Assembly: GCA_003278065.1 (NCBI GenBank)
Contig: QCHE01000001.1
Span: 62,001-126,000 of the forward strand
Source: Pelagibacteraceae bacterium AG-390-O04
Lineage (GTDB): Bacteria > Pseudomonadota > Alphaproteobacteria > Pelagibacterales > Pelagibacteraceae
Direction: 5' to 3'
Length of the DNA stretch: 64,000 nt
Shown: positions 1 to 64,000 of the stretch, piece after piece
Position numbering within the stretch: position 1 is the stretch's first letter
Layout: every line of letters begins with the position of its first letter
Position numbers and translations under genes: made by a program
Notes under the pieces: model-generated
Seen by the model: the letters and a program-made list of their open reading frames with translations, nothing else
The model's database searches: none
What the model was told of the DNA's origin: nothing

Positions 1-1
1 A

Positions 2-559
2 ATTAAGGTTGAAAATTTAGAAAAAAAATTAGCTATAAATATTTTTTGGAATGAAATTATAGTTAAAAGATTTTCTAAAAATGTAAGTATTAATCGAGAA
101 CAAATAAAAAAAGATTTACTAAAAAATAATAAACAAAATGAATATAACCTATCTGAAATTTTATTTAATTTAGATGTTGGTGGAAATCTAAATAATAAAT
201 ATGAGGAAATTAAAAAATCAATCATAAATCAAGGATTTGAGTCTTCAGCATTATTATATAGTGCTTCAGATTCTTCCTCAAATGGTGGTAAAGTTGGTTG
301 GATAAAAGAAAATTCTCTTAACTCTAAAATTAGAAAAAACCTTATAAATCTAACTACGAATGATTTTACTAAACCAATTTTGGTTCCTGGTGGTTTTTTA
401 ATTTTAAAGATAAATAATATTAGGCAAACAAATAAATATAAAGATTTAAATAAAGAAATTGATTCTGTTGTAAAAACTCAAACTTCTAATCAATTAAATC
501 AGTTTTCAAATTTATATTTTAATAAAATAAGAAAAGATATAAATATAGATGAATTATAA
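2..559 (+). CDS. surA: C-terminal part of a SurA-like peptidyl-prolyl isomerase / periplasmic chaperone (5' truncated by window edge)
   Basis: Open frame 2 from the window edge to TAA at 557-559; translation ...GGKVGWIKENSLNSKIRKNL... resembles a parvulin PPIase domain; directly upstream of pdxA-rsmA as in many proteobacteria. Confidence 0.65.
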   Translation: MKVENLEKKLAINIFWNEIIVKRFSKNVSINREQIKKDLLKNNKQNEYNLSEILFNLDVGGNLNNKYEEIKKSIINQGFESSALLYSASDSSSNGGKVGWIKENSLNSKIRKNLINLTTNDFTKPILVPGGFLILKINNIRQTNKYKDLNKEIDSVVKTQTSNQLNQFSNLYFNKIRKDINIDEL

Positions 560-1511
560 ACCAATAATTTTAATTTCGGGAGAACCAAATAGTGTTTTTT
601 TAGAAATCTTTTTTAAATCAATAAAACATAAAAAAATTAGAAGTCCTTTGATTTTAATTTGTTCGTTAAAACTTTTAAAATTACAAATGACATATTTTGG
701 TTTTAAAAAAAAAATAAAAGTTTTAGATATAAAAAAACTTAATTATAAAATAGATAATTCTTCTATAAATATTATAAATGTTGATTATAATGTTTCAAAA
801 GCTTTTGAACCTATTTCAAAAAAATCTTACAATTATATTAAAGACTCTTTTTCTATTGCTTTTAAGTTAATAAGATCGGGATATACAAATAAGTTAATTA
901 ATGGACCAATATCAAAAAAACAATTTCTCAACAAAAGATTTCCTGGTGTGACAGAATTTATAGCAAATGAATTTAATGAGAAAAAGATTGGAATGCTTAT
1001 ATACAATAAATCACTTTCTGTTTGTCCAATAACAACTCATTTACCAATAAAATTAGTGGCTAAAAAGATTAATAAAAAATTATTAGTTGAAAAAATTAAT
1101 TTAATAAAATCATTTTATAAAAATTCTTTCAAAAAAAATCCAAAAATAGGTGTTGTTGGTTTAAATCCCCACTGTGAGAGTATTAGTAAAATTAATGAAG
1201 ATGAAAAAATAATCAAACCAGCAATTCAACAAATAAGAAAAAAAAACATTAATGTTTCTGGACCTTTTTCATCAGATACTATCTTTCTAAAAAAAAATAG
1301 GAGTAAATTTGATGTTATAGTTGGAATGTATCATGATCAAGTTTTGACACCGATTAAAACCCTATTTGAGTATGACGCTATAAATATTACTATGGGCCTT
1401 CCATTTTATAGGATTTCTCCTGATCATGGACCAAATGAAAAAATGCTAGGTAAAAATAAGTCTAATCCATTAAGCTTAATTAATTCTATTAAATTTTTAG
1501 ATCGAAGGTGA
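549..1511 (+). CDS. pdxA: 4-hydroxythreonine-4-phosphate dehydrogenase PdxA
   Basis: ORF 320 aa; motifs NGPISKKQF, GLNPHCES, GMYHDQVLTPIK, SPDHG; overlaps surA and rsmA. Confidence 0.93.
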   Translation: MNYKPIILISGEPNSVFLEIFFKSIKHKKIRSPLILICSLKLLKLQMTYFGFKKKIKVLDIKKLNYKIDNSSINIINVDYNVSKAFEPISKKSYNYIKDSFSIAFKLIRSGYTNKLINGPISKKQFLNKRFPGVTEFIANEFNEKKIGMLIYNKSLSVCPITTHLPIKLVAKKINKKLLVEKINLIKSFYKNSFKKNPKIGVVGLNPHCESISKINEDEKIIKPAIQQIRKKNINVSGPFSSDTIFLKKNRSKFDVIVGMYHDQVLTPIKTLFEYDAINITMGLPFYRISPDHGPNEKMLGKNKSNPLSLINSIKFLDRR

Positions 1512-2296
1512 TTAAAGCAAAAAAAAGTCTTGGACAAAATTTTCTAATAAATGAGTCTATTATTGATAAGATATTAAATATTGTAGATATTAAGAATAAA
1601 ACCATTTTAGAAATAGGTCCTGGATCAGGAAATTTAACATCTGGAATTTTAAATAAAGAACCAAAAAAATTGATAGTTATTGAAAAAGATGAAAATCTTG
1701 TTGAATTATTAAAAGACAAATTTCAAAAAAAAATACAAATTCTTAATGAAGATGTTTTAAAAGTTGATGAAAATATACTTGATAATGAGATTTTAACTGT
1801 TTTTGGAAATTTACCTTATAACATTTCAACTGAAATTTTAAGTAAGTGGATTTTAAATATTAAAGATGAAAATTTTTGGTTTGACAATCTCATACTCATG
1901 TTTCAAAAAGAAGTAGCAGATAGAATAATATCTGATTTTAATTGTAAGAATTATGGAAGGTTGTCTATTTTAGTTAACTGGAAATTAGATGTAGAAAAAA
2001 TTTGTGATGTAAAACCAAAAAGTTTTTTTCCTAAACCTAAAGTTGATAGCAGTATTCTTTTTTTTAAACCCAAAAAAAATATCTTTAAACTTAATAATCC
2101 AAAAAATTTGGAAAAAATAACAAGAATTTTTTTTATGCATAGAAGAAAAATGATTAAAAAACCCTTTAATCAGTTATTTAATGGTAATACAAAAATAGCA
2201 TCTAAGATGGATATTGATTTAAATAAAAGACCACAGAACTTAAATTATAAAACCTATCTCAAACTTACTGATGAATATGAAAAATTAATTAGTTAA
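1508..2296 (+). CDS. rsmA: 16S rRNA (adenine1518-N6/adenine1519-N6)-dimethyltransferase
   Basis: 262 aa, GTG start; [30 protein letters not shown] motifs. Confidence 0.95.
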
Positions 2297-2917
2297 CTTT
2301 TCTACGTGGTTTCTAATATAATCCATATCGTAATCTTTTGAACCATTGTTAATTTCAGCATTTATTAAATTACGTATTTTAAGATAACAACTTTCAAGAT
2401 TATCATTTATCACAACATAATCATAATTTATCCAATGAAGTACGTCCCTTTCGAACTGTTTCATTCTTTCCTCAACTATCATTTTATCTTTCAAATGTCT
2501 TTTAGATAACCGTTCAAATAAGATTTTTTTACTTGGTGGTAATATAAAAAATGTGATTAATTTATAATCTAATCCTTTGTTTTTAATCTGATCAGCTCCT
2601 TGCCAATCTATATCAAATAAAACATTTTTGCTGTTGTTCAGTTTATCTATAACTGGGGTTCTTGTTGTGCCATAAAAATTATCGAACACCTTGGCATATT
2701 CTAGAAACTCTTCATTTTTAATGAGTCTTTTAAATTCTTCATTATTTACAAAGTAATAATCTTTGTTAGGAGTTTCATATGGACGTGGTTGTCTTGTAGT
2801 ATGAGATATGGAAATTTCAAAATTATCTTTTTTTGAAATTAAATTTACTAAAGTAGTTTTACCTGCCCCAGAGGGAGAAGATAAGATTACCATTATCCCA
2901 TCTTTTTTGGTGGGCAT
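2285..2917 (-). CDS. gmk: guanylate kinase
   Basis: 210 aa; [13 protein letters not shown]-loop, [13 protein letters not shown]. Confidence 0.95.
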
Positions 2918-2926
2918 TAAAATATA

Positions 2927-3166
2927 TTAATTAGCTTTGCCTTCAATGAATTTAACAGCATCACCAACAGTTAAAATTTTTTCAGCTTCACTATCTGAAA
3001 TCTCTGACCCAAATTCCTCTTCAAAAGCCATTACTAATTCAACTGTATCTAGACTATCAGCACCTAGGTCATCTATAAAACTTGATTCCTCTGTGACTTT
3101 CGCTTCATCAATTCCTAGATGGTCTGCGACTATCTTCTTTACTTTACTTGAAACATCTTCTGACAT
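2927..3166 (-). CDS. acpP: acyl carrier protein
   Basis: 79 aa; [21 protein letters not shown] phosphopantetheine site. Confidence 0.97.
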
Positions 3167-3227
3167 ATTGATCCTTTTGTTATAAAATCGTTATTAGTTT
3201 AATTACTTCGATTGTCAAGCCATATAG

Positions 3228-3962
3228 TCAGGCCATATACATGCCCCCATTAACATGTAATGTTTCCCCATTTATATAATCAGATTGAGGAGAAATTAAA
3301 AAAAGAACTGCATTTGCAATATCTTCTGGCTCTCCAAGTCTATTAGATGGTATTTTAGAAAGAATAATCTCTTTAAATTTATCATCAATCTTATCTGTCA
3401 TTGTTGTTTTGATGAAACCAGGGGAGATACAATTTATGTTAATATTTTTTTTAGCATATTCAATAGCTAAACTTTTTGACATTGCAATAATCCCAGCTTT
3501 AGATGCAGTATAATTTGATTGGCCTAAGTTTCCAGTGTGCCCAACAACTGATGTGATATTAACTATTTTACCTTTTTTATTTTTTAACATTTTTTTTATT
3601 GCGAATTTACTCATTAAAAATGTTGAAGTTAAATTTATATCAATTACTTTTTTCCATTCTTCAATGCTCATTCTAATTGCTAGATTGTCTTGAGTAATTC
3701 CTGCATTATTGACAATACAATCTAAACCACCAAGTTCATTTACTCCATTTTCAATAAATTCTTCTATCTTATTGTTTTCAGAAATATCAAATCTTAAAAT
3801 TTTAATTTTTGGGAATTTTTTTTTTAACTCTTCAAGTTTTTCAATTTTTGTACCTGAGGCTAAAATATTAGCTTCATATTCATAAAGTTTTTCTACTATG
3901 GAATTCCCTATTCCTCCAGATGCTCCAGTAACAATAATATTCTTATTTTCTATATTTTTCAT
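3228..3962 (-). CDS. fabG: 3-oxoacyl-ACP reductase FabG
   Basis: 244 aa SDR; TGASGGIG, YTASKAG, next to acpP/fabD. Confidence 0.93.
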   Translation of the reverse strand: MKNIENKNIIVTGASGGIGNSIVEKLYEYEANILASGTKIEKLEELKKKFPKIKILRFDISENNKIEEFIENGVNELGGLDCIVNNAGITQDNLAIRMSIEEWKKVIDINLTSTFLMSKFAIKKMLKNKKGKIVNITSVVGHTGNLGQSNYTASKAGIIAMSKSLAIEYAKKNININCISPGFIKTTMTDKIDDKFKEIILSKIPSNRLGEPEDIANAVLFLISPQSDYINGETLHVNGGMYMA

Positions 3963-4885
3963 ATCGTAATATTTTGAATATCATCTTTATTATTAATTGA
4001 ATTAATTGTCATCTCTTTATTAATTCTTTTTACTAAACCTGATAAAACTTTTCCAGGTCCAATTTCAATAAATTGATTTACACCATTATTAATCATTTTT
4101 ATCACACTTTCTCTCCATCGGACTCTATTCTCTATTTGTTTTACTAAAAGATCTTTTAATTCATCCTCATTAGAAATTTCTTTTGCAGTTACATTTGAAA
4201 TTAAGACATTATTTCCTTTTTTAAAATGAAGTTTATTTAATTCTTCTCTCATGATTACTGTTGCTTTATTCATTAAACTGCAATGAAAAGGGGCGCTTAC
4301 TGGTAGTTTAATATTCTTTATCTTCTCATTCTTCAAAACTTCAATAAATTTTTCTAAATCTTTATTCTTACCACTTATAACTATTTGACCCTCGGAATTA
4401 TCATTAGCTATTTGTACAATAAAGTTATTTTTATTTTTTTCTATTATATTTTCAATCTTATCAATACTGACACCCAAAACTGCAACCATACCGCCCTCAC
4501 CTTTTGGAACTGAGTTTTGCATAGCATCACCTCTTATTTTTAATATTCTAATAGTATCTTTAAAATCTAAATAACCTGCACACGCAATAGCTGAATATTC
4601 ACCTAAAGAATGTCCAGCAAAATATTTTGCTTTATTTAAATCTAACTCGAATTCTTTTTTCATTACCTGATAAATAGAATAACTTATTAAAAAAATAGCA
4701 GGTTGAGTATTAACTGTTAAATCCAATTCTCCCTTTGGGCCTTCTAAAATTATTTTAGATAGAGGAATGCCTAAAACTTCATCTGCTTCCTTAAATTGAT
4801 TTTTCACTAAATCAAACTTATCATAAAATTCTTTTCCCATACCCACAATCTGAGAACCTTGACCTGGAAAAATTACTGAAAACAT
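3959..4885 (-). CDS. fabD: malonyl-CoA:ACP transacylase FabD
   Basis: 308 aa; FPGQGSQ, GHSLGEYSA active-site motif. Confidence 0.95.
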   Translation of the reverse strand: MFSVIFPGQGSQIVGMGKEFYDKFDLVKNQFKEADEVLGIPLSKIILEGPKGELDLTVNTQPAIFLISYSIYQVMKKEFELDLNKAKYFAGHSLGEYSAIACAGYLDFKDTIRILKIRGDAMQNSVPKGEGGMVAVLGVSIDKIENIIEKNKNNFIVQIANDNSEGQIVISGKNKDLEKFIEVLKNEKIKNIKLPVSAPFHCSLMNKATVIMREELNKLHFKKGNNVLISNVTAKEISNEDELKDLLVKQIENRVRWRESVIKMINNGVNQFIEIGPGKVLSGLVKRINKEMTINSINNKDDIQNITI

Positions 4886-4912
4886 TTAAAAAATTATTTA
4901 ATTATTGTCCAT

Positions 4913-4940
4913 TTTACAGTTGATATTGAACACTTATAAT
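4913..4940 (+). promoter_or_regulatory. candidate sigma70-type promoter for rpsF-rpsR-rplI
   Basis: TTTACA (4913-4918), 16-nt spacer, TATAAT (4935-4940), 32 bp upstream of rpsF ATG. Confidence 0.5.
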
Positions 4941-4972
4941 AGTATATCCTCACGTTTTATTAAAGAATTTAA

Positions 4973-5326
4973 ATGAATTTATACGAGCATACAATTGTTG
5001 CAAGGCAAGATACTTCACCTGGTGAATTAAAACAGCTGACTGAAAAATATTCAAAAATAATTGAAAAAAATGAGGGAGAAGTTGTTAAAACAGAAAACTG
5101 GGGACTGTTAAACTTATCTTATTTGATCAAAAAAAATAAGAAAGGAAGCTATATTCACTTTAAAATCAAAGGTAAGGGGAAAGTTGTCGAAGCATTAGAA
5201 AAAAATGAGTCGATTGATAAAAAGTTATTAAGGTACTTAACTGTTAAAGTTAAAAAATTTGATTTAGATACTAACTATTTTGCCAAAAGAGATGATGGTG
5301 AAAAAAAAGAAAAAATAAATAGCTAA
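4973..5326 (+). CDS. rpsF: 30S ribosomal protein S6
   Basis: 117 aa; [12 protein letters not shown], operon with rpsR, rplI. Confidence 0.95.
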
Positions 5327-5328
5327 TT

Positions 5329-5601
5329 ATGCCTAAAAGACAAAGTGGAAACAAAAAAGGAAAGCAAAGTAATTTTGCGAAATTAAGTATATTCCAACCA
5401 AATAAATATAAATTTAAAAAAAGTTGCCCATTATCTGTGAAAGGTGCGCCAAAAATTGATTATAAAAATATTAAATTGTTAAAAAAATATATGTCAGAAA
5501 ATGGTAAGATATTGCCTTCGAGAATTACAAATGTAAGTCAAAAAAAACAAAGAGAGTTATCGTTATCAATTAGAAGAGCTAGAAATTTAGCACTATTATA
5601 A
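5329..5601 (+). CDS. rpsR: 30S ribosomal protein S18
   Basis: 90 aa; [28 protein letters not shown]...RRARNLALL. Confidence 0.95.
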
Positions 5602-5610
5602 GAATATAAT

Positions 5611-6069
5611 ATGAAAGTTATATTATTAGAAAATATTAAAAGAGTGGGAACTATCGGTGAAATAATCGAAGTAAAAAGAGGTTTTGGTAGGAACTTTTTG
5701 ATAGCAAATAAAAAAGCACTTTATGCCTCAAAAGATAATATTAAAGAAGTAGAAAAAATTAAATCAAATCTTACAAAAAAAGATAATGAAAAAAAATTAA
5801 ACGCTCAAAAAATTTCTGAACAAATTGACAAGAAACAATATTTTATCAAAAAATTAAGTACAGAAAATAATGAATTGTATGGATCTGTAAAACCAACCGA
5901 AATATCAAAAATAATTCATGAAAAAAATAAAATTGATATTAAGCCATCAATGATTCAACCTATTCATGAAATCAAATCACTTGGGAAATTTAATGTTAAA
6001 ATCTCATTACACTCAGAAGTTGATGCTGAAATTACAATAAATGTCCAGTCTGCTGAATCTATTCAGTGA
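5611..6069 (+). CDS. rplI: 50S ribosomal protein L9
   Basis: 152 aa; MKVILLENIKRVGTIGEIIEVKRGFGRNFLI. Confidence 0.96.
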   Translation: MKVILLENIKRVGTIGEIIEVKRGFGRNFLIANKKALYASKDNIKEVEKIKSNLTKKDNEKKLNAQKISEQIDKKQYFIKKLSTENNELYGSVKPTEISKIIHEKNKIDIKPSMIQPIHEIKSLGKFNVKISLHSEVDAEITINVQSAESIQ

Positions 6070-6136
6070 TTATACAATTTCATCCACAACTTTTTTTTTA
6101 AATTTATAAATATTCAAATTCCTGTAAGTTGTTCTA

Positions 6137-7555
6137 ATGGAAAATAATTTGAATATTGTTAAAGACAAATTTCATGAACTCCCTAATAACATTGAAGCAG
6201 AACAATCTGTTATAGGTTCAATTTTAGTATCTAATGAAATATTTGATGAGATCAGTACAATCATATCTAATTCTAACTTTTATGATCCTATGCATCAAAA
6301 GATTTTCAATGCTATTGAAAGCTTAATTTATAAAGGAATGTTAGCTAACCCAATTACATTAAAAAATTATTTTGAAAATGAAAAAGACGATTTAAATATT
6401 CCAGAATACTTAGTAAAAATTACAAAATTTTCAACTTCTATACGTCAAGCTATTGAATATTCAAAAATAATTTATGATATGTTTGTAAGAAGAGAGCTAA
6501 TAAAAATTTCAGAGCAAACTATTGATAATGCTAAAATTAATGATTTAGATGTTAATGGACAAAATATTATTGAAAACTCCGAAAAATTATTATTCGATTT
6601 AGCTGAGAAAGGTTCTTTTAATTCTTCTCTTATTAAATTTGATGATGCCATGAAACAAACAATTGAAATGGCATCTGCTGCTTATAAAAATGAAGGTGGC
6701 ATTGTTGGAGTTCCGACTGGACTTAGGGATTTAGATAATAAACTTGGAGGATTACATCAATCAGATTTGATTATTATTGCAGGACGACCTTCAATGGGAA
6801 AAACATCATTAGCAACAAATATTGCGTTTCATGCCGCTAAATCAATTCAAGATAATGGAAAAAAGTCATCTATTGCATTTTTTTCTTTAGAGATGTCTTC
6901 AGAACAATTATCTACAAGAATTCTTTCTGAACAAGCAAGCATAGGGTCTAATGATATTAGGCGTGGAAGAATTTCTGATGATCAATTTGATAAATTTTTA
7001 GAAACCTCAAAGAATATTGCTGAACTTCCTTTATTCATTGATGAAACCCCTGCTATCAGCATTGCAGCTATGAGCAATAGAGCAAGAAGAATTAAAAGGC
7101 TTCACGGCTTGGATATGATTGTAGTCGATTACATTCAGTTAATGAGAGGAACTACTTTTAACAAAGACGGAAGAGTTCAAGAAATCTCTCAAATTACTCA
7201 AGGATTAAAGGCAATTGCAAAAGAATTAGCAGTTCCAGTTGTGGCATTGTCACAATTATCAAGGCAAGTTGAACAAAGAGATGATCATAAACCTCAGTTA
7301 GCAGATTTGAGAGAGTCAGGTTCTATAGAGCAAGATGCAGATGTGGTAATGTTTGTTTATAGAGAAGGATATTATTTACAAAGAAAAGAGCCAAGAGAAG
7401 CAACTGTAGAACATGCTGAATGGCAAGCTAAAATGAACGAAGTTGCTCATTTAGCTGAAATTATAATTGGAAAACAACGTCACGGCCCAATTGGTAAAGT
7501 AACTCTAGAGTTTGAAGAGAGATTTACTAAATTTAAAGATACTCAAACTAATTAA
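6137..7555 (+). CDS. dnaB: replicative DNA helicase DnaB
   Basis: 472 aa; PNNIEAEQSVIGSIL, AGRPSMGKTSLA Walker A, DLRESGSIEQDAD. Confidence 0.96.
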   Translation: MENNLNIVKDKFHELPNNIEAEQSVIGSILVSNEIFDEISTIISNSNFYDPMHQKIFNAIESLIYKGMLANPITLKNYFENEKDDLNIPEYLVKITKFSTSIRQAIEYSKIIYDMFVRRELIKISEQTIDNAKINDLDVNGQNIIENSEKLLFDLAEKGSFNSSLIKFDDAMKQTIEMASAAYKNEGGIVGVPTGLRDLDNKLGGLHQSDLIIIAGRPSMGKTSLATNIAFHAAKSIQDNGKKSSIAFFSLEMSSEQLSTRILSEQASIGSNDIRRGRISDDQFDKFLETSKNIAELPLFIDETPAISIAAMSNRARRIKRLHGLDMIVVDYIQLMRGTTFNKDGRVQEISQITQGLKAIAKELAVPVVALSQLSRQVEQRDDHKPQLADLRESGSIEQDADVVMFVYREGYYLQRKEPREATVEHAEWQAKMNEVAHLAEIIIGKQRHGPIGKVTLEFEERFTKFKDTQTN

Positions 7556-7575
7556 ATTCAAATATAAAAGAGCTA

Positions 7576-9963
7576 ATGTTTGCTCACATGTATCAAAATA
7601 CGATTTTAAAAAATCCAAAATCTGTTTTTATATTTTTATTAATAACTTTACTCAGTTTTGGATATTTTTCTAAAGATTTTAGATTAGATGCTTCTTCAGA
7701 GACTTTGTTAATTGATGGAGACCCAGACCTCAAATATTTGAAAGAAATTAGTGAGCGATATGGTTCAAAAGAATTTTTAGTATTAACTTATACACCTAAT
7801 GAGGGAATGAGTACTGACACATCCATTAATAATCTTTTAAGCTTAAAATATAAGATTCAAAGTTTAGATTGGGTGCATAATGTCATAACTTTATTGGATG
7901 TACCACTGCTAAATAATTCTGATGCTCCCTTACAAGAAAGACTGGAAACTTTCAAAACACTAAAAGATGAAGGTGTTGATCGTAATAGAGGTTTTCAAGA
8001 AATTTTAAATAGTCCTGTTTTTAGAAATTTTGTTATTAGTGAAGATGGAAAGACAAGTGGAATTATAGTTAATATAAAAAAAAATAAACCAATTGAGGAT
8101 ATCAAAAATAAATCACCTCGGGAAATAGAAAAATATCGTGATCAAATTAAAAAACAAAATCACGAAAATATTTTAGAGATAAGAGATGTAATTAAAAGCT
8201 ATGAAAATATAGGAAAGATTTATCTTGGTGGTATTCCAATGATTGCCGATGATATGATGACTTTTATTAAAAGTGATATTATTGTTTTTGGTTTAGGTGT
8301 TTTATTATTTATAATTGCAACACTTTGGTTTGTTTTTAGAAAATTAATTTGGATAATAGTTCCTATTAGTAGTTGTTTCTTTTCAGTTATTATTATGACA
8401 GGTCTCCTTGGAATTCTTGGATGGAAAGTTACTGTGATTTCCTCAAATTTTATTGCTTTAATGTTAATTTTAACGATGGCAATGAATATTCATATGAGTA
8501 CAAGATTTTTACAACTTAGAAATTCCCATCCAGAAAAAAAAATTATTGATATTTTAGTTTTAACAACAAAAAAAATGTATTGGCCAATACTTTATACTGC
8601 TTTAACAACTATTATCGCTTTTTTATCATTAATATTCAGTGAAATTAAACCGATTATTGATTTTGGTTGGATGATGACACTAGGGTTAATTACGTCTTTT
8701 CTAATTACTTTTACTCTTCTTCCAACTTTATTAAATTTTACACCATCAAAGGATATTTTTGTAGAAGAAAAAGACGATTCAAAAATTACAAATATTCTTG
8801 GAAGCTTTTCTATCAATTTTCAAATTCCAATTTTTATTATTACTATCTTCGTTATACTGCTAAGTATATTTGGTATCAGTAAATTAGAAGTTGAGAATAG
8901 TTTCATTAATTATTTTAGTAAAAAAACTGAAATTTATAAAGGTATGAAGTTAATTGATGAAGAACTTGGTGGCACAACTCCTCTTGAAGTTATTTTGAAA
9001 TTTCCTGAAAATAAAAAAAAAGAAGAGGAAAAAGATGATGATTTTGATGATTGGGAAGATGAAGGTCAGAAAGATAACGAAAAATATTGGTTTACAAAAG
9101 ATAAGATTGATACTATTGCCAATGTTCACAATTACTTAGATAGCCTTCCACAAATAGGAAAAGTGTTATCTTTTTCATCTATAATTGATGTGGCGACACA
9201 GCTCAATAATAATAAACCTTTAGGTACTTTAGAAATGGGTGTTTTGTACTCTAAAATTCCTGAAAGTATAAAAACAGAAATTATTGACCCTTATATCTCT
9301 ATAAAAGATAATGAGGCCAGAATAAGCATTAGAATTATTGACTCTCAAGAAGATTTAAGAAGAAATGATTTGATTAATAAAATTAATTTCGATTTACAAA
9401 ATAAACTAGGTATTGAAAAAGATCGTTATAAACTGGGAGGTGTTCTAATATTATTTAACAATCTTTTACAAAGTTTATTCAAATCTCAAATATTAACTTT
9501 AGGTTTAGTGATGATTGGAATTTTTATAATGTTTTTTATATTGTTTAGGAATATCAAATTATCTTTAATAGGTGTAATTCCAAATTTTATTGCTGCTTTT
9601 TTTATACTTGGAATAATTGGTATTCTTGAAATTCCACTCGATATGATGACTATTACAATTGCAGCTATAACTATTGGAATAGCAGTTGATAACAGTATTC
9701 ATTATATCTATCGTTTTAGAGAAGAATTTAATAAAATAAACGACTATAAAGATACAATAAAAATATGCCACTCAACAGTTGGTGTGGCTATTCTAAATAC
9801 ATCTATTACTATAGTATTTGGTTTTTCAATTTTAGTTTTATCAAAATTTATTCCCACAATATATTTTGGAATTTTTACAGGTCTAGCAATGTTGTTAGCA
9901 ATGATTTCAGTTTTAACCTTACTTCCATCTTTAATTTTAATTATTAAACCTTTTGGAAAATAA
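7576..9963 (+). CDS. RND/MMPL-family transporter (SSD-like membrane protein)
   Basis: 795 aa, two sets of TM helices with large extracytoplasmic domains; VDNSIHYIYRFREE motif. Confidence 0.85.
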   Translation: MFAHMYQNTILKNPKSVFIFLLITLLSFGYFSKDFRLDASSETLLIDGDPDLKYLKEISERYGSKEFLVLTYTPNEGMSTDTSINNLLSLKYKIQSLDWVHNVITLLDVPLLNNSDAPLQERLETFKTLKDEGVDRNRGFQEILNSPVFRNFVISEDGKTSGIIVNIKKNKPIEDIKNKSPREIEKYRDQIKKQNHENILEIRDVIKSYENIGKIYLGGIPMIADDMMTFIKSDIIVFGLGVLLFIIATLWFVFRKLIWIIVPISSCFFSVIIMTGLLGILGWKVTVISSNFIALMLILTMAMNIHMSTRFLQLRNSHPEKKIIDILVLTTKKMYWPILYTALTTIIAFLSLIFSEIKPIIDFGWMMTLGLITSFLITFTLLPTLLNFTPSKDIFVEEKDDSKITNILGSFSINFQIPIFIITIFVILLSIFGISKLEVENSFINYFSKKTEIYKGMKLIDEELGGTTPLEVILKFPENKKKEEEKDDDFDDWEDEGQKDNEKYWFTKDKIDTIANVHNYLDSLPQIGKVLSFSSIIDVATQLNNNKPLGTLEMGVLYSKIPESIKTEIIDPYISIKDNEARISIRIIDSQEDLRRNDLINKINFDLQNKLGIEKDRYKLGGVLILFNNLLQSLFKSQILTLGLVMIGIFIMFFILFRNIKLSLIGVIPNFIAAFFILGIIGILEIPLDMMTITIAAITIGIAVDNSIHYIYRFREEFNKINDYKDTIKICHSTVGVAILNTSITIVFGFSILVLSKFIPTIYFGIFTGLAMLLAMISVLTLLPSLILIIKPFGK

Positions 9964-9966
9964 TTA

Positions 9967-10512
9967 ATGCCTGAAGTTTTAATAAATCTTTATGAAGCAG
10001 TTTCAATTATTGATCTTATTTATATTATTTTAACAATACTTTCTTTAATTAAATGTTATAGAAATGGTTTTATTTTAAGCATTCTATCAATGGCAAAATG
10101 GTTGTTTGCCTATATTATTACATTAATTATTTTTCCTAGAGTTAAACCTTATCTCAAAAACATTATTGACAATGAATACATACTAGATATTAGTCTTGGT
10201 ACAACTATATTTATAATAGTAATTTTTTTAGTTTTAATTATCAACAAAGGAATCAGTAAAGTAATTAGGTATACTGGAATTGGAAGTTTAGACACTATTT
10301 TTGGATTCTTTTTTGGATTTATAAGAGCATATGTTATTTCTGTTTGTATTTTTTCAGGTTTTCATATTGTATATAATTATGATAAATGGCCAATAAATGT
10401 GAGCAAATCATTCGTCTTTCCATATTTAGAAAAAGGTAGTAATTATCTTTTAAAAGAATTTCCTGATGAAAAAACTTACAAAGATTCTAAAGAAAAAATT
10501 GAAGAGCTATAA
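9967..10512 (+). CDS. cvpA: CvpA family membrane protein
   Basis: 181 aa, 4 TM; directly upstream of and overlapping purF. Confidence 0.8.
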   Translation: MPEVLINLYEAVSIIDLIYIILTILSLIKCYRNGFILSILSMAKWLFAYIITLIIFPRVKPYLKNIIDNEYILDISLGTTIFIIVIFLVLIINKGISKVIRYTGIGSLDTIFGFFFGFIRAYVISVCIFSGFHIVYNYDKWPINVSKSFVFPYLEKGSNYLLKEFPDEKTYKDSKEKIEEL

Positions 10513-11947
10513 CCCAAAATTCAAAGAGGAATGTGGTGTATTTGGTATTAGTAATGCTAAAGAAGCATCTGCACTAACAGCTCTAGGGCTTCATGCTCTT
10601 CAACATAGAGGTCAAGAGGGATGTGGAATAGTGACTTTTGATGGTAGTCATTATTTTTCAGAAAAGAGATTTGGATTAGTTGGTGATAATTTTAATAAAG
10701 AAAAAATTTTAAAAAAATTAAAAGGAAATTATGCAATAGGTCATAATAGATATAGTACTACCGGTGAAAATACCTTAAGAAATATTCAGCCCTTTTTTGC
10801 TGATACTAATGCCGGAGGTATTGGTGTTGCTCATAATGGAAATCTTACCAATTCTATTTCATTGAGAAATAAATTAGTTGAAGATGGAGCTATCTTTTAC
10901 ACAACATCTGATACAGAAACAATTGTCCAATTGATTGCAAAATCAAAGAGAGAGAAAACAATAGATAAAATTGTTGATGCGATTTTTCAAATTCAAGGAG
11001 GATATGCTTTGGTAATGTTAACACAAAATTCTTTAATTGGTGTTAGAGATCCTTATGGAATCAGACCATTAATAATAGGTAAATTAAATAATAGTTATGT
11101 GCTATCTTCAGAGACATGTGCTTTAGATATAATTGGAGCAAAATTTATAAGGGAAGTTGAAAATGGTGAAATTGTTTTAATTGAAAATAATGAAATCAAA
11201 AGCATTAAGCCTTTTCCTCCTAAAAAAATAAGACCTTGTGTGTTCGAATATATTTATTTCTCAAGACCAGACAGTATTTTGAGTGGTAAAAGTGCATATG
11301 AACATCGTAAAAACCTTGGAATTGAACTAGCTAAAGAAAATAATTTAAATGCTGATATAGTTGTACCTGTTCCAGACTCTGGAAACGCAGCAGCTCTTGG
11401 TTTCGCCCAATATTTAGGAATTAGTTTTGAATTAGGCTTGATTAGAAATCATTACGTTGGAAGAACATTTATAGAGCCAAGTCAAAAAATAAGAAGTTTA
11501 GGGGTAAAATTAAAATTAAATGCTAATCAATCAACAATTAAAGGGAAAAAAATTATATTGATAGATGACTCTTTAGTAAGAGGTACTACTTCACATAAAA
11601 TAATAAAAATGTTATATGATGCTGGAGCAAGAGAAGTTCATATGAAAATTGCTTGCCCTGAAATTAGATTTCCAGATTTTTATGGTGTGGATACACCAAC
11701 AAAAAAAGAATTGCTTGCAGCAAATAAAACTAACGAACAAATTTGTGAATATATTGGTGCTAAATCCTTAAGTTTCTTATCAATAGAAGGATTATACAGA
11801 GCTATTGGGTTCGATAAAAGAAATGAAAATTACCCTCAATTAACAGATCATTACTTTACAGGAGATTATCCAGTTAAACCTATTGATGAACTAGGCGACA
11901 ATAAAGTCACTCAACTATCATTATTAAATAATGCATCTAATAACTAA
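10466..11947 (+). CDS. purF: amidophosphoribosyltransferase
   Basis: 493 aa; CGVFGI N-terminal nucleophile Cys preceded by propeptide, GHNRYSTTG, DDSLVRGTTS PRPP motif; start codon uncertain (ATG 10466 or in-frame TTG 10499). Confidence 0.95.
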   Translation: MKKLTKILKKKLKSYNPKFKEECGVFGISNAKEASALTALGLHALQHRGQEGCGIVTFDGSHYFSEKRFGLVGDNFNKEKILKKLKGNYAIGHNRYSTTGENTLRNIQPFFADTNAGGIGVAHNGNLTNSISLRNKLVEDGAIFYTTSDTETIVQLIAKSKREKTIDKIVDAIFQIQGGYALVMLTQNSLIGVRDPYGIRPLIIGKLNNSYVLSSETCALDIIGAKFIREVENGEIVLIENNEIKSIKPFPPKKIRPCVFEYIYFSRPDSILSGKSAYEHRKNLGIELAKENNLNADIVVPVPDSGNAAALGFAQYLGISFELGLIRNHYVGRTFIEPSQKIRSLGVKLKLNANQSTIKGKKIILIDDSLVRGTTSHKIIKMLYDAGAREVHMKIACPEIRFPDFYGVDTPTKKELLAANKTNEQICEYIGAKSLSFLSIEGLYRAIGFDKRNENYPQLTDHYFTGDYPVKPIDELGDNKVTQLSLLNNASNN

Positions 11948-11950
11948 ATT

Positions 11951-12508
11951 ATGAAAAAAGTAAGTTTTACAGAAATGAAAAGGGGAACTAAAGAGGATTA
12001 TCTTTTTTTAGATAAACACGAAAAAAATTTTGCTGATAAAACTGCTGAAAGAATTTTAAAGTTTATGTCTAATCTCACTGAAACTTTGGAAGGTTATCAG
12101 GTTTCAAGACTTGAGCACTCTCTTCAAAGTGCTACTAGAGCTTATAAAAATGGTGAGAGTGAAGAAATGGTAGTTGCAGCATTGCTTCATGACATTGGAG
12201 ATGAATTGGCTCCAATGAATCATTCAGAATATGCTGCAGCTATATTAAAACCATATGTTTCAGAAAAAACTCATTGGATAATTGAAAAACATGGTGAATT
12301 CCAAATGTTTTATTATGCTCATCATTTAGGAGGAGATAAAAATAAAAGAGATAAATACAAAAATCACAAATATTATCAAGATACAATTGATTTTTGTGAA
12401 AAGTATGATCAAAATTCATTTGATCCTAATTATAAATCTCTTCCATTAGATTTTTTCAAACCTATAGTAAAAAAAATTTTTTCAAGAAAACCTTATTCTT
12501 CTCTTTAA
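11951..12508 (+). CDS. HD-domain protein, COG4341/PhnZ-like family (hydrolase or mixed-valent diiron oxygenase)
   Basis: 185 aa; RLEHSLQSAT ... AALLHDIGD ... NHSEYAA ... IIEKHGEF ligand-like His/Asp pattern. Confidence 0.7.
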   Translation: MKKVSFTEMKRGTKEDYLFLDKHEKNFADKTAERILKFMSNLTETLEGYQVSRLEHSLQSATRAYKNGESEEMVVAALLHDIGDELAPMNHSEYAAAILKPYVSEKTHWIIEKHGEFQMFYYAHHLGGDKNKRDKYKNHKYYQDTIDFCEKYDQNSFDPNYKSLPLDFFKPIVKKIFSRKPYSSL

Positions 12509-12538
12509 ATTTATCAAAAAAATACTATTTAATAATTA

Positions 12539-13834
12539 ATGATTAACTCTAAAGATAAAATAATTGATTATTTTAAATCAGGAATTAAAGATACAAAAGA
12601 TTTCAAAATTGGAATTGAACACGAAAAATTTTTATTTAATAATAATGACAATAAAAGAATTGATTATTCAAAAATAGAGAAAATGTTTAAGGCCTTATTA
12701 GAATTTGGCTGGAATCCTATTTTTGAAAAAAAAAATGTAATTGGTCTAAACAAAGGTGGAAAAAATATTACCCTAGAACCAGGTAATCAAATAGAATTAT
12801 CTGGGGAAAAATTAAGTAATATTCATGAAGCTTGTGCTGAATCTCATGATTATTTGTTTGAATTAAGACAAGTAACAAAAAAATTAGATATTAAAATTGT
12901 GAGCGCAGGTTTTGATCCTATCTCTAAACTAAATGAAATTCCAAACAATCCAAAGCAACGTTATGAATTAATGACAAAAGATATGCCATTTGGAGGCGAA
13001 TTAAGTTTAGATATGATGTACCGAACTTGTGGAACCCAACTAAACATCGATTATAATTCCGAAAAAGACTTTGTTAAAAAATTTAAAATTGTAAACTCAT
13101 TAGTTCCGATTTCAATTGCATTATTTGCTAATTCTTCAATTGTAGAAAAAAAAAATAGTAACTACTTGTCTTATCGTTCAAATGTATGGCAAAATACTTC
13201 TCGTGGAGGTCTACCAAAATTATTTTTTGAAGAATTAGATTTTGAAAAATATGCAGATTTTATCATAAATTTTCCGATTTTATTTATTCAAGATAAAGAA
13301 AATTATATTTCAGGAAAAAAATATAAATTTGAAGATTTTATGAATGGAAAAATTGATGAAATAAAAAATCGTTTACCTAATGAACAAGATTTATCCACTC
13401 ACCTAAGCACAATTTTCACAGAAAATAGATTAAAAAGATATATTGAACTTAGATCAATGGATACATGTGGTTGGGACTGCTTATGTGCAGGACCAGCCTT
13501 TTATATTGGTATACTATATGGAAATACTGATGAAGTTTATTCTTTAGTTTCAAAATGGGAAAAAAATAAAATAATTAACGCATATCTTGAATCTCCTAAA
13601 AAAGGATTTAATACTCAGTTAATGGGCAAAGATCTTCTTTATTGGGCTTCAACTCTTTTAGATTTATCAAGAAAAGGATTAGAAAAAAGAGATATTCTTA
13701 ATAAAAGTAAAAAAAATGAAACTGTATTTTTAAATCATTTACAAAAAGTAATTGATAATAAAACTACGAATGCACATGATATGATTAGCAAATTTTCAAA
13801 AAATGAAGATTTAAGCGAATTATATGATAAATAA
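12539..13834 (+). CDS. gshA: glutamate-cysteine ligase (plant/alphaproteobacterial type)
   Basis: 431 aa; GIEHEKF, MMYRTCGTQLN, ENRLKRYIELRSMDTCGWD; followed by gshB. Confidence 0.92.
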   Translation: MINSKDKIIDYFKSGIKDTKDFKIGIEHEKFLFNNNDNKRIDYSKIEKMFKALLEFGWNPIFEKKNVIGLNKGGKNITLEPGNQIELSGEKLSNIHEACAESHDYLFELRQVTKKLDIKIVSAGFDPISKLNEIPNNPKQRYELMTKDMPFGGELSLDMMYRTCGTQLNIDYNSEKDFVKKFKIVNSLVPISIALFANSSIVEKKNSNYLSYRSNVWQNTSRGGLPKLFFEELDFEKYADFIINFPILFIQDKENYISGKKYKFEDFMNGKIDEIKNRLPNEQDLSTHLSTIFTENRLKRYIELRSMDTCGWDCLCAGPAFYIGILYGNTDEVYSLVSKWEKNKIINAYLESPKKGFNTQLMGKDLLYWASTLLDLSRKGLEKRDILNKSKKNETVFLNHLQKVIDNKTTNAHDMISKFSKNEDLSELYDK

Positions 13835-14750
13835 AATTGTAGCAATACAGGGAAACAATCCCTCTAGCTTAAATCCACTAACAGATACTACTATTTTTCT
13901 CGCCCACGAAATACAAAGAAAGAAATATGATATATTTTATTACGACCCTAGAGATTTATCGATTATAAATACTAAAGTTGTTGCGAAAGGTTTTTTTATA
14001 AAGTTTGACTACAATAAAAAAAAAATTTTTAAGATATTAAAAAAAAAAAAATTAGATCTCACAACATGTAAATTCATCTTAATTAGGCAAGATCCTCCAT
14101 TTAATTTAGAATACATTTCAAGTACCTACATATTAGATATAATAAAAGATAAAGTAAAAATTATTAATAACCCAACTTCAATAAGAAATATTTCTGAGAA
14201 ACTATATTCTGCAAAATATCAAAAATTTATGCCAAAGACAATTTTTAGTCAGAATATAGTCGATATCAAAAAATTTTTTAAAGCTAACAAAAAAATTATT
14301 TTAAAACCTATTCATGGCTATAGTGGAAATGATATTCATTTATTAAACAAGTTTAATTTATCATTTATAAAAAAATTTATCAAAAAACATAATCATATAA
14401 TGTGTCAAAAATATTTGCCTAATATAAGTAAAGGCGATAAGAGAGTTTTTTTAATAAATGGAAAAGTAGTTGGGGCAATTTCAAGAGTTCCAAAAAAAGG
14501 ATCATTTTTAAGTAATATGAGTAAAGGAGCCAAACCATCAATAACTAAATTAACTAAAATAGAAAAAAAAATATCTAAATTAGTGGCTTATGACTTAAAA
14601 AAAGAAAATATTTTTTTTGCAGGAATTGATTTTATTGATCAAAAACTTAATGGTGATATCAATATTACTTCACCTACAGGCTTAAAAACACTTTATGATT
14701 TATCAAAAATTAATTTAGCGAAAACTTTTTGGAAGGAATTAAAAATTTGA
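13824..14750 (+). CDS. gshB: glutathione synthetase (ATP-grasp)
   Basis: 308 aa; ILIRQDPPFN, LKPIHGYSGNDI, NITSPTGLK; overlaps gshA by 11 bp. Confidence 0.9.
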   Translation: MINKIVAIQGNNPSSLNPLTDTTIFLAHEIQRKKYDIFYYDPRDLSIINTKVVAKGFFIKFDYNKKKIFKILKKKKLDLTTCKFILIRQDPPFNLEYISSTYILDIIKDKVKIINNPTSIRNISEKLYSAKYQKFMPKTIFSQNIVDIKKFFKANKKIILKPIHGYSGNDIHLLNKFNLSFIKKFIKKHNHIMCQKYLPNISKGDKRVFLINGKVVGAISRVPKKGSFLSNMSKGAKPSITKLTKIEKKISKLVAYDLKKENIFFAGIDFIDQKLNGDINITSPTGLKTLYDLSKINLAKTFWKELKI

Positions 14751-15607
14751 ATAATTTAACTGATCAACAGAAAGGTTCATTACTTGCTTTCATTGCTGTG
14801 ATTTTTATAACTCCAGATTCTCTTTTCATTAGACTATCTAATGTTGATACTTGGGGTTTAGTTTTTTATAGAGGAATAATCCCTTTTTTTTCAGTTTTTT
14901 TTGTAATGTTATTAATTTATAAATTAAACTTCTTTAAAATTCTTTTTTCAAGTGGTTATCATGGGCTTATATACATAAGCACTTTTAGTATAACTAATAT
15001 TACTTTCGTGGTTTCAATTCAAAATACAAATGTTGCAAACACTCTTGTAATGATAGCTACTGCACCTATGCTTTCAGCTATATTAGGTGCATTTTTTTTG
15101 AAAGAGCCACCAGACAAAAAGACTTGGATATCTATAGTAATAACTTTTTTTGCTGTAATATACATTTTTTCTGACTCTCTTAAATTAGGAAATTTTTATG
15201 GGGATATACTTGGATTTATTACTGCTATAGGTTTGGCGGTTGGAGCTGTGACTATTAGATCTGCCAAAACTAAAAATTTAGTGCCTGCAGCTGTTGTTGG
15301 TAAATTATTTGTAGCAACTTTTGCTTTATTTTTTATAGAGAGTTTTGTGCTTAGTGAAAAAGATTTAATCATAGTACCTCTTATGTGTATTTTATGTGTA
15401 GCAATACCATTTGTGTTAGTGACTATTGCACCAAGATTTATACCAGCAGCCGAGGTGAATTTGTTTTTTCTTCTAGAAACTATTATTGGACCCATTTGGG
15501 TTTGGCTAATAATTAAAGAACAACCAAGCATAGAAACGCTACTAGGTGGTATTGTTATAATCATTACTATTGCAATCCACTCTTTTTACAAGTTAAGGAA
15601 TTCTTAA
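14729..15607 (+). CDS. EamA/DMT-family transporter
   Basis: 292 aa, 10 TM-like hydrophobic segments, duplicated EamA domain. Confidence 0.85.
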   Translation: MEGIKNLNNLTDQQKGSLLAFIAVIFITPDSLFIRLSNVDTWGLVFYRGIIPFFSVFFVMLLIYKLNFFKILFSSGYHGLIYISTFSITNITFVVSIQNTNVANTLVMIATAPMLSAILGAFFLKEPPDKKTWISIVITFFAVIYIFSDSLKLGNFYGDILGFITAIGLAVGAVTIRSAKTKNLVPAAVVGKLFVATFALFFIESFVLSEKDLIIVPLMCILCVAIPFVLVTIAPRFIPAAEVNLFFLLETIIGPIWVWLIIKEQPSIETLLGGIVIIITIAIHSFYKLRNS

Positions 15608-15664
15608 GCTTGTCACAATTAAGACTTGATTTAGTAATACATCGCGAATAATTACCTCAGTTTT

Positions 15665-16954
15665 ATGAACAAAGTATTAAAAAATTCTTGGGCACTATTT
15701 TTAGGAATGGGCTTCATTATGATGGCCTATGGTTTTCAAGGCTCCCTTTTGGGGGTAAGAGCCGTTCAAGAAGAATTTAGTTTAACTGCAACTGGATTTA
15801 TGATGTCTGGATATTTTGTTGGATACTTTATTGGAGCGGCTACTATCCCCAATATAATTTCTAGAGTTGGACACATAAGGGTTTTTGCAGCTTTTGCGTC
15901 TTTGGCATCTTTAGTCATTCTAATTCACTCTATAATTATAAATCCATTTATTTGGTTTCTACTAAGAGTTTTGACCGGAATAAGTATGGTCTGTATTTAT
16001 ACTGTTGCAGAAAGTTGGTTGAACGATAGGTCAAGCAACAAAAATAGAGGTAGTGTTTTATCAATTTATATGGTCATTCTATATGGCACTATGGGTATTG
16101 GTATGTTTTTACTAAATTTTAGCAGCCCAAAAAATTTTCAACCTTTTATTTTAGTTTCGGTGATTACATCTGCAGCTTTAATACCAATTTTGTTAACTAA
16201 AAAAAAACCACCAACGTTCAAAAAAATTAAAGCAATGACTTTAAAAGACCTTTATGAAGCATCTCCATTTGGAATGGTAAGTTCCTTTTTTTATGGAACA
16301 ATTCAAGCTGCACTTTTTACTTTATTAGCAGTGTATGCCACATCAATGAATTTTTCTATTTTAGAAATATCTATTGTAACATTTCTATTAGCTATCTCTG
16401 GTGCAATTTCACAATTTCCTGTTGGAAAAATTTCTGACATTTATGACAGAAGAAAAGTAATTGTTTTTTCAACTTTTGGTGCTGCAATTTTTTCAATTTT
16501 AGCCATCTTAGTTTCTAGACAAATGTATTTGCCAGAAGGTCTTGCGACTAGTAAAACCTGGTTTTATATTTTTTTAATTCTTTTTTCTTTCTGTAGCTTA
16601 CCTATGTTTTCGTTAATTCTTGCACATACAAATGATTATATTCCAAAAGAAAAATTTGTTGCAGCTGGTGCTGGTCTTCAATTCGTTTTTGGATTAGGTG
16701 CAATGAGTGGACCTTTTTTATGTTCTATATTTATGGACATTGTTGGGTCAAATGGTTTTTTTATTTTTTTATTTTTCTTCCACTCGTTAATCGGTCTTTT
16801 TGGAATTTATAGAATGAGAGTAAGAAAAACAGTAGATAATCCAGATTCTCAGTTTGTTGCTATGCCACAAACAATTACACCTGCGGGGATTGAACTTAAT
16901 CCTACAACAGAACCAATTGAAGAACCAAATAAGGAAGAAGAAAAGTTAGTTTAA
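15665..16954 (+). CDS. MFS transporter
   Basis: 429 aa, ~12 TM; GVRAVQEEFSLT, DRRKVIVFSTFGAA. Confidence 0.85.
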   Translation: MNKVLKNSWALFLGMGFIMMAYGFQGSLLGVRAVQEEFSLTATGFMMSGYFVGYFIGAATIPNIISRVGHIRVFAAFASLASLVILIHSIIINPFIWFLLRVLTGISMVCIYTVAESWLNDRSSNKNRGSVLSIYMVILYGTMGIGMFLLNFSSPKNFQPFILVSVITSAALIPILLTKKKPPTFKKIKAMTLKDLYEASPFGMVSSFFYGTIQAALFTLLAVYATSMNFSILEISIVTFLLAISGAISQFPVGKISDIYDRRKVIVFSTFGAAIFSILAILVSRQMYLPEGLATSKTWFYIFLILFSFCSLPMFSLILAHTNDYIPKEKFVAAGAGLQFVFGLGAMSGPFLCSIFMDIVGSNGFFIFLFFFHSLIGLFGIYRMRVRKTVDNPDSQFVAMPQTITPAGIELNPTTEPIEEPNKEEEKLV

Positions 16955-17587
16955 ATTTAATTTTTGAATACAAGCTGACATTTTCGATAAAACTTGTTTT
17001 TTTGTTAATTTATCAGTTCTAATTAAAATTGCCTCTTTTACTTTTATTAAAGGGCTATTTTTTCTTTTTTTATCCATTTCAGTTCTTCTTTTAAGAGATT
17101 TTTTTACCTCATTAAGAGGAACCTTTTTTTTAATATCTAACCATCTTCTATAACTAGCTATATTTAAGCTGCACTTAAAATAAAATGCTAAATCATATTT
17201 TGGGTTTTTATTAAGAATTTTGCTCGCAATATCTCTTCCCTCAACACAAATTCTTTTATTTTTTTTAATTATCTTTATTTGAAATTTATTAATTATGCTT
17301 CTAATTTTTTTATTCTTAGCTAATATTGCTACATGATTACTTATTTTTTCTGAATGTAAATTTTGTCTTGCTATAGTTTTATAGGTAATATTCTTAAATT
17401 TTTTTTTTAAAAAAATTGCTTCATTTAAAGGTCGATATTTAATTATAAGCTTGCTTCCATATCTGTAAAGTAATCCTGAATTAACTAGTAATAATTTATA
17501 TTTTTTAGAAATTAGCTTCGCAGCTGTACTTTTACCGCTTGCGGACTCTCCATCACATGCAATAATTAATTTTTTAGAATTACTCAT
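16946..17587 (-). CDS. cmk: cytidylate kinase
   Basis: 213 aa; CDGESASGKSTAAKLI P-loop, VEGRDIASKIL. Confidence 0.88.
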   Translation of the reverse strand: MSNSKKLIIACDGESASGKSTAAKLISKKYKLLLVNSGLLYRYGSKLIIKYRPLNEAIFLKKKFKNITYKTIARQNLHSEKISNHVAILAKNKKIRSIINKFQIKIIKKNKRICVEGRDIASKILNKNPKYDLAFYFKCSLNIASYRRWLDIKKKVPLNEVKKSLKRRTEMDKKRKNSPLIKVKEAILIRTDKLTKKQVLSKMSACIQKLNLN

Positions 17588-17665
17588 TAAACTTTATTAA
17601 TATTTAGAGCAATCTATTGCAAAAAAATTCTTTATATATCAAAATATTTACTCAATTAATCACTT

Positions 17666-17697
17666 GTAGGTTGAAACTCATTATAACCACCTTTTTT
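17666..17697 (+). terminator. bulged hairpin followed by T6 (candidate terminator or leader attenuator)
   Basis: GTaGGTT...AACCaC pairing with one bulge, then TTTTTT at 17692-17697, inside a comparatively long spacer upstream of the coiled-coil gene. Confidence 0.3.
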
Positions 17698-17761
17698 AAA
17701 AATATGATGATCGTATAAGTTGATCAAATTGATTTTTTTTGTTGAAATAGTATTTATAAAA

Positions 17762-18570
17762 ATGTCTAGAAAAAAATTAAATTCAAAATCAAAAATTAAA
17801 AAGTCTAAAAAAGTAAGTCATTTATTTAATAAAATTTTTGATGATTTTAAAAAAAAACAGAAATTAAAAAAAAAAAAGAGATTAAGTTAAAAGAAGAAAT
17901 AATTAAAAAAGAATTAATCAAAATTCAATCTAAAGAAAAAAATTTAAAAATTAAAGAGGACGATTTAAGAAAAAAAGATGATCAAATAAAAAAAAAAGAT
18001 GAAGATCTTAGAAGAAAAGATTTTCAATTAATTCAAAAAGATGACGAATTAAGATTGAATGAAAAAGAACAAAAAAATAAAGAAAAAAATATTTTAAATA
18101 AAGAGGAAAACCTCAATATTAAAAATGAACAATTGAGATTAAAAGAAAATAATTTAAATGAAAAAGAACAAAATCTTAAAAAATTAGAAAAAGATTTAGA
18201 GAAAAAAGAAATTGAATTAAAATCAAAACATGAGGCTCAAGAACGTAGAGACATCGATTTAAAAGTAAGAGAAGAAGATCAAAATAAGAAAGATCTAAAA
18301 GAACTTAGAAAAAAACAACGTGAAGAAAAATTAAAAAAAGAGGAAGAAAATCGTCAAAAAGATATCGCCGCGCAAAGAATAAAAGAATGGGAAGAAAAAT
18401 TTGATGAAGAACAAAGACTTAAATTACAAGATGAAATTAGAAAAGAAGAAAGATTGAAACAAAGAGAACAACTTAAAAAAGCTATTGAAGATGAAAAAGA
18501 CCAAACATTACAAAAAGAACTTATCTCTAGATTAGAAGCTTTTGAAATAGACCAAAGAAAAAAAAATTAA
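17762..18570 (+). CDS. Lys/Glu-rich heptad-repeat coiled-coil protein; reading frame requires a -1 shift at A12 (17866-17877)
   Basis: ATG at 17762 reads 43 codons to TAA; a second frame is open from after TAA 17848-17850 through 18570; the frames join at the A12-G run. Track ORF 18055-18570 is only the 3' part. Confidence 0.6.
17866..17878 (+). other. A12G homopolymer containing slippery heptamer A AAA AAG
   Basis: In the upstream frame, codons TTA AAA AAA AAA AAG AGA end in X XXY YYZ = A AAA AAG; a -1 shift enters the long downstream frame. Confidence 0.6.
17932..18230 (+). repeat. degenerate 21-nt / 7-aa tandem repeat (KEKNLKI KEDDLRK KDDQIKK KDEDLRR KDFQLIQ KDDELRL ...)
   Basis: About 14 consecutive, uninterrupted K(E/D)xx(L/I)xx heptads in the translated frame. 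Confidence 0.75.
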
Positions 18571-18577
18571 CTATATT

Positions 18578-19366
18578 TTAATTAGCATCAAGAACGGCAT
18601 GAAGGAATTGTTTTGTTCTTTCATTTTGAGGATCTCCAAATAATTTTTCTGGCGGCCCTTGTTCAAAAATTTTTCCATCATTAAAAAAACATACTCTATC
18701 AGATATTTCTCTCGCAAAACCCATTTGGTGAGTTACCATAATCATTGTTAGATTATGTTCTTTATTTAATGATCTAATTACATTTAATACTTCACCTACT
18801 ACCTCTGGATCTAAAGCTGAAGTAATTTCATCTAAAAGCATTACTTTGGGTCTCATTGCAAGCGCTCTTGCAATCGCAACTCTTTGCTGCTGGCCACCAG
18901 ACAATCTTGATGGATGTTCATCCTTTTTATCTGTCAAACCGACTAATTCTAATAATTCTAATGCTCTTTCCTCTGCTTCCTCTTTCTTCATGCCTAGAAC
19001 TTCAACTGGAGCTTCTATACAGTTTTGCAATGCAGTCATATGAGGAAATAAATTGAATTGTTGGAATACCATTCCTATTTTCGATCTTCTTTCTCTTAAG
19101 TATTTTTCATTAGCTTCTATTAATTTTCCATCTGACTCCATATGTGTAAGAGGTTCTCCATCTAAATGAATTACGCCTTGATTGATTTTCTCTAAAGTCA
19201 TCAATACTCTCAGAACAGTAGTTTTTCCTGATCCTGATGGACCTATAATTGAGACCATTTCATTTTTTTTTATTTCTAAATTTAGTTTATCTAAAACAAT
19301 TAGGTTTCCATATTGTTTTGTAACATTTGAGAAGTTAACTATTATATCTGATGTTTTTTTTTCCAT
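18578..19366 (-). CDS. amino-acid/ectoine-type ABC transporter ATP-binding protein
   Basis: 262 aa; GPSGSGKTTVLR, LSGGQQQRVAIARALAM, polar amino-acid class ATPase (EhuA/GlnQ-like). Confidence 0.92.
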   Translation of the reverse strand: MEKKTSDIIVNFSNVTKQYGNLIVLDKLNLEIKKNEMVSIIGPSGSGKTTVLRVLMTLEKINQGVIHLDGEPLTHMESDGKLIEANEKYLRERRSKIGMVFQQFNLFPHMTALQNCIEAPVEVLGMKKEEAEERALELLELVGLTDKKDEHPSRLSGGQQQRVAIARALAMRPKVMLLDEITSALDPEVVGEVLNVIRSLNKEHNLTMIMVTHQMGFAREISDRVCFFNDGKIFEQGPPEKLFGDPQNERTKQFLHAVLDAN

Positions 19367-19369
19367 AAA

Positions 19370-20056
19370 CTAAATTTGTTCCTTCTTAATTTTTCCTTGA
19401 GATAAGTTAACATTTTTTTCAATTTTTCTAATCCAAATTGCAGCTGGAATTGACAAAGTTAAAAATATTATTCCTACTATAGTATATGGCTCTAAATAAC
19501 GATAGTGGTATCCACCAACTGCTGTCGCAGCATGAAATAATTCAGCAACCCCTATTGTAGATAATAAAGGTGTATCTTTAAAAATTCCTACAAGGTAATT
19601 TCCCATACCAGGTATAGCGATTGGAAATGCTTGTGGTAATACTATTTTTCGATAAGTGTAAAACATTGAAAAATTTAGTGCTCTACATGCTTCCCATTGA
19701 GTTTTTGGTACACCTTCTAATGCTCCTCTATAAACTTCTGATAAATATGTTCCGAAATGAAGTCCAATTGTTATCATTCCACAGACCCAAGCTGATAATG
19801 TTATTCCAAATTGAGGTAATACGAAGTAAACAAAAAATAATTGAATTAATAATGGTGTGGACCTGATAAATTCAACAATCTCTCTATTAGCCATATTTAT
19901 TATCTTAATTGGGGTTCTTTGACCTAACAAAAACAGCAAACCTACAACTGCAGCAATTGCATAGCCAATTCCAGCAGCCAAAATTGTATTTAAAGTTGCC
20001 CACAACATTTGTGGAAGTATTTCAATTGCAAAATCCCATCTCCACTCTGCATTCAT
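19370..20056 (-). CDS. ABC transporter permease (EhuD/HisM-like)
   Basis: 228 aa; EFIRSTPLLIQLFFVYFVLP, EACRALN EAA-loop. Confidence 0.9.
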   Translation of the reverse strand: MNAEWRWDFAIEILPQMLWATLNTILAAGIGYAIAAVVGLLFLLGQRTPIKIINMANREIVEFIRSTPLLIQLFFVYFVLPQFGITLSAWVCGMITIGLHFGTYLSEVYRGALEGVPKTQWEACRALNFSMFYTYRKIVLPQAFPIAIPGMGNYLVGIFKDTPLLSTIGVAELFHAATAVGGYHYRYLEPYTIVGIIFLTLSIPAAIWIRKIEKNVNLSQGKIKKEQI

Positions 20057-20057
20057 A

Positions 20058-20729
20058 TCAAGCTTTCTCCTTTCCTACTTTTTTTGCAGCTAAAACTTCA
20101 AGCCATCGTAAAAAAGGAACAAGAAAAAATCTTGAGATTATATAATATATTAACAGAGCTGTTCCAAAACATTGGGCTGATAACCAGGTAATAGAATTAA
20201 TTTGTTTAGCTTCAAATGTTAAGTCAACAACTGTAACTAAAGCAACTAGTGCTGTAGCTTTTAAAAGTTCAACAGTTAGGTTCGCAGCTGGAGGCAATAT
20301 AATTGGAAATATTTGTGGAATTATTATTTTTCTCATTCTTTTTGCTGGAGTAAAATTTAATGCAAAAGCACCCTCCCATTGTCCTTTTGGGACTGCCAAA
20401 ACTCCACCTCTAACTATTTCTGCTCCATATGCTCCAAAATTCATACCAATAGCAACAACACCTGCAGTAAAAGCTTCTAATGTTAAACCAAAAAAAGGTA
20501 ATACATAATAAAACCAAAATAATTGAACTAATAAAGATGTCCCTCTAAAAAACTCAATATAAACAGTTGCTGTTCCTTGTATAATAGGATTTTTCGATAA
20601 TCGCATTAGCCCGAAAATTAGAGAAATAATTACATAAAGAATTGTTGAACAAATTAATACTTTAATAGTAGTAACAGTTCCAAGTAGCATAGTAGGACCA
20701 TGTTCTGACAAAAATGCAAAATAACTCAC
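20058..20729 (-). CDS. ABC transporter permease (EhuC/HisQ-like)
   Basis: 223 aa; EFFRGTSLLVQLFWFYYVLP. Confidence 0.9.
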   Translation of the reverse strand: MSYFAFLSEHGPTMLLGTVTTIKVLICSTILYVIISLIFGLMRLSKNPIIQGTATVYIEFFRGTSLLVQLFWFYYVLPFFGLTLEAFTAGVVAIGMNFGAYGAEIVRGGVLAVPKGQWEGAFALNFTPAKRMRKIIIPQIFPIILPPAANLTVELLKATALVALVTVVDLTFEAKQINSITWLSAQCFGTALLIYYIISRFFLVPFLRWLEVLAAKKVGKEKA

Positions 20730-20747
20730 TTAAATATCCTTATTATT

Positions 20748-20783
20748 AAAAAAAAATCAGGCGACTAAATTTTGTCGCCTGAT
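20748..20783 (-). terminator. rho-independent terminator/attenuator between binding-protein gene and permease genes
   Basis: Perfect 10-bp stem ATCAGGCGAC (20756-20765)/GTCGCCTGAT (20774-20783), 8-nt loop, run of A on + strand = U-tract on minus-strand transcript. Confidence 0.85.
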
Positions 20784-20805
20784 ATTAGATATAAAATCAA
20801 TATAT

Positions 20806-21648
20806 TTATTTAGTAGAACAAGCCCACTCAGTAGTCATGTCTGGAGGAGGTAATTGAGCTCTATCATAGCCATACTCACCAGCTCTTTTTAACATTTTCT
20901 CTGGGTTTGCTAAAACTTTTGCTAATGCAGCATTAAAGTTATCTCTAAACTCTGTATCAGTTTTTCTAAAACCAATTCCAACGACGTTTACAGTTTCTTT
21001 TGGCATTAACTTAGGATCTGTTACTTCAAATGCACCATTTGTTTTTTCCTCATGTTCTTTAGCTCCAAAGAATGTTTGAACAGCAACATCGGCTCTACCT
21101 GCTTTCATAGCAGCTAAAATTCCTACTTCACCCTCTACTAATAACATTTGGCTATCTGGCACACCAAATTTTTTAGCAGCTTCTACTGTGTTAAAACCAG
21201 CACCAGTTACAAGCTTTGCACCTGTGCTAATAACGTCAGCATAATTATTGATGTTCTTAGGATTTCCTTTTGGTACTAACATAGCATCTCCAAAAACACC
21301 TATTGGATCAGAAAAGTTTATATTGGCACATCTACTTTTTAAAATATACATACCACCAGTGATCATATCTGATCTATTTGCATTAATTCCAGGAATTAGT
21401 CCAGACCACTCAAATACTTTAGTTTCATGTTCTGTTATTCCCATTTCTTCTAGAACTGTTAAAGCGATCATATTTACAAATCCTAAAGCCTCACCATTAT
21501 CTCCAGCATAAGCCCATGGAACTGCTGTTCCAAAACCAAGTCTTAGTTTGTGACCATCTTTAAGTCTTTCAGTCAACGTTGCAGCGCTTACTGAAGTAAT
21601 TGAAAAAAGAAGTACAACTAAAACAGTTAATGATTTAAATAATCTCAT
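20806..21648 (-). CDS. ectoine/polar amino-acid type substrate-binding protein
   Basis: Signal peptide MRLFKSLTVLVVLLFSITSVSAA; SBP_bac_3 fold, SGLIPGINANRSDMITGGMYILKSRCANINFSDPI resembles EhuB; start moved from track 21726 to ATG 21648 preceded by GGAG. Confidence 0.85.
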   Translation of the reverse strand: MRLFKSLTVLVVLLFSITSVSAATLTERLKDGHKLRLGFGTAVPWAYAGDNGEALGFVNMIALTVLEEMGITEHETKVFEWSGLIPGINANRSDMITGGMYILKSRCANINFSDPIGVFGDAMLVPKGNPKNINNYADVISTGAKLVTGAGFNTVEAAKKFGVPDSQMLLVEGEVGILAAMKAGRADVAVQTFFGAKEHEEKTNGAFEVTDPKLMPKETVNVVGIGFRKTDTEFRDNFNAALAKVLANPEKMLKRAGEYGYDRAQLPPPDMTTEWACSTK

Positions 21649-21745
21649 AGTGTTTCTCCTCTCTGTTATATTTAATTGAATAATTAAATCAAAATTGAGA
21701 CAAAATGTATAGTTCAAATATTTCAATCTGAAGTTGATATAAAGA

Positions 21746-22534
21746 TTATTTTTCTAAAATTTTATCACCTATATTTATTTTTCCATTTTCTAAAACCGTC
21801 AAATAAATACCCATATCAAAATGATTATAAGTTTTTTTTAAAAATTGAAGCAAGTTTAAACTATTATCATCTGACCCTGGCTTAAGGTTAATGGCAACAC
21901 ATCGTGGAATTTTTTTCTCAACTCTAAAGGAAATGTCATTAATTTTGATAACTTTTCCTACCCAATCTTGTTCTGCCCAAGGCTCTATCCCATCGATACA
22001 TATATTGCCTCTAAATCTAGAACTCTCTATTTTTATACCAATTTTATTTTGAAAATCTTGAATACTCTTATTATTTAATAAAGATATTGAATGTGGCAAT
22101 AAAGTTTTATTTGAAATTGCTGTGTCAAAAAAAGGATTGTCTTCATTTTTCATTAAAAATAACGGCTTTTTCAAAGAACTTTCTAATTCTAATATTTTTT
22201 TTGATAATAGATCTCTTTGTCCATTTTCATTTACATCAATTGTTAAAATTTCTTTATTTTCAACAAATAATGCTAGTTTATTTTCAGCATATGTAAAATT
22301 ATACTTATTTAAAAATGGTGAGTTTTTAAGAGTTAAAATGTTATTCCATTTACCTTTTCTAAACTCAGGATCTTTTTCAAATAATTTAACTTTTTCAAAT
22401 TCTAAATTTTTTGAAAACGCAAAAATCCTATCACCTATAATACCTATATTTTTTCTTATTTCGCAACTCTCAATGTTTTGAAATGACACTGATTTGACTG
22501 GACAGTAATTTATTGAAGAAATAAACGCGGTCAT
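21746..22534 (-). CDS. MOSC-domain protein
   Basis: 262 aa; N-terminal MOSC barrel YCPVKS, SSRFRGNICIDG, RCVAINLKPGS. Confidence 0.8.
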   Translation of the reverse strand: MTAFISSINYCPVKSVSFQNIESCEIRKNIGIIGDRIFAFSKNLEFEKVKLFEKDPEFRKGKWNNILTLKNSPFLNKYNFTYAENKLALFVENKEILTIDVNENGQRDLLSKKILELESSLKKPLFLMKNEDNPFFDTAISNKTLLPHSISLLNNKSIQDFQNKIGIKIESSRFRGNICIDGIEPWAEQDWVGKVIKINDISFRVEKKIPRCVAINLKPGSDDNSLNLLQFLKKTYNHFDMGIYLTVLENGKINIGDKILEK

Positions 22535-22549
22535 ATAATATTTAATATT

Positions 22550-23377
22550 ATGTCTTATCTTAATTCAAATCAACTCAAACAATATGAAGAAGAGGGCTTT
22601 GTGTCTCCTATTGATATTTTTTCAAAAGATAAGGCTTTAGACATTAGAAATGAAATTGAATATATAGAAAAAAAAATACCTAATGAGTTAGAAAAATCAG
22701 GTAGATATAATGCTCATTTAATTTCACCTTTATTAGATGAAGTTACTCATGATCCAAAAATTTTAGATGCAGTTCAAAGTTTAATTGGTAAAAATATTCT
22801 TGTTTGTGGAACAACTTTATTTATTAAAAACCCGAATGAAAAAGGATTTGTAAGTTATCATCAAGATGCAAAATATATTGGATTAGAACCTCATAACTGG
22901 GTAACTGCTTGGGTTGCTATAACTGACTCTAATGAAATAAATGGTTGTATGAGAATGTGGTCTGGCTCACACAAAGATAATCTTAAAGAACATGATCAAA
23001 AGTTTAATGAGGGCAATTTATTGACCCGAGGTCAAACTGTAAGAAATGTGCCAAAAGAAAAGACAACACCTTTAGTTTTGAAAGCAGGACAAATGTCTCT
23101 TCACCATCCGACTGTTGTTCATGGTTCTGATTTAAACAAAAGTAACGATCGAAGAATAGGTTTTGTAATCCAAAGTTATATTGGAACTAACGTAAAGCAA
23201 ATTTTAGGTAAAAATAGTGTTCAATTAGCAAGAGGTATTGATGAATTTAATTACCATGAAAAAATTGAAAGGCCTAAATCTTTATTAAGTGAGGATGACT
23301 TAAAAATAAAAAAAAAAGAAAATGATAATCTTCAAGATATTTTTTATAAAGGATCTTCAAAAAAAGGTTCCTACTAA
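22550..23377 (+). CDS. phytanoyl-CoA dioxygenase (PhyH) family Fe(II)/2OG oxygenase
   Basis: 275 aa; YHQDAKYIG (HxD), GCMRMWSGSHK, HHPTVVHGSDLNKSNDRR. Confidence 0.85.
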   Translation: MSYLNSNQLKQYEEEGFVSPIDIFSKDKALDIRNEIEYIEKKIPNELEKSGRYNAHLISPLLDEVTHDPKILDAVQSLIGKNILVCGTTLFIKNPNEKGFVSYHQDAKYIGLEPHNWVTAWVAITDSNEINGCMRMWSGSHKDNLKEHDQKFNEGNLLTRGQTVRNVPKEKTTPLVLKAGQMSLHHPTVVHGSDLNKSNDRRIGFVIQSYIGTNVKQILGKNSVQLARGIDEFNYHEKIERPKSLLSEDDLKIKKKENDNLQDIFYKGSSKKGSY

Positions 23378-23445
23378 TGAATAAAGAAAACGCAAGTAAA
23401 CTCTGGAAAATTATTCAGGAAGCTGGCGATTATCTGGGGGGTTAG
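23377..23445 (+). pseudogene. truncated 22-codon copy of the 5' end of the gene at 26793-27020
   Basis: MNKENASKLWKIIQEAGDYLGG* versus MNKENASKLWKIIQEAGDYLVGQ...; ATG overlaps PhyH stop (TAATG); 5 mismatches in 66 nt, first three synonymous. Confidence 0.85.
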
Positions 23446-23448
23446 CGG

Positions 23449-23488
23449 TACACACTAGCTCACACTACCTCACACTACCCTACACTAG
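23449..23488 (+). repeat. four tandem 10-bp units (TACACACTAG CTCACACTAC CTCACACTAC CCTACACTAG)
   Basis: Read directly; consensus ~CTCACACTAC, immediately after the truncated gene copy. Confidence 0.9.
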
Positions 23489-23522
23489 TTATGCGGACAA
23501 TTTAGAATTCATTAAAAATAAA

Positions 23523-23550
23523 TTGCTTAAAGACTCATCAATTTAAGCAA
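23523..23550. repeat. perfect inverted repeat TTGCTTAAA-10 nt-TTTAAGCAA
   Basis: 9-bp arms 23523-23531 and 23542-23550; right arm overlaps the left flanking direct repeat. Confidence 0.85.
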
Positions 23551-23590
23551 CAAACTAGGCACCAGACTAGGCAAATTTGAGATAAATCAA
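23541..23590 (+). repeat. left copy of ~50-bp direct repeat flanking the RM gene (30-bp exact core CAACAAACTAGGCACCAGACTAGGCAAATT at 23548-23577)
   Basis: 45/50 identity to 26730-26779. Confidence 0.92.
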
Positions 23591-23627
23591 ATAGTAAATT
23601 TTAGAGATTATTGATAAATTTATTTTA

Positions 23628-26600
23628 ATGGAAAAAGAAAAATTAATATTAAAATTAGATTTTAAATCAATTAATGGAAAATATATTAAAAAGTATAATA
23701 ACAATTATGAAATATCTATTGAAAACTTAAAAGTAAATTATGGTGATAAGATAAAAGTTTATAGAAATAATGTTTTAGATCTTAATTCTAAAGATGAATA
23801 TTTAGTAGTTTTAGAATGCGTCAACCAATTGCTTAAAATTGGTTACAATCCTGAGGATATAGAGATTGAAAAACAATATAGATTTGGAAGGCAATACAAG
23901 TCTTATTGTGATGTTTTGGTAAAAAAGAATAATAAAACATATTTAATAATTGAGTGTAAAACTTTCGGTAATGAATATATTCGCGCAAAAGAGCTTACAA
24001 TAAAAGACGGAGATCAAAGCTTTAGTTACTTAAGACAAGAACCTGACGTTAAAGTTGTATCACTTTATACCTCAAAATTAAAAGAAGATAAAATTGTTAG
24101 AAATTATGATTTTATAAGAGTTAAAAAGGGGTGGAAAAAATTATCTCACGAAGACTCTTACAAAGATTGGGACAAAAGTTTTGAAAAAAAAGGATTACTT
24201 GAAGACAATGCCAAACCATATTCAACAGATAAAGGAAATTTAACATATAATGATTTAAAAAATTTAAATGAGACTGAAGGTGGATTTATTTTTAATTTAT
24301 TTGCAGAAATTTTAAGAAGAAATGTAATATCTGATAAATCAAATGCTTTTAACAAAATATTTAACTTGTTTATTTGCAAAATTGTAGATGAAGACAAGAA
24401 ATCAGCCAGTAAAGATTCTGATTTAGATTTTCAGTGGAAATCTGATACCGATGATCCTAAATCTTTCCTACTAAGATTGGAAGAGTTATATTCAAAGGGT
24501 TTGAAAGATTATATAGATGTATCTACTTTTAGATTCTCTAATGATTATGATGAAATAAAAATTAAATTAAGTAATAATTTTAACTTTAAAGACGTTTATA
24601 ATGATGAAACTTTTATCGAAAATTTTGATATTGTAAAACAAGTTGTACAATTATTGCAAGAATTTCAAATTAACTACAGCTCAAAACATCAATACGTTGG
24701 TGATTTTTTTGAAAGTTTATTAAACCATGGTGTAAAACAAGAAGCAGGACAATTTTTTACTCCAACTGTTTTAGCAAGATTTATTTGCAAATCATTACCT
24801 ATAGAAAAATTAATTGAAAAAAAAAATGATAACGAAGAAATATATTTTTTTCCTTATGTAATAGATTATTCTTCAGGAGCTGGTCATTTTCTGACAGAAA
24901 TGATGGATGAGATTAATATATATTTTTCAAAATTTGACGCTGAAAAAATCAAAAGTGGACGAAGAGGAAGAGACGAATTCGTTTCACATAAAAATAATTA
25001 TCTTTGGGCAAAAGAATATGTTTATGGTATAGAGAAGGACTATAGGTTAGCAAAAACTACTAAGATAAGTTCTTTTTTAAATGGTGATGGTGACGCAAAT
25101 ATTTTTCCTTGCGATGGTCTCGATAGTTTTTTTAAATCAAAAGTTTATAAAAAAAAATTAAAAATAAATGAAGAAAATCAGGATAATTCAAACTTTGATA
25201 TAATAGTTGCCAACCCTCCATTTTCTGTTCAATCATTTCAGAATTCTCTTCCTCATGCTAAAGAAGATTTTAATCTATTTAAACTTCTATCTGATAAAAG
25301 CAAAGAAATTGAATGTTTGTTTATTGAAAGAACAAAACAATTAATTTCAAAATATGGTGTTGCAGGAATTATAATACCAACTTCAATTTTTATTAACGAT
25401 AGCCCCTTACATAAAGAAACAAGAAGAATTTTATTAGAAAATTTTGATTTACAATCAATTGTGATGCTTAACTCAGAAGCTTTTATGGAATCTACTCAAT
25501 CAACGTGCGTATTGTTTATGTCAAAAAAAGAAATTTCTTTATCGACAGATCCAAAAGATTATATACAAGAATTTTATCCAAATATTAAAAATTCTAAAGA
25601 ATTTCAAAATATTTTACAGAAAATAAATCCTGATAATTTAGATATATTTGCTTTCTACAAAGAATATGAAGATTTCGATAAACTGAATGGACAAGAGAAA
25701 ATCGATAAAATCAAACAAAATGAAAATGATAAAATTCAATGTTTTAATTGGATTAAAGATAAAGATATAATAATTGTTGATACTGACTTAGGAGATCATA
25801 AAAAAACAAAGAGATTATTAGGTTACGAATTTAGAAAAAGACGAGGCCAAGAAGGTATTAAAATTTACAAAAAAAATGGAAAACTTTTTAATGGCCTATT
25901 CAACGAAGAAGATGTTTTGGATAAAAGTAAAATTAATTCTTATATTTTAAATAAATTTGAAAATAATAAAAGTTATAAAAATATAAATCCTGATATTAAA
26001 AATTATTTAAAAATAAAAAAAATATCTGATTTGATAAAATTTGATACTTTAGATTTTGATTATAAATTAATAATAAAAGAACCAATTAATATAATTTCTA
26101 GTTATGAAAAAATAAAAATTAAAAATCTAGATAATAGTAAACTAAATAATTTAGAAATTGAAATCGAGAAAGGAAGTTCAGCTCCTGAAGATGAATATTT
26201 TATTAGTGGAAAGCACCAATTTGTAAGAGCCAAAGACCTTAATAACATTGATGATAACGGCTTTATTAAAACCAAGAATGATGATTGTTTAACTGACATA
26301 GCTTTAAAAAAATATAATTTAAAAAAATTTAAATCAGGCACTATATTGTTTCCTACAAGTGGTCAGGCAATTAATACTAACAATATAGGGATTTTAAAAA
26401 ACGATTCTTATGTTGTTCAACATCTAACTGGAATTTATATTAATAATGAAAAAATAAGAATATTTATTTATGATTTTTTGAAATATTTTAAGACTAGCAA
26501 TTTAAAAGAGGCTGACCAAGGCTACCCTACCATTAAACCTTCTCTAATTTACAATTTAGAGTTACCTATACCAAACAAAGATCAAAAGATTTTGTTTGCT

Positions 26601-26729
26601 GAGATTGAGCAACACTTAAAAAAAAGAGATTCTATTTATAAAAATGAAAATAATATTAGAAAAAGAGATTTGTTGCTTAATAATCTAATAATAGAAACAT
26701 GTAAAATTTCAAAAGAAGATATTAAGTAA
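23628..26729 (+). CDS. single-polypeptide restriction-modification enzyme (Type IIG-like: PD-(D/E)XK nuclease + N6-adenine methyltransferase + TRD)
   Basis: 1033 aa; nuclease CDVLVKKNNKTYLIIECK, MTase QEAGQFFTPTVLARF, DYSSGAGHFL (motif I), IIVANPPFSV (motif IV), C-terminal HsdS-like TRD GYPTIKPSLIYNLELPIP. Confidence 0.88.
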   Translation: MEKEKLILKLDFKSINGKYIKKYNNNYEISIENLKVNYGDKIKVYRNNVLDLNSKDEYLVVLECVNQLLKIGYNPEDIEIEKQYRFGRQYKSYCDVLVKKNNKTYLIIECKTFGNEYIRAKELTIKDGDQSFSYLRQEPDVKVVSLYTSKLKEDKIVRNYDFIRVKKGWKKLSHEDSYKDWDKSFEKKGLLEDNAKPYSTDKGNLTYNDLKNLNETEGGFIFNLFAEILRRNVISDKSNAFNKIFNLFICKIVDEDKKSASKDSDLDFQWKSDTDDPKSFLLRLEELYSKGLKDYIDVSTFRFSNDYDEIKIKLSNNFNFKDVYNDETFIENFDIVKQVVQLLQEFQINYSSKHQYVGDFFESLLNHGVKQEAGQFFTPTVLARFICKSLPIEKLIEKKNDNEEIYFFPYVIDYSSGAGHFLTEMMDEINIYFSKFDAEKIKSGRRGRDEFVSHKNNYLWAKEYVYGIEKDYRLAKTTKISSFLNGDGDANIFPCDGLDSFFKSKVYKKKLKINEENQDNSNFDIIVANPPFSVQSFQNSLPHAKEDFNLFKLLSDKSKEIECLFIERTKQLISKYGVAGIIIPTSIFINDSPLHKETRRILLENFDLQSIVMLNSEAFMESTQSTCVLFMSKKEISLSTDPKDYIQEFYPNIKNSKEFQNILQKINPDNLDIFAFYKEYEDFDKLNGQEKIDKIKQNENDKIQCFNWIKDKDIIIVDTDLGDHKKTKRLLGYEFRKRRGQEGIKIYKKNGKLFNGLFNEEDVLDKSKINSYILNKFENNKSYKNINPDIKNYLKIKKISDLIKFDTLDFDYKLIIKEPINIISSYEKIKIKNLDNSKLNNLEIEIEKGSSAPEDEYFISGKHQFVRAKDLNNIDDNGFIKTKNDDCLTDIALKKYNLKKFKSGTILFPTSGQAINTNNIGILKNDSYVVQHLTGIYINNEKIRIFIYDFLKYFKTSNLKEADQGYPTIKPSLIYNLELPIPNKDQKILFAEIEQHLKKRDSIYKNENNIRKRDLLLNNLIIETCKISKEDIK

Positions 26730-26779
26730 AATTAAACAACAAACTAGGCACCAGACTAGGCAAATTATAGATAAAACAA
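26730..26779 (+). repeat. right copy of ~50-bp direct repeat (exact core 26737-26766)
   Basis: Matches 23541-23590 at 45/50 positions. Confidence 0.92.
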
Positions 26780-26792
26780 GGTTTTGAGTAGT

Positions 26793-27020
26793 ATGAACAA
26801 AGAAAACGCAAGTAAACTGTGGAAAATTATTCAGGAAGCTGGTGATTATCTGGTTGGTCAATTACCTGAACATCCAAATCACCCTAAAGGTCGTAATCCT
26901 TATGCGCATGTTGCTCTGTGTATAAGAGATAAATTTAATGCAAGTTACAAAGATATACCTGATGAAAAATATGATGATGTATTAGAATATATTAAATTTT
27001 TAAAGGAAAACCCAAGTTGA
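26793..27020 (+). CDS. small conserved hypothetical protein (intact copy)
   Basis: 75 aa from ATG 26793; 5' end duplicated at 23377. Confidence 0.8.
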   Translation: MNKENASKLWKIIQEAGDYLVGQLPEHPNHPKGRNPYAHVALCIRDKFNASYKDIPDEKYDDVLEYIKFLKENPS

Positions 27021-27026
27021 TAGAAA

Positions 27027-28142
27027 TTATTGTTTTGGAAAATAATCTTTCAGTTCACCTTCTCGATAAACATCGGCAGTACAACAATGCAAACCTCCTC
27101 CAAAAGCATATGCATCTCTTAGTTCAACAGGAATAACCTCCATTCCTAATTTATCTAGTTGTTCTGCTTGGTATTTTTCACTTTTTTCAACACAAACTGT
27201 TTTATGATCAAGGACTAAAACATTCATAGATAGCCATACAGATGAATAACAAAGAGCTGGGGGTTCATTATGTGCTGGCTGAGCTGCATCAATTATTTCC
27301 CAGCCATTATTTTCAAATAATTTTCTTTGTTCCTTTGGCAATCTTCTTTGTGGATTATTAATTATTAACCCCTCTTTTATTGGAGTAAATGTAGCATCAA
27401 TATGAATTGGATATGGGTCTCCCGGAAAATTAACTGCATGTACTCTATGATCTTTATAATGTCTCTTAAGCCAATCAATGCCTTTTAAATTAGTTGTAAA
27501 ACCATGTTGAACAATCAAATCTTTCCCAAATCTTAGTACATCTGCAGCATCAAATAATGGTTCTTCTTCTGTAGTAACAAAAAATTTATCTTCAGTCCAT
27601 TTTAGTCTTTTTTGAATTCCTATTTTATCCGACAAATAATCTTTACGATAATCAGCATCTGTTAGTCTTGGTTTTGGGGCTGACTCATGTTTCATATTAG
27701 GATCATTATTATAATATTCTTTTAAAAGAGGTCGATAACATAAATATTCAAACCAACGACATCTATAACTCATTGTTGCCTCAAGAATCTCATTTCCAAC
27801 AGTTAACAAGACATCTCTTGGTGGCATACAACCAAACATGGTCTCCGCCTTCCAATCAGGTGTTGATGTTTTTTGGTTAAAATCAATCGGTGTCGGTCTA
27901 TCAACTTTAATTCCTTTTTTTATTAGTATATTAGCAAAGTCATCCAATAATTGATTTGCTTTATCTACGGTATCTTTTGTTCTTGGTCCAAACTGACCTC
28001 TCATATCAGAGTCCTCTGGAACTTTAGCATCAAGAGCTGGTTCTGGAGCGGGTATACAAGTTCCATCTGCTTTACCAACTATTACATGTTTAAGTGGATC
28101 CCATTCATTCCAGCTATTAACTATAGTTTTATTTTTATTCAT
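27027..28142 (-). CDS. glycine amidinotransferase (AGAT)-like amidinotransferase
   Basis: 371 aa; PPRDVLLTVGNEILEATMSYRCRWFEYLCYRPLLKEYY, HIDATFTPI, FGGGLHCCTADVYREG catalytic Cys region, closely resembling eukaryotic AGAT motifs. Confidence 0.9.
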   Translation of the reverse strand: MNKNKTIVNSWNEWDPLKHVIVGKADGTCIPAPEPALDAKVPEDSDMRGQFGPRTKDTVDKANQLLDDFANILIKKGIKVDRPTPIDFNQKTSTPDWKAETMFGCMPPRDVLLTVGNEILEATMSYRCRWFEYLCYRPLLKEYYNNDPNMKHESAPKPRLTDADYRKDYLSDKIGIQKRLKWTEDKFFVTTEEEPLFDAADVLRFGKDLIVQHGFTTNLKGIDWLKRHYKDHRVHAVNFPGDPYPIHIDATFTPIKEGLIINNPQRRLPKEQRKLFENNGWEIIDAAQPAHNEPPALCYSSVWLSMNVLVLDHKTVCVEKSEKYQAEQLDKLGMEVIPVELRDAYAFGGGLHCCTADVYREGELKDYFPKQ

Positions 28143-29360
28143 TTATCCTTTAATAATATTGTACTCTGGTCCAAATGGAAACTTGGTAATGTTTTCTGCA
28201 TTATTTTTTCCAATAATCATAATATCATGCTCACGATAACCTCCTGCACCAGGTTTTCCATCTGGAATCATTATCATTGGTTCCATTGATACAACCATAT
28301 TTTCTGCTAACACAGTATCAATATCCTCTCTAAGTTCCAAACCCGACTCTCTTCCATAAAAATGAGACAAAACACCAAAAGAATGTCCATAACCAAAAGT
28401 TCTATATTCTAGGTAACCTAGTTCTGCAAAAAGCTCGTTTAATTCAATACATATATCAGAACATTTTACTCCAGGTTTAATAAGTTCGAGACCTCTTTTG
28501 TGAACTTTAACATTTGCCTCCCAAGCTTTTAAAGATTTATCATCAACTGAATTAAGAAAAAGTGTTCTTTCAAGTGCAGTATAGTATCCAGATATCATCG
28601 GAAATGTATTCAAAGACAATATATCTCCACTAACTAATTTTCTATTTGTTTTGGGGTTATGGGCACCATCTGTGTTAATACCTGATTGAAACCAAACCCA
28701 TGTATCCATATATTCAGCATCTGGATATGTTTTTACAATCTCTCTTTCCATCCTATCTCTTCCAGCAATTGCAATTTCTATTTCTGATGCTCCTTCTTTA
28801 ATTTTTTTAACAATTTCATACCCTCCTATATCTGCTATCTTTGCTCCATTTTTAATAATCTCTATCTCTTCTTGGGATTTTATCATTCTTAATTTCATAA
28901 GGTCTTTTGAAATATCATGAAATACTGAAAAAGAAAAAATTGAACCTATTTTTTCTCTCATATCTAATGTTATATGATCATTTTCAATTCCAATATTTTT
29001 TGGAGGATCATTTCTTCCAATAATTGAAACTATTGCTTTTAAGAAATTATCTCGTTTCCAATCCGTATAAATTATGTTTTCACAGTGAGAACGACGCCAT
29101 GGTTGACTTGCATCAATATTGGCTGAGATAGTTGTTATCTTATCTTGAGTAATTACACATCCATAAGGTCTGCCAAAAGAACAATAAATAAAGCCCGTAT
29201 AATAAGCTATATTATGCATTGATGTTAAAATTATCATATCAATATTATTCTTATCCATTACAGATCTAATATTTAAAACTCTGTTGTTATATTCTGTATT
29301 TGAAAAGGGAAGTTTTACTTTTTCACCATTATGTAATTCAAAAAAATCTGGACGTTCCAT
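28143..29360 (-). CDS. creatinase (M24-fold creatine amidinohydrolase) family
   Basis: 405 aa; YCSFGRPY, DASQPWRRSHCENIIYTDWKRDN, TWVWFQSGINTDGAHNP, YRTFGYGHSFGVLSHFYGRESGLELREDIDTVL, SMEPMIMIPDGKPGAGGYREHDI, matching the well-known Pseudomonas creatinase throughout. Confidence 0.9.
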   Translation of the reverse strand: MERPDFFELHNGEKVKLPFSNTEYNNRVLNIRSVMDKNNIDMIILTSMHNIAYYTGFIYCSFGRPYGCVITQDKITTISANIDASQPWRRSHCENIIYTDWKRDNFLKAIVSIIGRNDPPKNIGIENDHITLDMREKIGSIFSFSVFHDISKDLMKLRMIKSQEEIEIIKNGAKIADIGGYEIVKKIKEGASEIEIAIAGRDRMEREIVKTYPDAEYMDTWVWFQSGINTDGAHNPKTNRKLVSGDILSLNTFPMISGYYTALERTLFLNSVDDKSLKAWEANVKVHKRGLELIKPGVKCSDICIELNELFAELGYLEYRTFGYGHSFGVLSHFYGRESGLELREDIDTVLAENMVVSMEPMIMIPDGKPGAGGYREHDIMIIGKNNAENITKFPFGPEYNIIKG

Positions 29361-29373
29361 ATCTTAATTAGTA

Positions 29374-30279
29374 TTAGTTAAGAGCAATAAATCTTTTATT
29401 CCACCTCATTATCAAACTATAATAAATCAATGAAATAAATAAAAAGAAACCTCCAACTATAGTATAAGTGTCAGGAACTTCGTTTATTCCTAATATAGGT
29501 AACCAAACCCAAAAAATACCACCAACTACTTCTGTCAATGAAAGCAAGGTTAACTCTGCTGCAGGTATGGCTTTAGAACCAATTGAATATAATATTAAAC
29601 CCATACATACTAATGTACCATGTACTGAAAATAATGAACTATTATAACTTGATGAAAAGAAAGTTTGTCCTTTGAACAAAATAATCATCGTGGCACAAAC
29701 AAAACAAAAAAAACCTGAAAAAGCTACTGTTGTAAATTTGGGGGTTTCTTTTCTCCATCTTAAACTGACAGAAAAAATAGAAAAACCGATCGAAGAAGTC
29801 ATTCCAAAAATAAATCCAATTATAGAGTTGTTTCCAGAGCTTCCAAAAGCCATTATTATAATTCCAATTGTTGCAATGATAATTGAAATCCACACATTCA
29901 ATGATATTTTTTCTTTTAAGAAAAGAAATGCTAATAAGGCTGTAAAGAAAGGCATTGCCGCCAAACACAATAGTGTAATTGCAGCTGATGTATTAGTAAT
30001 AGAATATATAAAAGTTATCATTGCTATACCAAGTCCAGTTCCACCAATTATCCCAGAAACTCCCATTTTTAGATAATTTTTATAAAACTTAAAACCTTCT
30101 TCAAAATAAAGATAAAGATTCAAAATTATGAAAATTGTTAACCCTCTACCAAATATATACTGCCAAGGAACTTGGTGGGGGTTGTCCATATATCTGACAA
30201 CTAAGGGACCAAAGGACCATAAAATACCAGCAAATAAAACAACTGGAACAGCAATTTTAGGATTTTTTAATTCTAGCAT
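29374..30279 (-). CDS. EamA/DMT-family transporter
   Basis: 301 aa, 10 TM; 13 bp upstream of creatinase in same direction. Confidence 0.85.
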   Translation of the reverse strand: MLELKNPKIAVPVVLFAGILWSFGPLVVRYMDNPHQVPWQYIFGRGLTIFIILNLYLYFEEGFKFYKNYLKMGVSGIIGGTGLGIAMITFIYSITNTSAAITLLCLAAMPFFTALLAFLFLKEKISLNVWISIIIATIGIIIMAFGSSGNNSIIGFIFGMTSSIGFSIFSVSLRWRKETPKFTTVAFSGFFCFVCATMIILFKGQTFFSSSYNSSLFSVHGTLVCMGLILYSIGSKAIPAAELTLLSLTEVVGGIFWVWLPILGINEVPDTYTIVGGFFLFISLIYYSLIMRWNKRFIALN

Positions 30280-30329
30280 TTTGGAAGATTAATTCTAAAA
30301 ATTTAGAACTACAACAAAATTAGATAACA

Positions 30330-31577
30330 CTATGTTAAAAAATTATTAGATTGGTTTGGTAAGAAACATTCAATAATGTCCCCTTTTTTAAAATAAGTTT
30401 TTCCATGAGGCAAGACTGCCCAAATATTGGAGTCAACAAAAGACTTAATTCTAAAAGACTCTTGACCTGGCAGTAATTCAACTAAAATTTTACCATTTTT
30501 AGTTGTACTCATTTTACTTTTTATAAAACGTGTGAAATTTTTTCTTTTTTTAAAATTATTTTTTAGAATAGCTTTTATAGGTTTTTCAGAAGGTATTCCT
30601 AAAGATTTTTCAATAAAAGGATAAACAAAAAATCTAAAGCAAGCAGCTGAAGAAACCGGATTTCCAGGTAATCCAAAAATAATTTTTTCCTTAATTTTTG
30701 CAAAAAGGACTGGTTTTCCAGGTCTAATCATTACACTTTTAAAATAATTTTTTAACTTAAATGATTTTACTATTTTTGGTACATAATCAAATTTTCCAGC
30801 AGAAACAGCACCTGAGGTTAATATAATATCTATCTTTGATTTTAACATTTTATGAATTTCATTTTTGAACAATTTATCATGATTATCTTTTAAAATTCCA
30901 CCATCCTTGAAATTAAATAAAAAATTTTTATCTAAACTTCTAATATAATGACTGTTTGAGTTTCTTACTTTCCAGGAAGGAATTTCCTCATTATTCGAAA
31001 TTTCATTACCAGTAGAAAAAAACAAAATATTTATCTTTTTTTTTACCTCTACTTTTTTAATACCAAGTGTTTTAAATGCCATAATATGATTTGCTTGAAT
31101 AATTGTTCCTTTTTTAATTATTATTTGTCCTTTTTTATAATCAGATCCTTTAAATCTTACGTGCATATTTTTTGGTATTTTTTTATTAATCATAATAAAT
31201 TTCTTTTTTTTATTATTTGGGGTAAAAATAATTTGTTCAATAGGAATAATAGTATTGAAAGGTTTTGAAATAATACCACCAGTCATAATTTCCACAGTTT
31301 GAAATTTATTTATTTTTTTTTTAATAGGTTTACTGCCAGCAGGAACTGACCCTATAATTTTAAAATTTTTAGAATTTTTTTTATTAATATTTCTTGTATC
31401 AATCGAATTAATTGCAAATCCATCAAAAGCAGCATTATCACTTAACGGATGATTTGATGGAGAAATAATATCTTTAGCAATAACTCTATTTAATGATTTC
31501 TTAATTAAAATATTTTCGTTTTGAATCTTTATTTTTGCTTTTTTGAAAATATTTTTAGCTTGTAGATAATTAATCAT
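30330..31577 (-). CDS. moeA: molybdopterin molybdenumtransferase MoeA
   Basis: 415 aa; SDNAAFDGFAI, STGNEI, LTSGAVSAGKFDYV, GLPGNPVSS. Confidence 0.93.
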   Translation of the reverse strand: MINYLQAKNIFKKAKIKIQNENILIKKSLNRVIAKDIISPSNHPLSDNAAFDGFAINSIDTRNINKKNSKNFKIIGSVPAGSKPIKKKINKFQTVEIMTGGIISKPFNTIIPIEQIIFTPNNKKKKFIMINKKIPKNMHVRFKGSDYKKGQIIIKKGTIIQANHIMAFKTLGIKKVEVKKKINILFFSTGNEISNNEEIPSWKVRNSNSHYIRSLDKNFLFNFKDGGILKDNHDKLFKNEIHKMLKSKIDIILTSGAVSAGKFDYVPKIVKSFKLKNYFKSVMIRPGKPVLFAKIKEKIIFGLPGNPVSSAACFRFFVYPFIEKSLGIPSEKPIKAILKNNFKKRKNFTRFIKSKMSTTKNGKILVELLPGQESFRIKSFVDSNIWAVLPHGKTYFKKGDIIECFLPNQSNNFLT

Positions 31578-32175
31578 TTAAAATTTTTTTTGCCTCCTCA
31601 AGGTCACTCTTTGTATTAATATTGTAGAATGGATCTTTTTTTTCAAATGACATATCGATTGTTTTTACACCAATGTTGTTGGCCCATTTTTCTACTTTTC
31701 TTGCTCCATTCTCTAAATCTTTTTCTAATTGGCTCAATAAACTCACTGACCATAAACCAAATATATTATGTCGTTTTTCACCTGAATTCATAAAAAATAA
31801 TTTACCTTCTTTTTCATTAATTTTATTTAAAAATTTGTTAAATATCTTTATTTTAAAAAATGGAGTATCTGAGGGAAATGTTGAAATCCACTTATAATTA
31901 TTATCATTTTCTTTTACCCATTTCATTGCACTCAAAACTCCTGCTAAGGGGCCCATGTTTTTTTTACAATCTTCTATTTGAAAAATTTTTTTAGATGATA
32001 AATGCTCAATTGAGTTATTCGCGACAATTAGTATCTCTTCAAATTCTTTGTTTAATTCCGCTAGTATATAATCAATGAGGATTTTATCTCCTAATTTTGC
32101 TTGAGATTTATCTTCACCAAAACGTGTGGATTTTCCTCCTGCTAGCACTACTGGTAAAATATTGTTATGGTCCAT
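31570..32175 (-). CDS. mobA: molybdenum cofactor guanylyltransferase MobA
   Basis: 201 aa; VVLAGGKSTRFGEDKS, GPLAGVLSAM, FPSDTPF. Confidence 0.92.
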   Translation of the reverse strand: MDHNNILPVVLAGGKSTRFGEDKSQAKLGDKILIDYILAELNKEFEEILIVANNSIEHLSSKKIFQIEDCKKNMGPLAGVLSAMKWVKENDNNYKWISTFPSDTPFFKIKIFNKFLNKINEKEGKLFFMNSGEKRHNIFGLWSVSLLSQLEKDLENGARKVEKWANNIGVKTIDMSFEKKDPFYNINTKSDLEEAKKILND

Positions 32176-32217
32176 TAATTAAAATATAAAGCATAAATAA
32201 CAAAATTTAAATATTTA

Positions 32218-32616
32218 ATGGATCTTAAAATTTTAGAAATTGCATCGCATACTAATAATAATAAAGTTCTTAATGGTGCAACTCATTATTCTAAAAATAG
32301 AAACACTATTTGTGGTGATGAGATGGAGATAAGCTTGATTGTTAAGAACAGTGTAATTAAGGATATTGGTTATCAATGTAATTCATGTGTTTATTGTCAA
32401 GCATCAGTTAGTTTATTATCTCGTAAAATTAAGGGAAAAAAAATAAATGAAATTAAGTCTTTTATAAATAATGCTGAAAAAATGTTTGATGATGTTAAAT
32501 CTGGTTTTAATAAACACTGGAATGATTTTATTGAACTTTTAAATAAGAATAATATTTCTAGAAAAGAATGTTTGCTTCTTCCTTTAAGAACTGTTTTAAA
32601 AGCTTTAAAATTATAA
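32218..32616 (+). CDS. IscU/NifU-N-like Fe-S scaffold-type protein
   Basis: 132 aa; CGDEMEISL, GYQCNSCVYCQASVSLLS conserved Cys pattern. Confidence 0.7.
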   Translation: MDLKILEIASHTNNNKVLNGATHYSKNRNTICGDEMEISLIVKNSVIKDIGYQCNSCVYCQASVSLLSRKIKGKKINEIKSFINNAEKMFDDVKSGFNKHWNDFIELLNKNNISRKECLLLPLRTVLKALKL

Positions 32617-33092
32617 TGATAAATATTAATAAAGAAATTTTTAAAAAAGCTTTTCTTGCTGGAATATTTTCAGCTTTTACGATTGGTGTTCTCACTGTCT
32701 TAACATATAAGAGTGCATTGGGTTTATTTATAGCTGGATCCTTTGGGTCTTCTATGGTTTTATTATTTGGTTTTCCCGAAAGTCCATTTGCTCAACCAAA
32801 AAATGTTTTTTTTGGTCATTTAGTTACAGCACTTGTTGGTGTAGTCTTTGTTACATTAGTTCCATTACCTTTGTATATTAATATAGCGTTAGCTGTAGGA
32901 GTTGGAATTTTTTTAATGATTTTGTTAAATATTGTTCACCCACCTGCTGGGGGTAACCCAATAATGGTAATTATTGGAAGTGTTTCATATGATTACTTGC
33001 TAAGTCCAATAATTTTTGGATGTATTATTATAATTTCATTAGCAATATTAATTAATAAATTTTTACTTAAAAAGAATTATCCGTTAAAATGA
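32568..33092 (+). CDS. HPP-family membrane protein
   Basis: FGSSMVLLFGFPESPFAQPKNVFFGH, VHPPAGGNP signature; start probably ATG near 32616. Confidence 0.82.
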   Translation: MFASSFKNCFKSFKIIMININKEIFKKAFLAGIFSAFTIGVLTVLTYKSALGLFIAGSFGSSMVLLFGFPESPFAQPKNVFFGHLVTALVGVVFVTLVPLPLYINIALAVGVGIFLMILLNIVHPPAGGNPIMVIIGSVSYDYLLSPIIFGCIIIISLAILINKFLLKKNYPLK

Positions 33093-33096
33093 TTTA

Positions 33097-33936
33097 ATGA
33101 ATTCTAAGTACAAGATTCTTAAATTTAAAAAAAATCAATTTGAAAATACAGATGATTTAATTTCAGTTGAAGAGCCTCTTGAGATTTCAGTAAAATACAA
33201 AGATCGAGATAAATGGTCATCGATAAGTCTATCAATCACAATGAGAACGCCTGGTCATGATGAAGATTTAGTTAGAGGTTTTTTATTCAATGAGCAAATA
33301 ATTCAAAACTTAAGTGAAATAAAAGAAATAAAAAGTATTGGCAACAAAGTTGGTCAATACAATATTCAAAATAAGATATTAATAACTTTAAATAATTCAA
33401 AAAATATTAATATTTCAAAAATAAAGAGAGATTTTTTAACAAATTCATCATGTGGAGTTTGTGGAAAGTCATCACTTGATGCTTTAGAAATTATCAAAAA
33501 AGAAAAAGTATCTAATATTGAGCCCAAATTATCAAAAGAAACTATTATTAGATCACCATCCATATTGAGAGATAATCAATCTGAATTTTCAAAGACTGGT
33601 GGAATTCATGCAAGTGGTTTATTTTCATCAGATGGAAAATTAATATCTTTAAGAGAAGATGTCGGTAGACATAATGCGTTAGATAAAATGATCGGAAATG
33701 CTTTGTATAAAAACCAAATTAATCCACAAAATCAATTCATCACATGCTCAGGACGTCTTAATTTTGAATTGGTGCAGAAAGTTTTGATGACAAATATTGG
33801 CTTGATGGTTGGAGTGGGTGCGCCAACTAGCCTAGCAATAGACCTTGCGAATAGGTTTGACATGACCTTGATAGGTTTCGTAAAAGAGGATAGTTTTAAT
33901 ATTTACACAAATAACCAAAAAGTTATTGTAAATTAG
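33097..33936 (+). CDS. fdhD: formate dehydrogenase accessory sulfurtransferase FdhD
   Basis: 279 aa; SSCGVCGKSSLDAL, TGGIHASGLF, REDVGRHNALDK. Confidence 0.94.
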   Translation: MNSKYKILKFKKNQFENTDDLISVEEPLEISVKYKDRDKWSSISLSITMRTPGHDEDLVRGFLFNEQIIQNLSEIKEIKSIGNKVGQYNIQNKILITLNNSKNINISKIKRDFLTNSSCGVCGKSSLDALEIIKKEKVSNIEPKLSKETIIRSPSILRDNQSEFSKTGGIHASGLFSSDGKLISLREDVGRHNALDKMIGNALYKNQINPQNQFITCSGRLNFELVQKVLMTNIGLMVGVGAPTSLAIDLANRFDMTLIGFVKEDSFNIYTNNQKVIVN

Positions 33937-33952
33937 AATTGCGGGAATTTTA

Positions 33953-35608
33953 GTGTCAAAAAATATTAGTAATTTATCTGGTAGAATTGGTTTAAAAGAT
34001 AACCTTTTTAAAAAGATGTCAGAAAACGTTCTTAATGACTCTCCTAAAGATATCAAAGAAATTGCCAAAGAATATAATTTAGGTGTTTCAACAATTCATG
34101 GGGCTGAAAGTTTTTATGAGTTTTTAAGACCATCCCACAGAGAAAAAAAAGCTTTTGTTTGTAATGGAAGTGCTTGCATGTGTGCTGGAACTCAAGAAAA
34201 ACTGAAAGAAACCTTAAAATCAAAACTTGGAAATGACAAAGTAGGAGAAATGTTTTGTTTAGGTCACTGCTATGAAAATTATGCATTCCACTATGATGGT
34301 GAAAACTATGCAGGGAAAGATATAGAAAAGATTGATCAAATTTTAAAAGGAGAAGATATTAAACAAGAAAAATTCTTTTCAAAAAGTTATGCAACAACTA
34401 GCTTTTTGATGGATGATAAACTTTCGTCAACAGATCAATTTGAAGAACAATTAAAAAAATTTTTAAAAACAGATAAAAAAGAAATTATTAAATCTTTACT
34501 AGACTCAAACCTAACGGGAAGAGGCGGTGCAGGTTTTCCAACAGGAATGAAATGGGATTTTTGTAGTAAAGCAAAAGGTGATAAAAAATATGTTATTTGT
34601 AACGCTGATGAAGGAGACTCAGGTGCATTTTCAGATAGATATCTTTTAGAGGATCAGCCCTTAAAGGTTATTTTCGGAATGGTAATATGTGGTCTGGTTA
34701 TTGGAAGTGATGAAGGAGTATTATATATTAGAGGTGAATATCCAAAATCTATAGAGGCAATTAATGGATGCATCAATGAACTTAAAAAATTAAATCTGTT
34801 AGGTGAAAATATTTTAGGAACTGAATTTTCTTTTGACCTTGGAATTTGTATTGGCCAAGGTGCTTACATATGTGGAGAAGAAACAGCTTTGATTGCATCA
34901 ATTGAAGGAAGGCGTGCTGAGGTAGATGTTCGACCTCCATTTCCTGTTACAGAAGGACTTTATAAAAAACCAACCGTGGTTAACAATGTTGAAACTTTAG
35001 CTGCAGCAACTGGTATTTTAATTAATGGCGCAGAAAAATTTTCCTCGATTGGAAATAAAAAATCTGCAGGAACAAAATTAGTTTGTTTAGATAGTTTTTT
35101 CAATAATCCAGGTGTTTATGAAATTAATATGGGAACACCAATGAAAAAAATATTTAATGAAATAGGTGGTGGTTATAAGGAGCCAGTTAAAGCATTTCAA
35201 ATTGGTGGGCCTCTTGGTGGAGTTGTACCTTTAAAAGAAATTAATAATTTAAATTTAGATTTTCAAGAGTTCAATTCTAAGGGTTTTATGCTAGGTCACG
35301 CAAGTGTTGTTAGCATTCCAAAAGATTTTCCTATGACAGAGTATATTCATCACTTATTTGAATTTTCTGCTGAAGAATCATGTGGAAAATGTTTCCCTGG
35401 AAGATTGGGTTCTTACAGAGGTAAAGAAATGTTTGATCAACTGAAGAAAAAGACTGCAAAAATTCCACTTAAATTATTAAATGAATTATTAGTAACCATG
35501 CAAAAAGGCTGTTTATGTGCTCTTTGTGGGGCAATACCTACTCCCATTATGAACATCTTAAAGTATTTTGGTGATGAAATTAAAAATGATATGGTAAAAG
35601 ATAATTAA
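33953..35608 (+). CDS. NAD-dependent formate dehydrogenase, fused gamma (NuoE-like) + beta (NuoF-like) subunits
   Basis: 551 aa, GTG start; N-terminal 2Fe-2S CNGSACMCAG...CLGHCYENYA then NuoF GRGGAGFPTGMKW, CNADEGDSGAF, ESCGKCFPGR. Confidence 0.92.
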   Translation: MSKNISNLSGRIGLKDNLFKKMSENVLNDSPKDIKEIAKEYNLGVSTIHGAESFYEFLRPSHREKKAFVCNGSACMCAGTQEKLKETLKSKLGNDKVGEMFCLGHCYENYAFHYDGENYAGKDIEKIDQILKGEDIKQEKFFSKSYATTSFLMDDKLSSTDQFEEQLKKFLKTDKKEIIKSLLDSNLTGRGGAGFPTGMKWDFCSKAKGDKKYVICNADEGDSGAFSDRYLLEDQPLKVIFGMVICGLVIGSDEGVLYIRGEYPKSIEAINGCINELKKLNLLGENILGTEFSFDLGICIGQGAYICGEETALIASIEGRRAEVDVRPPFPVTEGLYKKPTVVNNVETLAAATGILINGAEKFSSIGNKKSAGTKLVCLDSFFNNPGVYEINMGTPMKKIFNEIGGGYKEPVKAFQIGGPLGGVVPLKEINNLNLDFQEFNSKGFMLGHASVVSIPKDFPMTEYIHHLFEFSAEESCGKCFPGRLGSYRGKEMFDQLKKKTAKIPLKLLNELLVTMQKGCLCALCGAIPTPIMNILKYFGDEIKNDMVKDN

Positions 35609-38376
35609 TGAGTTCTGAAAAAAGAAAAATTGCGTATATAGATGGCAAACCTTATGAAATAGGTGCTAATCATACATCCATTTTAAAATTTGTTAAAAGT
35701 TATGTTGGAGAAAAAAAGGTTCCAACTCTTTGTGACGATCCAAATTTAGCTCCCTATGGAGCATGTAGAGTTTGTTCTGTTGAAGTAGCATTGGAAAAAG
35801 ATGGCCCAACAAAAGTGGTTGCATCATGCCATACTCCAGTAGCTGAAAATCAACATATTTTCACATCAAATCAAAACCTTCAAGATTTGAGAAAAAATAT
35901 TGTAGAACTAGTTTTAACTGACCACCCAATGGAATGTGGAACTTGCGAAGTGAACAACAATTGTGAACTTCAAACTGTAGCAAAAGATTTAGGAATTTCA
36001 GACCATAGATATAATAGTCCAAAACAACATAAAGGTATTCCAAGAGATACTTCTCATGATTACATGAGAATGAATTTGGATAACTGTATTAATTGTGGAA
36101 GATGTGTAAGAGCTTGTGATGAAATTCAAGGTTCATTTGTTCTTACAATGTCAGGTAGAGGTTTCGAGTCTAAAATAACAACTGACAATGATATGATGTT
36201 TGGAGACTCATCTTGTGTTTCATGTGGAGCTTGTGCTCATACATGTCCAACAGATGCTATTTCAGATGTTTTTCAATCTAAATCCGCTGCTGTAGATAAA
36301 AAGGTAAGAACAACTTGTTCATACTGTGGAGTTGGATGTAATTTAGAAGCATCAATTAAAGATGATAAAGTTGTTGCAATTGACACTCCAAAACAAACTG
36401 AAGTTAATGCTGGTCATACATGTATTAAAGGTAGGTATGCATTTGGTTTTTATGATCATCCTGACAGACTTAAAACTCCATTAATTAAGAGAAATGGGAA
36501 ATTTAAGGAAGCAACTTGGGATGAAGCATATGATTTTATAAAAAAAGAAATGCAAAGGATTACAAAGGATCATGGGCCTGATGCTTTTGCAGGTATTTCT
36601 TCTGCAAGATGTACTAATGAAGAAAATTATATATTTCAAAAAATGATAAGAGCAGCTGTCGGTACTAACAGTGTAGACTGTTGTGCAAGAATTTGTCACT
36701 CACCTACTGCGTGGGGAATGCAACAAACATTTGGAACAGGAGCTGCAACTAATTCAACTGAAGATATTTATCACGCAGATCTATTTTTAGTTATTGGTGC
36801 AAATCCAACAAATGCACATCCTGTTACTGGGGCTAAAATTAAACAACAAGTAATGAAAGGAAAAAAACTTATAGTTTTAGATCCTATTACGACTGAACTT
36901 GCAAAACTTGCTGACTATCATATCAAATTAAGACCTGGAACTAACGTAGCTGTACTTAATATGATGTTACATTTTATAATTAAATCAAAATTATATAATG
37001 CTGATTTTGTAAGAGATAGAACAGAAGGATTTGATAATTTCCTTAAAGAAATTGAAAGACAAGATGTTGACTATTTAGCAAAAGTTGCTGGGGTAGATAA
37101 ACAACTTGTTAAAGAAGCTGCAATTGCATACGCAACTGCAAAAAATTCAATGGAGTTTCACGGTCTAGGAGTTACAGAGCACGAACAAGGTTCAAAAACA
37201 GTGATGCTTATTGCTGACCTTGCGATGATTACAGGAAATATTGGAAGAAAAGGTGTAGGAGTAAATCCTTTAAGAGGACAAAATAATGTTCAAGGTGCAG
37301 CAGACATGGGATGTCAGCCTCATCAAGGTGCAGGATACTTTGAAGTTTCAGATGAAAAAAATCAAAAATTCTATACTGAAAAATATGGTGTAACACACCC
37401 AACAAAACCTGGTTTAAAAATCCCTCAAATGTTTGAGGCAGCAATTAATAAAGAACTAAAAGGCGTGTGGATTATTGGTGAGGACATAGTTCAAACAGAT
37501 CCAAATAGTGCTCATGTAATTGAAGCTATGAACTCCTTAGAACTTTTAGTAGTTCAAGAAATATTTATGAGTGAAACAGCAAAATTAGCTACAGTGGTTC
37601 TTCCTGGAACTACTTTTTTAGAAAAAGATGGGACTTTCACTAACACTGAAAGAAGAGTGCAAAAAGTTAACAGAGCAGTTCCTCCTTTACCAGGTACTAA
37701 ACCCGATGGAGTTATAGTAACGGATATGATGCAGAAACTTGGATTTGATCAACCTACTTATGATGCAGATCAAGTATTAGCAGAAATTGCTGATATTGTT
37801 CCATTCTTTAAAGGAATTACTAGAGAAAGATTAGGAAAAATGGGTTTACAGTGGCCTGTAAAAGAAGATGGAACAGATACTCAAATATTACACACTGAAG
37901 AATTCAAACTAGGAAAAGGTAGATTGAAAAATTTTGATTGGAAAGAATCATCTGAAATTGAGGCTAATCATAAAGAATACCCTCTAATATTAACAACTAG
38001 TAGAGTTTTACAACACTATAATGCTGCTACCATGACAAGAAGAACTAGTAATATTAATATTGTTGATGAAGATGTTCTGTTAATTCACCCTAAAGATGCA
38101 GCAAATAGAGATTTAAATACGGGTGATATTGGAAGACTGTATTCAGGAAGAGGAGAAGTTGCTTTAAAAGTAGAAGTAACTGATAAAGTAAAAGAAGGTA
38201 TAGTTTTTACAACATTTCATTTCCCTGAACATATGGTAAACATGGTAACAGGTCATGGAAAAGATGAAGAAACTATGTGTGCAGAGTACAAGGTTTCATC
38301 TGTTCAAGTTCAAAAAATTTCAAATCAGTTTAAAACTGAAATACAACCAAAAGAAAATCAAGCTGAAGTAAGCTAA
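35608..38376 (+). CDS. NAD-dependent formate dehydrogenase alpha subunit (Mo-bisPGD, cysteine form)
   Basis: 922 aa; NuoG-like N-term Fe-S domains, CSYCGVGCNLE, CCARICHSPT (Cys at the Mo-ligand position), MITGNIGRKGVGVNPLRGQNNVQGAADMG. Confidence 0.94.
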   Translation: MSSEKRKIAYIDGKPYEIGANHTSILKFVKSYVGEKKVPTLCDDPNLAPYGACRVCSVEVALEKDGPTKVVASCHTPVAENQHIFTSNQNLQDLRKNIVELVLTDHPMECGTCEVNNNCELQTVAKDLGISDHRYNSPKQHKGIPRDTSHDYMRMNLDNCINCGRCVRACDEIQGSFVLTMSGRGFESKITTDNDMMFGDSSCVSCGACAHTCPTDAISDVFQSKSAAVDKKVRTTCSYCGVGCNLEASIKDDKVVAIDTPKQTEVNAGHTCIKGRYAFGFYDHPDRLKTPLIKRNGKFKEATWDEAYDFIKKEMQRITKDHGPDAFAGISSARCTNEENYIFQKMIRAAVGTNSVDCCARICHSPTAWGMQQTFGTGAATNSTEDIYHADLFLVIGANPTNAHPVTGAKIKQQVMKGKKLIVLDPITTELAKLADYHIKLRPGTNVAVLNMMLHFIIKSKLYNADFVRDRTEGFDNFLKEIERQDVDYLAKVAGVDKQLVKEAAIAYATAKNSMEFHGLGVTEHEQGSKTVMLIADLAMITGNIGRKGVGVNPLRGQNNVQGAADMGCQPHQGAGYFEVSDEKNQKFYTEKYGVTHPTKPGLKIPQMFEAAINKELKGVWIIGEDIVQTDPNSAHVIEAMNSLELLVVQEIFMSETAKLATVVLPGTTFLEKDGTFTNTERRVQKVNRAVPPLPGTKPDGVIVTDMMQKLGFDQPTYDADQVLAEIADIVPFFKGITRERLGKMGLQWPVKEDGTDTQILHTEEFKLGKGRLKNFDWKESSEIEANHKEYPLILTTSRVLQHYNAATMTRRTSNINIVDEDVLLIHPKDAANRDLNTGDIGRLYSGRGEVALKVEVTDKVKEGIVFTTFHFPEHMVNMVTGHGKDEETMCAEYKVSSVQVQKISNQFKTEIQPKENQAEVS

Positions 38377-38381
38377 TTAAA

Positions 38382-39830
38382 ATGACCATAGGATGGCATT
38401 TTAATAATACTTATTCAAAACTATCAGATACTTTTAGAGAAGAAATAAAACCTATTCCTGTAAATAATCCTGAATTGATAATATTAAATGGAAGTTTAGC
38501 CTCTGAATTAAATCTTGATTTTTCTAAAATTGATAAAAAAGAACTTTCAAAAATTTTTTCAGGAAATGTATTGCCAAATGGAAGTAATTCTATAGCGCAG
38601 GCTTATGCGGGCCATCAATTTGGTCATTTTACAATGCTTGGAGATGGTAGAGCGGTATTAATTGGTGAACATACAACAAAAGCAAATAAGAAATATGATA
38701 TTCAATTTAAAGGTTCAGGCAAAACTGCATTTTCAAGAAATGGCGACGGTCGCGCAGCTCTAGGTCCCATGTTAAGAGAATATATAATTAGTGAAGCTAT
38801 GAATGCTTTAAATATTCCTACTACTCGAAGTTTGGCAGTGATAAAAACTGGTGAAAATATTCAAAGAGAGACAACTTTACAGGGTGCAATCCTAACTCGT
38901 GTTGCCTCTAGTCATATCAGAGTTGGTACTTTTCAATATATCGCAGCAAGACAAAAAGAGAATGAAATGAAAACTTTATTGGATTATACAATTGATAGAC
39001 ATTATCCTGAAATCAAAGACTCAAATAATCAAGCTTTAGATTTATTAAATCTTTTAATGGAACAGCAATGTAATTTAGTTGTTAATTGGATGCGTGTTGG
39101 TTTTATTCATGGAGTGATGAATACTGATAACATGACAATTTCTGGGGAGACAATTGATTATGGCCCTTGTGCATTTATGGATACGTATGATCCAAAGACT
39201 GTTTTTAGTTCAATAGATCAAATGGGTAGATATGCTTATTGTAATCAACCTATTATTACAAAATGGAACTTAGCTAGATTTGCAGAATGCTTGGTTCCTT
39301 TAATCGATAAAGATCAAGATAAAGCTGTTAAAATAGCAACAGAGACAATTAATTCTTTTGAAAAAAAATATGAAGAAAAATGGATGGATATGATGAGAAA
39401 TAAATTAGGATTATTTGGATTAGATGAAAAAGATAAATTTTTAATTTTAGATCTTTTAACCTGGATGCATGAAAAGAAAGCAGATTACACAAATACCTTT
39501 TGTCATTTAATGGATCTTGATCCGAAAAAAGATAAATTATTTGATGATAATGATTTGGTAAACTGGAAGAAAAGATGGAAAGAAAGATTATCTCAAAATA
39601 ACGATTCACCAAATAAATATTTAGAATTGATGAAAAATAACAATCCATTAGTTATTCCAAGAAACCACAAAGTTGAAGAGGCTTTAGAGGCAGCTGAAAA
39701 AAATGATTTAAAGCCTCTTAATAGGCTTATAGAAATTTTAAAATATCCATATACTCAGAAAAATGATATTCTTGATTATCAAACACCATCTGCTTCAGAT
39801 GAAAAATATCAAACTTTTTGTGGAACTTAA
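38382..39830 (+). CDS. selO: protein adenylyltransferase SelO (YdiU/UPF0061)
   Basis: 482 aa; AYAGHQFGHFTMLGDGRAVLIGE, QFKGSGKTAFSRNGDGRAALGPMLREYI, C-terminal YQTFCGT. Confidence 0.93.
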   Translation: MTIGWHFNNTYSKLSDTFREEIKPIPVNNPELIILNGSLASELNLDFSKIDKKELSKIFSGNVLPNGSNSIAQAYAGHQFGHFTMLGDGRAVLIGEHTTKANKKYDIQFKGSGKTAFSRNGDGRAALGPMLREYIISEAMNALNIPTTRSLAVIKTGENIQRETTLQGAILTRVASSHIRVGTFQYIAARQKENEMKTLLDYTIDRHYPEIKDSNNQALDLLNLLMEQQCNLVVNWMRVGFIHGVMNTDNMTISGETIDYGPCAFMDTYDPKTVFSSIDQMGRYAYCNQPIITKWNLARFAECLVPLIDKDQDKAVKIATETINSFEKKYEEKWMDMMRNKLGLFGLDEKDKFLILDLLTWMHEKKADYTNTFCHLMDLDPKKDKLFDDNDLVNWKKRWKERLSQNNDSPNKYLELMKNNNPLVIPRNHKVEEALEAAEKNDLKPLNRLIEILKYPYTQKNDILDYQTPSASDEKYQTFCGT

Positions 39831-40934
39831 TTAAAGAACATAAGGTTCAGGTCTTGCTTCTTTCCCTAAAACCCTTTCAACAGCCATATTAGAAATATCA
39901 ATTGATTGATATGCGCCAGTAGTAATTAACTCTGTCAAAGCTCTACCAATCCCAGGTGCTTGCATAAGACCCCTACCTGTAAAACCTGTAGCTAAATAAA
40001 CATTTTCAAATTTAGGATGTTTTCCAACTACCGCATTATTATCAAGTCTGTTACAATCGTAATAACCTGCCCATCCTCCAGTTAATTTAAGTTCTTCCAT
40101 TGCTGGAATTCTTTGGGCTAATGCTGGCCAAACAAGTTCTTCAAAATCGTCCCAAGCAGGTTCTAAATCTTCAGCATCAAAAACAGATTTTGGTGACCCA
40201 GCTAAATACTCTTTACCTTCAGGTCTCCAATAAACTCCTGTTGTCAAATCTCCAGTTAATGGCATTTCAGGAATATGTTTTGGACATTTAACTCTAAATA
40301 CAGTGTGTTTTTGTGGTTCAACTGGAATATCTTCTAATAATTCTTTTGTCCAACACCCGGCAGCAGAAATAATTGTCTTAGCTTTTATCTCAGATAAAGA
40401 TTTTACTTCACCTTTCACAAATTGGGCACCAAGTTCCATTGCCTTACTTTTCAATGCTCCATGAAACATGAATGGATCAATCCATCCTTCGCTTTGATTG
40501 TCTGTAAACGTTGCTGTTTCAATCCCATCACTGTTTATGTATGGAAAAAATTTTGATAGTTCTGACCCTTTAATATTCTTTGTACCAGCCTCACAAGCTT
40601 TATGATTTTCTAAAGCTCTATATTGTTCTTCAGCATGTTCAGGTCCAAACATTAATAGATATCCATTAGTCACCATGCTGGCTGTTGGTTTAGGATTTTT
40701 TTCAGTTTTAAGTAATTCTGGTATTTGAAAAATAAATTCTCTAGCAAATTTTCCTAGTAAGATGTTTTCCGTTTGAAAAAATTGTCTTCTAAAACCACCA
40801 AGAGATAATGGGAATGAAGCAGTTTTATAAGTAGGGTCTCTTTCAATTACCTTAACTTTTCTGCCCTCTTTAGAGAGGAAGTATGCAGTGGCTGTACCAA
40901 TAATTCCACCACCAACTATAACAACATCATCCAT
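39831..40934 (-). CDS. FAD-dependent oxidoreductase, DAO family (glycine/sarcosine/D-amino-acid oxidase-like)
   Basis: 367 aa; VVIVGGGIIGTATAYFLSKEG dinucleotide fold, GRGLMQAPGIGRALTELI. Confidence 0.87.
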   Translation of the reverse strand: MDDVVIVGGGIIGTATAYFLSKEGRKVKVIERDPTYKTASFPLSLGGFRRQFFQTENILLGKFAREFIFQIPELLKTEKNPKPTASMVTNGYLLMFGPEHAEEQYRALENHKACEAGTKNIKGSELSKFFPYINSDGIETATFTDNQSEGWIDPFMFHGALKSKAMELGAQFVKGEVKSLSEIKAKTIISAAGCWTKELLEDIPVEPQKHTVFRVKCPKHIPEMPLTGDLTTGVYWRPEGKEYLAGSPKSVFDAEDLEPAWDDFEELVWPALAQRIPAMEELKLTGGWAGYYDCNRLDNNAVVGKHPKFENVYLATGFTGRGLMQAPGIGRALTELITTGAYQSIDISNMAVERVLGKEARPEPYVL

Positions 40935-40935
40935 A

Positions 40936-41403
40936 TTAATTTAATATATATAAGTTTAAATTGAGAAATAGTGCATAGCAACTCCAAAGTAAATAGGGAA
41001 TCATTAAGTACGAACTTACTTTATTGACACGTTTAAATTTTAAAATGAGAATAATTATCAGAATAATAAGAATCAAAAGTATAATTAGAGCTAATAAAAT
41101 TTGGTGTAAGCCAAAAAAAACAATACTCCAAGTTGTATTGAAAACTATGTGAATAAAATAAATATAGATTGTATTCATCTCTCTATTTTTACTATGCCAA
41201 TAAAACCAGATGGCTAATGTCATCATTAAATATAAAGTAGTCCAGACTGGAGCAAAAACCCAATCAGGTGGATTATAATTTGATTTTATGAGCTGTGAAT
41301 ACCAAGGTTCTTTAAAGCTAATTGTCGCCATTCCTCCAATAAACGAAGCAGAATATGTAATAAGAAAGAAAAGAATAAATGATATAAATTTATTTTTTAA
41401 CAT
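40936..41403 (-). CDS. TspO/MBR family protein
   Basis: WYSQLIKSNYNPPDWVFAPVWTTLYLMM signature, 5 TM; likely start at 41403 (MLKNKF) rather than track start 41418. Confidence 0.88.
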   Translation of the reverse strand: MLKNKFISFILFFLITYSASFIGGMATISFKEPWYSQLIKSNYNPPDWVFAPVWTTLYLMMTLAIWFYWHSKNREMNTIYIYFIHIVFNTTWSIVFFGLHQILLALIILLILIILIIILILKFKRVNKVSSYLMIPYLLWSCYALFLNLNLYILN

Positions 41404-41424
41404 ATTTCCTTTATACAATAAATT

Positions 41425-42186
41425 ATGTCAGAAAAAAAAGTTATTTGGATCACAGGTGCTAGTAGTGGGATAGGCAAGGCTGCAGCTATTAAGTTTGCAC
41501 AAAATGGATGGATAGTTGCCGCATCTGCAAGGAGAGAAAGTTTATTAAATGAGCTTAAAAAAATTAATGAAAATATTCATCCCTTTCCTTTAGATGTTAC
41601 TGATATTAATAAATGTAAATTAGTTGCAACAAATATAATTAACCAATTTAAAAATATTGATATTTGTTTATTCAGTACTGGAATGCATGATCCAAAGTCA
41701 GAAAAAAAATTTAATTTAGAAAAAATAAGGGAAATTATGGAAGTAAATTATTTTGGAACAATTAATTCTATAAATTCTATATATAATTATTTTTCTGAAA
41801 AAAAAAATGGTCAAATATCAATAATTTCCTCAGTAGCTGGGTACCGAGGTTTACCTGCGGCTGGTGCTTATTGTGCTTCTAAATCTGCACTTACTACTTT
41901 TGCAGAAAGTTTAAACTTTGACATGCGGATGAAAAATGTACGAGTATCGTTGGTAAGTCCTGGTTTCATCAAGACACCAATGACAGATCAAAATGACTTT
42001 CCAATGCCAATGATTAAATCTCCTGAATTTGCTGCAAATGAAATTTATAAAGGTTTAACTGTGAAAAAAGGTTTTGAAATACACTTTCCAAAAGTTTTTA
42101 CATATTTTATGAAATTTTTACAAATATTGCCTAGTGGTGTTTATTTTAAATTAGTTTCTAAGGGTATGAAAAAAATCGATTACTAA
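41425..42186 (+). CDS. short-chain dehydrogenase/reductase
   Basis: 253 aa; TGASSGIGKAAA, YCASKSAL. Confidence 0.88.
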   Translation: MSEKKVIWITGASSGIGKAAAIKFAQNGWIVAASARRESLLNELKKINENIHPFPLDVTDINKCKLVATNIINQFKNIDICLFSTGMHDPKSEKKFNLEKIREIMEVNYFGTINSINSIYNYFSEKKNGQISIISSVAGYRGLPAAGAYCASKSALTTFAESLNFDMRMKNVRVSLVSPGFIKTPMTDQNDFPMPMIKSPEFAANEIYKGLTVKKGFEIHFPKVFTYFMKFLQILPSGVYFKLVSKGMKKIDY

Positions 42187-42740
42187 TCTTTTACAAAAAC
42201 TACCGTTAACTCTGCTACTTTAATTCCAAATTTTGTCATTGTTGCTCTGTTTATAGCAACTCTTTCATCTTGTTTAAAAATCCAATCATCAAAAGTTATT
42301 TTCATTTCCTTGCCTTTAACAGGAACTAAAAGAACATACTCAAACTTAAATGCTGGACCATAAGAATATCCCTTTGCTTTTCCAACAACATCTCCTGCTG
42401 TACCCTCATAGTTATTTTCATCAATTTTCGTAATTTGCCATTGTCTATTTTGAATTTCACCATCATCCCAATTAAATTTTTCATCAAGTATCAATTGTTT
42501 TCCATCCCATTTGCCATTTAAGTCAGCAGAAAATTGTCTTGTAACTTTACCAGATCTATTTTGAAGCACGCCCCAAGCTTTTACATCTCCAGATAGGTAT
42601 TCCTCAATAATTAACCTTGGTTCTTTATTTTTAAAATCTTCAGGTTTCATAGAGCTATTTTTTGTACAACTTGTAAATAACATTACAGAAATTATCAATA
42701 AAATTGATTTTAAATATTTTATGTCACGCATAGTTTTCAT
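42183..42740 (-). CDS. DUF3833 family lipoprotein
   Basis: 185 aa; lipobox LLIISVMLFTSC; FNWDDGEIQNRQWQI, in CFA cluster. Confidence 0.75.
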   Translation of the reverse strand: MKTMRDIKYLKSILLIISVMLFTSCTKNSSMKPEDFKNKEPRLIIEEYLSGDVKAWGVLQNRSGKVTRQFSADLNGKWDGKQLILDEKFNWDDGEIQNRQWQITKIDENNYEGTAGDVVGKAKGYSYGPAFKFEYVLLVPVKGKEMKITFDDWIFKQDERVAINRATMTKFGIKVAELTVVFVKD

Positions 42741-42744
42741 TTCC

Positions 42745-43923
42745 CTATTTATTTTGAATTGAAAATTGTATTAAATCTATGTTCTTTGATTTAAATCCAG
42801 CTTCACAATAGCAAAGATAAAACTCCCACATTCTTCTAAATGTTGCATCAAATCCCTGATTTTTAATTTGATCCCATTTTTTATTAAATTCGTCTCTCCA
42901 TATGGACAAAGTGTTTGAATAATGATCAGCATAAGATTCGTAAGACTTTATAGTTAAACCATTATCAGAAACATATTTATTAATACTATTCTTATTTGGA
43001 AGGAAGCCACCTGGAAAAATATATTTTTGAATAAAATCCTCTTTATTTTTATATCTATCAAATAAAGCATCATCAATTGTAATAGCTTGAATGGCAGCTT
43101 TGCCATCTTTTGATAAATTATTTTTTATAGTTTTAAAATAACTCTCTAAATAATTTTGACCCACAGCTTCAATCATTTCTATTGATGCTATTGAATTATA
43201 TTTATTCTTTAAATCCCTATAGTCTTTAATCTCAATATTAACTTTTTCATTTAAACCACAATTGTGAATTCTTTGTTTAGCATACTCAAACTGTTTTTTT
43301 GAAATTGTAATGCAATCAAGTTTGACATCATATTTTTTTCCAAGATATTCGGCAAAACCTCCCCATCCACATCCTATTTCTAAAACTTTATCACCACTGC
43401 TAGGTTTGATTAAATCTATTAGTTTTTGATATTTATTGTTTTGTGCATCTGATAAATTTTTATTATCTTTGTCAAAAATAGCACTTGAATAAGTCAATGT
43501 CTTATCAAGCCATAAAGAGAAAAATTCATTTCCTAGATCATAATGCCTAGCTATATTTTCTTTACTTCTATTTTTTGTATTCTTAATAAAAATATTTTTT
43601 AAAAAATTAATAAATGGAAAATCTAGTAAACCTGAAAATTTATGGATTTGATTTATGTTTCTAGCTGTAACTTCTATTAAATTTGATAAATTATTAGTCT
43701 CAAATTCATTTTTCATATAAGATTCTGCGAACCCAACACTTCCTCCTTTTATAAGATTAAAAGTGAAATTTGTTTTTTTTATTTTAAGATTTGCTTTTAA
43801 TTGGTCATTCGGATTACCAAATTTAAAAAACTCACCATCATGATTAGTTATTTCTAGGTATCCATATTTTATATTGTTTAAAGAACTAAAAACAATTTTG
43901 TCTGAAATCTTAAATAAATTCAT
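42745..43923 (-). CDS. cyclopropane-fatty-acyl-phospholipid synthase family methyltransferase
   Basis: 392 aa; HYDLGNEFFSLWLDKTLTYSSAIF, VLEIGCGWGGFAEY. Confidence 0.92.
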   Translation of the reverse strand: MNLFKISDKIVFSSLNNIKYGYLEITNHDGEFFKFGNPNDQLKANLKIKKTNFTFNLIKGGSVGFAESYMKNEFETNNLSNLIEVTARNINQIHKFSGLLDFPFINFLKNIFIKNTKNRSKENIARHYDLGNEFFSLWLDKTLTYSSAIFDKDNKNLSDAQNNKYQKLIDLIKPSSGDKVLEIGCGWGGFAEYLGKKYDVKLDCITISKKQFEYAKQRIHNCGLNEKVNIEIKDYRDLKNKYNSIASIEMIEAVGQNYLESYFKTIKNNLSKDGKAAIQAITIDDALFDRYKNKEDFIQKYIFPGGFLPNKNSINKYVSDNGLTIKSYESYADHYSNTLSIWRDEFNKKWDQIKNQGFDATFRRMWEFYLCYCEAGFKSKNIDLIQFSIQNK

Positions 43924-44684
43924 TAGTTTTCAAAAGTAATATTATTTCTAATTTTGATTTTTTTCTTTATGAATTTAATTCCTTTCGCCCACAATTTAAA
44001 CGCTTCAAAATGTATCGCTGAGATAATTTTAAATGTCATAAGTGGGTGTTTTAAGTAAGATTTAATGAGTTCTTTTGAATTAAAATCTGCTCTTATACCA
44101 TCTTGAGATGCATATAATATTTTTTCATTTGTTTGATATTGATCAATAACTACCGAAATTTTTTCTCCAGGTTTAAGAAGTCTAAAAAAATAATTACAAT
44201 TCATTTCTATAAATGGAGAAACATGGAATTTCTTTGTGCAATTATGTTGATATAGATTTTTTTCATCATCAACTTTAAAAATGTAAGTGTGTTGTTCCCC
44301 AAATGTATTTTTAACTTCATATAAAATACATATTAGTTTTTCATTATTGTCATAGATATAAAAAACACTAAGTGGATTAAATACATATCCAAAAATTCTA
44401 GGATAACAGAGAAGTTTTATCTTAATATTTTTTGAATTAATCTTATTTTCATCTAAATTTGTTTTCACCCATTCGATTAGTGATGAGCCATCTCTATTAC
44501 CGTGATCTTTTTCATAAAAACTTACTACATTAAATTTGTTATATGAAAATATATTTATTGTTTTATCTAATTGATCCAATTCGGACAAATCAATGAAGAG
44601 TGAAAAAACACTATATTTAAAAAAGTGAGTTTTAGGTTTGAATCTTTTGTGAATTACAGTTCCATTATAAATTGAGCTAGTCAT
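43923..44684 (-). CDS. DUF1365 family protein
   Basis: 253 aa; IYNGTVIHKRFKPKTHFFKYSVF, PRIFGYVFNPLSVFYIYD. Confidence 0.88.
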   Translation of the reverse strand: MTSSIYNGTVIHKRFKPKTHFFKYSVFSLFIDLSELDQLDKTINIFSYNKFNVVSFYEKDHGNRDGSSLIEWVKTNLDENKINSKNIKIKLLCYPRIFGYVFNPLSVFYIYDNNEKLICILYEVKNTFGEQHTYIFKVDDEKNLYQHNCTKKFHVSPFIEMNCNYFFRLLKPGEKISVVIDQYQTNEKILYASQDGIRADFNSKELIKSYLKHPLMTFKIISAIHFEAFKLWAKGIKFIKKKIKIRNNITFEN

Positions 44685-45915
44685 TTAAGTTTTTTAACAT
44701 TTCAATAGATGATTTTATTCCATCTTCATGAAATCCATAACCAAAATAACTTCCACAGAAAAGTATATTTCTTTTATTTTGTAAATTTATAAGCTTACTT
44801 TGGAAATCTAATGCAGCTTGATCAAAATAAGGGTGTGTAAATTTTACTTTTTTTAATATTTTTGATTTATCAATTTCAAAATATGGATTTAAGGTAAGAA
44901 ATATATTTTGTTCACACTTTAAGTTTTGTAATAAATTTAACCAATAAGTTATTGAATTTTTTTCAACATCATCTTTGCTCATCAAAGAATTCCAAGAACA
45001 CCAAGCTTTTTTATTTTTGGGCATAACTTTTTCATCTGTATGAATATAAGCAAAATTTTCTTTATAACTAAAATTTGATAAAATCTTTTTTTCATCCTCA
45101 GATGGGTTTTCAATAATTGAAAGAGCCTCATCTGCGTGATTTGCTAATACAACTTTATCATAATTAAAAAATTCACTTTCACCACCATAATACAAATCTA
45201 CACCAGAACTTTTGCTAATAATTTTTTTAACAGCATAATTTTTAAAATATTCACCGTTTAATTTTGAGATAATTTTTTGAACATAAGTCCTACTTCTATT
45301 TGTAACAGTATACCATTGAGGTCTATTACTTAATTTAAATAAACCATGATTTTGAAAAAATTTTAAAAAAAATTTTAATGGCATTTTATTAGACTCATAT
45401 GGAGGCATTGACCAAATTGCTGAAACCATAGGTATTAAATGATAATTTATGAACTCTTTTGATAATTTATTTTTAACTAAGTATTCACCTAAAGTTATTC
45501 TTTCATCAAAATTTTTTATATCATCACATTTTTTGTAAAAATTTATAATATCAAAAAACATTCTCAAAAATTTCAAATCAAATAAATTTGATCTATTTGA
45601 AAAAATACCATGCAAGCCTTTTCCACAATATTCAAAATTTGTATTTTCTACTGAAACTGAAAAAGACATGTCGCTTTTTTCTATATCTATTTTATTTTCT
45701 TTAAAAAAATTAATTAAATTAGGATATGTTTTAAAATTAAAAACAATAAAACCGATATCTACAGCAATTTTTTTTGTATCTAAATTTATATCAATAGTAT
45801 GAGAATGCCCTCCAAAATGATCTTCTTTTTCAAACAAATCTACATGATGTTTTTTTGATAAGTAATAGGCAGCACTTAAGCCTGAAATTCCTGAGCCAAC
45901 TACAGCAATTTTCAT
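44677..45915 (-). CDS. FAD-dependent amine-oxidase-like protein of CFA/DUF1365 clusters
   Basis: 412 aa; IAVVGSGISGLSAAYYLSKKHHVDLFEKEDHFGGHSHT. Confidence 0.88.
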   Translation of the reverse strand: MKIAVVGSGISGLSAAYYLSKKHHVDLFEKEDHFGGHSHTIDINLDTKKIAVDIGFIVFNFKTYPNLINFFKENKIDIEKSDMSFSVSVENTNFEYCGKGLHGIFSNRSNLFDLKFLRMFFDIINFYKKCDDIKNFDERITLGEYLVKNKLSKEFINYHLIPMVSAIWSMPPYESNKMPLKFFLKFFQNHGLFKLSNRPQWYTVTNRSRTYVQKIISKLNGEYFKNYAVKKIISKSSGVDLYYGGESEFFNYDKVVLANHADEALSIIENPSEDEKKILSNFSYKENFAYIHTDEKVMPKNKKAWCSWNSLMSKDDVEKNSITYWLNLLQNLKCEQNIFLTLNPYFEIDKSKILKKVKFTHPYFDQAALDFQSKLINLQNKRNILFCGSYFGYGFHEDGIKSSIEMLKNLND

Positions 45916-45921
45916 TAATTT

Positions 45922-48792
45922 TTATGCTGCGTCTTCTTTGAATTCATCCATACTTGGACATGTGCAAAAAATATTCTTATCCCCATATACATTATCTACT
46001 CTTGCAACTGGAGGCCAGAATTTATTAGCTCTTAAAAATTTAGCAGGGTAAGCCGCCTCTTCTCGAGAATATTTATGTGTCCAATCATCAGAAGCTAATT
46101 CAGTATCTGTGTGAGGAGCATTCTTTATTGGATTGTCAACTTTATCAAACTTACCAGATTTTATTTGATCTATTTCTTGTTTTATTTTTATCAAAGTATC
46201 ACAAAATCTATCAAGTTCAGGCAAACTCTCACTTTCTGTAGGTTCAATCATCATAGTTCCAGCTACAGGCCAAGACATTGTTGGTGCATGAAAACCAAAA
46301 TCAATTAACCTCTTGGCAATATCTTCCTCTGTAACCCCAGTTTCTGATTTAATTGCTCTAATATCTATAATACATTCATGAGCAACATTACCTTTTGAAC
46401 CTTTATATAAAATTGGAAAATGATCTTTAAGTCTACTAGCAATATAGTTAGCATTGAGTATAGCAACTTGAGTAGCAAGTTTTACTCCTTCAGACCCCAT
46501 CATTTTAATATACATCCAAGAAATTGACAGAATACTTGAACTTCCCCAAGGTGCTGCTGAAACTGCACCTATTCCAGATGCAGGTCCACAATCTTTAACA
46601 ACTGGATGATTGGGCAAATAAACTTGTAAATGTCTTTTACATGCAATAGGTCCCATTCCAGGCCCTCCTCCACCATGTGGAATACAGAATGTTTTATGTA
46701 AGTTTATATGACAAACATCTGGACCAAAATTTCCAGGTTTTGCAATACCAACAAGTGCATTTAAGTTTGCTCCGTCCATGTAAACTTGGCCTCCATGTTT
46801 ATGAATTAAATCACAGATATCTGATATTTTTTCTTCAAATACACCATGTGTAGATGGATATGTAACCATTAAAGCCCCAAGATTTTCAGAATGAATTTCT
46901 GATTTTTTCTTTAAATCTTCAAAATCAACGTTTCCATCTTTATCACAATCAACTACCACAACTTTCATTCCAGCCATCTGAGCACTTGCTGGATTAGTTC
47001 CATGTGCTGAGCTTGGTATTAAACATATATTTCTATTTTTATCACCTCTATCTAAATGATATTTTCTAATTACCATTAATCCTGCATATTCGCCTTGAGC
47101 CCCTGCATTGGGCTGAAGTGAAACTCCTGAAAAACCAGTAATTGATCTCAGCCAATTTTTAAGATCTGTAAACAATGTTCTGTATCCTTCCATCTGCTCA
47201 ATGGGCACGAATGGATGAGGCTCAGCTAATTCTCTCCATGAAATAGGTATCATCTCTGCCGTAGCATTTAGTTTCATAGTGCATGAGCCTAGTGCAATCA
47301 TGGTTCTGTTAAGAGCTATATCCTTATCCTCTAACCTTTTAAGATATCTAAGCATTTCTGTCTCTGAACGATACAAATTAAAAACTGGGTGCTCTAAATA
47401 TTTTGAAGTTCTTAGTAAACTTTTAGGAAGATTAGGTAAACTAACTGTAGGATCCTCTTTTTTGATTGATTCTGCTGCATTAAAAATTTTTAATAGTTGA
47501 TTTACTCTATAAACATTTTTTTTCTCATCAAAAGAAACTGCAAGCATTTCTGAATTTACTTTTCTAATATTAACTTTTTGAACTAAAGCATTTTTGAAAA
47601 TTTGATCAGTCTTTTCTTTAGTAATAATTGTTACAGTATCAAAAAAATAATCTGAATATAGTTCGTATCCAGATTGTTTTATTTTATCAGCAAAATTTTT
47701 TGCTAATTGAGAAACTCTTTCAGAAATATTTTTAATTCCTTCAGGACCATGATAAATAGCATATGCTGCTGACACTATTGCTAATAAAGCTTGGGCAGTA
47801 CAAATATTACTTGTGGCTTTGTCTCGTCTAATGTGCTGCTCTCTAGTCTGTAGCGATAACCTGTAAGCCTTATTTCCATGTCTATCTACTGAAACACCAA
47901 CTATTCTACCTGGCATAGATCTTTTATACTCGTCTTTTGTTGCAAAAAATGCAGCATGCGGGCCACCATAACCCATTGGAATACCAAATCTTTGAGAACT
48001 ACCAACTGCAATATCAGCCCCAAGCTCTCTAGGTGTTTTTAGCTTAGCAAGTGCAAGAAGATCACATGCTAAAATTACTTTACCATTTTTTTTATGAATC
48101 TTACTTATTGCCTCACTAGGATCTTTGATATCACCTAAAGTTCCAGGGTACTGTAAAATTCCACAGACAATATCTTCTTTTAACTGCTCTAAAACTTTAT
48201 CCTCATTTCCAACAAGAACTTTTAAACCCATAGGCTCTGCTCTAGTTTGTATAACGTCAATTGTTTGCGGATGACAATTTTCTGAAACGAAAACTAAATT
48301 ACTATCACTTTTATTTAGTCTGTGACTTAAACCCATAGCCTCTGCTGCTGCTGTACCCTCGTCTAGTAAAGATGCGTTTGCAATATCCATTCCTGTAAAA
48401 TCAACAATCATTTGTTGAAAGTTTAACAACATTTCCAATCTTCCTTGTGCTACCTCTGGCTGATAAGGTGTGTAGGAAGTATACCAACCTGGATTTTCTA
48501 ATATATTTCTTAAAATTACATGAGGGGTATACGTTCCATAATAACCCATACCAATAAAATTTGAATAAATTTGATTTTTTTTGAAAATTGCTTTTAATTT
48601 TCTTAATGCTTCATACTCTGAATTAGACTCTCCAATATTTAGTTCACCTTTAAACTGTATTTTTTCTGGAACTGTATTGTCTATTAAATCGTCCAGTGAT
48701 TTATAATTCAATTTTTTTAACATTTTTGATTGATCTTCTTCAGAAGGACCAATATGTCTTTTTAAAAAATCTTTTTGTGAGTTGTGTAACAT
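45922..48792 (-). CDS. gcvP: glycine dehydrogenase (decarboxylating), P-protein
   Basis: 956 aa; RHIGPSEEDQ, GMGYYGTYTPHVILRNILENPGWYTSYTPYQPE, NLHKTFCIPHGGGGPGMGPI. Confidence 0.97.
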   Translation of the reverse strand: MLHNSQKDFLKRHIGPSEEDQSKMLKKLNYKSLDDLIDNTVPEKIQFKGELNIGESNSEYEALRKLKAIFKKNQIYSNFIGMGYYGTYTPHVILRNILENPGWYTSYTPYQPEVAQGRLEMLLNFQQMIVDFTGMDIANASLLDEGTAAAEAMGLSHRLNKSDSNLVFVSENCHPQTIDVIQTRAEPMGLKVLVGNEDKVLEQLKEDIVCGILQYPGTLGDIKDPSEAISKIHKKNGKVILACDLLALAKLKTPRELGADIAVGSSQRFGIPMGYGGPHAAFFATKDEYKRSMPGRIVGVSVDRHGNKAYRLSLQTREQHIRRDKATSNICTAQALLAIVSAAYAIYHGPEGIKNISERVSQLAKNFADKIKQSGYELYSDYFFDTVTIITKEKTDQIFKNALVQKVNIRKVNSEMLAVSFDEKKNVYRVNQLLKIFNAAESIKKEDPTVSLPNLPKSLLRTSKYLEHPVFNLYRSETEMLRYLKRLEDKDIALNRTMIALGSCTMKLNATAEMIPISWRELAEPHPFVPIEQMEGYRTLFTDLKNWLRSITGFSGVSLQPNAGAQGEYAGLMVIRKYHLDRGDKNRNICLIPSSAHGTNPASAQMAGMKVVVVDCDKDGNVDFEDLKKKSEIHSENLGALMVTYPSTHGVFEEKISDICDLIHKHGGQVYMDGANLNALVGIAKPGNFGPDVCHINLHKTFCIPHGGGGPGMGPIACKRHLQVYLPNHPVVKDCGPASGIGAVSAAPWGSSSILSISWMYIKMMGSEGVKLATQVAILNANYIASRLKDHFPILYKGSKGNVAHECIIDIRAIKSETGVTEEDIAKRLIDFGFHAPTMSWPVAGTMMIEPTESESLPELDRFCDTLIKIKQEIDQIKSGKFDKVDNPIKNAPHTDTELASDDWTHKYSREEAAYPAKFLRANKFWPPVARVDNVYGDKNIFCTCPSMDEFKEDAA

Positions 48793-49172
48793 TATGATGA
48801 GCTCTCCTTTGCAAATTTATCGTAATCTTCCTTATTCATTAAAGTATCCATTTCTGATTTATCCTTTACTTTAAGTTTAAAAAACCAAGCGCTACTCTCA
48901 GGATCTTGATTTATTTTTGATGGATCATCAACGATTGTTTGATTTATATCTACTACCTCACCACTTATCGGTGTATAAACATCACTTGCAGCTTTTGTGG
49001 ACTCTACAACTCCTGCAGTTCCATCCTTTTCTACATTTGAGCCTTTTTCTGGAAGCTCTGCAAAAACTATATCACCTAATAATTCAGTTGCATGTTTTGT
49101 AATACCTACTGTTGCCACATCTCCATCTATTTTAATCCATTCATGTTCTTTTGAATATTTAACTTCGCTCAT
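48792..49172 (-). CDS. gcvH: glycine cleavage H-protein
   Basis: 126 aa; [31 protein letters not shown] lipoyl-lysine. Confidence 0.97.
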
Positions 49173-50275
49173 TTATTTACTCCTTTCACATAGTTTTTTT
49201 TATAAAAAGGTAATCCGCATATATTTGCAGGATACTTCTTTCCTCTTACTTCCAAAAATATTTTTGTATCCTTCTTTGAAAATTCATTCTCTACATAACC
49301 CATAGCAACAGGGCCATTAACACTTGGGCCAAATGTTCCACTCGTAATTTCACCAATGTGTGAATCTGATTGATTAAATATTTTTGTTTTTTCTCTTGCT
49401 ATTATTCTTCCTTCTGGCTTTATCCCTACTCTAATTTTACTTACACCATCATTTAGCTGTTTTGAAATTTTATTAAATCCAATAAAATTACCTTTAGAAA
49501 CTCTGTCTTTAGAAATAGCCCATTTTAAATTTGCCTCAACAGGAGTTTTATCTTTATCTAGTTCATGACCATACAAACATAAGCCTGCTTCCAATCTTAA
49601 AGTGTCTCTAGCTCCTAAACCAATTAGTTTTGCGCCCTTATCTATCAATTCTTTTGTAAATTTTTCGGACAATTCGTTTAATATAGATACTTCAAATCCA
49701 TCTTCTCCTGTATAACCTGATCGTGTAATATAAACTTTTTGATCATGAAAAGAGAACCAATTTCCAGACATAAAGTTGAGATTTGCAACCCCATAAATAA
49801 TATTATTCAGTATCTTTACTGATTTTGGTCCTTGAATAGCAATTAAAGATCTTTTTTCATCTAATAGCATCTCATATTTATCATTTAATAATTTACTCAA
49901 AATTTTAAAATCATTTTCTTTGCATGCTGCATTTAAAATTATTAAAAAACCTTTTTCTAATTTAGTAACAATTAAATCATCATAAATTCCTGCATCATCA
50001 TTCATTAAAAAACTATATTTAGAATGGTTGATTTTTAAATTTTTTAAATCTAATGGAAAAATTTTTTCTAAATCCTCAGTTAAATTATTATCTCCATATA
50101 TAAATAATTGACCCATGTGTGAAACATCAAAAATACCAGAGTGCGTCCTTGTAAATTTGTGCTCTTCAACAATACCTTCCGCATATTGAATTGGCATTTG
50201 ATAACCTGCAAACTCAACAAATTTCGCGTTATTATTTTGATGTAATTTGTATAAAGGTGTTTTTTTTATTTCCAT
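49169..50275 (-). CDS. gcvT: glycine cleavage T-protein (aminomethyltransferase)
   Basis: 368 aa; [37 protein letters not shown]. Confidence 0.96.
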
Positions 50276-50290
50276 ATTAACTCTTTTTAC

Positions 50291-50433
50291 CCATCTGTAT
50301 ATTTGCCTGAGAGTATTACTCCTTCGGCGAGAATTAAATCTCTTTCCAGAGTTAATATGTTACGGTCCTTTTTGCCTGAGAGATTCCTGGGTGGTTGCTC
50401 CTTCGGCGCTACGATCTTCTGTAGTCTCTCCCG
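50291..50433 (-). promoter_or_regulatory. tandem (two-aptamer) glycine riboswitch upstream of gcvT
   Basis: Minus strand GGAGAGACTAC...GCGCCGAAGGAGCAACCACCC...TCTCTCAGGCAAAAAGGACCG linked to GGAAAGAGATT...CGCCGAAGGAGTAATACTCTCAGGCAAATATACAGATGG: two copies of GCCGAAGGAG ... CTCAGGCAAA. Confidence 0.95.
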
Positions 50434-50465
50434 TAAAACCATAATCTAACAACTGAGGGAGGATG

Positions 50466-51344
50466 TCAATGAGAAATAATTTTTTTATCTTTTTTCAAAA
50501 GTGTATAAAACTGCATTAAAACAGCAAAAAGAATTATAGCTCCTCCAATTAAACTAAATATTGAAGGTCGTTCGCTTACAAATAAAAAAGCCCACATAGG
50601 TCCGAGAACAGATTCGGAGAGCATTATTATACCAACCATAGCTGAAGGTGTTGTTCTTGCACCAATTGTTATAAATATAAAGCCAAATCCAATTTGAAAG
50701 AATCCTGCCAAGAATCCTAAAAATATATCATGATAAGAAATCATAATTTGATTAGAAAGAAAATATCCAATTAAACAACAGAAAATACCTGCTATAAATT
50801 GAGCTGGAACCATATCAATAGACGGGTACTTTCTTACGATTATTATCAATACCGCAAAAGATATCGGCATTGAAAATGCTGCTAAATTTCCTGTAAGCTC
50901 TCCTGGTGACAAAGAATTTCCAACCATAATCAAAACTCCTACAACAGCTAGGGTAATTGAAATTAATGTAATCAAAGAAATTTTTTCCTTTAAAAAAAAA
51001 TATCCAAAAATTGCTAGAAATAAAATTTGTAATGAGATGATAAAGTTAGTATTGGCGACTGTTGTACTATACATTGCAACTACATATCCACAGAAACCTA
51101 AAGATAAAATTGCACCAGCTATAAATCCAGGAAAACCTGATAAATAAAATGAGTTAAATATTTTTTTTTTATAAGTTATCAATAAAAATACTAAGACAGT
51201 GAGAGAAAAAAATATAGATCTCCAAAATAAAATTTGCCATAATGTGGCACCCTCAAAAGATTTTACAATTAAACCACCAAAACTTAAACTTACTGCTCCC
51301 AAAAAAACTAAAAAAGGGCCAGGTAAATTTTTAATTAAATTCAT
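50466..51344 (-). CDS. EamA/DMT-family transporter
   Basis: 292 aa, 10 TM, abuts pxpC. Confidence 0.85.
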   Translation of the reverse strand: MNLIKNLPGPFLVFLGAVSLSFGGLIVKSFEGATLWQILFWRSIFFSLTVLVFLLITYKKKIFNSFYLSGFPGFIAGAILSLGFCGYVVAMYSTTVANTNFIISLQILFLAIFGYFFLKEKISLITLISITLAVVGVLIMVGNSLSPGELTGNLAAFSMPISFAVLIIIVRKYPSIDMVPAQFIAGIFCCLIGYFLSNQIMISYHDIFLGFLAGFFQIGFGFIFITIGARTTPSAMVGIIMLSESVLGPMWAFLFVSERPSIFSLIGGAIILFAVLMQFYTLLKKDKKIISH

Positions 51345-52288
51345 TAAATTTGAGAAATTAAATTTTGTGTTTCCAAGTCATACAATTTAAATAATGTTTC
51401 TGCACTAGATAATTCAATTTCTTTAAATTTTATTTTTGATCCTGGTGTAAGTTGTACTAATTTGTCATAGTCTGCACTTATAACCACTCCTATTTTAGGG
51501 TATCCACCTATAGTTCCATGATCAGATAACATTATAATTGGATTTCCATCAGCTGGTACCTGAATTACACCTTTGATCAATCCCTCAGATTTAATGTTTG
51601 TATCAACTATATTTTCTATTTTAGGCCCCTCTAATCTCATTCCCATACGATCTGATAGCTTTGAAACAATAAATTCTTTTTCAAAAAAAAATTTTTTACC
51701 CTCGTCTGAAAAATAATTAAAATTAGTTCCTTTAATTACTCTTATGTTTTCTATTTTAGTATTTATATAATCTAACTTGTTATTATTTAGATTTTCATTA
51801 ATTTTTAAAATATTGATCTTTTGATTTACTTCAAATTTTTTTCCATTATTAGCACCTATATTTGCTTTAGTATTTATTGAACAACTCGACCATTGATATT
51901 TTAAATCTATTTGACCACCAATACCTAAATATCCATAAACAGATTTATTTGTAGAAATTATATCTATTTCATCTCCATTTTGGATATTAAATGTTTGATA
52001 ACATTTACCGTCAATAATTATTTCATTTCTTTTAATCTTAAAATATACATCACCAGTTATTGCAATATTAATTTTATCTCCATAGTATTTGAATAAAGGA
52101 CCTTGGTAAGCAAACTCTATAACTGGTTGATCTAATTTATTTCCAACTAATTTATTTACTAATAAAAAGTTTCTATTATCCATAGCACCACTAAATGGTA
52201 TACCTATGTGGTAAAGGTTATTTCTGCCTTGATCTTGAAAAGTTGTATTGATCCCTGCTCTAACAATTTCAAAATAATTTTTAGTCAT
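51344..52288 (-). CDS. pxpC: 5-oxoprolinase subunit C (KipA/biotin-dependent carboxyltransferase family)
   Basis: 314 aa; VRAGINTTFQDQGR, SDRMGMRLEGP, SDHGTIGGYPKIG. Confidence 0.9.
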   Translation of the reverse strand: MTKNYFEIVRAGINTTFQDQGRNNLYHIGIPFSGAMDNRNFLLVNKLVGNKLDQPVIEFAYQGPLFKYYGDKINIAITGDVYFKIKRNEIIIDGKCYQTFNIQNGDEIDIISTNKSVYGYLGIGGQIDLKYQWSSCSINTKANIGANNGKKFEVNQKINILKINENLNNNKLDYINTKIENIRVIKGTNFNYFSDEGKKFFFEKEFIVSKLSDRMGMRLEGPKIENIVDTNIKSEGLIKGVIQVPADGNPIIMLSDHGTIGGYPKIGVVISADYDKLVQLTPGSKIKFKEIELSSAETLFKLYDLETQNLISQI

Positions 52289-52955
52289 TGTAATTATGAT
52301 ATTGATCTTCAGTAATTTCTTTAAAAGTAATTAAGTCTCCTGGATTAATCAGATTCGGATCTTTTTCTTTAGAGTTATCAAAAATATTTAATGGAGAATT
52401 TCCTATAATATTCCATCCTCCAGGACTTTCATAAGTATAAATATTTGCGAATTGCTCAGTTAAACCAACAGATCCTTTTGGCACCTTAACTCTTGGTGTT
52501 TCAAGACGTTTTGCTCTCATATTGCTATCTAAATCTCCAAGGAACGGCATTCCTGCTATAAAGCCAGTCATGTAACAAAAAAATTCCTTATTAAAAAAAT
52601 TTCTATAAATATTTTCACGACTTATACTTAAAATTCTTTCTAATCTCTTTATATCCAATGAAAACTTCTCTTGCGTACAAACTGGAATTTCAACTTTTTT
52701 ATTTTTTAAATCTTTGATGTTAGTAACAGTTAAATTTTCAATAGTATTTTTAAGATCTTTAAAATTTGTTTTTTTTAAATCAAATGAAATTATGAGTTTA
52801 TTATACGATGGGGTTAGATTATTTATCCCCTCTATATTTTCATTTTGAATACTTTTAAAATATCTAATAACTTGTATATTTGTCTCCTTATTTACATCTC
52901 TGCCAAAATCACAATATAAAGCTGCGTCACCAAGATTTAATATATTTTTTATCAT
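52281..52955 (-). CDS. pxpB: 5-oxoprolinase subunit B (KipI family)
   Basis: 224 aa; GDAALYCDFG, TGFIAGMPFLGDLD, PRVKVPKGSVG, YTYESPGGWNIIG. Confidence 0.9.
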   Translation of the reverse strand: MIKNILNLGDAALYCDFGRDVNKETNIQVIRYFKSIQNENIEGINNLTPSYNKLIISFDLKKTNFKDLKNTIENLTVTNIKDLKNKKVEIPVCTQEKFSLDIKRLERILSISRENIYRNFFNKEFFCYMTGFIAGMPFLGDLDSNMRAKRLETPRVKVPKGSVGLTEQFANIYTYESPGGWNIIGNSPLNIFDNSKEKDPNLINPGDLITFKEITEDQYHNYND

Positions 52956-52976
52956 GCCATGTTATACTTAGAAATT

Positions 52977-53762
52977 ATGAGTATGGAAATTAATATAAAT
53001 TGTGATTTAGGTGAAAAATCAAAACATCATTCAAATAAACATGATCCAGATTTATTAGAAATCGTAAATTCAGCGAATGTTGCTTGTGGTTATCATGCAG
53101 GAGATGAAGAAACCATGAATCAAGTTATAAAAATTTCAAAAAAAAATGGTGTGAGTATTGGGGCTCATCCATCTTTTAATGATCCAGAAAATTTTGGAAG
53201 AGAAAGAATTAATTTAAATTCTTCTGAAATTACAAAACTTATTACAGATCAATACGAAATCCTTCAAAAGATAGCATCAAAACATGGAGAAAATGTATCA
53301 CACATGAAACCTCATGGTGCTTTAAATAATATGGCTTGTGAAGACATAGAATTGGCTACAACTCTAGCACAAACAATAAAGGGGATAAATAAAGATTTGA
53401 TATATTTAGTTCCAACTGGATCTAAAATGGAAGAGGCAGCTAAAAGGTTAGGTATGAAAATTGCTTGTGAAATATTTGCTGATAGAAATTATGAGGATGA
53501 TGGAAATCTTGTATCAAGAAAAAAGCCACATGCTTTAATTACTGATCCTGAACAAGCTCAAAAACATGTTTTAAAAATGGTAAAAACACAGTCACTTAAT
53601 TGTCACAGTGGAAAACAAATACCTTGTGAAATAGATTCTGTATGTATACATGGAGACAATATGAGTTCATTAGCTACTGCTAAGTCTATCAAAAATAACT
53701 TAATAGATAATGGGCTTAACTTAAAACCATTAAACAAAATGAAGAAATTTAGAAATGATTAA
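52977..53762 (+). CDS. pxpA: 5-oxoprolinase subunit A (LamB/YcsF)
   Basis: ININCDLGE, NVACGYHAGDEETM, GAHPSFNDPENFGRE; start 52977 or 52983 more plausible than track 52959. Confidence 0.92.
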   Translation: MSMEININCDLGEKSKHHSNKHDPDLLEIVNSANVACGYHAGDEETMNQVIKISKKNGVSIGAHPSFNDPENFGRERINLNSSEITKLITDQYEILQKIASKHGENVSHMKPHGALNNMACEDIELATTLAQTIKGINKDLIYLVPTGSKMEEAAKRLGMKIACEIFADRNYEDDGNLVSRKKPHALITDPEQAQKHVLKMVKTQSLNCHSGKQIPCEIDSVCIHGDNMSSLATAKSIKNNLIDNGLNLKPLNKMKKFRND

Positions 53763-54258
53763 AAAATTATTTATCACAATTTTATTATCTGTAACTTTAA
53801 TATCAAATTCTTACTCTGCAGGATCTAGTAGCAGCGGGGGTGAAAATGACGGCCAAAAAATTAAAACAAATTATGAAAAAGCTGTTAAATTAGTTAAATC
53901 AGCAAAAAAATTAGAAAAAAAAGGTAAAACAAAAAAAGCTGAAAAAAAATATTTAAAGGCTCAAAAATTATTAATAGCTTCAAATAAATCAAAACCAAAT
54001 AAACCTGACACATTAAATTACTTGGGTTTTACAACTAGAAAAACTGGTGATTTTGAAAATGGTGAAAAATATTATCTTCAAGGTTTAGCTATTGATCCAA
54101 ATCATATTGGTATTAATGAATATCTTGGAGAATTATATGTTGCGACTAACAGGCATAATCTTGCTGTTGAGAGACTAGAAGTATTAAAAAATTGTAATTG
54201 TGAAGAATATGATCAACTTAAAGCTATTATAGCTGGAGAAAAAGTTTCTAAATACTAA
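53755..54258 (+). CDS. TPR-repeat periplasmic protein
   Basis: 167 aa with signal peptide and TPR-like helices. Confidence 0.7.
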   Translation: MIKKLFITILLSVTLISNSYSAGSSSSGGENDGQKIKTNYEKAVKLVKSAKKLEKKGKTKKAEKKYLKAQKLLIASNKSKPNKPDTLNYLGFTTRKTGDFENGEKYYLQGLAIDPNHIGINEYLGELYVATNRHNLAVERLEVLKNCNCEEYDQLKAIIAGEKVSKY

Positions 54259-55565
54259 TTTAAATTTTTGACCATTTTTTCAGGCATCCACAAAGCAATT
54301 TCTGGAAAGATTACAACTAAAACTACTGCTAAAACCATTAACAAGAATAATGGAAAAGCACTTTTTGCGATATAACCCATATCTTTATTTGCCATGCCTT
54401 GAAGAACGAATAAATTAAATCCAACAGGTGGGGTTATTTGTGCCATCTCAACTACAATTACCAAAAATATTCCGAACCAAATCATATCAAATCCAGCTTG
54501 TCTTATCATTGGTTCTATAATTGCCATTGTTAATACTACAGCTGATATTCCATCAAGAAACATTCCTAAAATGATATAAAAAATCATCAAAACAAAAATT
54601 AAAACATAAGGTGATAAATTCATATTTTGTATCCACATTGCTAAATTTCTTGGTAAACCCGTAAAACCCATTGCTAAAGATAAAAATGTTGAGCCTGCTA
54701 AAATAAAAGCAATCATACATGATGTTTTTGTTGCACCTAATAAAGAGGACTTAAATGTATTTAAATTTAAACTTTTTTGAAAAAAAGATAGTATTAAAGC
54801 TCCTACAACTCCAAGAGATGCTGCCTCTGTTGCTGTTGCTATCCCGGTATATATTGATCCAATTACTGCTGAGATTAATATTATCACTGGTAAAAGTTGT
54901 TTAGATCTTTTTACTTTTTCCAAAAATGAATATTCTTCAAGAATTTTTGGCATATCTTTTTTATTGATTAATGACCAAATAATTACATATGACATAAAAA
55001 TTAAAGCAATCATTATTCCTGGAATAATTCCTGCAATAAACAATTTGGCAATAGACTCTTGAACTGCAACTCCATAAATTATCAAAATTATAGATGGTGG
55101 AATTAATAAACCTAACGTTCCAGATCCAGCTAAACTACCAAGTAAAATTTTTTCTGGGTAATTTCTTTTCCTCAATTCAGGAATAGACATTTTGCCTACT
55201 GTTGCAACGGTAGCTGCTGAAGAACCTGATATGGCTGCAAATAATGCACAACCCACAACATTTACATGAATTAATCCACCTGGAAGTTTTTGCATCCAGG
55301 GAGATAAGCCTCTAAACAAATTTTCAGAAAGTTTTGTCCTAAACAATATCTCTCCCATCCATACAAATAGCGGTAACGCAGTTAAAGTCCAAGAGGATGA
55401 GGTTCCCCATATTGTTGTGGCCATTGCATCACCAACAGGCCTAGAAGTAAATAACATCATTCCAACTGCTGATACACCGATCATGCTTAATGCAACCCAA
55501 ATACCTGATCCCAAAAAAAATAATAAAACACTTATAAAAAAAATTGTTAAAAGAATTTCAGGCAT
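54255..55565 (-). CDS. TRAP transporter large permease (DctM)
   Basis: 436 aa; PGGLIHVNVVGCALFAAISGSSAATVATVGKMSIPEL. Confidence 0.93.
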   Translation of the reverse strand: MPEILLTIFFISVLLFFLGSGIWVALSMIGVSAVGMMLFTSRPVGDAMATTIWGTSSSWTLTALPLFVWMGEILFRTKLSENLFRGLSPWMQKLPGGLIHVNVVGCALFAAISGSSAATVATVGKMSIPELRKRNYPEKILLGSLAGSGTLGLLIPPSIILIIYGVAVQESIAKLFIAGIIPGIMIALIFMSYVIIWSLINKKDMPKILEEYSFLEKVKRSKQLLPVIILISAVIGSIYTGIATATEAASLGVVGALILSFFQKSLNLNTFKSSLLGATKTSCMIAFILAGSTFLSLAMGFTGLPRNLAMWIQNMNLSPYVLIFVLMIFYIILGMFLDGISAVVLTMAIIEPMIRQAGFDMIWFGIFLVIVVEMAQITPPVGFNLFVLQGMANKDMGYIAKSAFPLFLLMVLAVVLVVIFPEIALWMPEKMVKNLN

Positions 55566-56048
55566 TTAATTTTCTTTAAATTTTAAAATAAATTGATGAA
55601 AAACACTTATGAAAAATATTGAAGATCCAATAGCTACACTGGTTTGAGGTATCCAAATTAAAATTTCATCTGCTCCCTCGCTTCTTTCTTGAAACTTGTA
55701 AGAAATAATTAACATCTTAATAAAATAATAAGCCAAATAACCAGAAAAAAAGCTAGCAATAGTTAAACACCATATTTCGACAATCTTTTTTTTTAGGCCA
55801 GATAGCTTTTCCAAAAAAAGAGTAATCCTTATATGACCGCCCTCCACAAATGTAAAAGCTAAAGCAAAAAACGATGCTGAAGCCATGCAATAACCGGAGT
55901 ATTCTGCTAGACCTCTTATATAAAAACCAAATATTCTTGATGAAATACCAATTAATATAAAAACTGCTACAAAAATTAAAAATATTGCAGCTATGTAACC
56001 AGAAAATTTATAAAGTTTATTTAAGTTTTTATCTAAAGATTTTAACAT
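55566..56048 (-). CDS. TRAP transporter small permease (DctQ)
   Basis: 160 aa, 4 TM, between DctM and DctP; SFFALAFTFVEGGHIRITLFLEKL. Confidence 0.9.
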   Translation of the reverse strand: MLKSLDKNLNKLYKFSGYIAAIFLIFVAVFILIGISSRIFGFYIRGLAEYSGYCMASASFFALAFTFVEGGHIRITLFLEKLSGLKKKIVEIWCLTIASFFSGYLAYYFIKMLIISYKFQERSEGADEILIWIPQTSVAIGSSIFFISVFHQFILKFKEN

Positions 56049-56054
56049 ATTGAT

Positions 56055-56084
56055 TTAAGGCCACTTAAATTTAAGTGGCCTTAA
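56055..56084. terminator. 30-bp perfect palindrome between dctP and dctQ (terminator/attenuator or mRNA-stabilising hairpin)
   Basis: TTAAGGCCACTTAAATTTAAGTGGCCTTAA. Confidence 0.7.
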
Positions 56085-56096
56085 TTAAAGATTTGA

Positions 56097-57068
56097 TTAT
56101 TTATATGCTGACAAAACAGCAGCTCCTCTTGAGCCGGCTTTTTGAGACCATTCTTTTGCCATTGTCTCTCCAACTTTTTCAAAATGAGCTTGTAGTGAAG
56201 AATTTACTTTACCTACTACCATTCCAGCATCTGCAAGAGCTTTTTTATCTCCAACATTACCTTGTTTTGATAATTGCCATCCTTTTCTTTCCGCCAAAGC
56301 TGCTTGTTTCATAACTAGATCTTGAGTAGCTTTATCTAATTTATTCCACGCATCTTTATTAACAATTATCATATTTTTTGGAAACCATGCTGCTATATCA
56401 TAAAAATATTTCACACCATTTTCCCAAATTTTAGAATTTTTTCCTGTAGTTGGTGATGTGATCATACTTTCAACAGCTCCTGTAGAAAATGCCTGACTTA
56501 TTTCAGCAGCCTCTATTTTTGTTGGGGCCATACCTGTTAACTCAGCAATTCTTATAGTTGCAGAATTGTATGCTCTAAATTTTAAACCTTTTAGATCATT
56601 AACTGAACTAATCTCTTTTTTGCTGTACAAACCTTGTGCAGGCCATGGTACTGCATAAAGAAAAACTAAACCCTTCTGATCTAATCCTTTGACTATCTCA
56701 GCTTTCGAAGCTTTATACAGTTTCATAGCATCAGCATAAGATGTCGCTAAGAACGGTTGAGAGTCCACTTCTAATAATGGATCCTCTTTACCTAAGGCTG
56801 ACATAAATCTTTCACCAATCTGAGCTTGACCAGTTCTTACTGCTCTAAAGATTTCTCCACCTTTAAACAATGATCCGCCAGGATGAGTAACGATTGTTAA
56901 TTTGCCTCCACTTTTTTCAGTTACATTTTTTGCAAATTCAGCTGCATTAGCAGAATGAAAGTTTCCAGCTCCATAAGCAAGAGCCATGTCCCATTTTTCT
57001 GCGTTAGCAAGATTAATTGACAAAATTATTGAAACTAAAATAGTACATAAATATTTAATAAACTTCAT
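56097..57068 (-). CDS. TRAP transporter substrate-binding protein (DctP)
   Basis: 323 aa, signal peptide; DLKGLKFRAYNSATIRIAELTGMAPTKIEAAEISQAFSTGAVES. Confidence 0.92.
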   Translation of the reverse strand: MKFIKYLCTILVSIILSINLANAEKWDMALAYGAGNFHSANAAEFAKNVTEKSGGKLTIVTHPGGSLFKGGEIFRAVRTGQAQIGERFMSALGKEDPLLEVDSQPFLATSYADAMKLYKASKAEIVKGLDQKGLVFLYAVPWPAQGLYSKKEISSVNDLKGLKFRAYNSATIRIAELTGMAPTKIEAAEISQAFSTGAVESMITSPTTGKNSKIWENGVKYFYDIAAWFPKNMIIVNKDAWNKLDKATQDLVMKQAALAERKGWQLSKQGNVGDKKALADAGMVVGKVNSSLQAHFEKVGETMAKEWSQKAGSRGAAVLSAYK

Positions 57069-57172
57069 TTATCCTCCATTTTTATTTAGATCATTTCATT
57101 ATGTATCAAAAAAATTATCAATAAAAAAATAATACTACTTTTGATTGAATTATTATTAGAATTAAATATTAT

Positions 57173-57793
57173 GTGTCTACTTTGTTAGAAGAAATACTCA
57201 TATTAGCTCAAATTATTTTTATAGATATTATTCTGGCTGCAGATAATGCAATAATCATAGGTTTGATTGCTGCAAATTTTGCCCCAAAAAATAGAAGGCA
57301 AATAATTTTGTGGGGTGTTGCTGGAGCCTTAATATTTAAAATCATTTTTGCATTATTCGCTACATACTTATTTAAATTTTACTTCATTAAAATTTTAGGT
57401 GGATTGCTTTTAATTTGGATAGTAAATGATTTAAGAAAAGACCTCTTTGAAATAAAAAAAGTAAAATCTCCAACAAAAAAATCTAAAGAACCATCATATA
57501 TTCAAAGTGTATATAAAGTCTTATTCGCTGATATAACAATTAGTTTTGATAATGTTATAGGTGTTGTTGGTGCTGCAAAAGGTAATTTTGGTTTTATGAT
57601 ATTTGGTCTCGTACTATCAGTAATTCTTACTGGGGCCATGGCCACATATCTCGCTAATTATATTCAAAAGCATTTGTGGATAGCTTATGTTGGCCTTGGT
57701 TTTATTCTTTTAGTTGCAATTCAATTAATTATTGGAGGACTTGCAGATTTAGATATCTTATCTATAAACGAACAGTTTAGAAAATATTTTTAA
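57173..57793 (+). CDS. TerC/YjbE family membrane protein
   Basis: 206 aa; IFIDIILAADNAIIIGL, FADITISFDNVIGVVGAAKG. Confidence 0.87.
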   Translation: MSTLLEEILILAQIIFIDIILAADNAIIIGLIAANFAPKNRRQIILWGVAGALIFKIIFALFATYLFKFYFIKILGGLLLIWIVNDLRKDLFEIKKVKSPTKKSKEPSYIQSVYKVLFADITISFDNVIGVVGAAKGNFGFMIFGLVLSVILTGAMATYLANYIQKHLWIAYVGLGFILLVAIQLIIGGLADLDILSINEQFRKYF

Positions 57794-58563
57794 TAGGAAT
57801 GTTTTTTAGATGGATATTTTTTAGATCTTACTTCCAAGGCATATTTTTTTAAGCCTAAATTGATATATTTTTTTATATTTAAGAATCTTTTAACAAATTT
57901 AATTTTTGTTTCGTTTAAACCAAGAAGATCATCTGTAACAAGGACTTGACCATCACAGTGTACTGATGATCCAATTCCAATTGTTGGAATATTCAAATTT
58001 TGAGTAATTTTTTTTGCTATTTGTGTTTTTACACACTCTAAAACAATTGCAAAAACTCCATTTTTTTCAAGTAAATTTGCATCATTAATTAATTGTTTTA
58101 TTTCTCTTTCGTTTTTACCTTTAGATTTAAATTTTCCTTTTACAGATTGAGGTAACAAACCAAGATGACCCATGACTGGAATTCTGTTTTTAATTAAAAA
58201 CTTTATTTGTCCAATAATTTTTCTTCCACCTTCTAATTTAACAGCATCACACTTTGTTTCTCTTAAAACTTTTTTAGCATTTTTTAATGCTGAAGTATTT
58301 GTATCATATGTTTTATAAGGCATGTCTACAACCATTAAGCTTTTTTTTACACCCAGCCTTACACTCTTGGAATGATTAATCATTTCTGTAAGAGTAACTT
58401 TCCTAGTTGTTTTATAATTGTACAATACCGAACCTAAAGAATCTCCAACTAAAACAATATCAACATGTTTATCTACTTCTTCTGCTATATTTTTTGAATA
58501 TGCTGTTAAACAAACAATTTTAGATTTATCTTTTTTTCCAATAATTTTTTTTATTTTATTCAT
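57790..58563 (-). CDS. panB: 3-methyl-2-oxobutanoate hydroxymethyltransferase
   Basis: 257 aa; [43 protein letters not shown]. Confidence 0.93.
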
Positions 58564-60119
58564 TCTAACTCAATAGTGCTTGGTGGTTTGGATGTAACAT
58601 CATAAACTACTCTATTTATTCCTCTTATGCTATTTACAATTTTGTTAGAAATCATTTGAATAAATGATTTTTTAAAATCATAAAAATCAGCAGTCATACC
58701 ATCTTCAGATGTTATTGCTCTTAACAAGCATAAATATTCATAAGTACGATTATCACCCATTACACCAACTGTTTTGACTGGAAGTAAAGCTGCGTAAGCT
58801 TGCCAAATTTTATTATAAAGACCATGTTCTTTTAAGGCTTTTATAAAATAAAAATCAGCTTCTTTTAAAATCTTTATTTTTTCACTTGTTATTATTCCTG
58901 GGATTCTAATTGCTAATCCTGGACCTGGAAAAGGATGTCTTGTGATTATTTCTTTACTTAAATTAAGCTCTAATCCAAGTTTTCTTACTTCATCTTTAAA
59001 TAAAAACTTAAGTGGTTCAACTAAACTAAGCTTCATTTTTTTTGGTAATCCTCCCACATTATGGTGAGACTTAATTTTGGAAGTTTCACTTCCTGTAACT
59101 GATTTACTCTCAATTAAGTCAGGATAAAGAGTACCTTGGGCTAAAAATTTTACATTCTTTAATTTTTTGGCATATCGTTCAAAAATTTTTATAAAAAGGT
59201 TCCCAATTATCTTTCTTTTTTTTTCAGGATCTGAGATATTTTTTAAATTTTTGATAAATTCTTTTTCAGCATTTACATAAACTAAATTAATCTTCAATTT
59301 CTTTTTAAAAGTAGCTATAACTTGTTTTTCTTCATTTTTTCTCAGCAATCCAGTATTTACAAAAATACAATATAACTTTTTACCTATTGCTTTATTTAGT
59401 AATTGAGCCACTACACTACTATCAACTCCTCCAGACAATGCACAAATTACTTTATCATTACCAACTTGATTTTTTACCTCTTTGATTAATTTAATCTTTT
59501 GATTTTTAACAGACCAATTCTTTTTTATCTTACATATTAAAAAAATAAAATTTCTTATTAATATTTTTCCATTCTCTGTATGGGTTACTTCAGGATGAAA
59601 TTGAACCCCATAAAAATTTTTTAACTCATTAGCAACAATTGCGAACTTAGAATTTTGGCTTGAAGCAATAACTTTAAAATTTTTTGGCAATTTGTAAACC
59701 TGATCAGCATGGCTCATCCAAACTTTTGTATATTTCTTTTTAAAAAAGTTTTTAGTTAATGGACTAGTTCTTTTTTTTAAAATATTGGCTAATCCAAATT
59801 CTCTATGTTTAGATTGTTTAACTTTTCCTCCATTAATTTTTGAGAGAATTTGATGGCCAAAACAAATACCTAATACAGGTATTTTTTTTTCAATTATCTC
59901 TTTATCAAATGAATACTTTTTAATTTCATAAACATTTAGAGGTCCACCTGATAAAATAATTCCTTTAACAGAACTATCTAAGTTTGAACTTTTAACTTTT
60001 TTATGACTAATTATTTCTGAAAAAACTCCAAGCTCTCTTATTCTCCTTGCGATAAGTTGTGTAAATTGAGAGCCAAAATCTATAATCAAGATCTTATTTA
60101 AACTTAGATCAAGACTCAT
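58560..60119 (-). CDS. guaA: GMP synthase (glutamine-hydrolysing)
   Basis: 519 aa; [50 protein letters not shown]. Confidence 0.97.
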
Positions 60120-60546
60120 TTTTTGGTTCTATATTTGATAGAGTATCTAGAATATATTTATTTTCCTTACATAAATTTTTACAAACTTCGATAAATTTTT
60201 TTGATAAATCTTTAACTTTAGAATAATTTGATTTTTCAAGACCTATTTTCATTAACATCAAAATAGCTTCTTCATTATTAGGTTCAATTAACAGTGTTGC
60301 ATCTAAATTTTTTTCTTCATCTTTTTTTTTTTCTTGCTGATTATAAATTTTTGCTAAATATAAATATGAATTTGAATCTTTAGGGTTAAAAACTATACTT
60401 CTTTCAAACATAAATTTTGCATCTTCATATTTTTTATCATTAAATAACTTTAAACCTTTCTCAAAAAAATTTTCACTTCCAATAGAATTCGTAAAAATGC
60501 TTAAAATTAAATAAAAAGATAAAATTAATTTAATAGTTGGTTTCAT
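60109..60546 (-). CDS. TPR-repeat protein
   Basis: 145 aa, signal peptide, TPR-like; between guaB and guaA. Confidence 0.65.
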
Positions 60547-60551
60547 AAATT

Positions 60552-61622
60552 CTAATTTTCATCTTTCACTATATCAACATTATGAACCATACTTTCATAA
60601 AATCCAGCCTTAGTAATTTTAACAAACTGTGGTTTTTTTCTTAGGTTTTTTATTTGTTTTGAACCTAGATAACCCATCGATGACCTTAAACCACCTATTA
60701 ACTTATATATTACATTCTCAACTTTACCTTTATATTTAGATAAACCCTCAACTCCTTCTGGTACATATTTTGAAACATCTATTTGTTTAGATTGAAAATA
60801 TCTATCAGCTGATCCTTTGTTCATTGCTCCTACTGAGCCCATGCCCCTAAAGCTTTTGAATAATTTTCCATTTTTTTTAATAAGTTTTCCAGGTGTTTCA
60901 TAAGTTCCTGCAAATAATGAACCTATCATCACAGCATCAGCACCTGCTGCAAATGCTTTTGCTAAATCACCAGAATATTTTATTCCACCATCAGAAATTA
61001 TTTTAATATTCTTATTTTTAACTCCTTTTCTTACATTAAGAATTGCACTTAATTGAGGAACACCAATTCCAGCTACTAATCGTGTTGTACATATAGAACC
61101 TGGGCCAATTCCAACTTTTAAAATATCAACACCCAATTCAAGCAAAAAATTTGCTGCTTCTGCGGTAGCTATATTTCCAGCACATAATGCTGTTTTCTTA
61201 TTTTTTTTCCTTTTAACAAATTTAATTATTTCAGAAACTTTTTTAGTGTGTCCATGAGCAGTATCAATAACTATCATATCAATGTTTTCTTTTAAAATAG
61301 CCGTTGCTCTCTCAAATTCTTTTGGACCTGCACCTACTGCAGCACCTACTATCAATTTTTTTTTTTTTACTTTTCTTATTTCTTGAACTTGTTTTTTTAT
61401 ATCTAAGTTTCGATGAATTACGCCAATACCACCAGCCTTACCAATAGCGATTGCCATTTTACTTTCGGTAACTGTATCCATAGCTGAAGACAATAGAGGA
61501 ATCTTTAATTTTAAAAAATTAGTTAAACTGATACTTGTATCAACCTCTGAGGGCAAAATATCAGAGTACTTTGGGATTAATGTAACGTCATCAAAGGTTA
61601 GTGCTTCTTTTATAGGAACCAT
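60552..61622 (-). CDS. guaB: IMP dehydrogenase lacking CBS domains
   Basis: 356 aa; [49 protein letters not shown]. Confidence 0.92.
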
Positions 61623-61659
61623 AATATTTTATATACGATTCCTTTTTTTTTTAAAGGAA

Positions 61660-62271
61660 CTATCTTAGTTTTTTACAAATTATAAAACTTTCTTTTGAAT
61701 CTTTCCTGCTCGAAAGTGGTTTAAAAACCTTAACTTCTTTAAAAATTTTTTTTCCAAGTGCGACAATTTCATTAAAGGTTCCTCCCATAAAAATTTTTGA
61801 AATAAAAAAACCCTCATTAGAAATCACCTCTTTAGAAAAATTCATTGCTTCTTTACATAATTCACCTGTTTGAATTGAGTCAATATTTTTAATCCCTGTT
61901 GTATTAACAGCCATATCTGACATCACCACATCTAAACTTTTTTTTATATGTTCTTTAATTTTTTTTTGAATATTAATTTCAGTGAAATCACCTTTTATTT
62001 GAATAGTATTTTCTATTTCTTCCATTTCTTTTAAATCTATAGAGATTATTTTTCCATTTTTTACAACTTTTGAAGCATATTGAGACCAGCTACCTGGTGC
62101 TGCACCAATATCTAAAATAGTAATTCCACCTTTAAAAATTTTAAACTTTTCATTAATTTCCATTAATTTATAAGCTGATCTTGCCCTATAACCATCGATT
62201 TTAGATTGACGAACGTAAATGTCTCGTCTTTGTTTATTTACCCAGTTTTTTGAAATCTTATTTTTTTTCAA
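61660..62271 (-). CDS. rlmE: 23S rRNA (uridine2552-2'-O)-methyltransferase
   Basis: 203 aa; RSAYKLMEINEKF, LDIGAAPGSWSQYA, VMSDMAVNTTG. Confidence 0.92.
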   Translation of the reverse strand: MKKNKISKNWVNKQRRDIYVRQSKIDGYRARSAYKLMEINEKFKIFKGGITILDIGAAPGSWSQYASKVVKNGKIISIDLKEMEEIENTIQIKGDFTEINIQKKIKEHIKKSLDVVMSDMAVNTTGIKNIDSIQTGELCKEAMNFSKEVISNEGFFISKIFMGGTFNEIVALGKKIFKEVKVFKPLSSRKDSKESFIICKKLR

Positions 62272-63179
62272 TTAGAATATCTAAGACTTTTTAAAATCTT
62301 TTTATGATTTAAGGTTTCAATTTCAATTTGAATAGTTTTATCCATTCTCATATCTTTTCCATTTTTCCAAATTCCAGCTGCAAGATGAATAATTCCTATT
62401 TTATAGTTAGGTAAATAGGGTTCTACAAATGTTTTTTTTTCCTCATCAAATTTAGGAAGTAAATTACTTGTAATCCAATTACAATTCAGTGGTAAAAATT
62501 CGGTTTTTAATTCATCAATATAAACAGACATATTAATAGCTAAACCTTCAGAACCAAAAATATTTCCAGCTTTTAAGGTTTGCTTAAGGTTATCCTGCCA
62601 AGATTTCCATCCTGGGGAATTTTTTTCTAGAGAAAAAACACCTATATTAATATGAGGTGCAAAAGCTAACTTTCGTGCTTTTTCGTAAGGAATTTTTGAT
62701 TTAACCGCATGTTTGAAATTTTGTGATTTTATTATTGCTAATTTTCCAAGTAACCAATTTACTTTAGAGGTAATTTTGTATCCAGGACCAATAGTTTGTG
62801 TGATGCCTAAATTTCCATTATCACATGCCTTAAAATATAAATCTATACACTTCCAATCATTTACCCAAGCATCACAATCTATCCATAAATATTTCTCATA
62901 ATTTGGAAAATATTTAGGTAAAAATGCTCTTGATACCTGGCTTTTCAGCCAATCTTTTCCTTTAACTTTATTAACTGGAACTTCAATATCCCACTCGGCT
63001 AATTTTATTTCATCTATTTTATTTGCTAATTTATTTTTTTGATCTTGAGTTAAGCCCGCATCTAAAATACAGATTGCAACATCTTTGCTTTCATCAAATT
63101 TTTTTATAGAATCTATCAATTCCTCGAGCAGAGGAAAATAATTTGCATCAGACAGAGATACGATTACATTTTTTTTCAT
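62268..63179 (-). CDS. glycosyltransferase-like protein (GT-A/GT8-like)
   Basis: 303 aa; NYEKYLWIDCDAWVNDWKCIDLY DxD-type motif. Confidence 0.6.
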   Translation of the reverse strand: MKKNVIVSLSDANYFPLLEELIDSIKKFDESKDVAICILDAGLTQDQKNKLANKIDEIKLAEWDIEVPVNKVKGKDWLKSQVSRAFLPKYFPNYEKYLWIDCDAWVNDWKCIDLYFKACDNGNLGITQTIGPGYKITSKVNWLLGKLAIIKSQNFKHAVKSKIPYEKARKLAFAPHINIGVFSLEKNSPGWKSWQDNLKQTLKAGNIFGSEGLAINMSVYIDELKTEFLPLNCNWITSNLLPKFDEEKKTFVEPYLPNYKIGIIHLAAGIWKNGKDMRMDKTIQIEIETLNHKKILKSLRYSN

Positions 63180-63983
63180 TAAAGTACATCTTCAAGGTCA
63201 TCATCATCTTGAATTCTGTCATTTTCATGTTGTTTTTTAATTTTTTTATAATGAAAAAAACTAATTGGAATTAACAGTAAATAAATAACAGCACTTATTG
63301 CTATAACATTAAATGTATATATCAATAAAAGACCGAAAAATAGAACTATGCTAAATAATAAAAAAATTGTTGTTCTTCTTGGAATTACAATTTTTTTAAA
63401 TGAATAAGTTGGAAATTTACTAATTAATAGAAATGAAGTTATAATAAAAAAAATTGGAACAATTACATCATAATTTAATGGATATAAATTAAAATTACTT
63501 AAACTTATAATTAATGGAGTTAAAACTAATACTCCACCTGCTGGAGAAGGAACTCCTTCAAAAAAATTATCTCTCCAAGAAGGCTCTTGATTAGAACTTA
63601 TATTAAATCTCGCCAATCTTAATGCAACACAAATCACGTAAATAAGACACAAAAGCCATCCAAATCTTCCAAGCGTATTTAGTTTCCAAAAAAAACATAA
63701 TAAATGCTGGAGCAACTCCAAAACTTATCATATCTGTTAAAGAATCTAATTCTTTTCCAACTTTTGAGGTACCTCTAATTAATCTTGCAATTCTTCCATC
63801 TAACCCATCGATCAATGCCGCAAAAATAATTGCTATCACCGCGAGTTCAAATCTTCCATCTAAAGCAAATCTGATTGATGTTAAACCAATACAAACTCCT
63901 ATAAGGGTTAGCATATTTGGTAAGATTACTCTTGCAGTTTTTTTATCTGCAACAATTTTAAAATTTTTTTTTTGTGGTTCCAT
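63179..63983 (-). pseudogene. pssA: CDP-diacylglycerol-serine O-phosphatidyltransferase split by a frameshift at A8/T8 (63688-63695)
   Basis: 5' part (63603-63983) carries DGLDGRIARLIRGTSKVGKELDSLTD; 3' part (63179-63721) continues ...FFWKLNTLGRFGWLLCLIYVICVALRLARFN...GVPSPAGG; removing one T restores a single frame. Confidence 0.8.
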
Positions 63984-64000
63984 TATTTTTTAGCTAACAA

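What the first reader, a model, noticed from the sequence alone, without database searches (positions are those of the whole stretch)
23377..27020. Restriction-modification cassette inserted with duplication of a target gene's 5' end, no recombinase visible
The 5' 66 nt of a small gene occur twice. One copy (23377-23445) is truncated, with its ATG overlapping the PhyH stop. The other begins the intact gene at 26793. Between them lie a repeat array, a hairpin, a direct repeat, one 1033-aa RM enzyme and the second direct repeat. This resembles site-specific integration into a gene's 5' end that rebuilds the gene from an element-borne copy (attL/attR-like), yet the only substantial ORF in the ~3.4 kb is the RM protein. 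The first three differences between the copies are third-position synonymous, so the incoming copy probably evolved under selection in another lineage. This could be a minimal recombinase-less defence cassette mobilised in trans or by homologous recombination.
Basis: partly seen in the sequence, partly recalled or inferred. Interest (0 to 1): 0.8.

Follow-up and report, generated by a model that had tools for sequence, protein, structure and literature searches.

The report
Recombinase-less gene cassette in SAR11 bacteria
A restriction enzyme gene sits in a small mobile cassette that inserted into the start of a conserved tiny gene and rebuilt it; dozens of related ocean SAR11 bacteria carry other cargo in the same kind of cassette at the same spot, with no recombinase gene in the cassette, so this looks like a previously unrecognised gene-swapping site in some of the ocean's commonest cells.

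Summary
The first 66 nt of a conserved 75-aa gene occur twice, 3,416 bp apart, around one 1033-aa type IIG restriction-modification gene. It is a cassette and not a local oddity. A Pelagibacteraceae relative, G201, has the exact empty site, with PhyH running straight into the intact gene. I tabulated 59 cassettes with mostly different cargo in the same 20-codon context. The cassette's conserved left end occurs in roughly 60 of 399 genomes of the genus. Tandem arrays, 227-bp cargo-less units and about three independent insertions at unrelated sites also occur. No cassette checked encodes a tyrosine recombinase. Two complete carrier genomes have only one, a Xer/Cre-like enzyme about 324 kb away. 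Inside each cassette the cargo is flanked by 45-nt repeats holding paired 8-nt words that differ between cassettes but tend to match within one (0 of 10,000 permutations). Best explanation: site-specific integration by a tyrosine recombinase supplied in trans, with the paired words as arm-type sites. The recombinase was not identified. I found no description in the open literature searched.

The parts
22550..23377 (+). PhyH-family dioxygenase gene, the left chromosomal flank; its stop overlaps the ATG of the truncated core
   Evidence: Pfam PF05721 E 1.4e-27; directly fused to the intact small gene in L122
23377..23442 (+). attL-like truncated copy of the small gene's 5' end; shared core is about 60 nt (codons 1-20), then cassette sequence and TAG
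   Evidence: the same boundary recurs in the other cassettes
23428..23440 (+). approximate crossover zone (GCGATTATCTGGG), inferred
   Evidence: junctions at secondary sites
23437..23550 (+). conserved cassette left end: about 10-nt x 4 repeats (23451-23487), TTATGCGGA, imperfect inverted repeat 23523-23550 containing AAAGACTCATCAATTTAA
   Evidence: found in roughly 60 of 399 genus genomes
23551..23590 (+). left D2 repeat, word pair ACTAGGCA-CCAG-ACTAGGCA (23554-23561, 23566-23573) plus AGATAAATCAA; proposed arm-type sites
23628..26729 (+). cargo: 1033-aa single-chain type IIG restriction-modification enzyme (HSDR_N nuclease, Eco57I-type methylase with NPPF, C-terminal specificity domain)
   Evidence: Pfam PF07669 E 3.2e-12, PF13588 just under its cut-off; PADLOC REase_MTase_IIG E 2.5e-142
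26729..26779 (+). right D2 repeat with the same word pair ACTAGGCA-CCAG-ACTAGGCA (26743-26750, 26755-26762)
   Evidence: 90% identical to left D2
26780..26792 (+). cassette-borne 5' leader of the rebuilt small gene
   Evidence: alignment of right ends
26793..27020 (+). intact 75-aa conserved small gene; its first 60 nt and leader are the cassette-borne (attR-like) copy
   Evidence: found in 105 of 148 genomes of the order, nearly always one full-length copy; predicted three-helix protein, pLDDT 90; function unknown
27027..28142 (-). arginine-deiminase/amidinotransferase-like gene, the right chromosomal flank shared with relatives
   Evidence: weak Pfam ADI match; same neighbour in relatives

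Best explanation
Shown: this is one member of a family of small cassettes in Pelagibacteraceae (SAR11) that insert at about codons 18-20 of a conserved 75-aa gene. Each cassette brings its own leader and first 20 codons, so the gene is rebuilt and a truncated copy is left upstream. Inferred: a cassette excises as a circle by core x core recombination and integrates by a site-specific tyrosine recombinase acting at an AT-rich crossover (GGCGATTATTTG). The paired 8-nt words in the two D2 repeats act as arm-type binding sites on either side of the core, about 95 nt to its left and 125 nt to its right in the circle. The cassette encodes no recombinase, so the enzyme must come in trans, most likely from a phage or larger element that is absent from the carrier most of the time. 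Here the payload is a type IIG restriction-modification enzyme.
For: Exact empty site with synteny on both sides. Empty (L005, L007), cargo-less 227-bp (L246) and 1.5-kb loaded (L036) states follow the same upstream gene. 59 cassettes, most sharing core, left end and D2 architecture, with different cargo. Tandem arrays of two or three units (L035, L039, L058, L065, L092). About three independent insertions outside the small gene: L074 (with its relative L073) near purK, L075 and L076; relatives are empty there. D2 words match within a cassette far more than between cassettes (mean 18.4 against 13.7 of 22; 0 of 10,000 permutations). L043 and L085 carry the same cargo at 97%, yet left and right words changed together. 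In carriers PF00589 finds nearly always one Xer/Cre-like enzyme, on another contig or far from the cassette; G384 and G419 have exactly one.
Against: No helper recombinase was identified. Only 22 of 37 scored cassettes have their own right D2 as the best match, and recombinants such as L033 have mismatched words. Of the secondary sites only L074 shows clear ATTATT similarity to the core; L075 and L076 are merely AT-rich. The word pairs could instead be operators or sites for cargo exchange. L136 (G415, another genus) shows core duplication around a porin-like gene with no left end.
Confidence: 0.6

Rival explanations
1. The resident single Xer/Cre-like recombinase of SAR11 drives the cassettes, which would be Xer-exploiting elements with accessory sequences, as cer/psi or TLC-type elements use Xer.
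For: It is nearly the only tyrosine recombinase in carriers. Its best solved matches are Cre and XerC/D. The cassette core shares CGATTA with the dif-like CGATAA beside its gene and scores near the 99th percentile (median) on a dif matrix.
Against: The register was fixed on CGAT beforehand, so the percentile is weak evidence; in the ten printed cases 0.7 to 17% of background positions score as well. The right half of the site is dissimilar. The palindrome beside the gene is a separate, better-formed site. A fixed host enzyme does not explain the variable D2 words.
Confidence: 0.22
2. No dedicated recombinase now: once present, cassettes are exchanged by homologous recombination through the shared left end, core and downstream genes.
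For: Module swaps bounded by shared sequence: L036/L083 share cargo but differ in core, left end and left D2; L033/L062 differ mainly in the right D2 module. About 175 nt are shared on the left and syntenic genes lie on the right.
Against: It does not account for insertions at unrelated sites or for the origin of the insertion. Probably true in addition, for cargo exchange.
Confidence: 0.12
3. Two-level system: the D2 repeats are themselves the recombination sites by which cargo enters a pre-existing 227-bp empty cassette, an integron-like platform. This could hold together with the best explanation.
For: Cargo-less units L135 and L246 have core, left end and a single D2; L076 likewise. Cargo lies between two D2 copies with matching words.
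Against: Deletion between the two D2 repeats of a loaded cassette would give the same 227-bp unit. At secondary sites the whole cassette including the left end was inserted.
Confidence: 0.2

Closest known systems
Cis-mobilizable elements (CIMEs; the notion is described in PMC3146451) and pseudo-SCC elements (from general knowledge)
   Same: Bounded by attL/attR, no integration genes, cargo only, tandem accretion.
   Different: CIMEs are seen as decayed relatives beside a full element. Here no integrase-bearing parent was seen among the tabulated cassettes, and many small units share one conserved end.
ssrA genomic islands of Dehalococcoides (PMC3146451)
   Same: Serial insertion at one gene with repeats of the target, variable cargo, some islands without integration genes.
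   Different: Those insert at the 3' end of a tmRNA gene and sixteen of them carry a serine recombinase module; here the 5' end of a protein gene and no module.
Integron gene cassettes
   Same: Small promiscuous cargo cassettes without their own integrase, arrays at one site.
   Different: No intI nearby, no attC recognised, and the target is a coding start that is rebuilt. The resident recombinase scores far below the NCBIfam integron-integrase cut-off.
tRNA-Lys repeat islands of Methylophilaceae and tycheposons (PMC10872708)
   Same: Additive islands with repeated target fragments in streamlined plankton.
   Different: tRNA targets; tycheposons carry a tyrosine recombinase and are 4-200 kb.
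Tn916 / lambda attP organisation (from general knowledge)
   Same: Direct-repeat arm sites on both sides of a core.
   Different: The arm sequence is hypervariable between cassettes, and no integrase is present.

Membership tests
Site-specific integrative element | Target duplication attL/attR flanking the insert | tested here: met
Site-specific integrative element | Empty site in relatives | tested here: met
   L122
Site-specific integrative element | Own recombinase gene | tested here: not met
   One ORF in this cassette; PF00589 matches in carriers lie away from the cassettes. Only the top 25 of 70 Pfam families of the pooled cargo were displayed
Site-specific integrative element | Excised circle detected | not testable with these tools
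   No reads available; viral-contig search failed
CIME | att sites kept, integration genes absent | tested here: met
   that the att sites still work is not tested
CIME | Mobilised by a related full element at the same att | tested here: inconclusive
   No full element found at this gene; several left ends run off contig ends (L054, L066, L072, L078)
Integron cassette | Resident intI | tested here: not met
   The resident recombinase scores about 30 bits against an integron-integrase cut-off of 265
Integron cassette | attC folded site | tested here: inconclusive
   No attC model was run; the left-end stem is not kept across cassettes and no Rfam match was found
Type IIG restriction-modification enzyme (cargo) | Nuclease, methylase and specificity parts in one chain | tested here: met
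   nuclease domain just under the Pfam cut-off

The most novel reading that the evidence does not exclude
A family-wide system of recombinase-less cassettes in SAR11 that target the start of one conserved gene, carry matched hypervariable paired-repeat tags as mobility identity marks, and are moved only when an outside element supplies the matching integrase.
Probability: 0.42. Interest if true: 0.87.

Novelty: new variant of a known kind. Interest (0 to 1): 0.74.

Why it matters
SAR11 is among the most abundant cell types in the ocean, and how its tiny genomes gain and lose phage defence and surface genes is poorly understood. Here is a defined, searchable insertion site with conserved ends, present in roughly one in six genomes sampled, that delivers restriction-modification and many other genes. 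It makes gene turnover in SAR11 directly countable in metagenomes, and it poses a sharp question: which enzyme moves the cassettes.

Tried and rejected
Phage collection search with the core and with the left end: no match. Viral contigs: the machine did not complete. Small arm-type integrases (322-340 aa) in 13 of 300 genomes: in the two examined (G010, G081) no cassette core or left end was found beside them. Serine recombinases: one match above cut-off in 20 genomes. A classical dif pattern was too loose to be useful. The single resident recombinase has its own palindromic site, only weakly like the cassette core. Left-end hairpin as a conserved structure: rejected by inspection. Rfam: nothing. 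Small protein: no family in Pfam or NCBIfam, no PDB fold match. The literature searches found no description, but most subscription papers are not held.

Full report
OBSERVATION. The window belongs to a 1.06-Mb, 31-contig genome. Its relatives, found through the small gene, are almost all titled Pelagibacteraceae or Candidatus Pelagibacter, mostly single-cell or metagenome assemblies, so this is SAR11. The 66-nt repeat, the 10-bp array, the inverted repeat, the 51-nt D2 repeat and the 1033-aa ORF are all there. The three differences between the two cores before the crossover are synonymous third-position changes. The ORF is a single-chain type IIG enzyme.

EMPTY SITE. In G201 (L122) PhyH (90% identical protein) ends ...TTAATGAATAAAG..., running directly into the intact small gene. 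One alignment covers the right flank up to the gene and another the left flank up to the core, at 81-84%, and they overlap over the core. The net insertion in the window is 3,416 bp. The left, truncated core continues the chromosomal PhyH side; the intact gene in the window starts with the cassette-borne copy.

FAMILY. In 121 genus genomes, 74 match the gene and about 15 also have a truncated 18-25-codon copy, in most cases seen upstream of an intact gene. A 173-nt core-plus-left-end query finds the left end in roughly 60 of 399 genomes (my count from the listed rows). I tabulated 59 core-to-core cassettes of 227 bp to 6.8 kb, with 126 cargo proteins of at least 90 aa in 111 clusters. Cargo is rich in restriction-modification (ResIII, C5 methylase, N6 methylase, S subunits, Eco57I, GmrSD, EcoRI methylase) but also includes secreted proteins, dehydrogenases, a TRAP transporter part, a TypA plus DEAD-box pair, and polysaccharide lyases. 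Two or three cassettes can stand in tandem. The gene itself is conserved across the order (105 of 148 genomes, nearly always one full-length copy). The downstream flank is largely constant while the upstream neighbour varies.

ANATOMY. From left: core (60 nt) - conserved end of about 115 nt - left D2 - cargo - right D2 - leader - core and gene. Each D2 holds two near-identical 8-nt words with a period of 11-12 bp, then AGATAAATCAA. Words vary widely between cassettes but tend to match left to right within a cassette (own right D2 ranked first for 22 of 37). In L043 and L085, the same cargo at 97%, the words changed on both sides together; in L033 and L062 it is mainly the right module that differs. 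Cargo-less 227-bp units with a single D2 exist in L135 and L246. Empty, cargo-less and loaded states follow the same upstream gene (L005/L007, L246, L036).

SITE SPECIFICITY. Insertions away from the small gene were found at about three independent places. L074, with its relative L073, lies between purK and an SRAP-family gene. For L074 the empty-site sequence GACTATTATTAGTAGG, attL GACTATATTTGGGG and attR GGCGATTTATTAGTAGG put the crossover in the shared ATTATT, with a one-base shift. L076, a cargo-less unit, lies between a transglycosylase-like gene and a tRNA-Ser-like gene; L075 lies near cytochrome genes. Relatives are empty at these places. For L075 and L076 the similarity to the core is limited to AT-rich sequence. 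Such insertions are not expected from homologous recombination alone.

WHICH ENZYME. PF00589 finds nearly always one recombinase per genome, on another contig or far from the cassette; complete carriers G384 and G419 have exactly one, about 324 kb from the cassette. It resembles Cre and XerC/D, and beside its gene lies a conserved 14+7+14 palindrome that looks like its own dif-type site. The cassette core resembles that site only weakly. Serine recombinases are rare in carriers. So the enzyme is either this one used off its main site, or one that visits, such as a phage integrase. The paired word repeats on both sides of the core resemble the arm-site layout of Tn916 or lambda attP (general knowledge), and their variation suggests several visiting integrases. 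That step is inference.

LIMITS. Most genomes are incomplete single-cell assemblies, where chimeras occur (L138 shows inverted identical copies of the gene and is probably one), but recurrence, the empty site and two complete genomes exclude an artefact for the family. No reads and no viral contigs could be searched. Several left ends run off contig ends, so a larger element with a recombinase at this site could have been missed.

Noticed in passing
L094, L095, L096, L266-L269, L272: just upstream of the recombinase gene: Nearly every Pelagibacter genome has one Xer/Cre-like recombinase, with a conserved 35-bp palindrome (ATTACTAACGATAA-TTAATGG-TTATCGATAGTAAT) beside its start. In the window's genome both arms differ but still pair (TTTCCGATAA...TTATCGGAAA). 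It looks like a one-enzyme dif system with the site next to the gene.
   Followed up: partly
17 of 59 cassettes, e.g. L033, L064, L084, L090: A nested repeat: ATGAAAAAACTTTTAGGGATCGTGGTTCTGGG (MKKLLGIVVLG) starts different secreted cargo proteins, and a short stopped copy (such as MKKLLGIVVLGYRIL*) sits right before the right D2 in many of them, as if signal-peptide starts serve as a second swap point.
   Followed up: partly
L136 (G415, genus g5, complete genome) 2743-3759: Core duplication with mostly synonymous differences around a porin-like gene, but without the conserved left end.
   Followed up: partly
L038 2998-6686: A cassette carries TypA/BipA and a DEAD-box helicase, normally housekeeping genes.
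   Followed up: no
L126 (G010:C2), near 7527-11847: A different island type: small arm-type integrase beside a C5 methylase-like gene and a protein resembling the cargo of L043 and L085.
   Followed up: partly
L138 (G449:C15): Two identical-scoring copies of the small gene in inverted orientation on one 8-kb contig, probably an amplification chimera.
   Followed up: no
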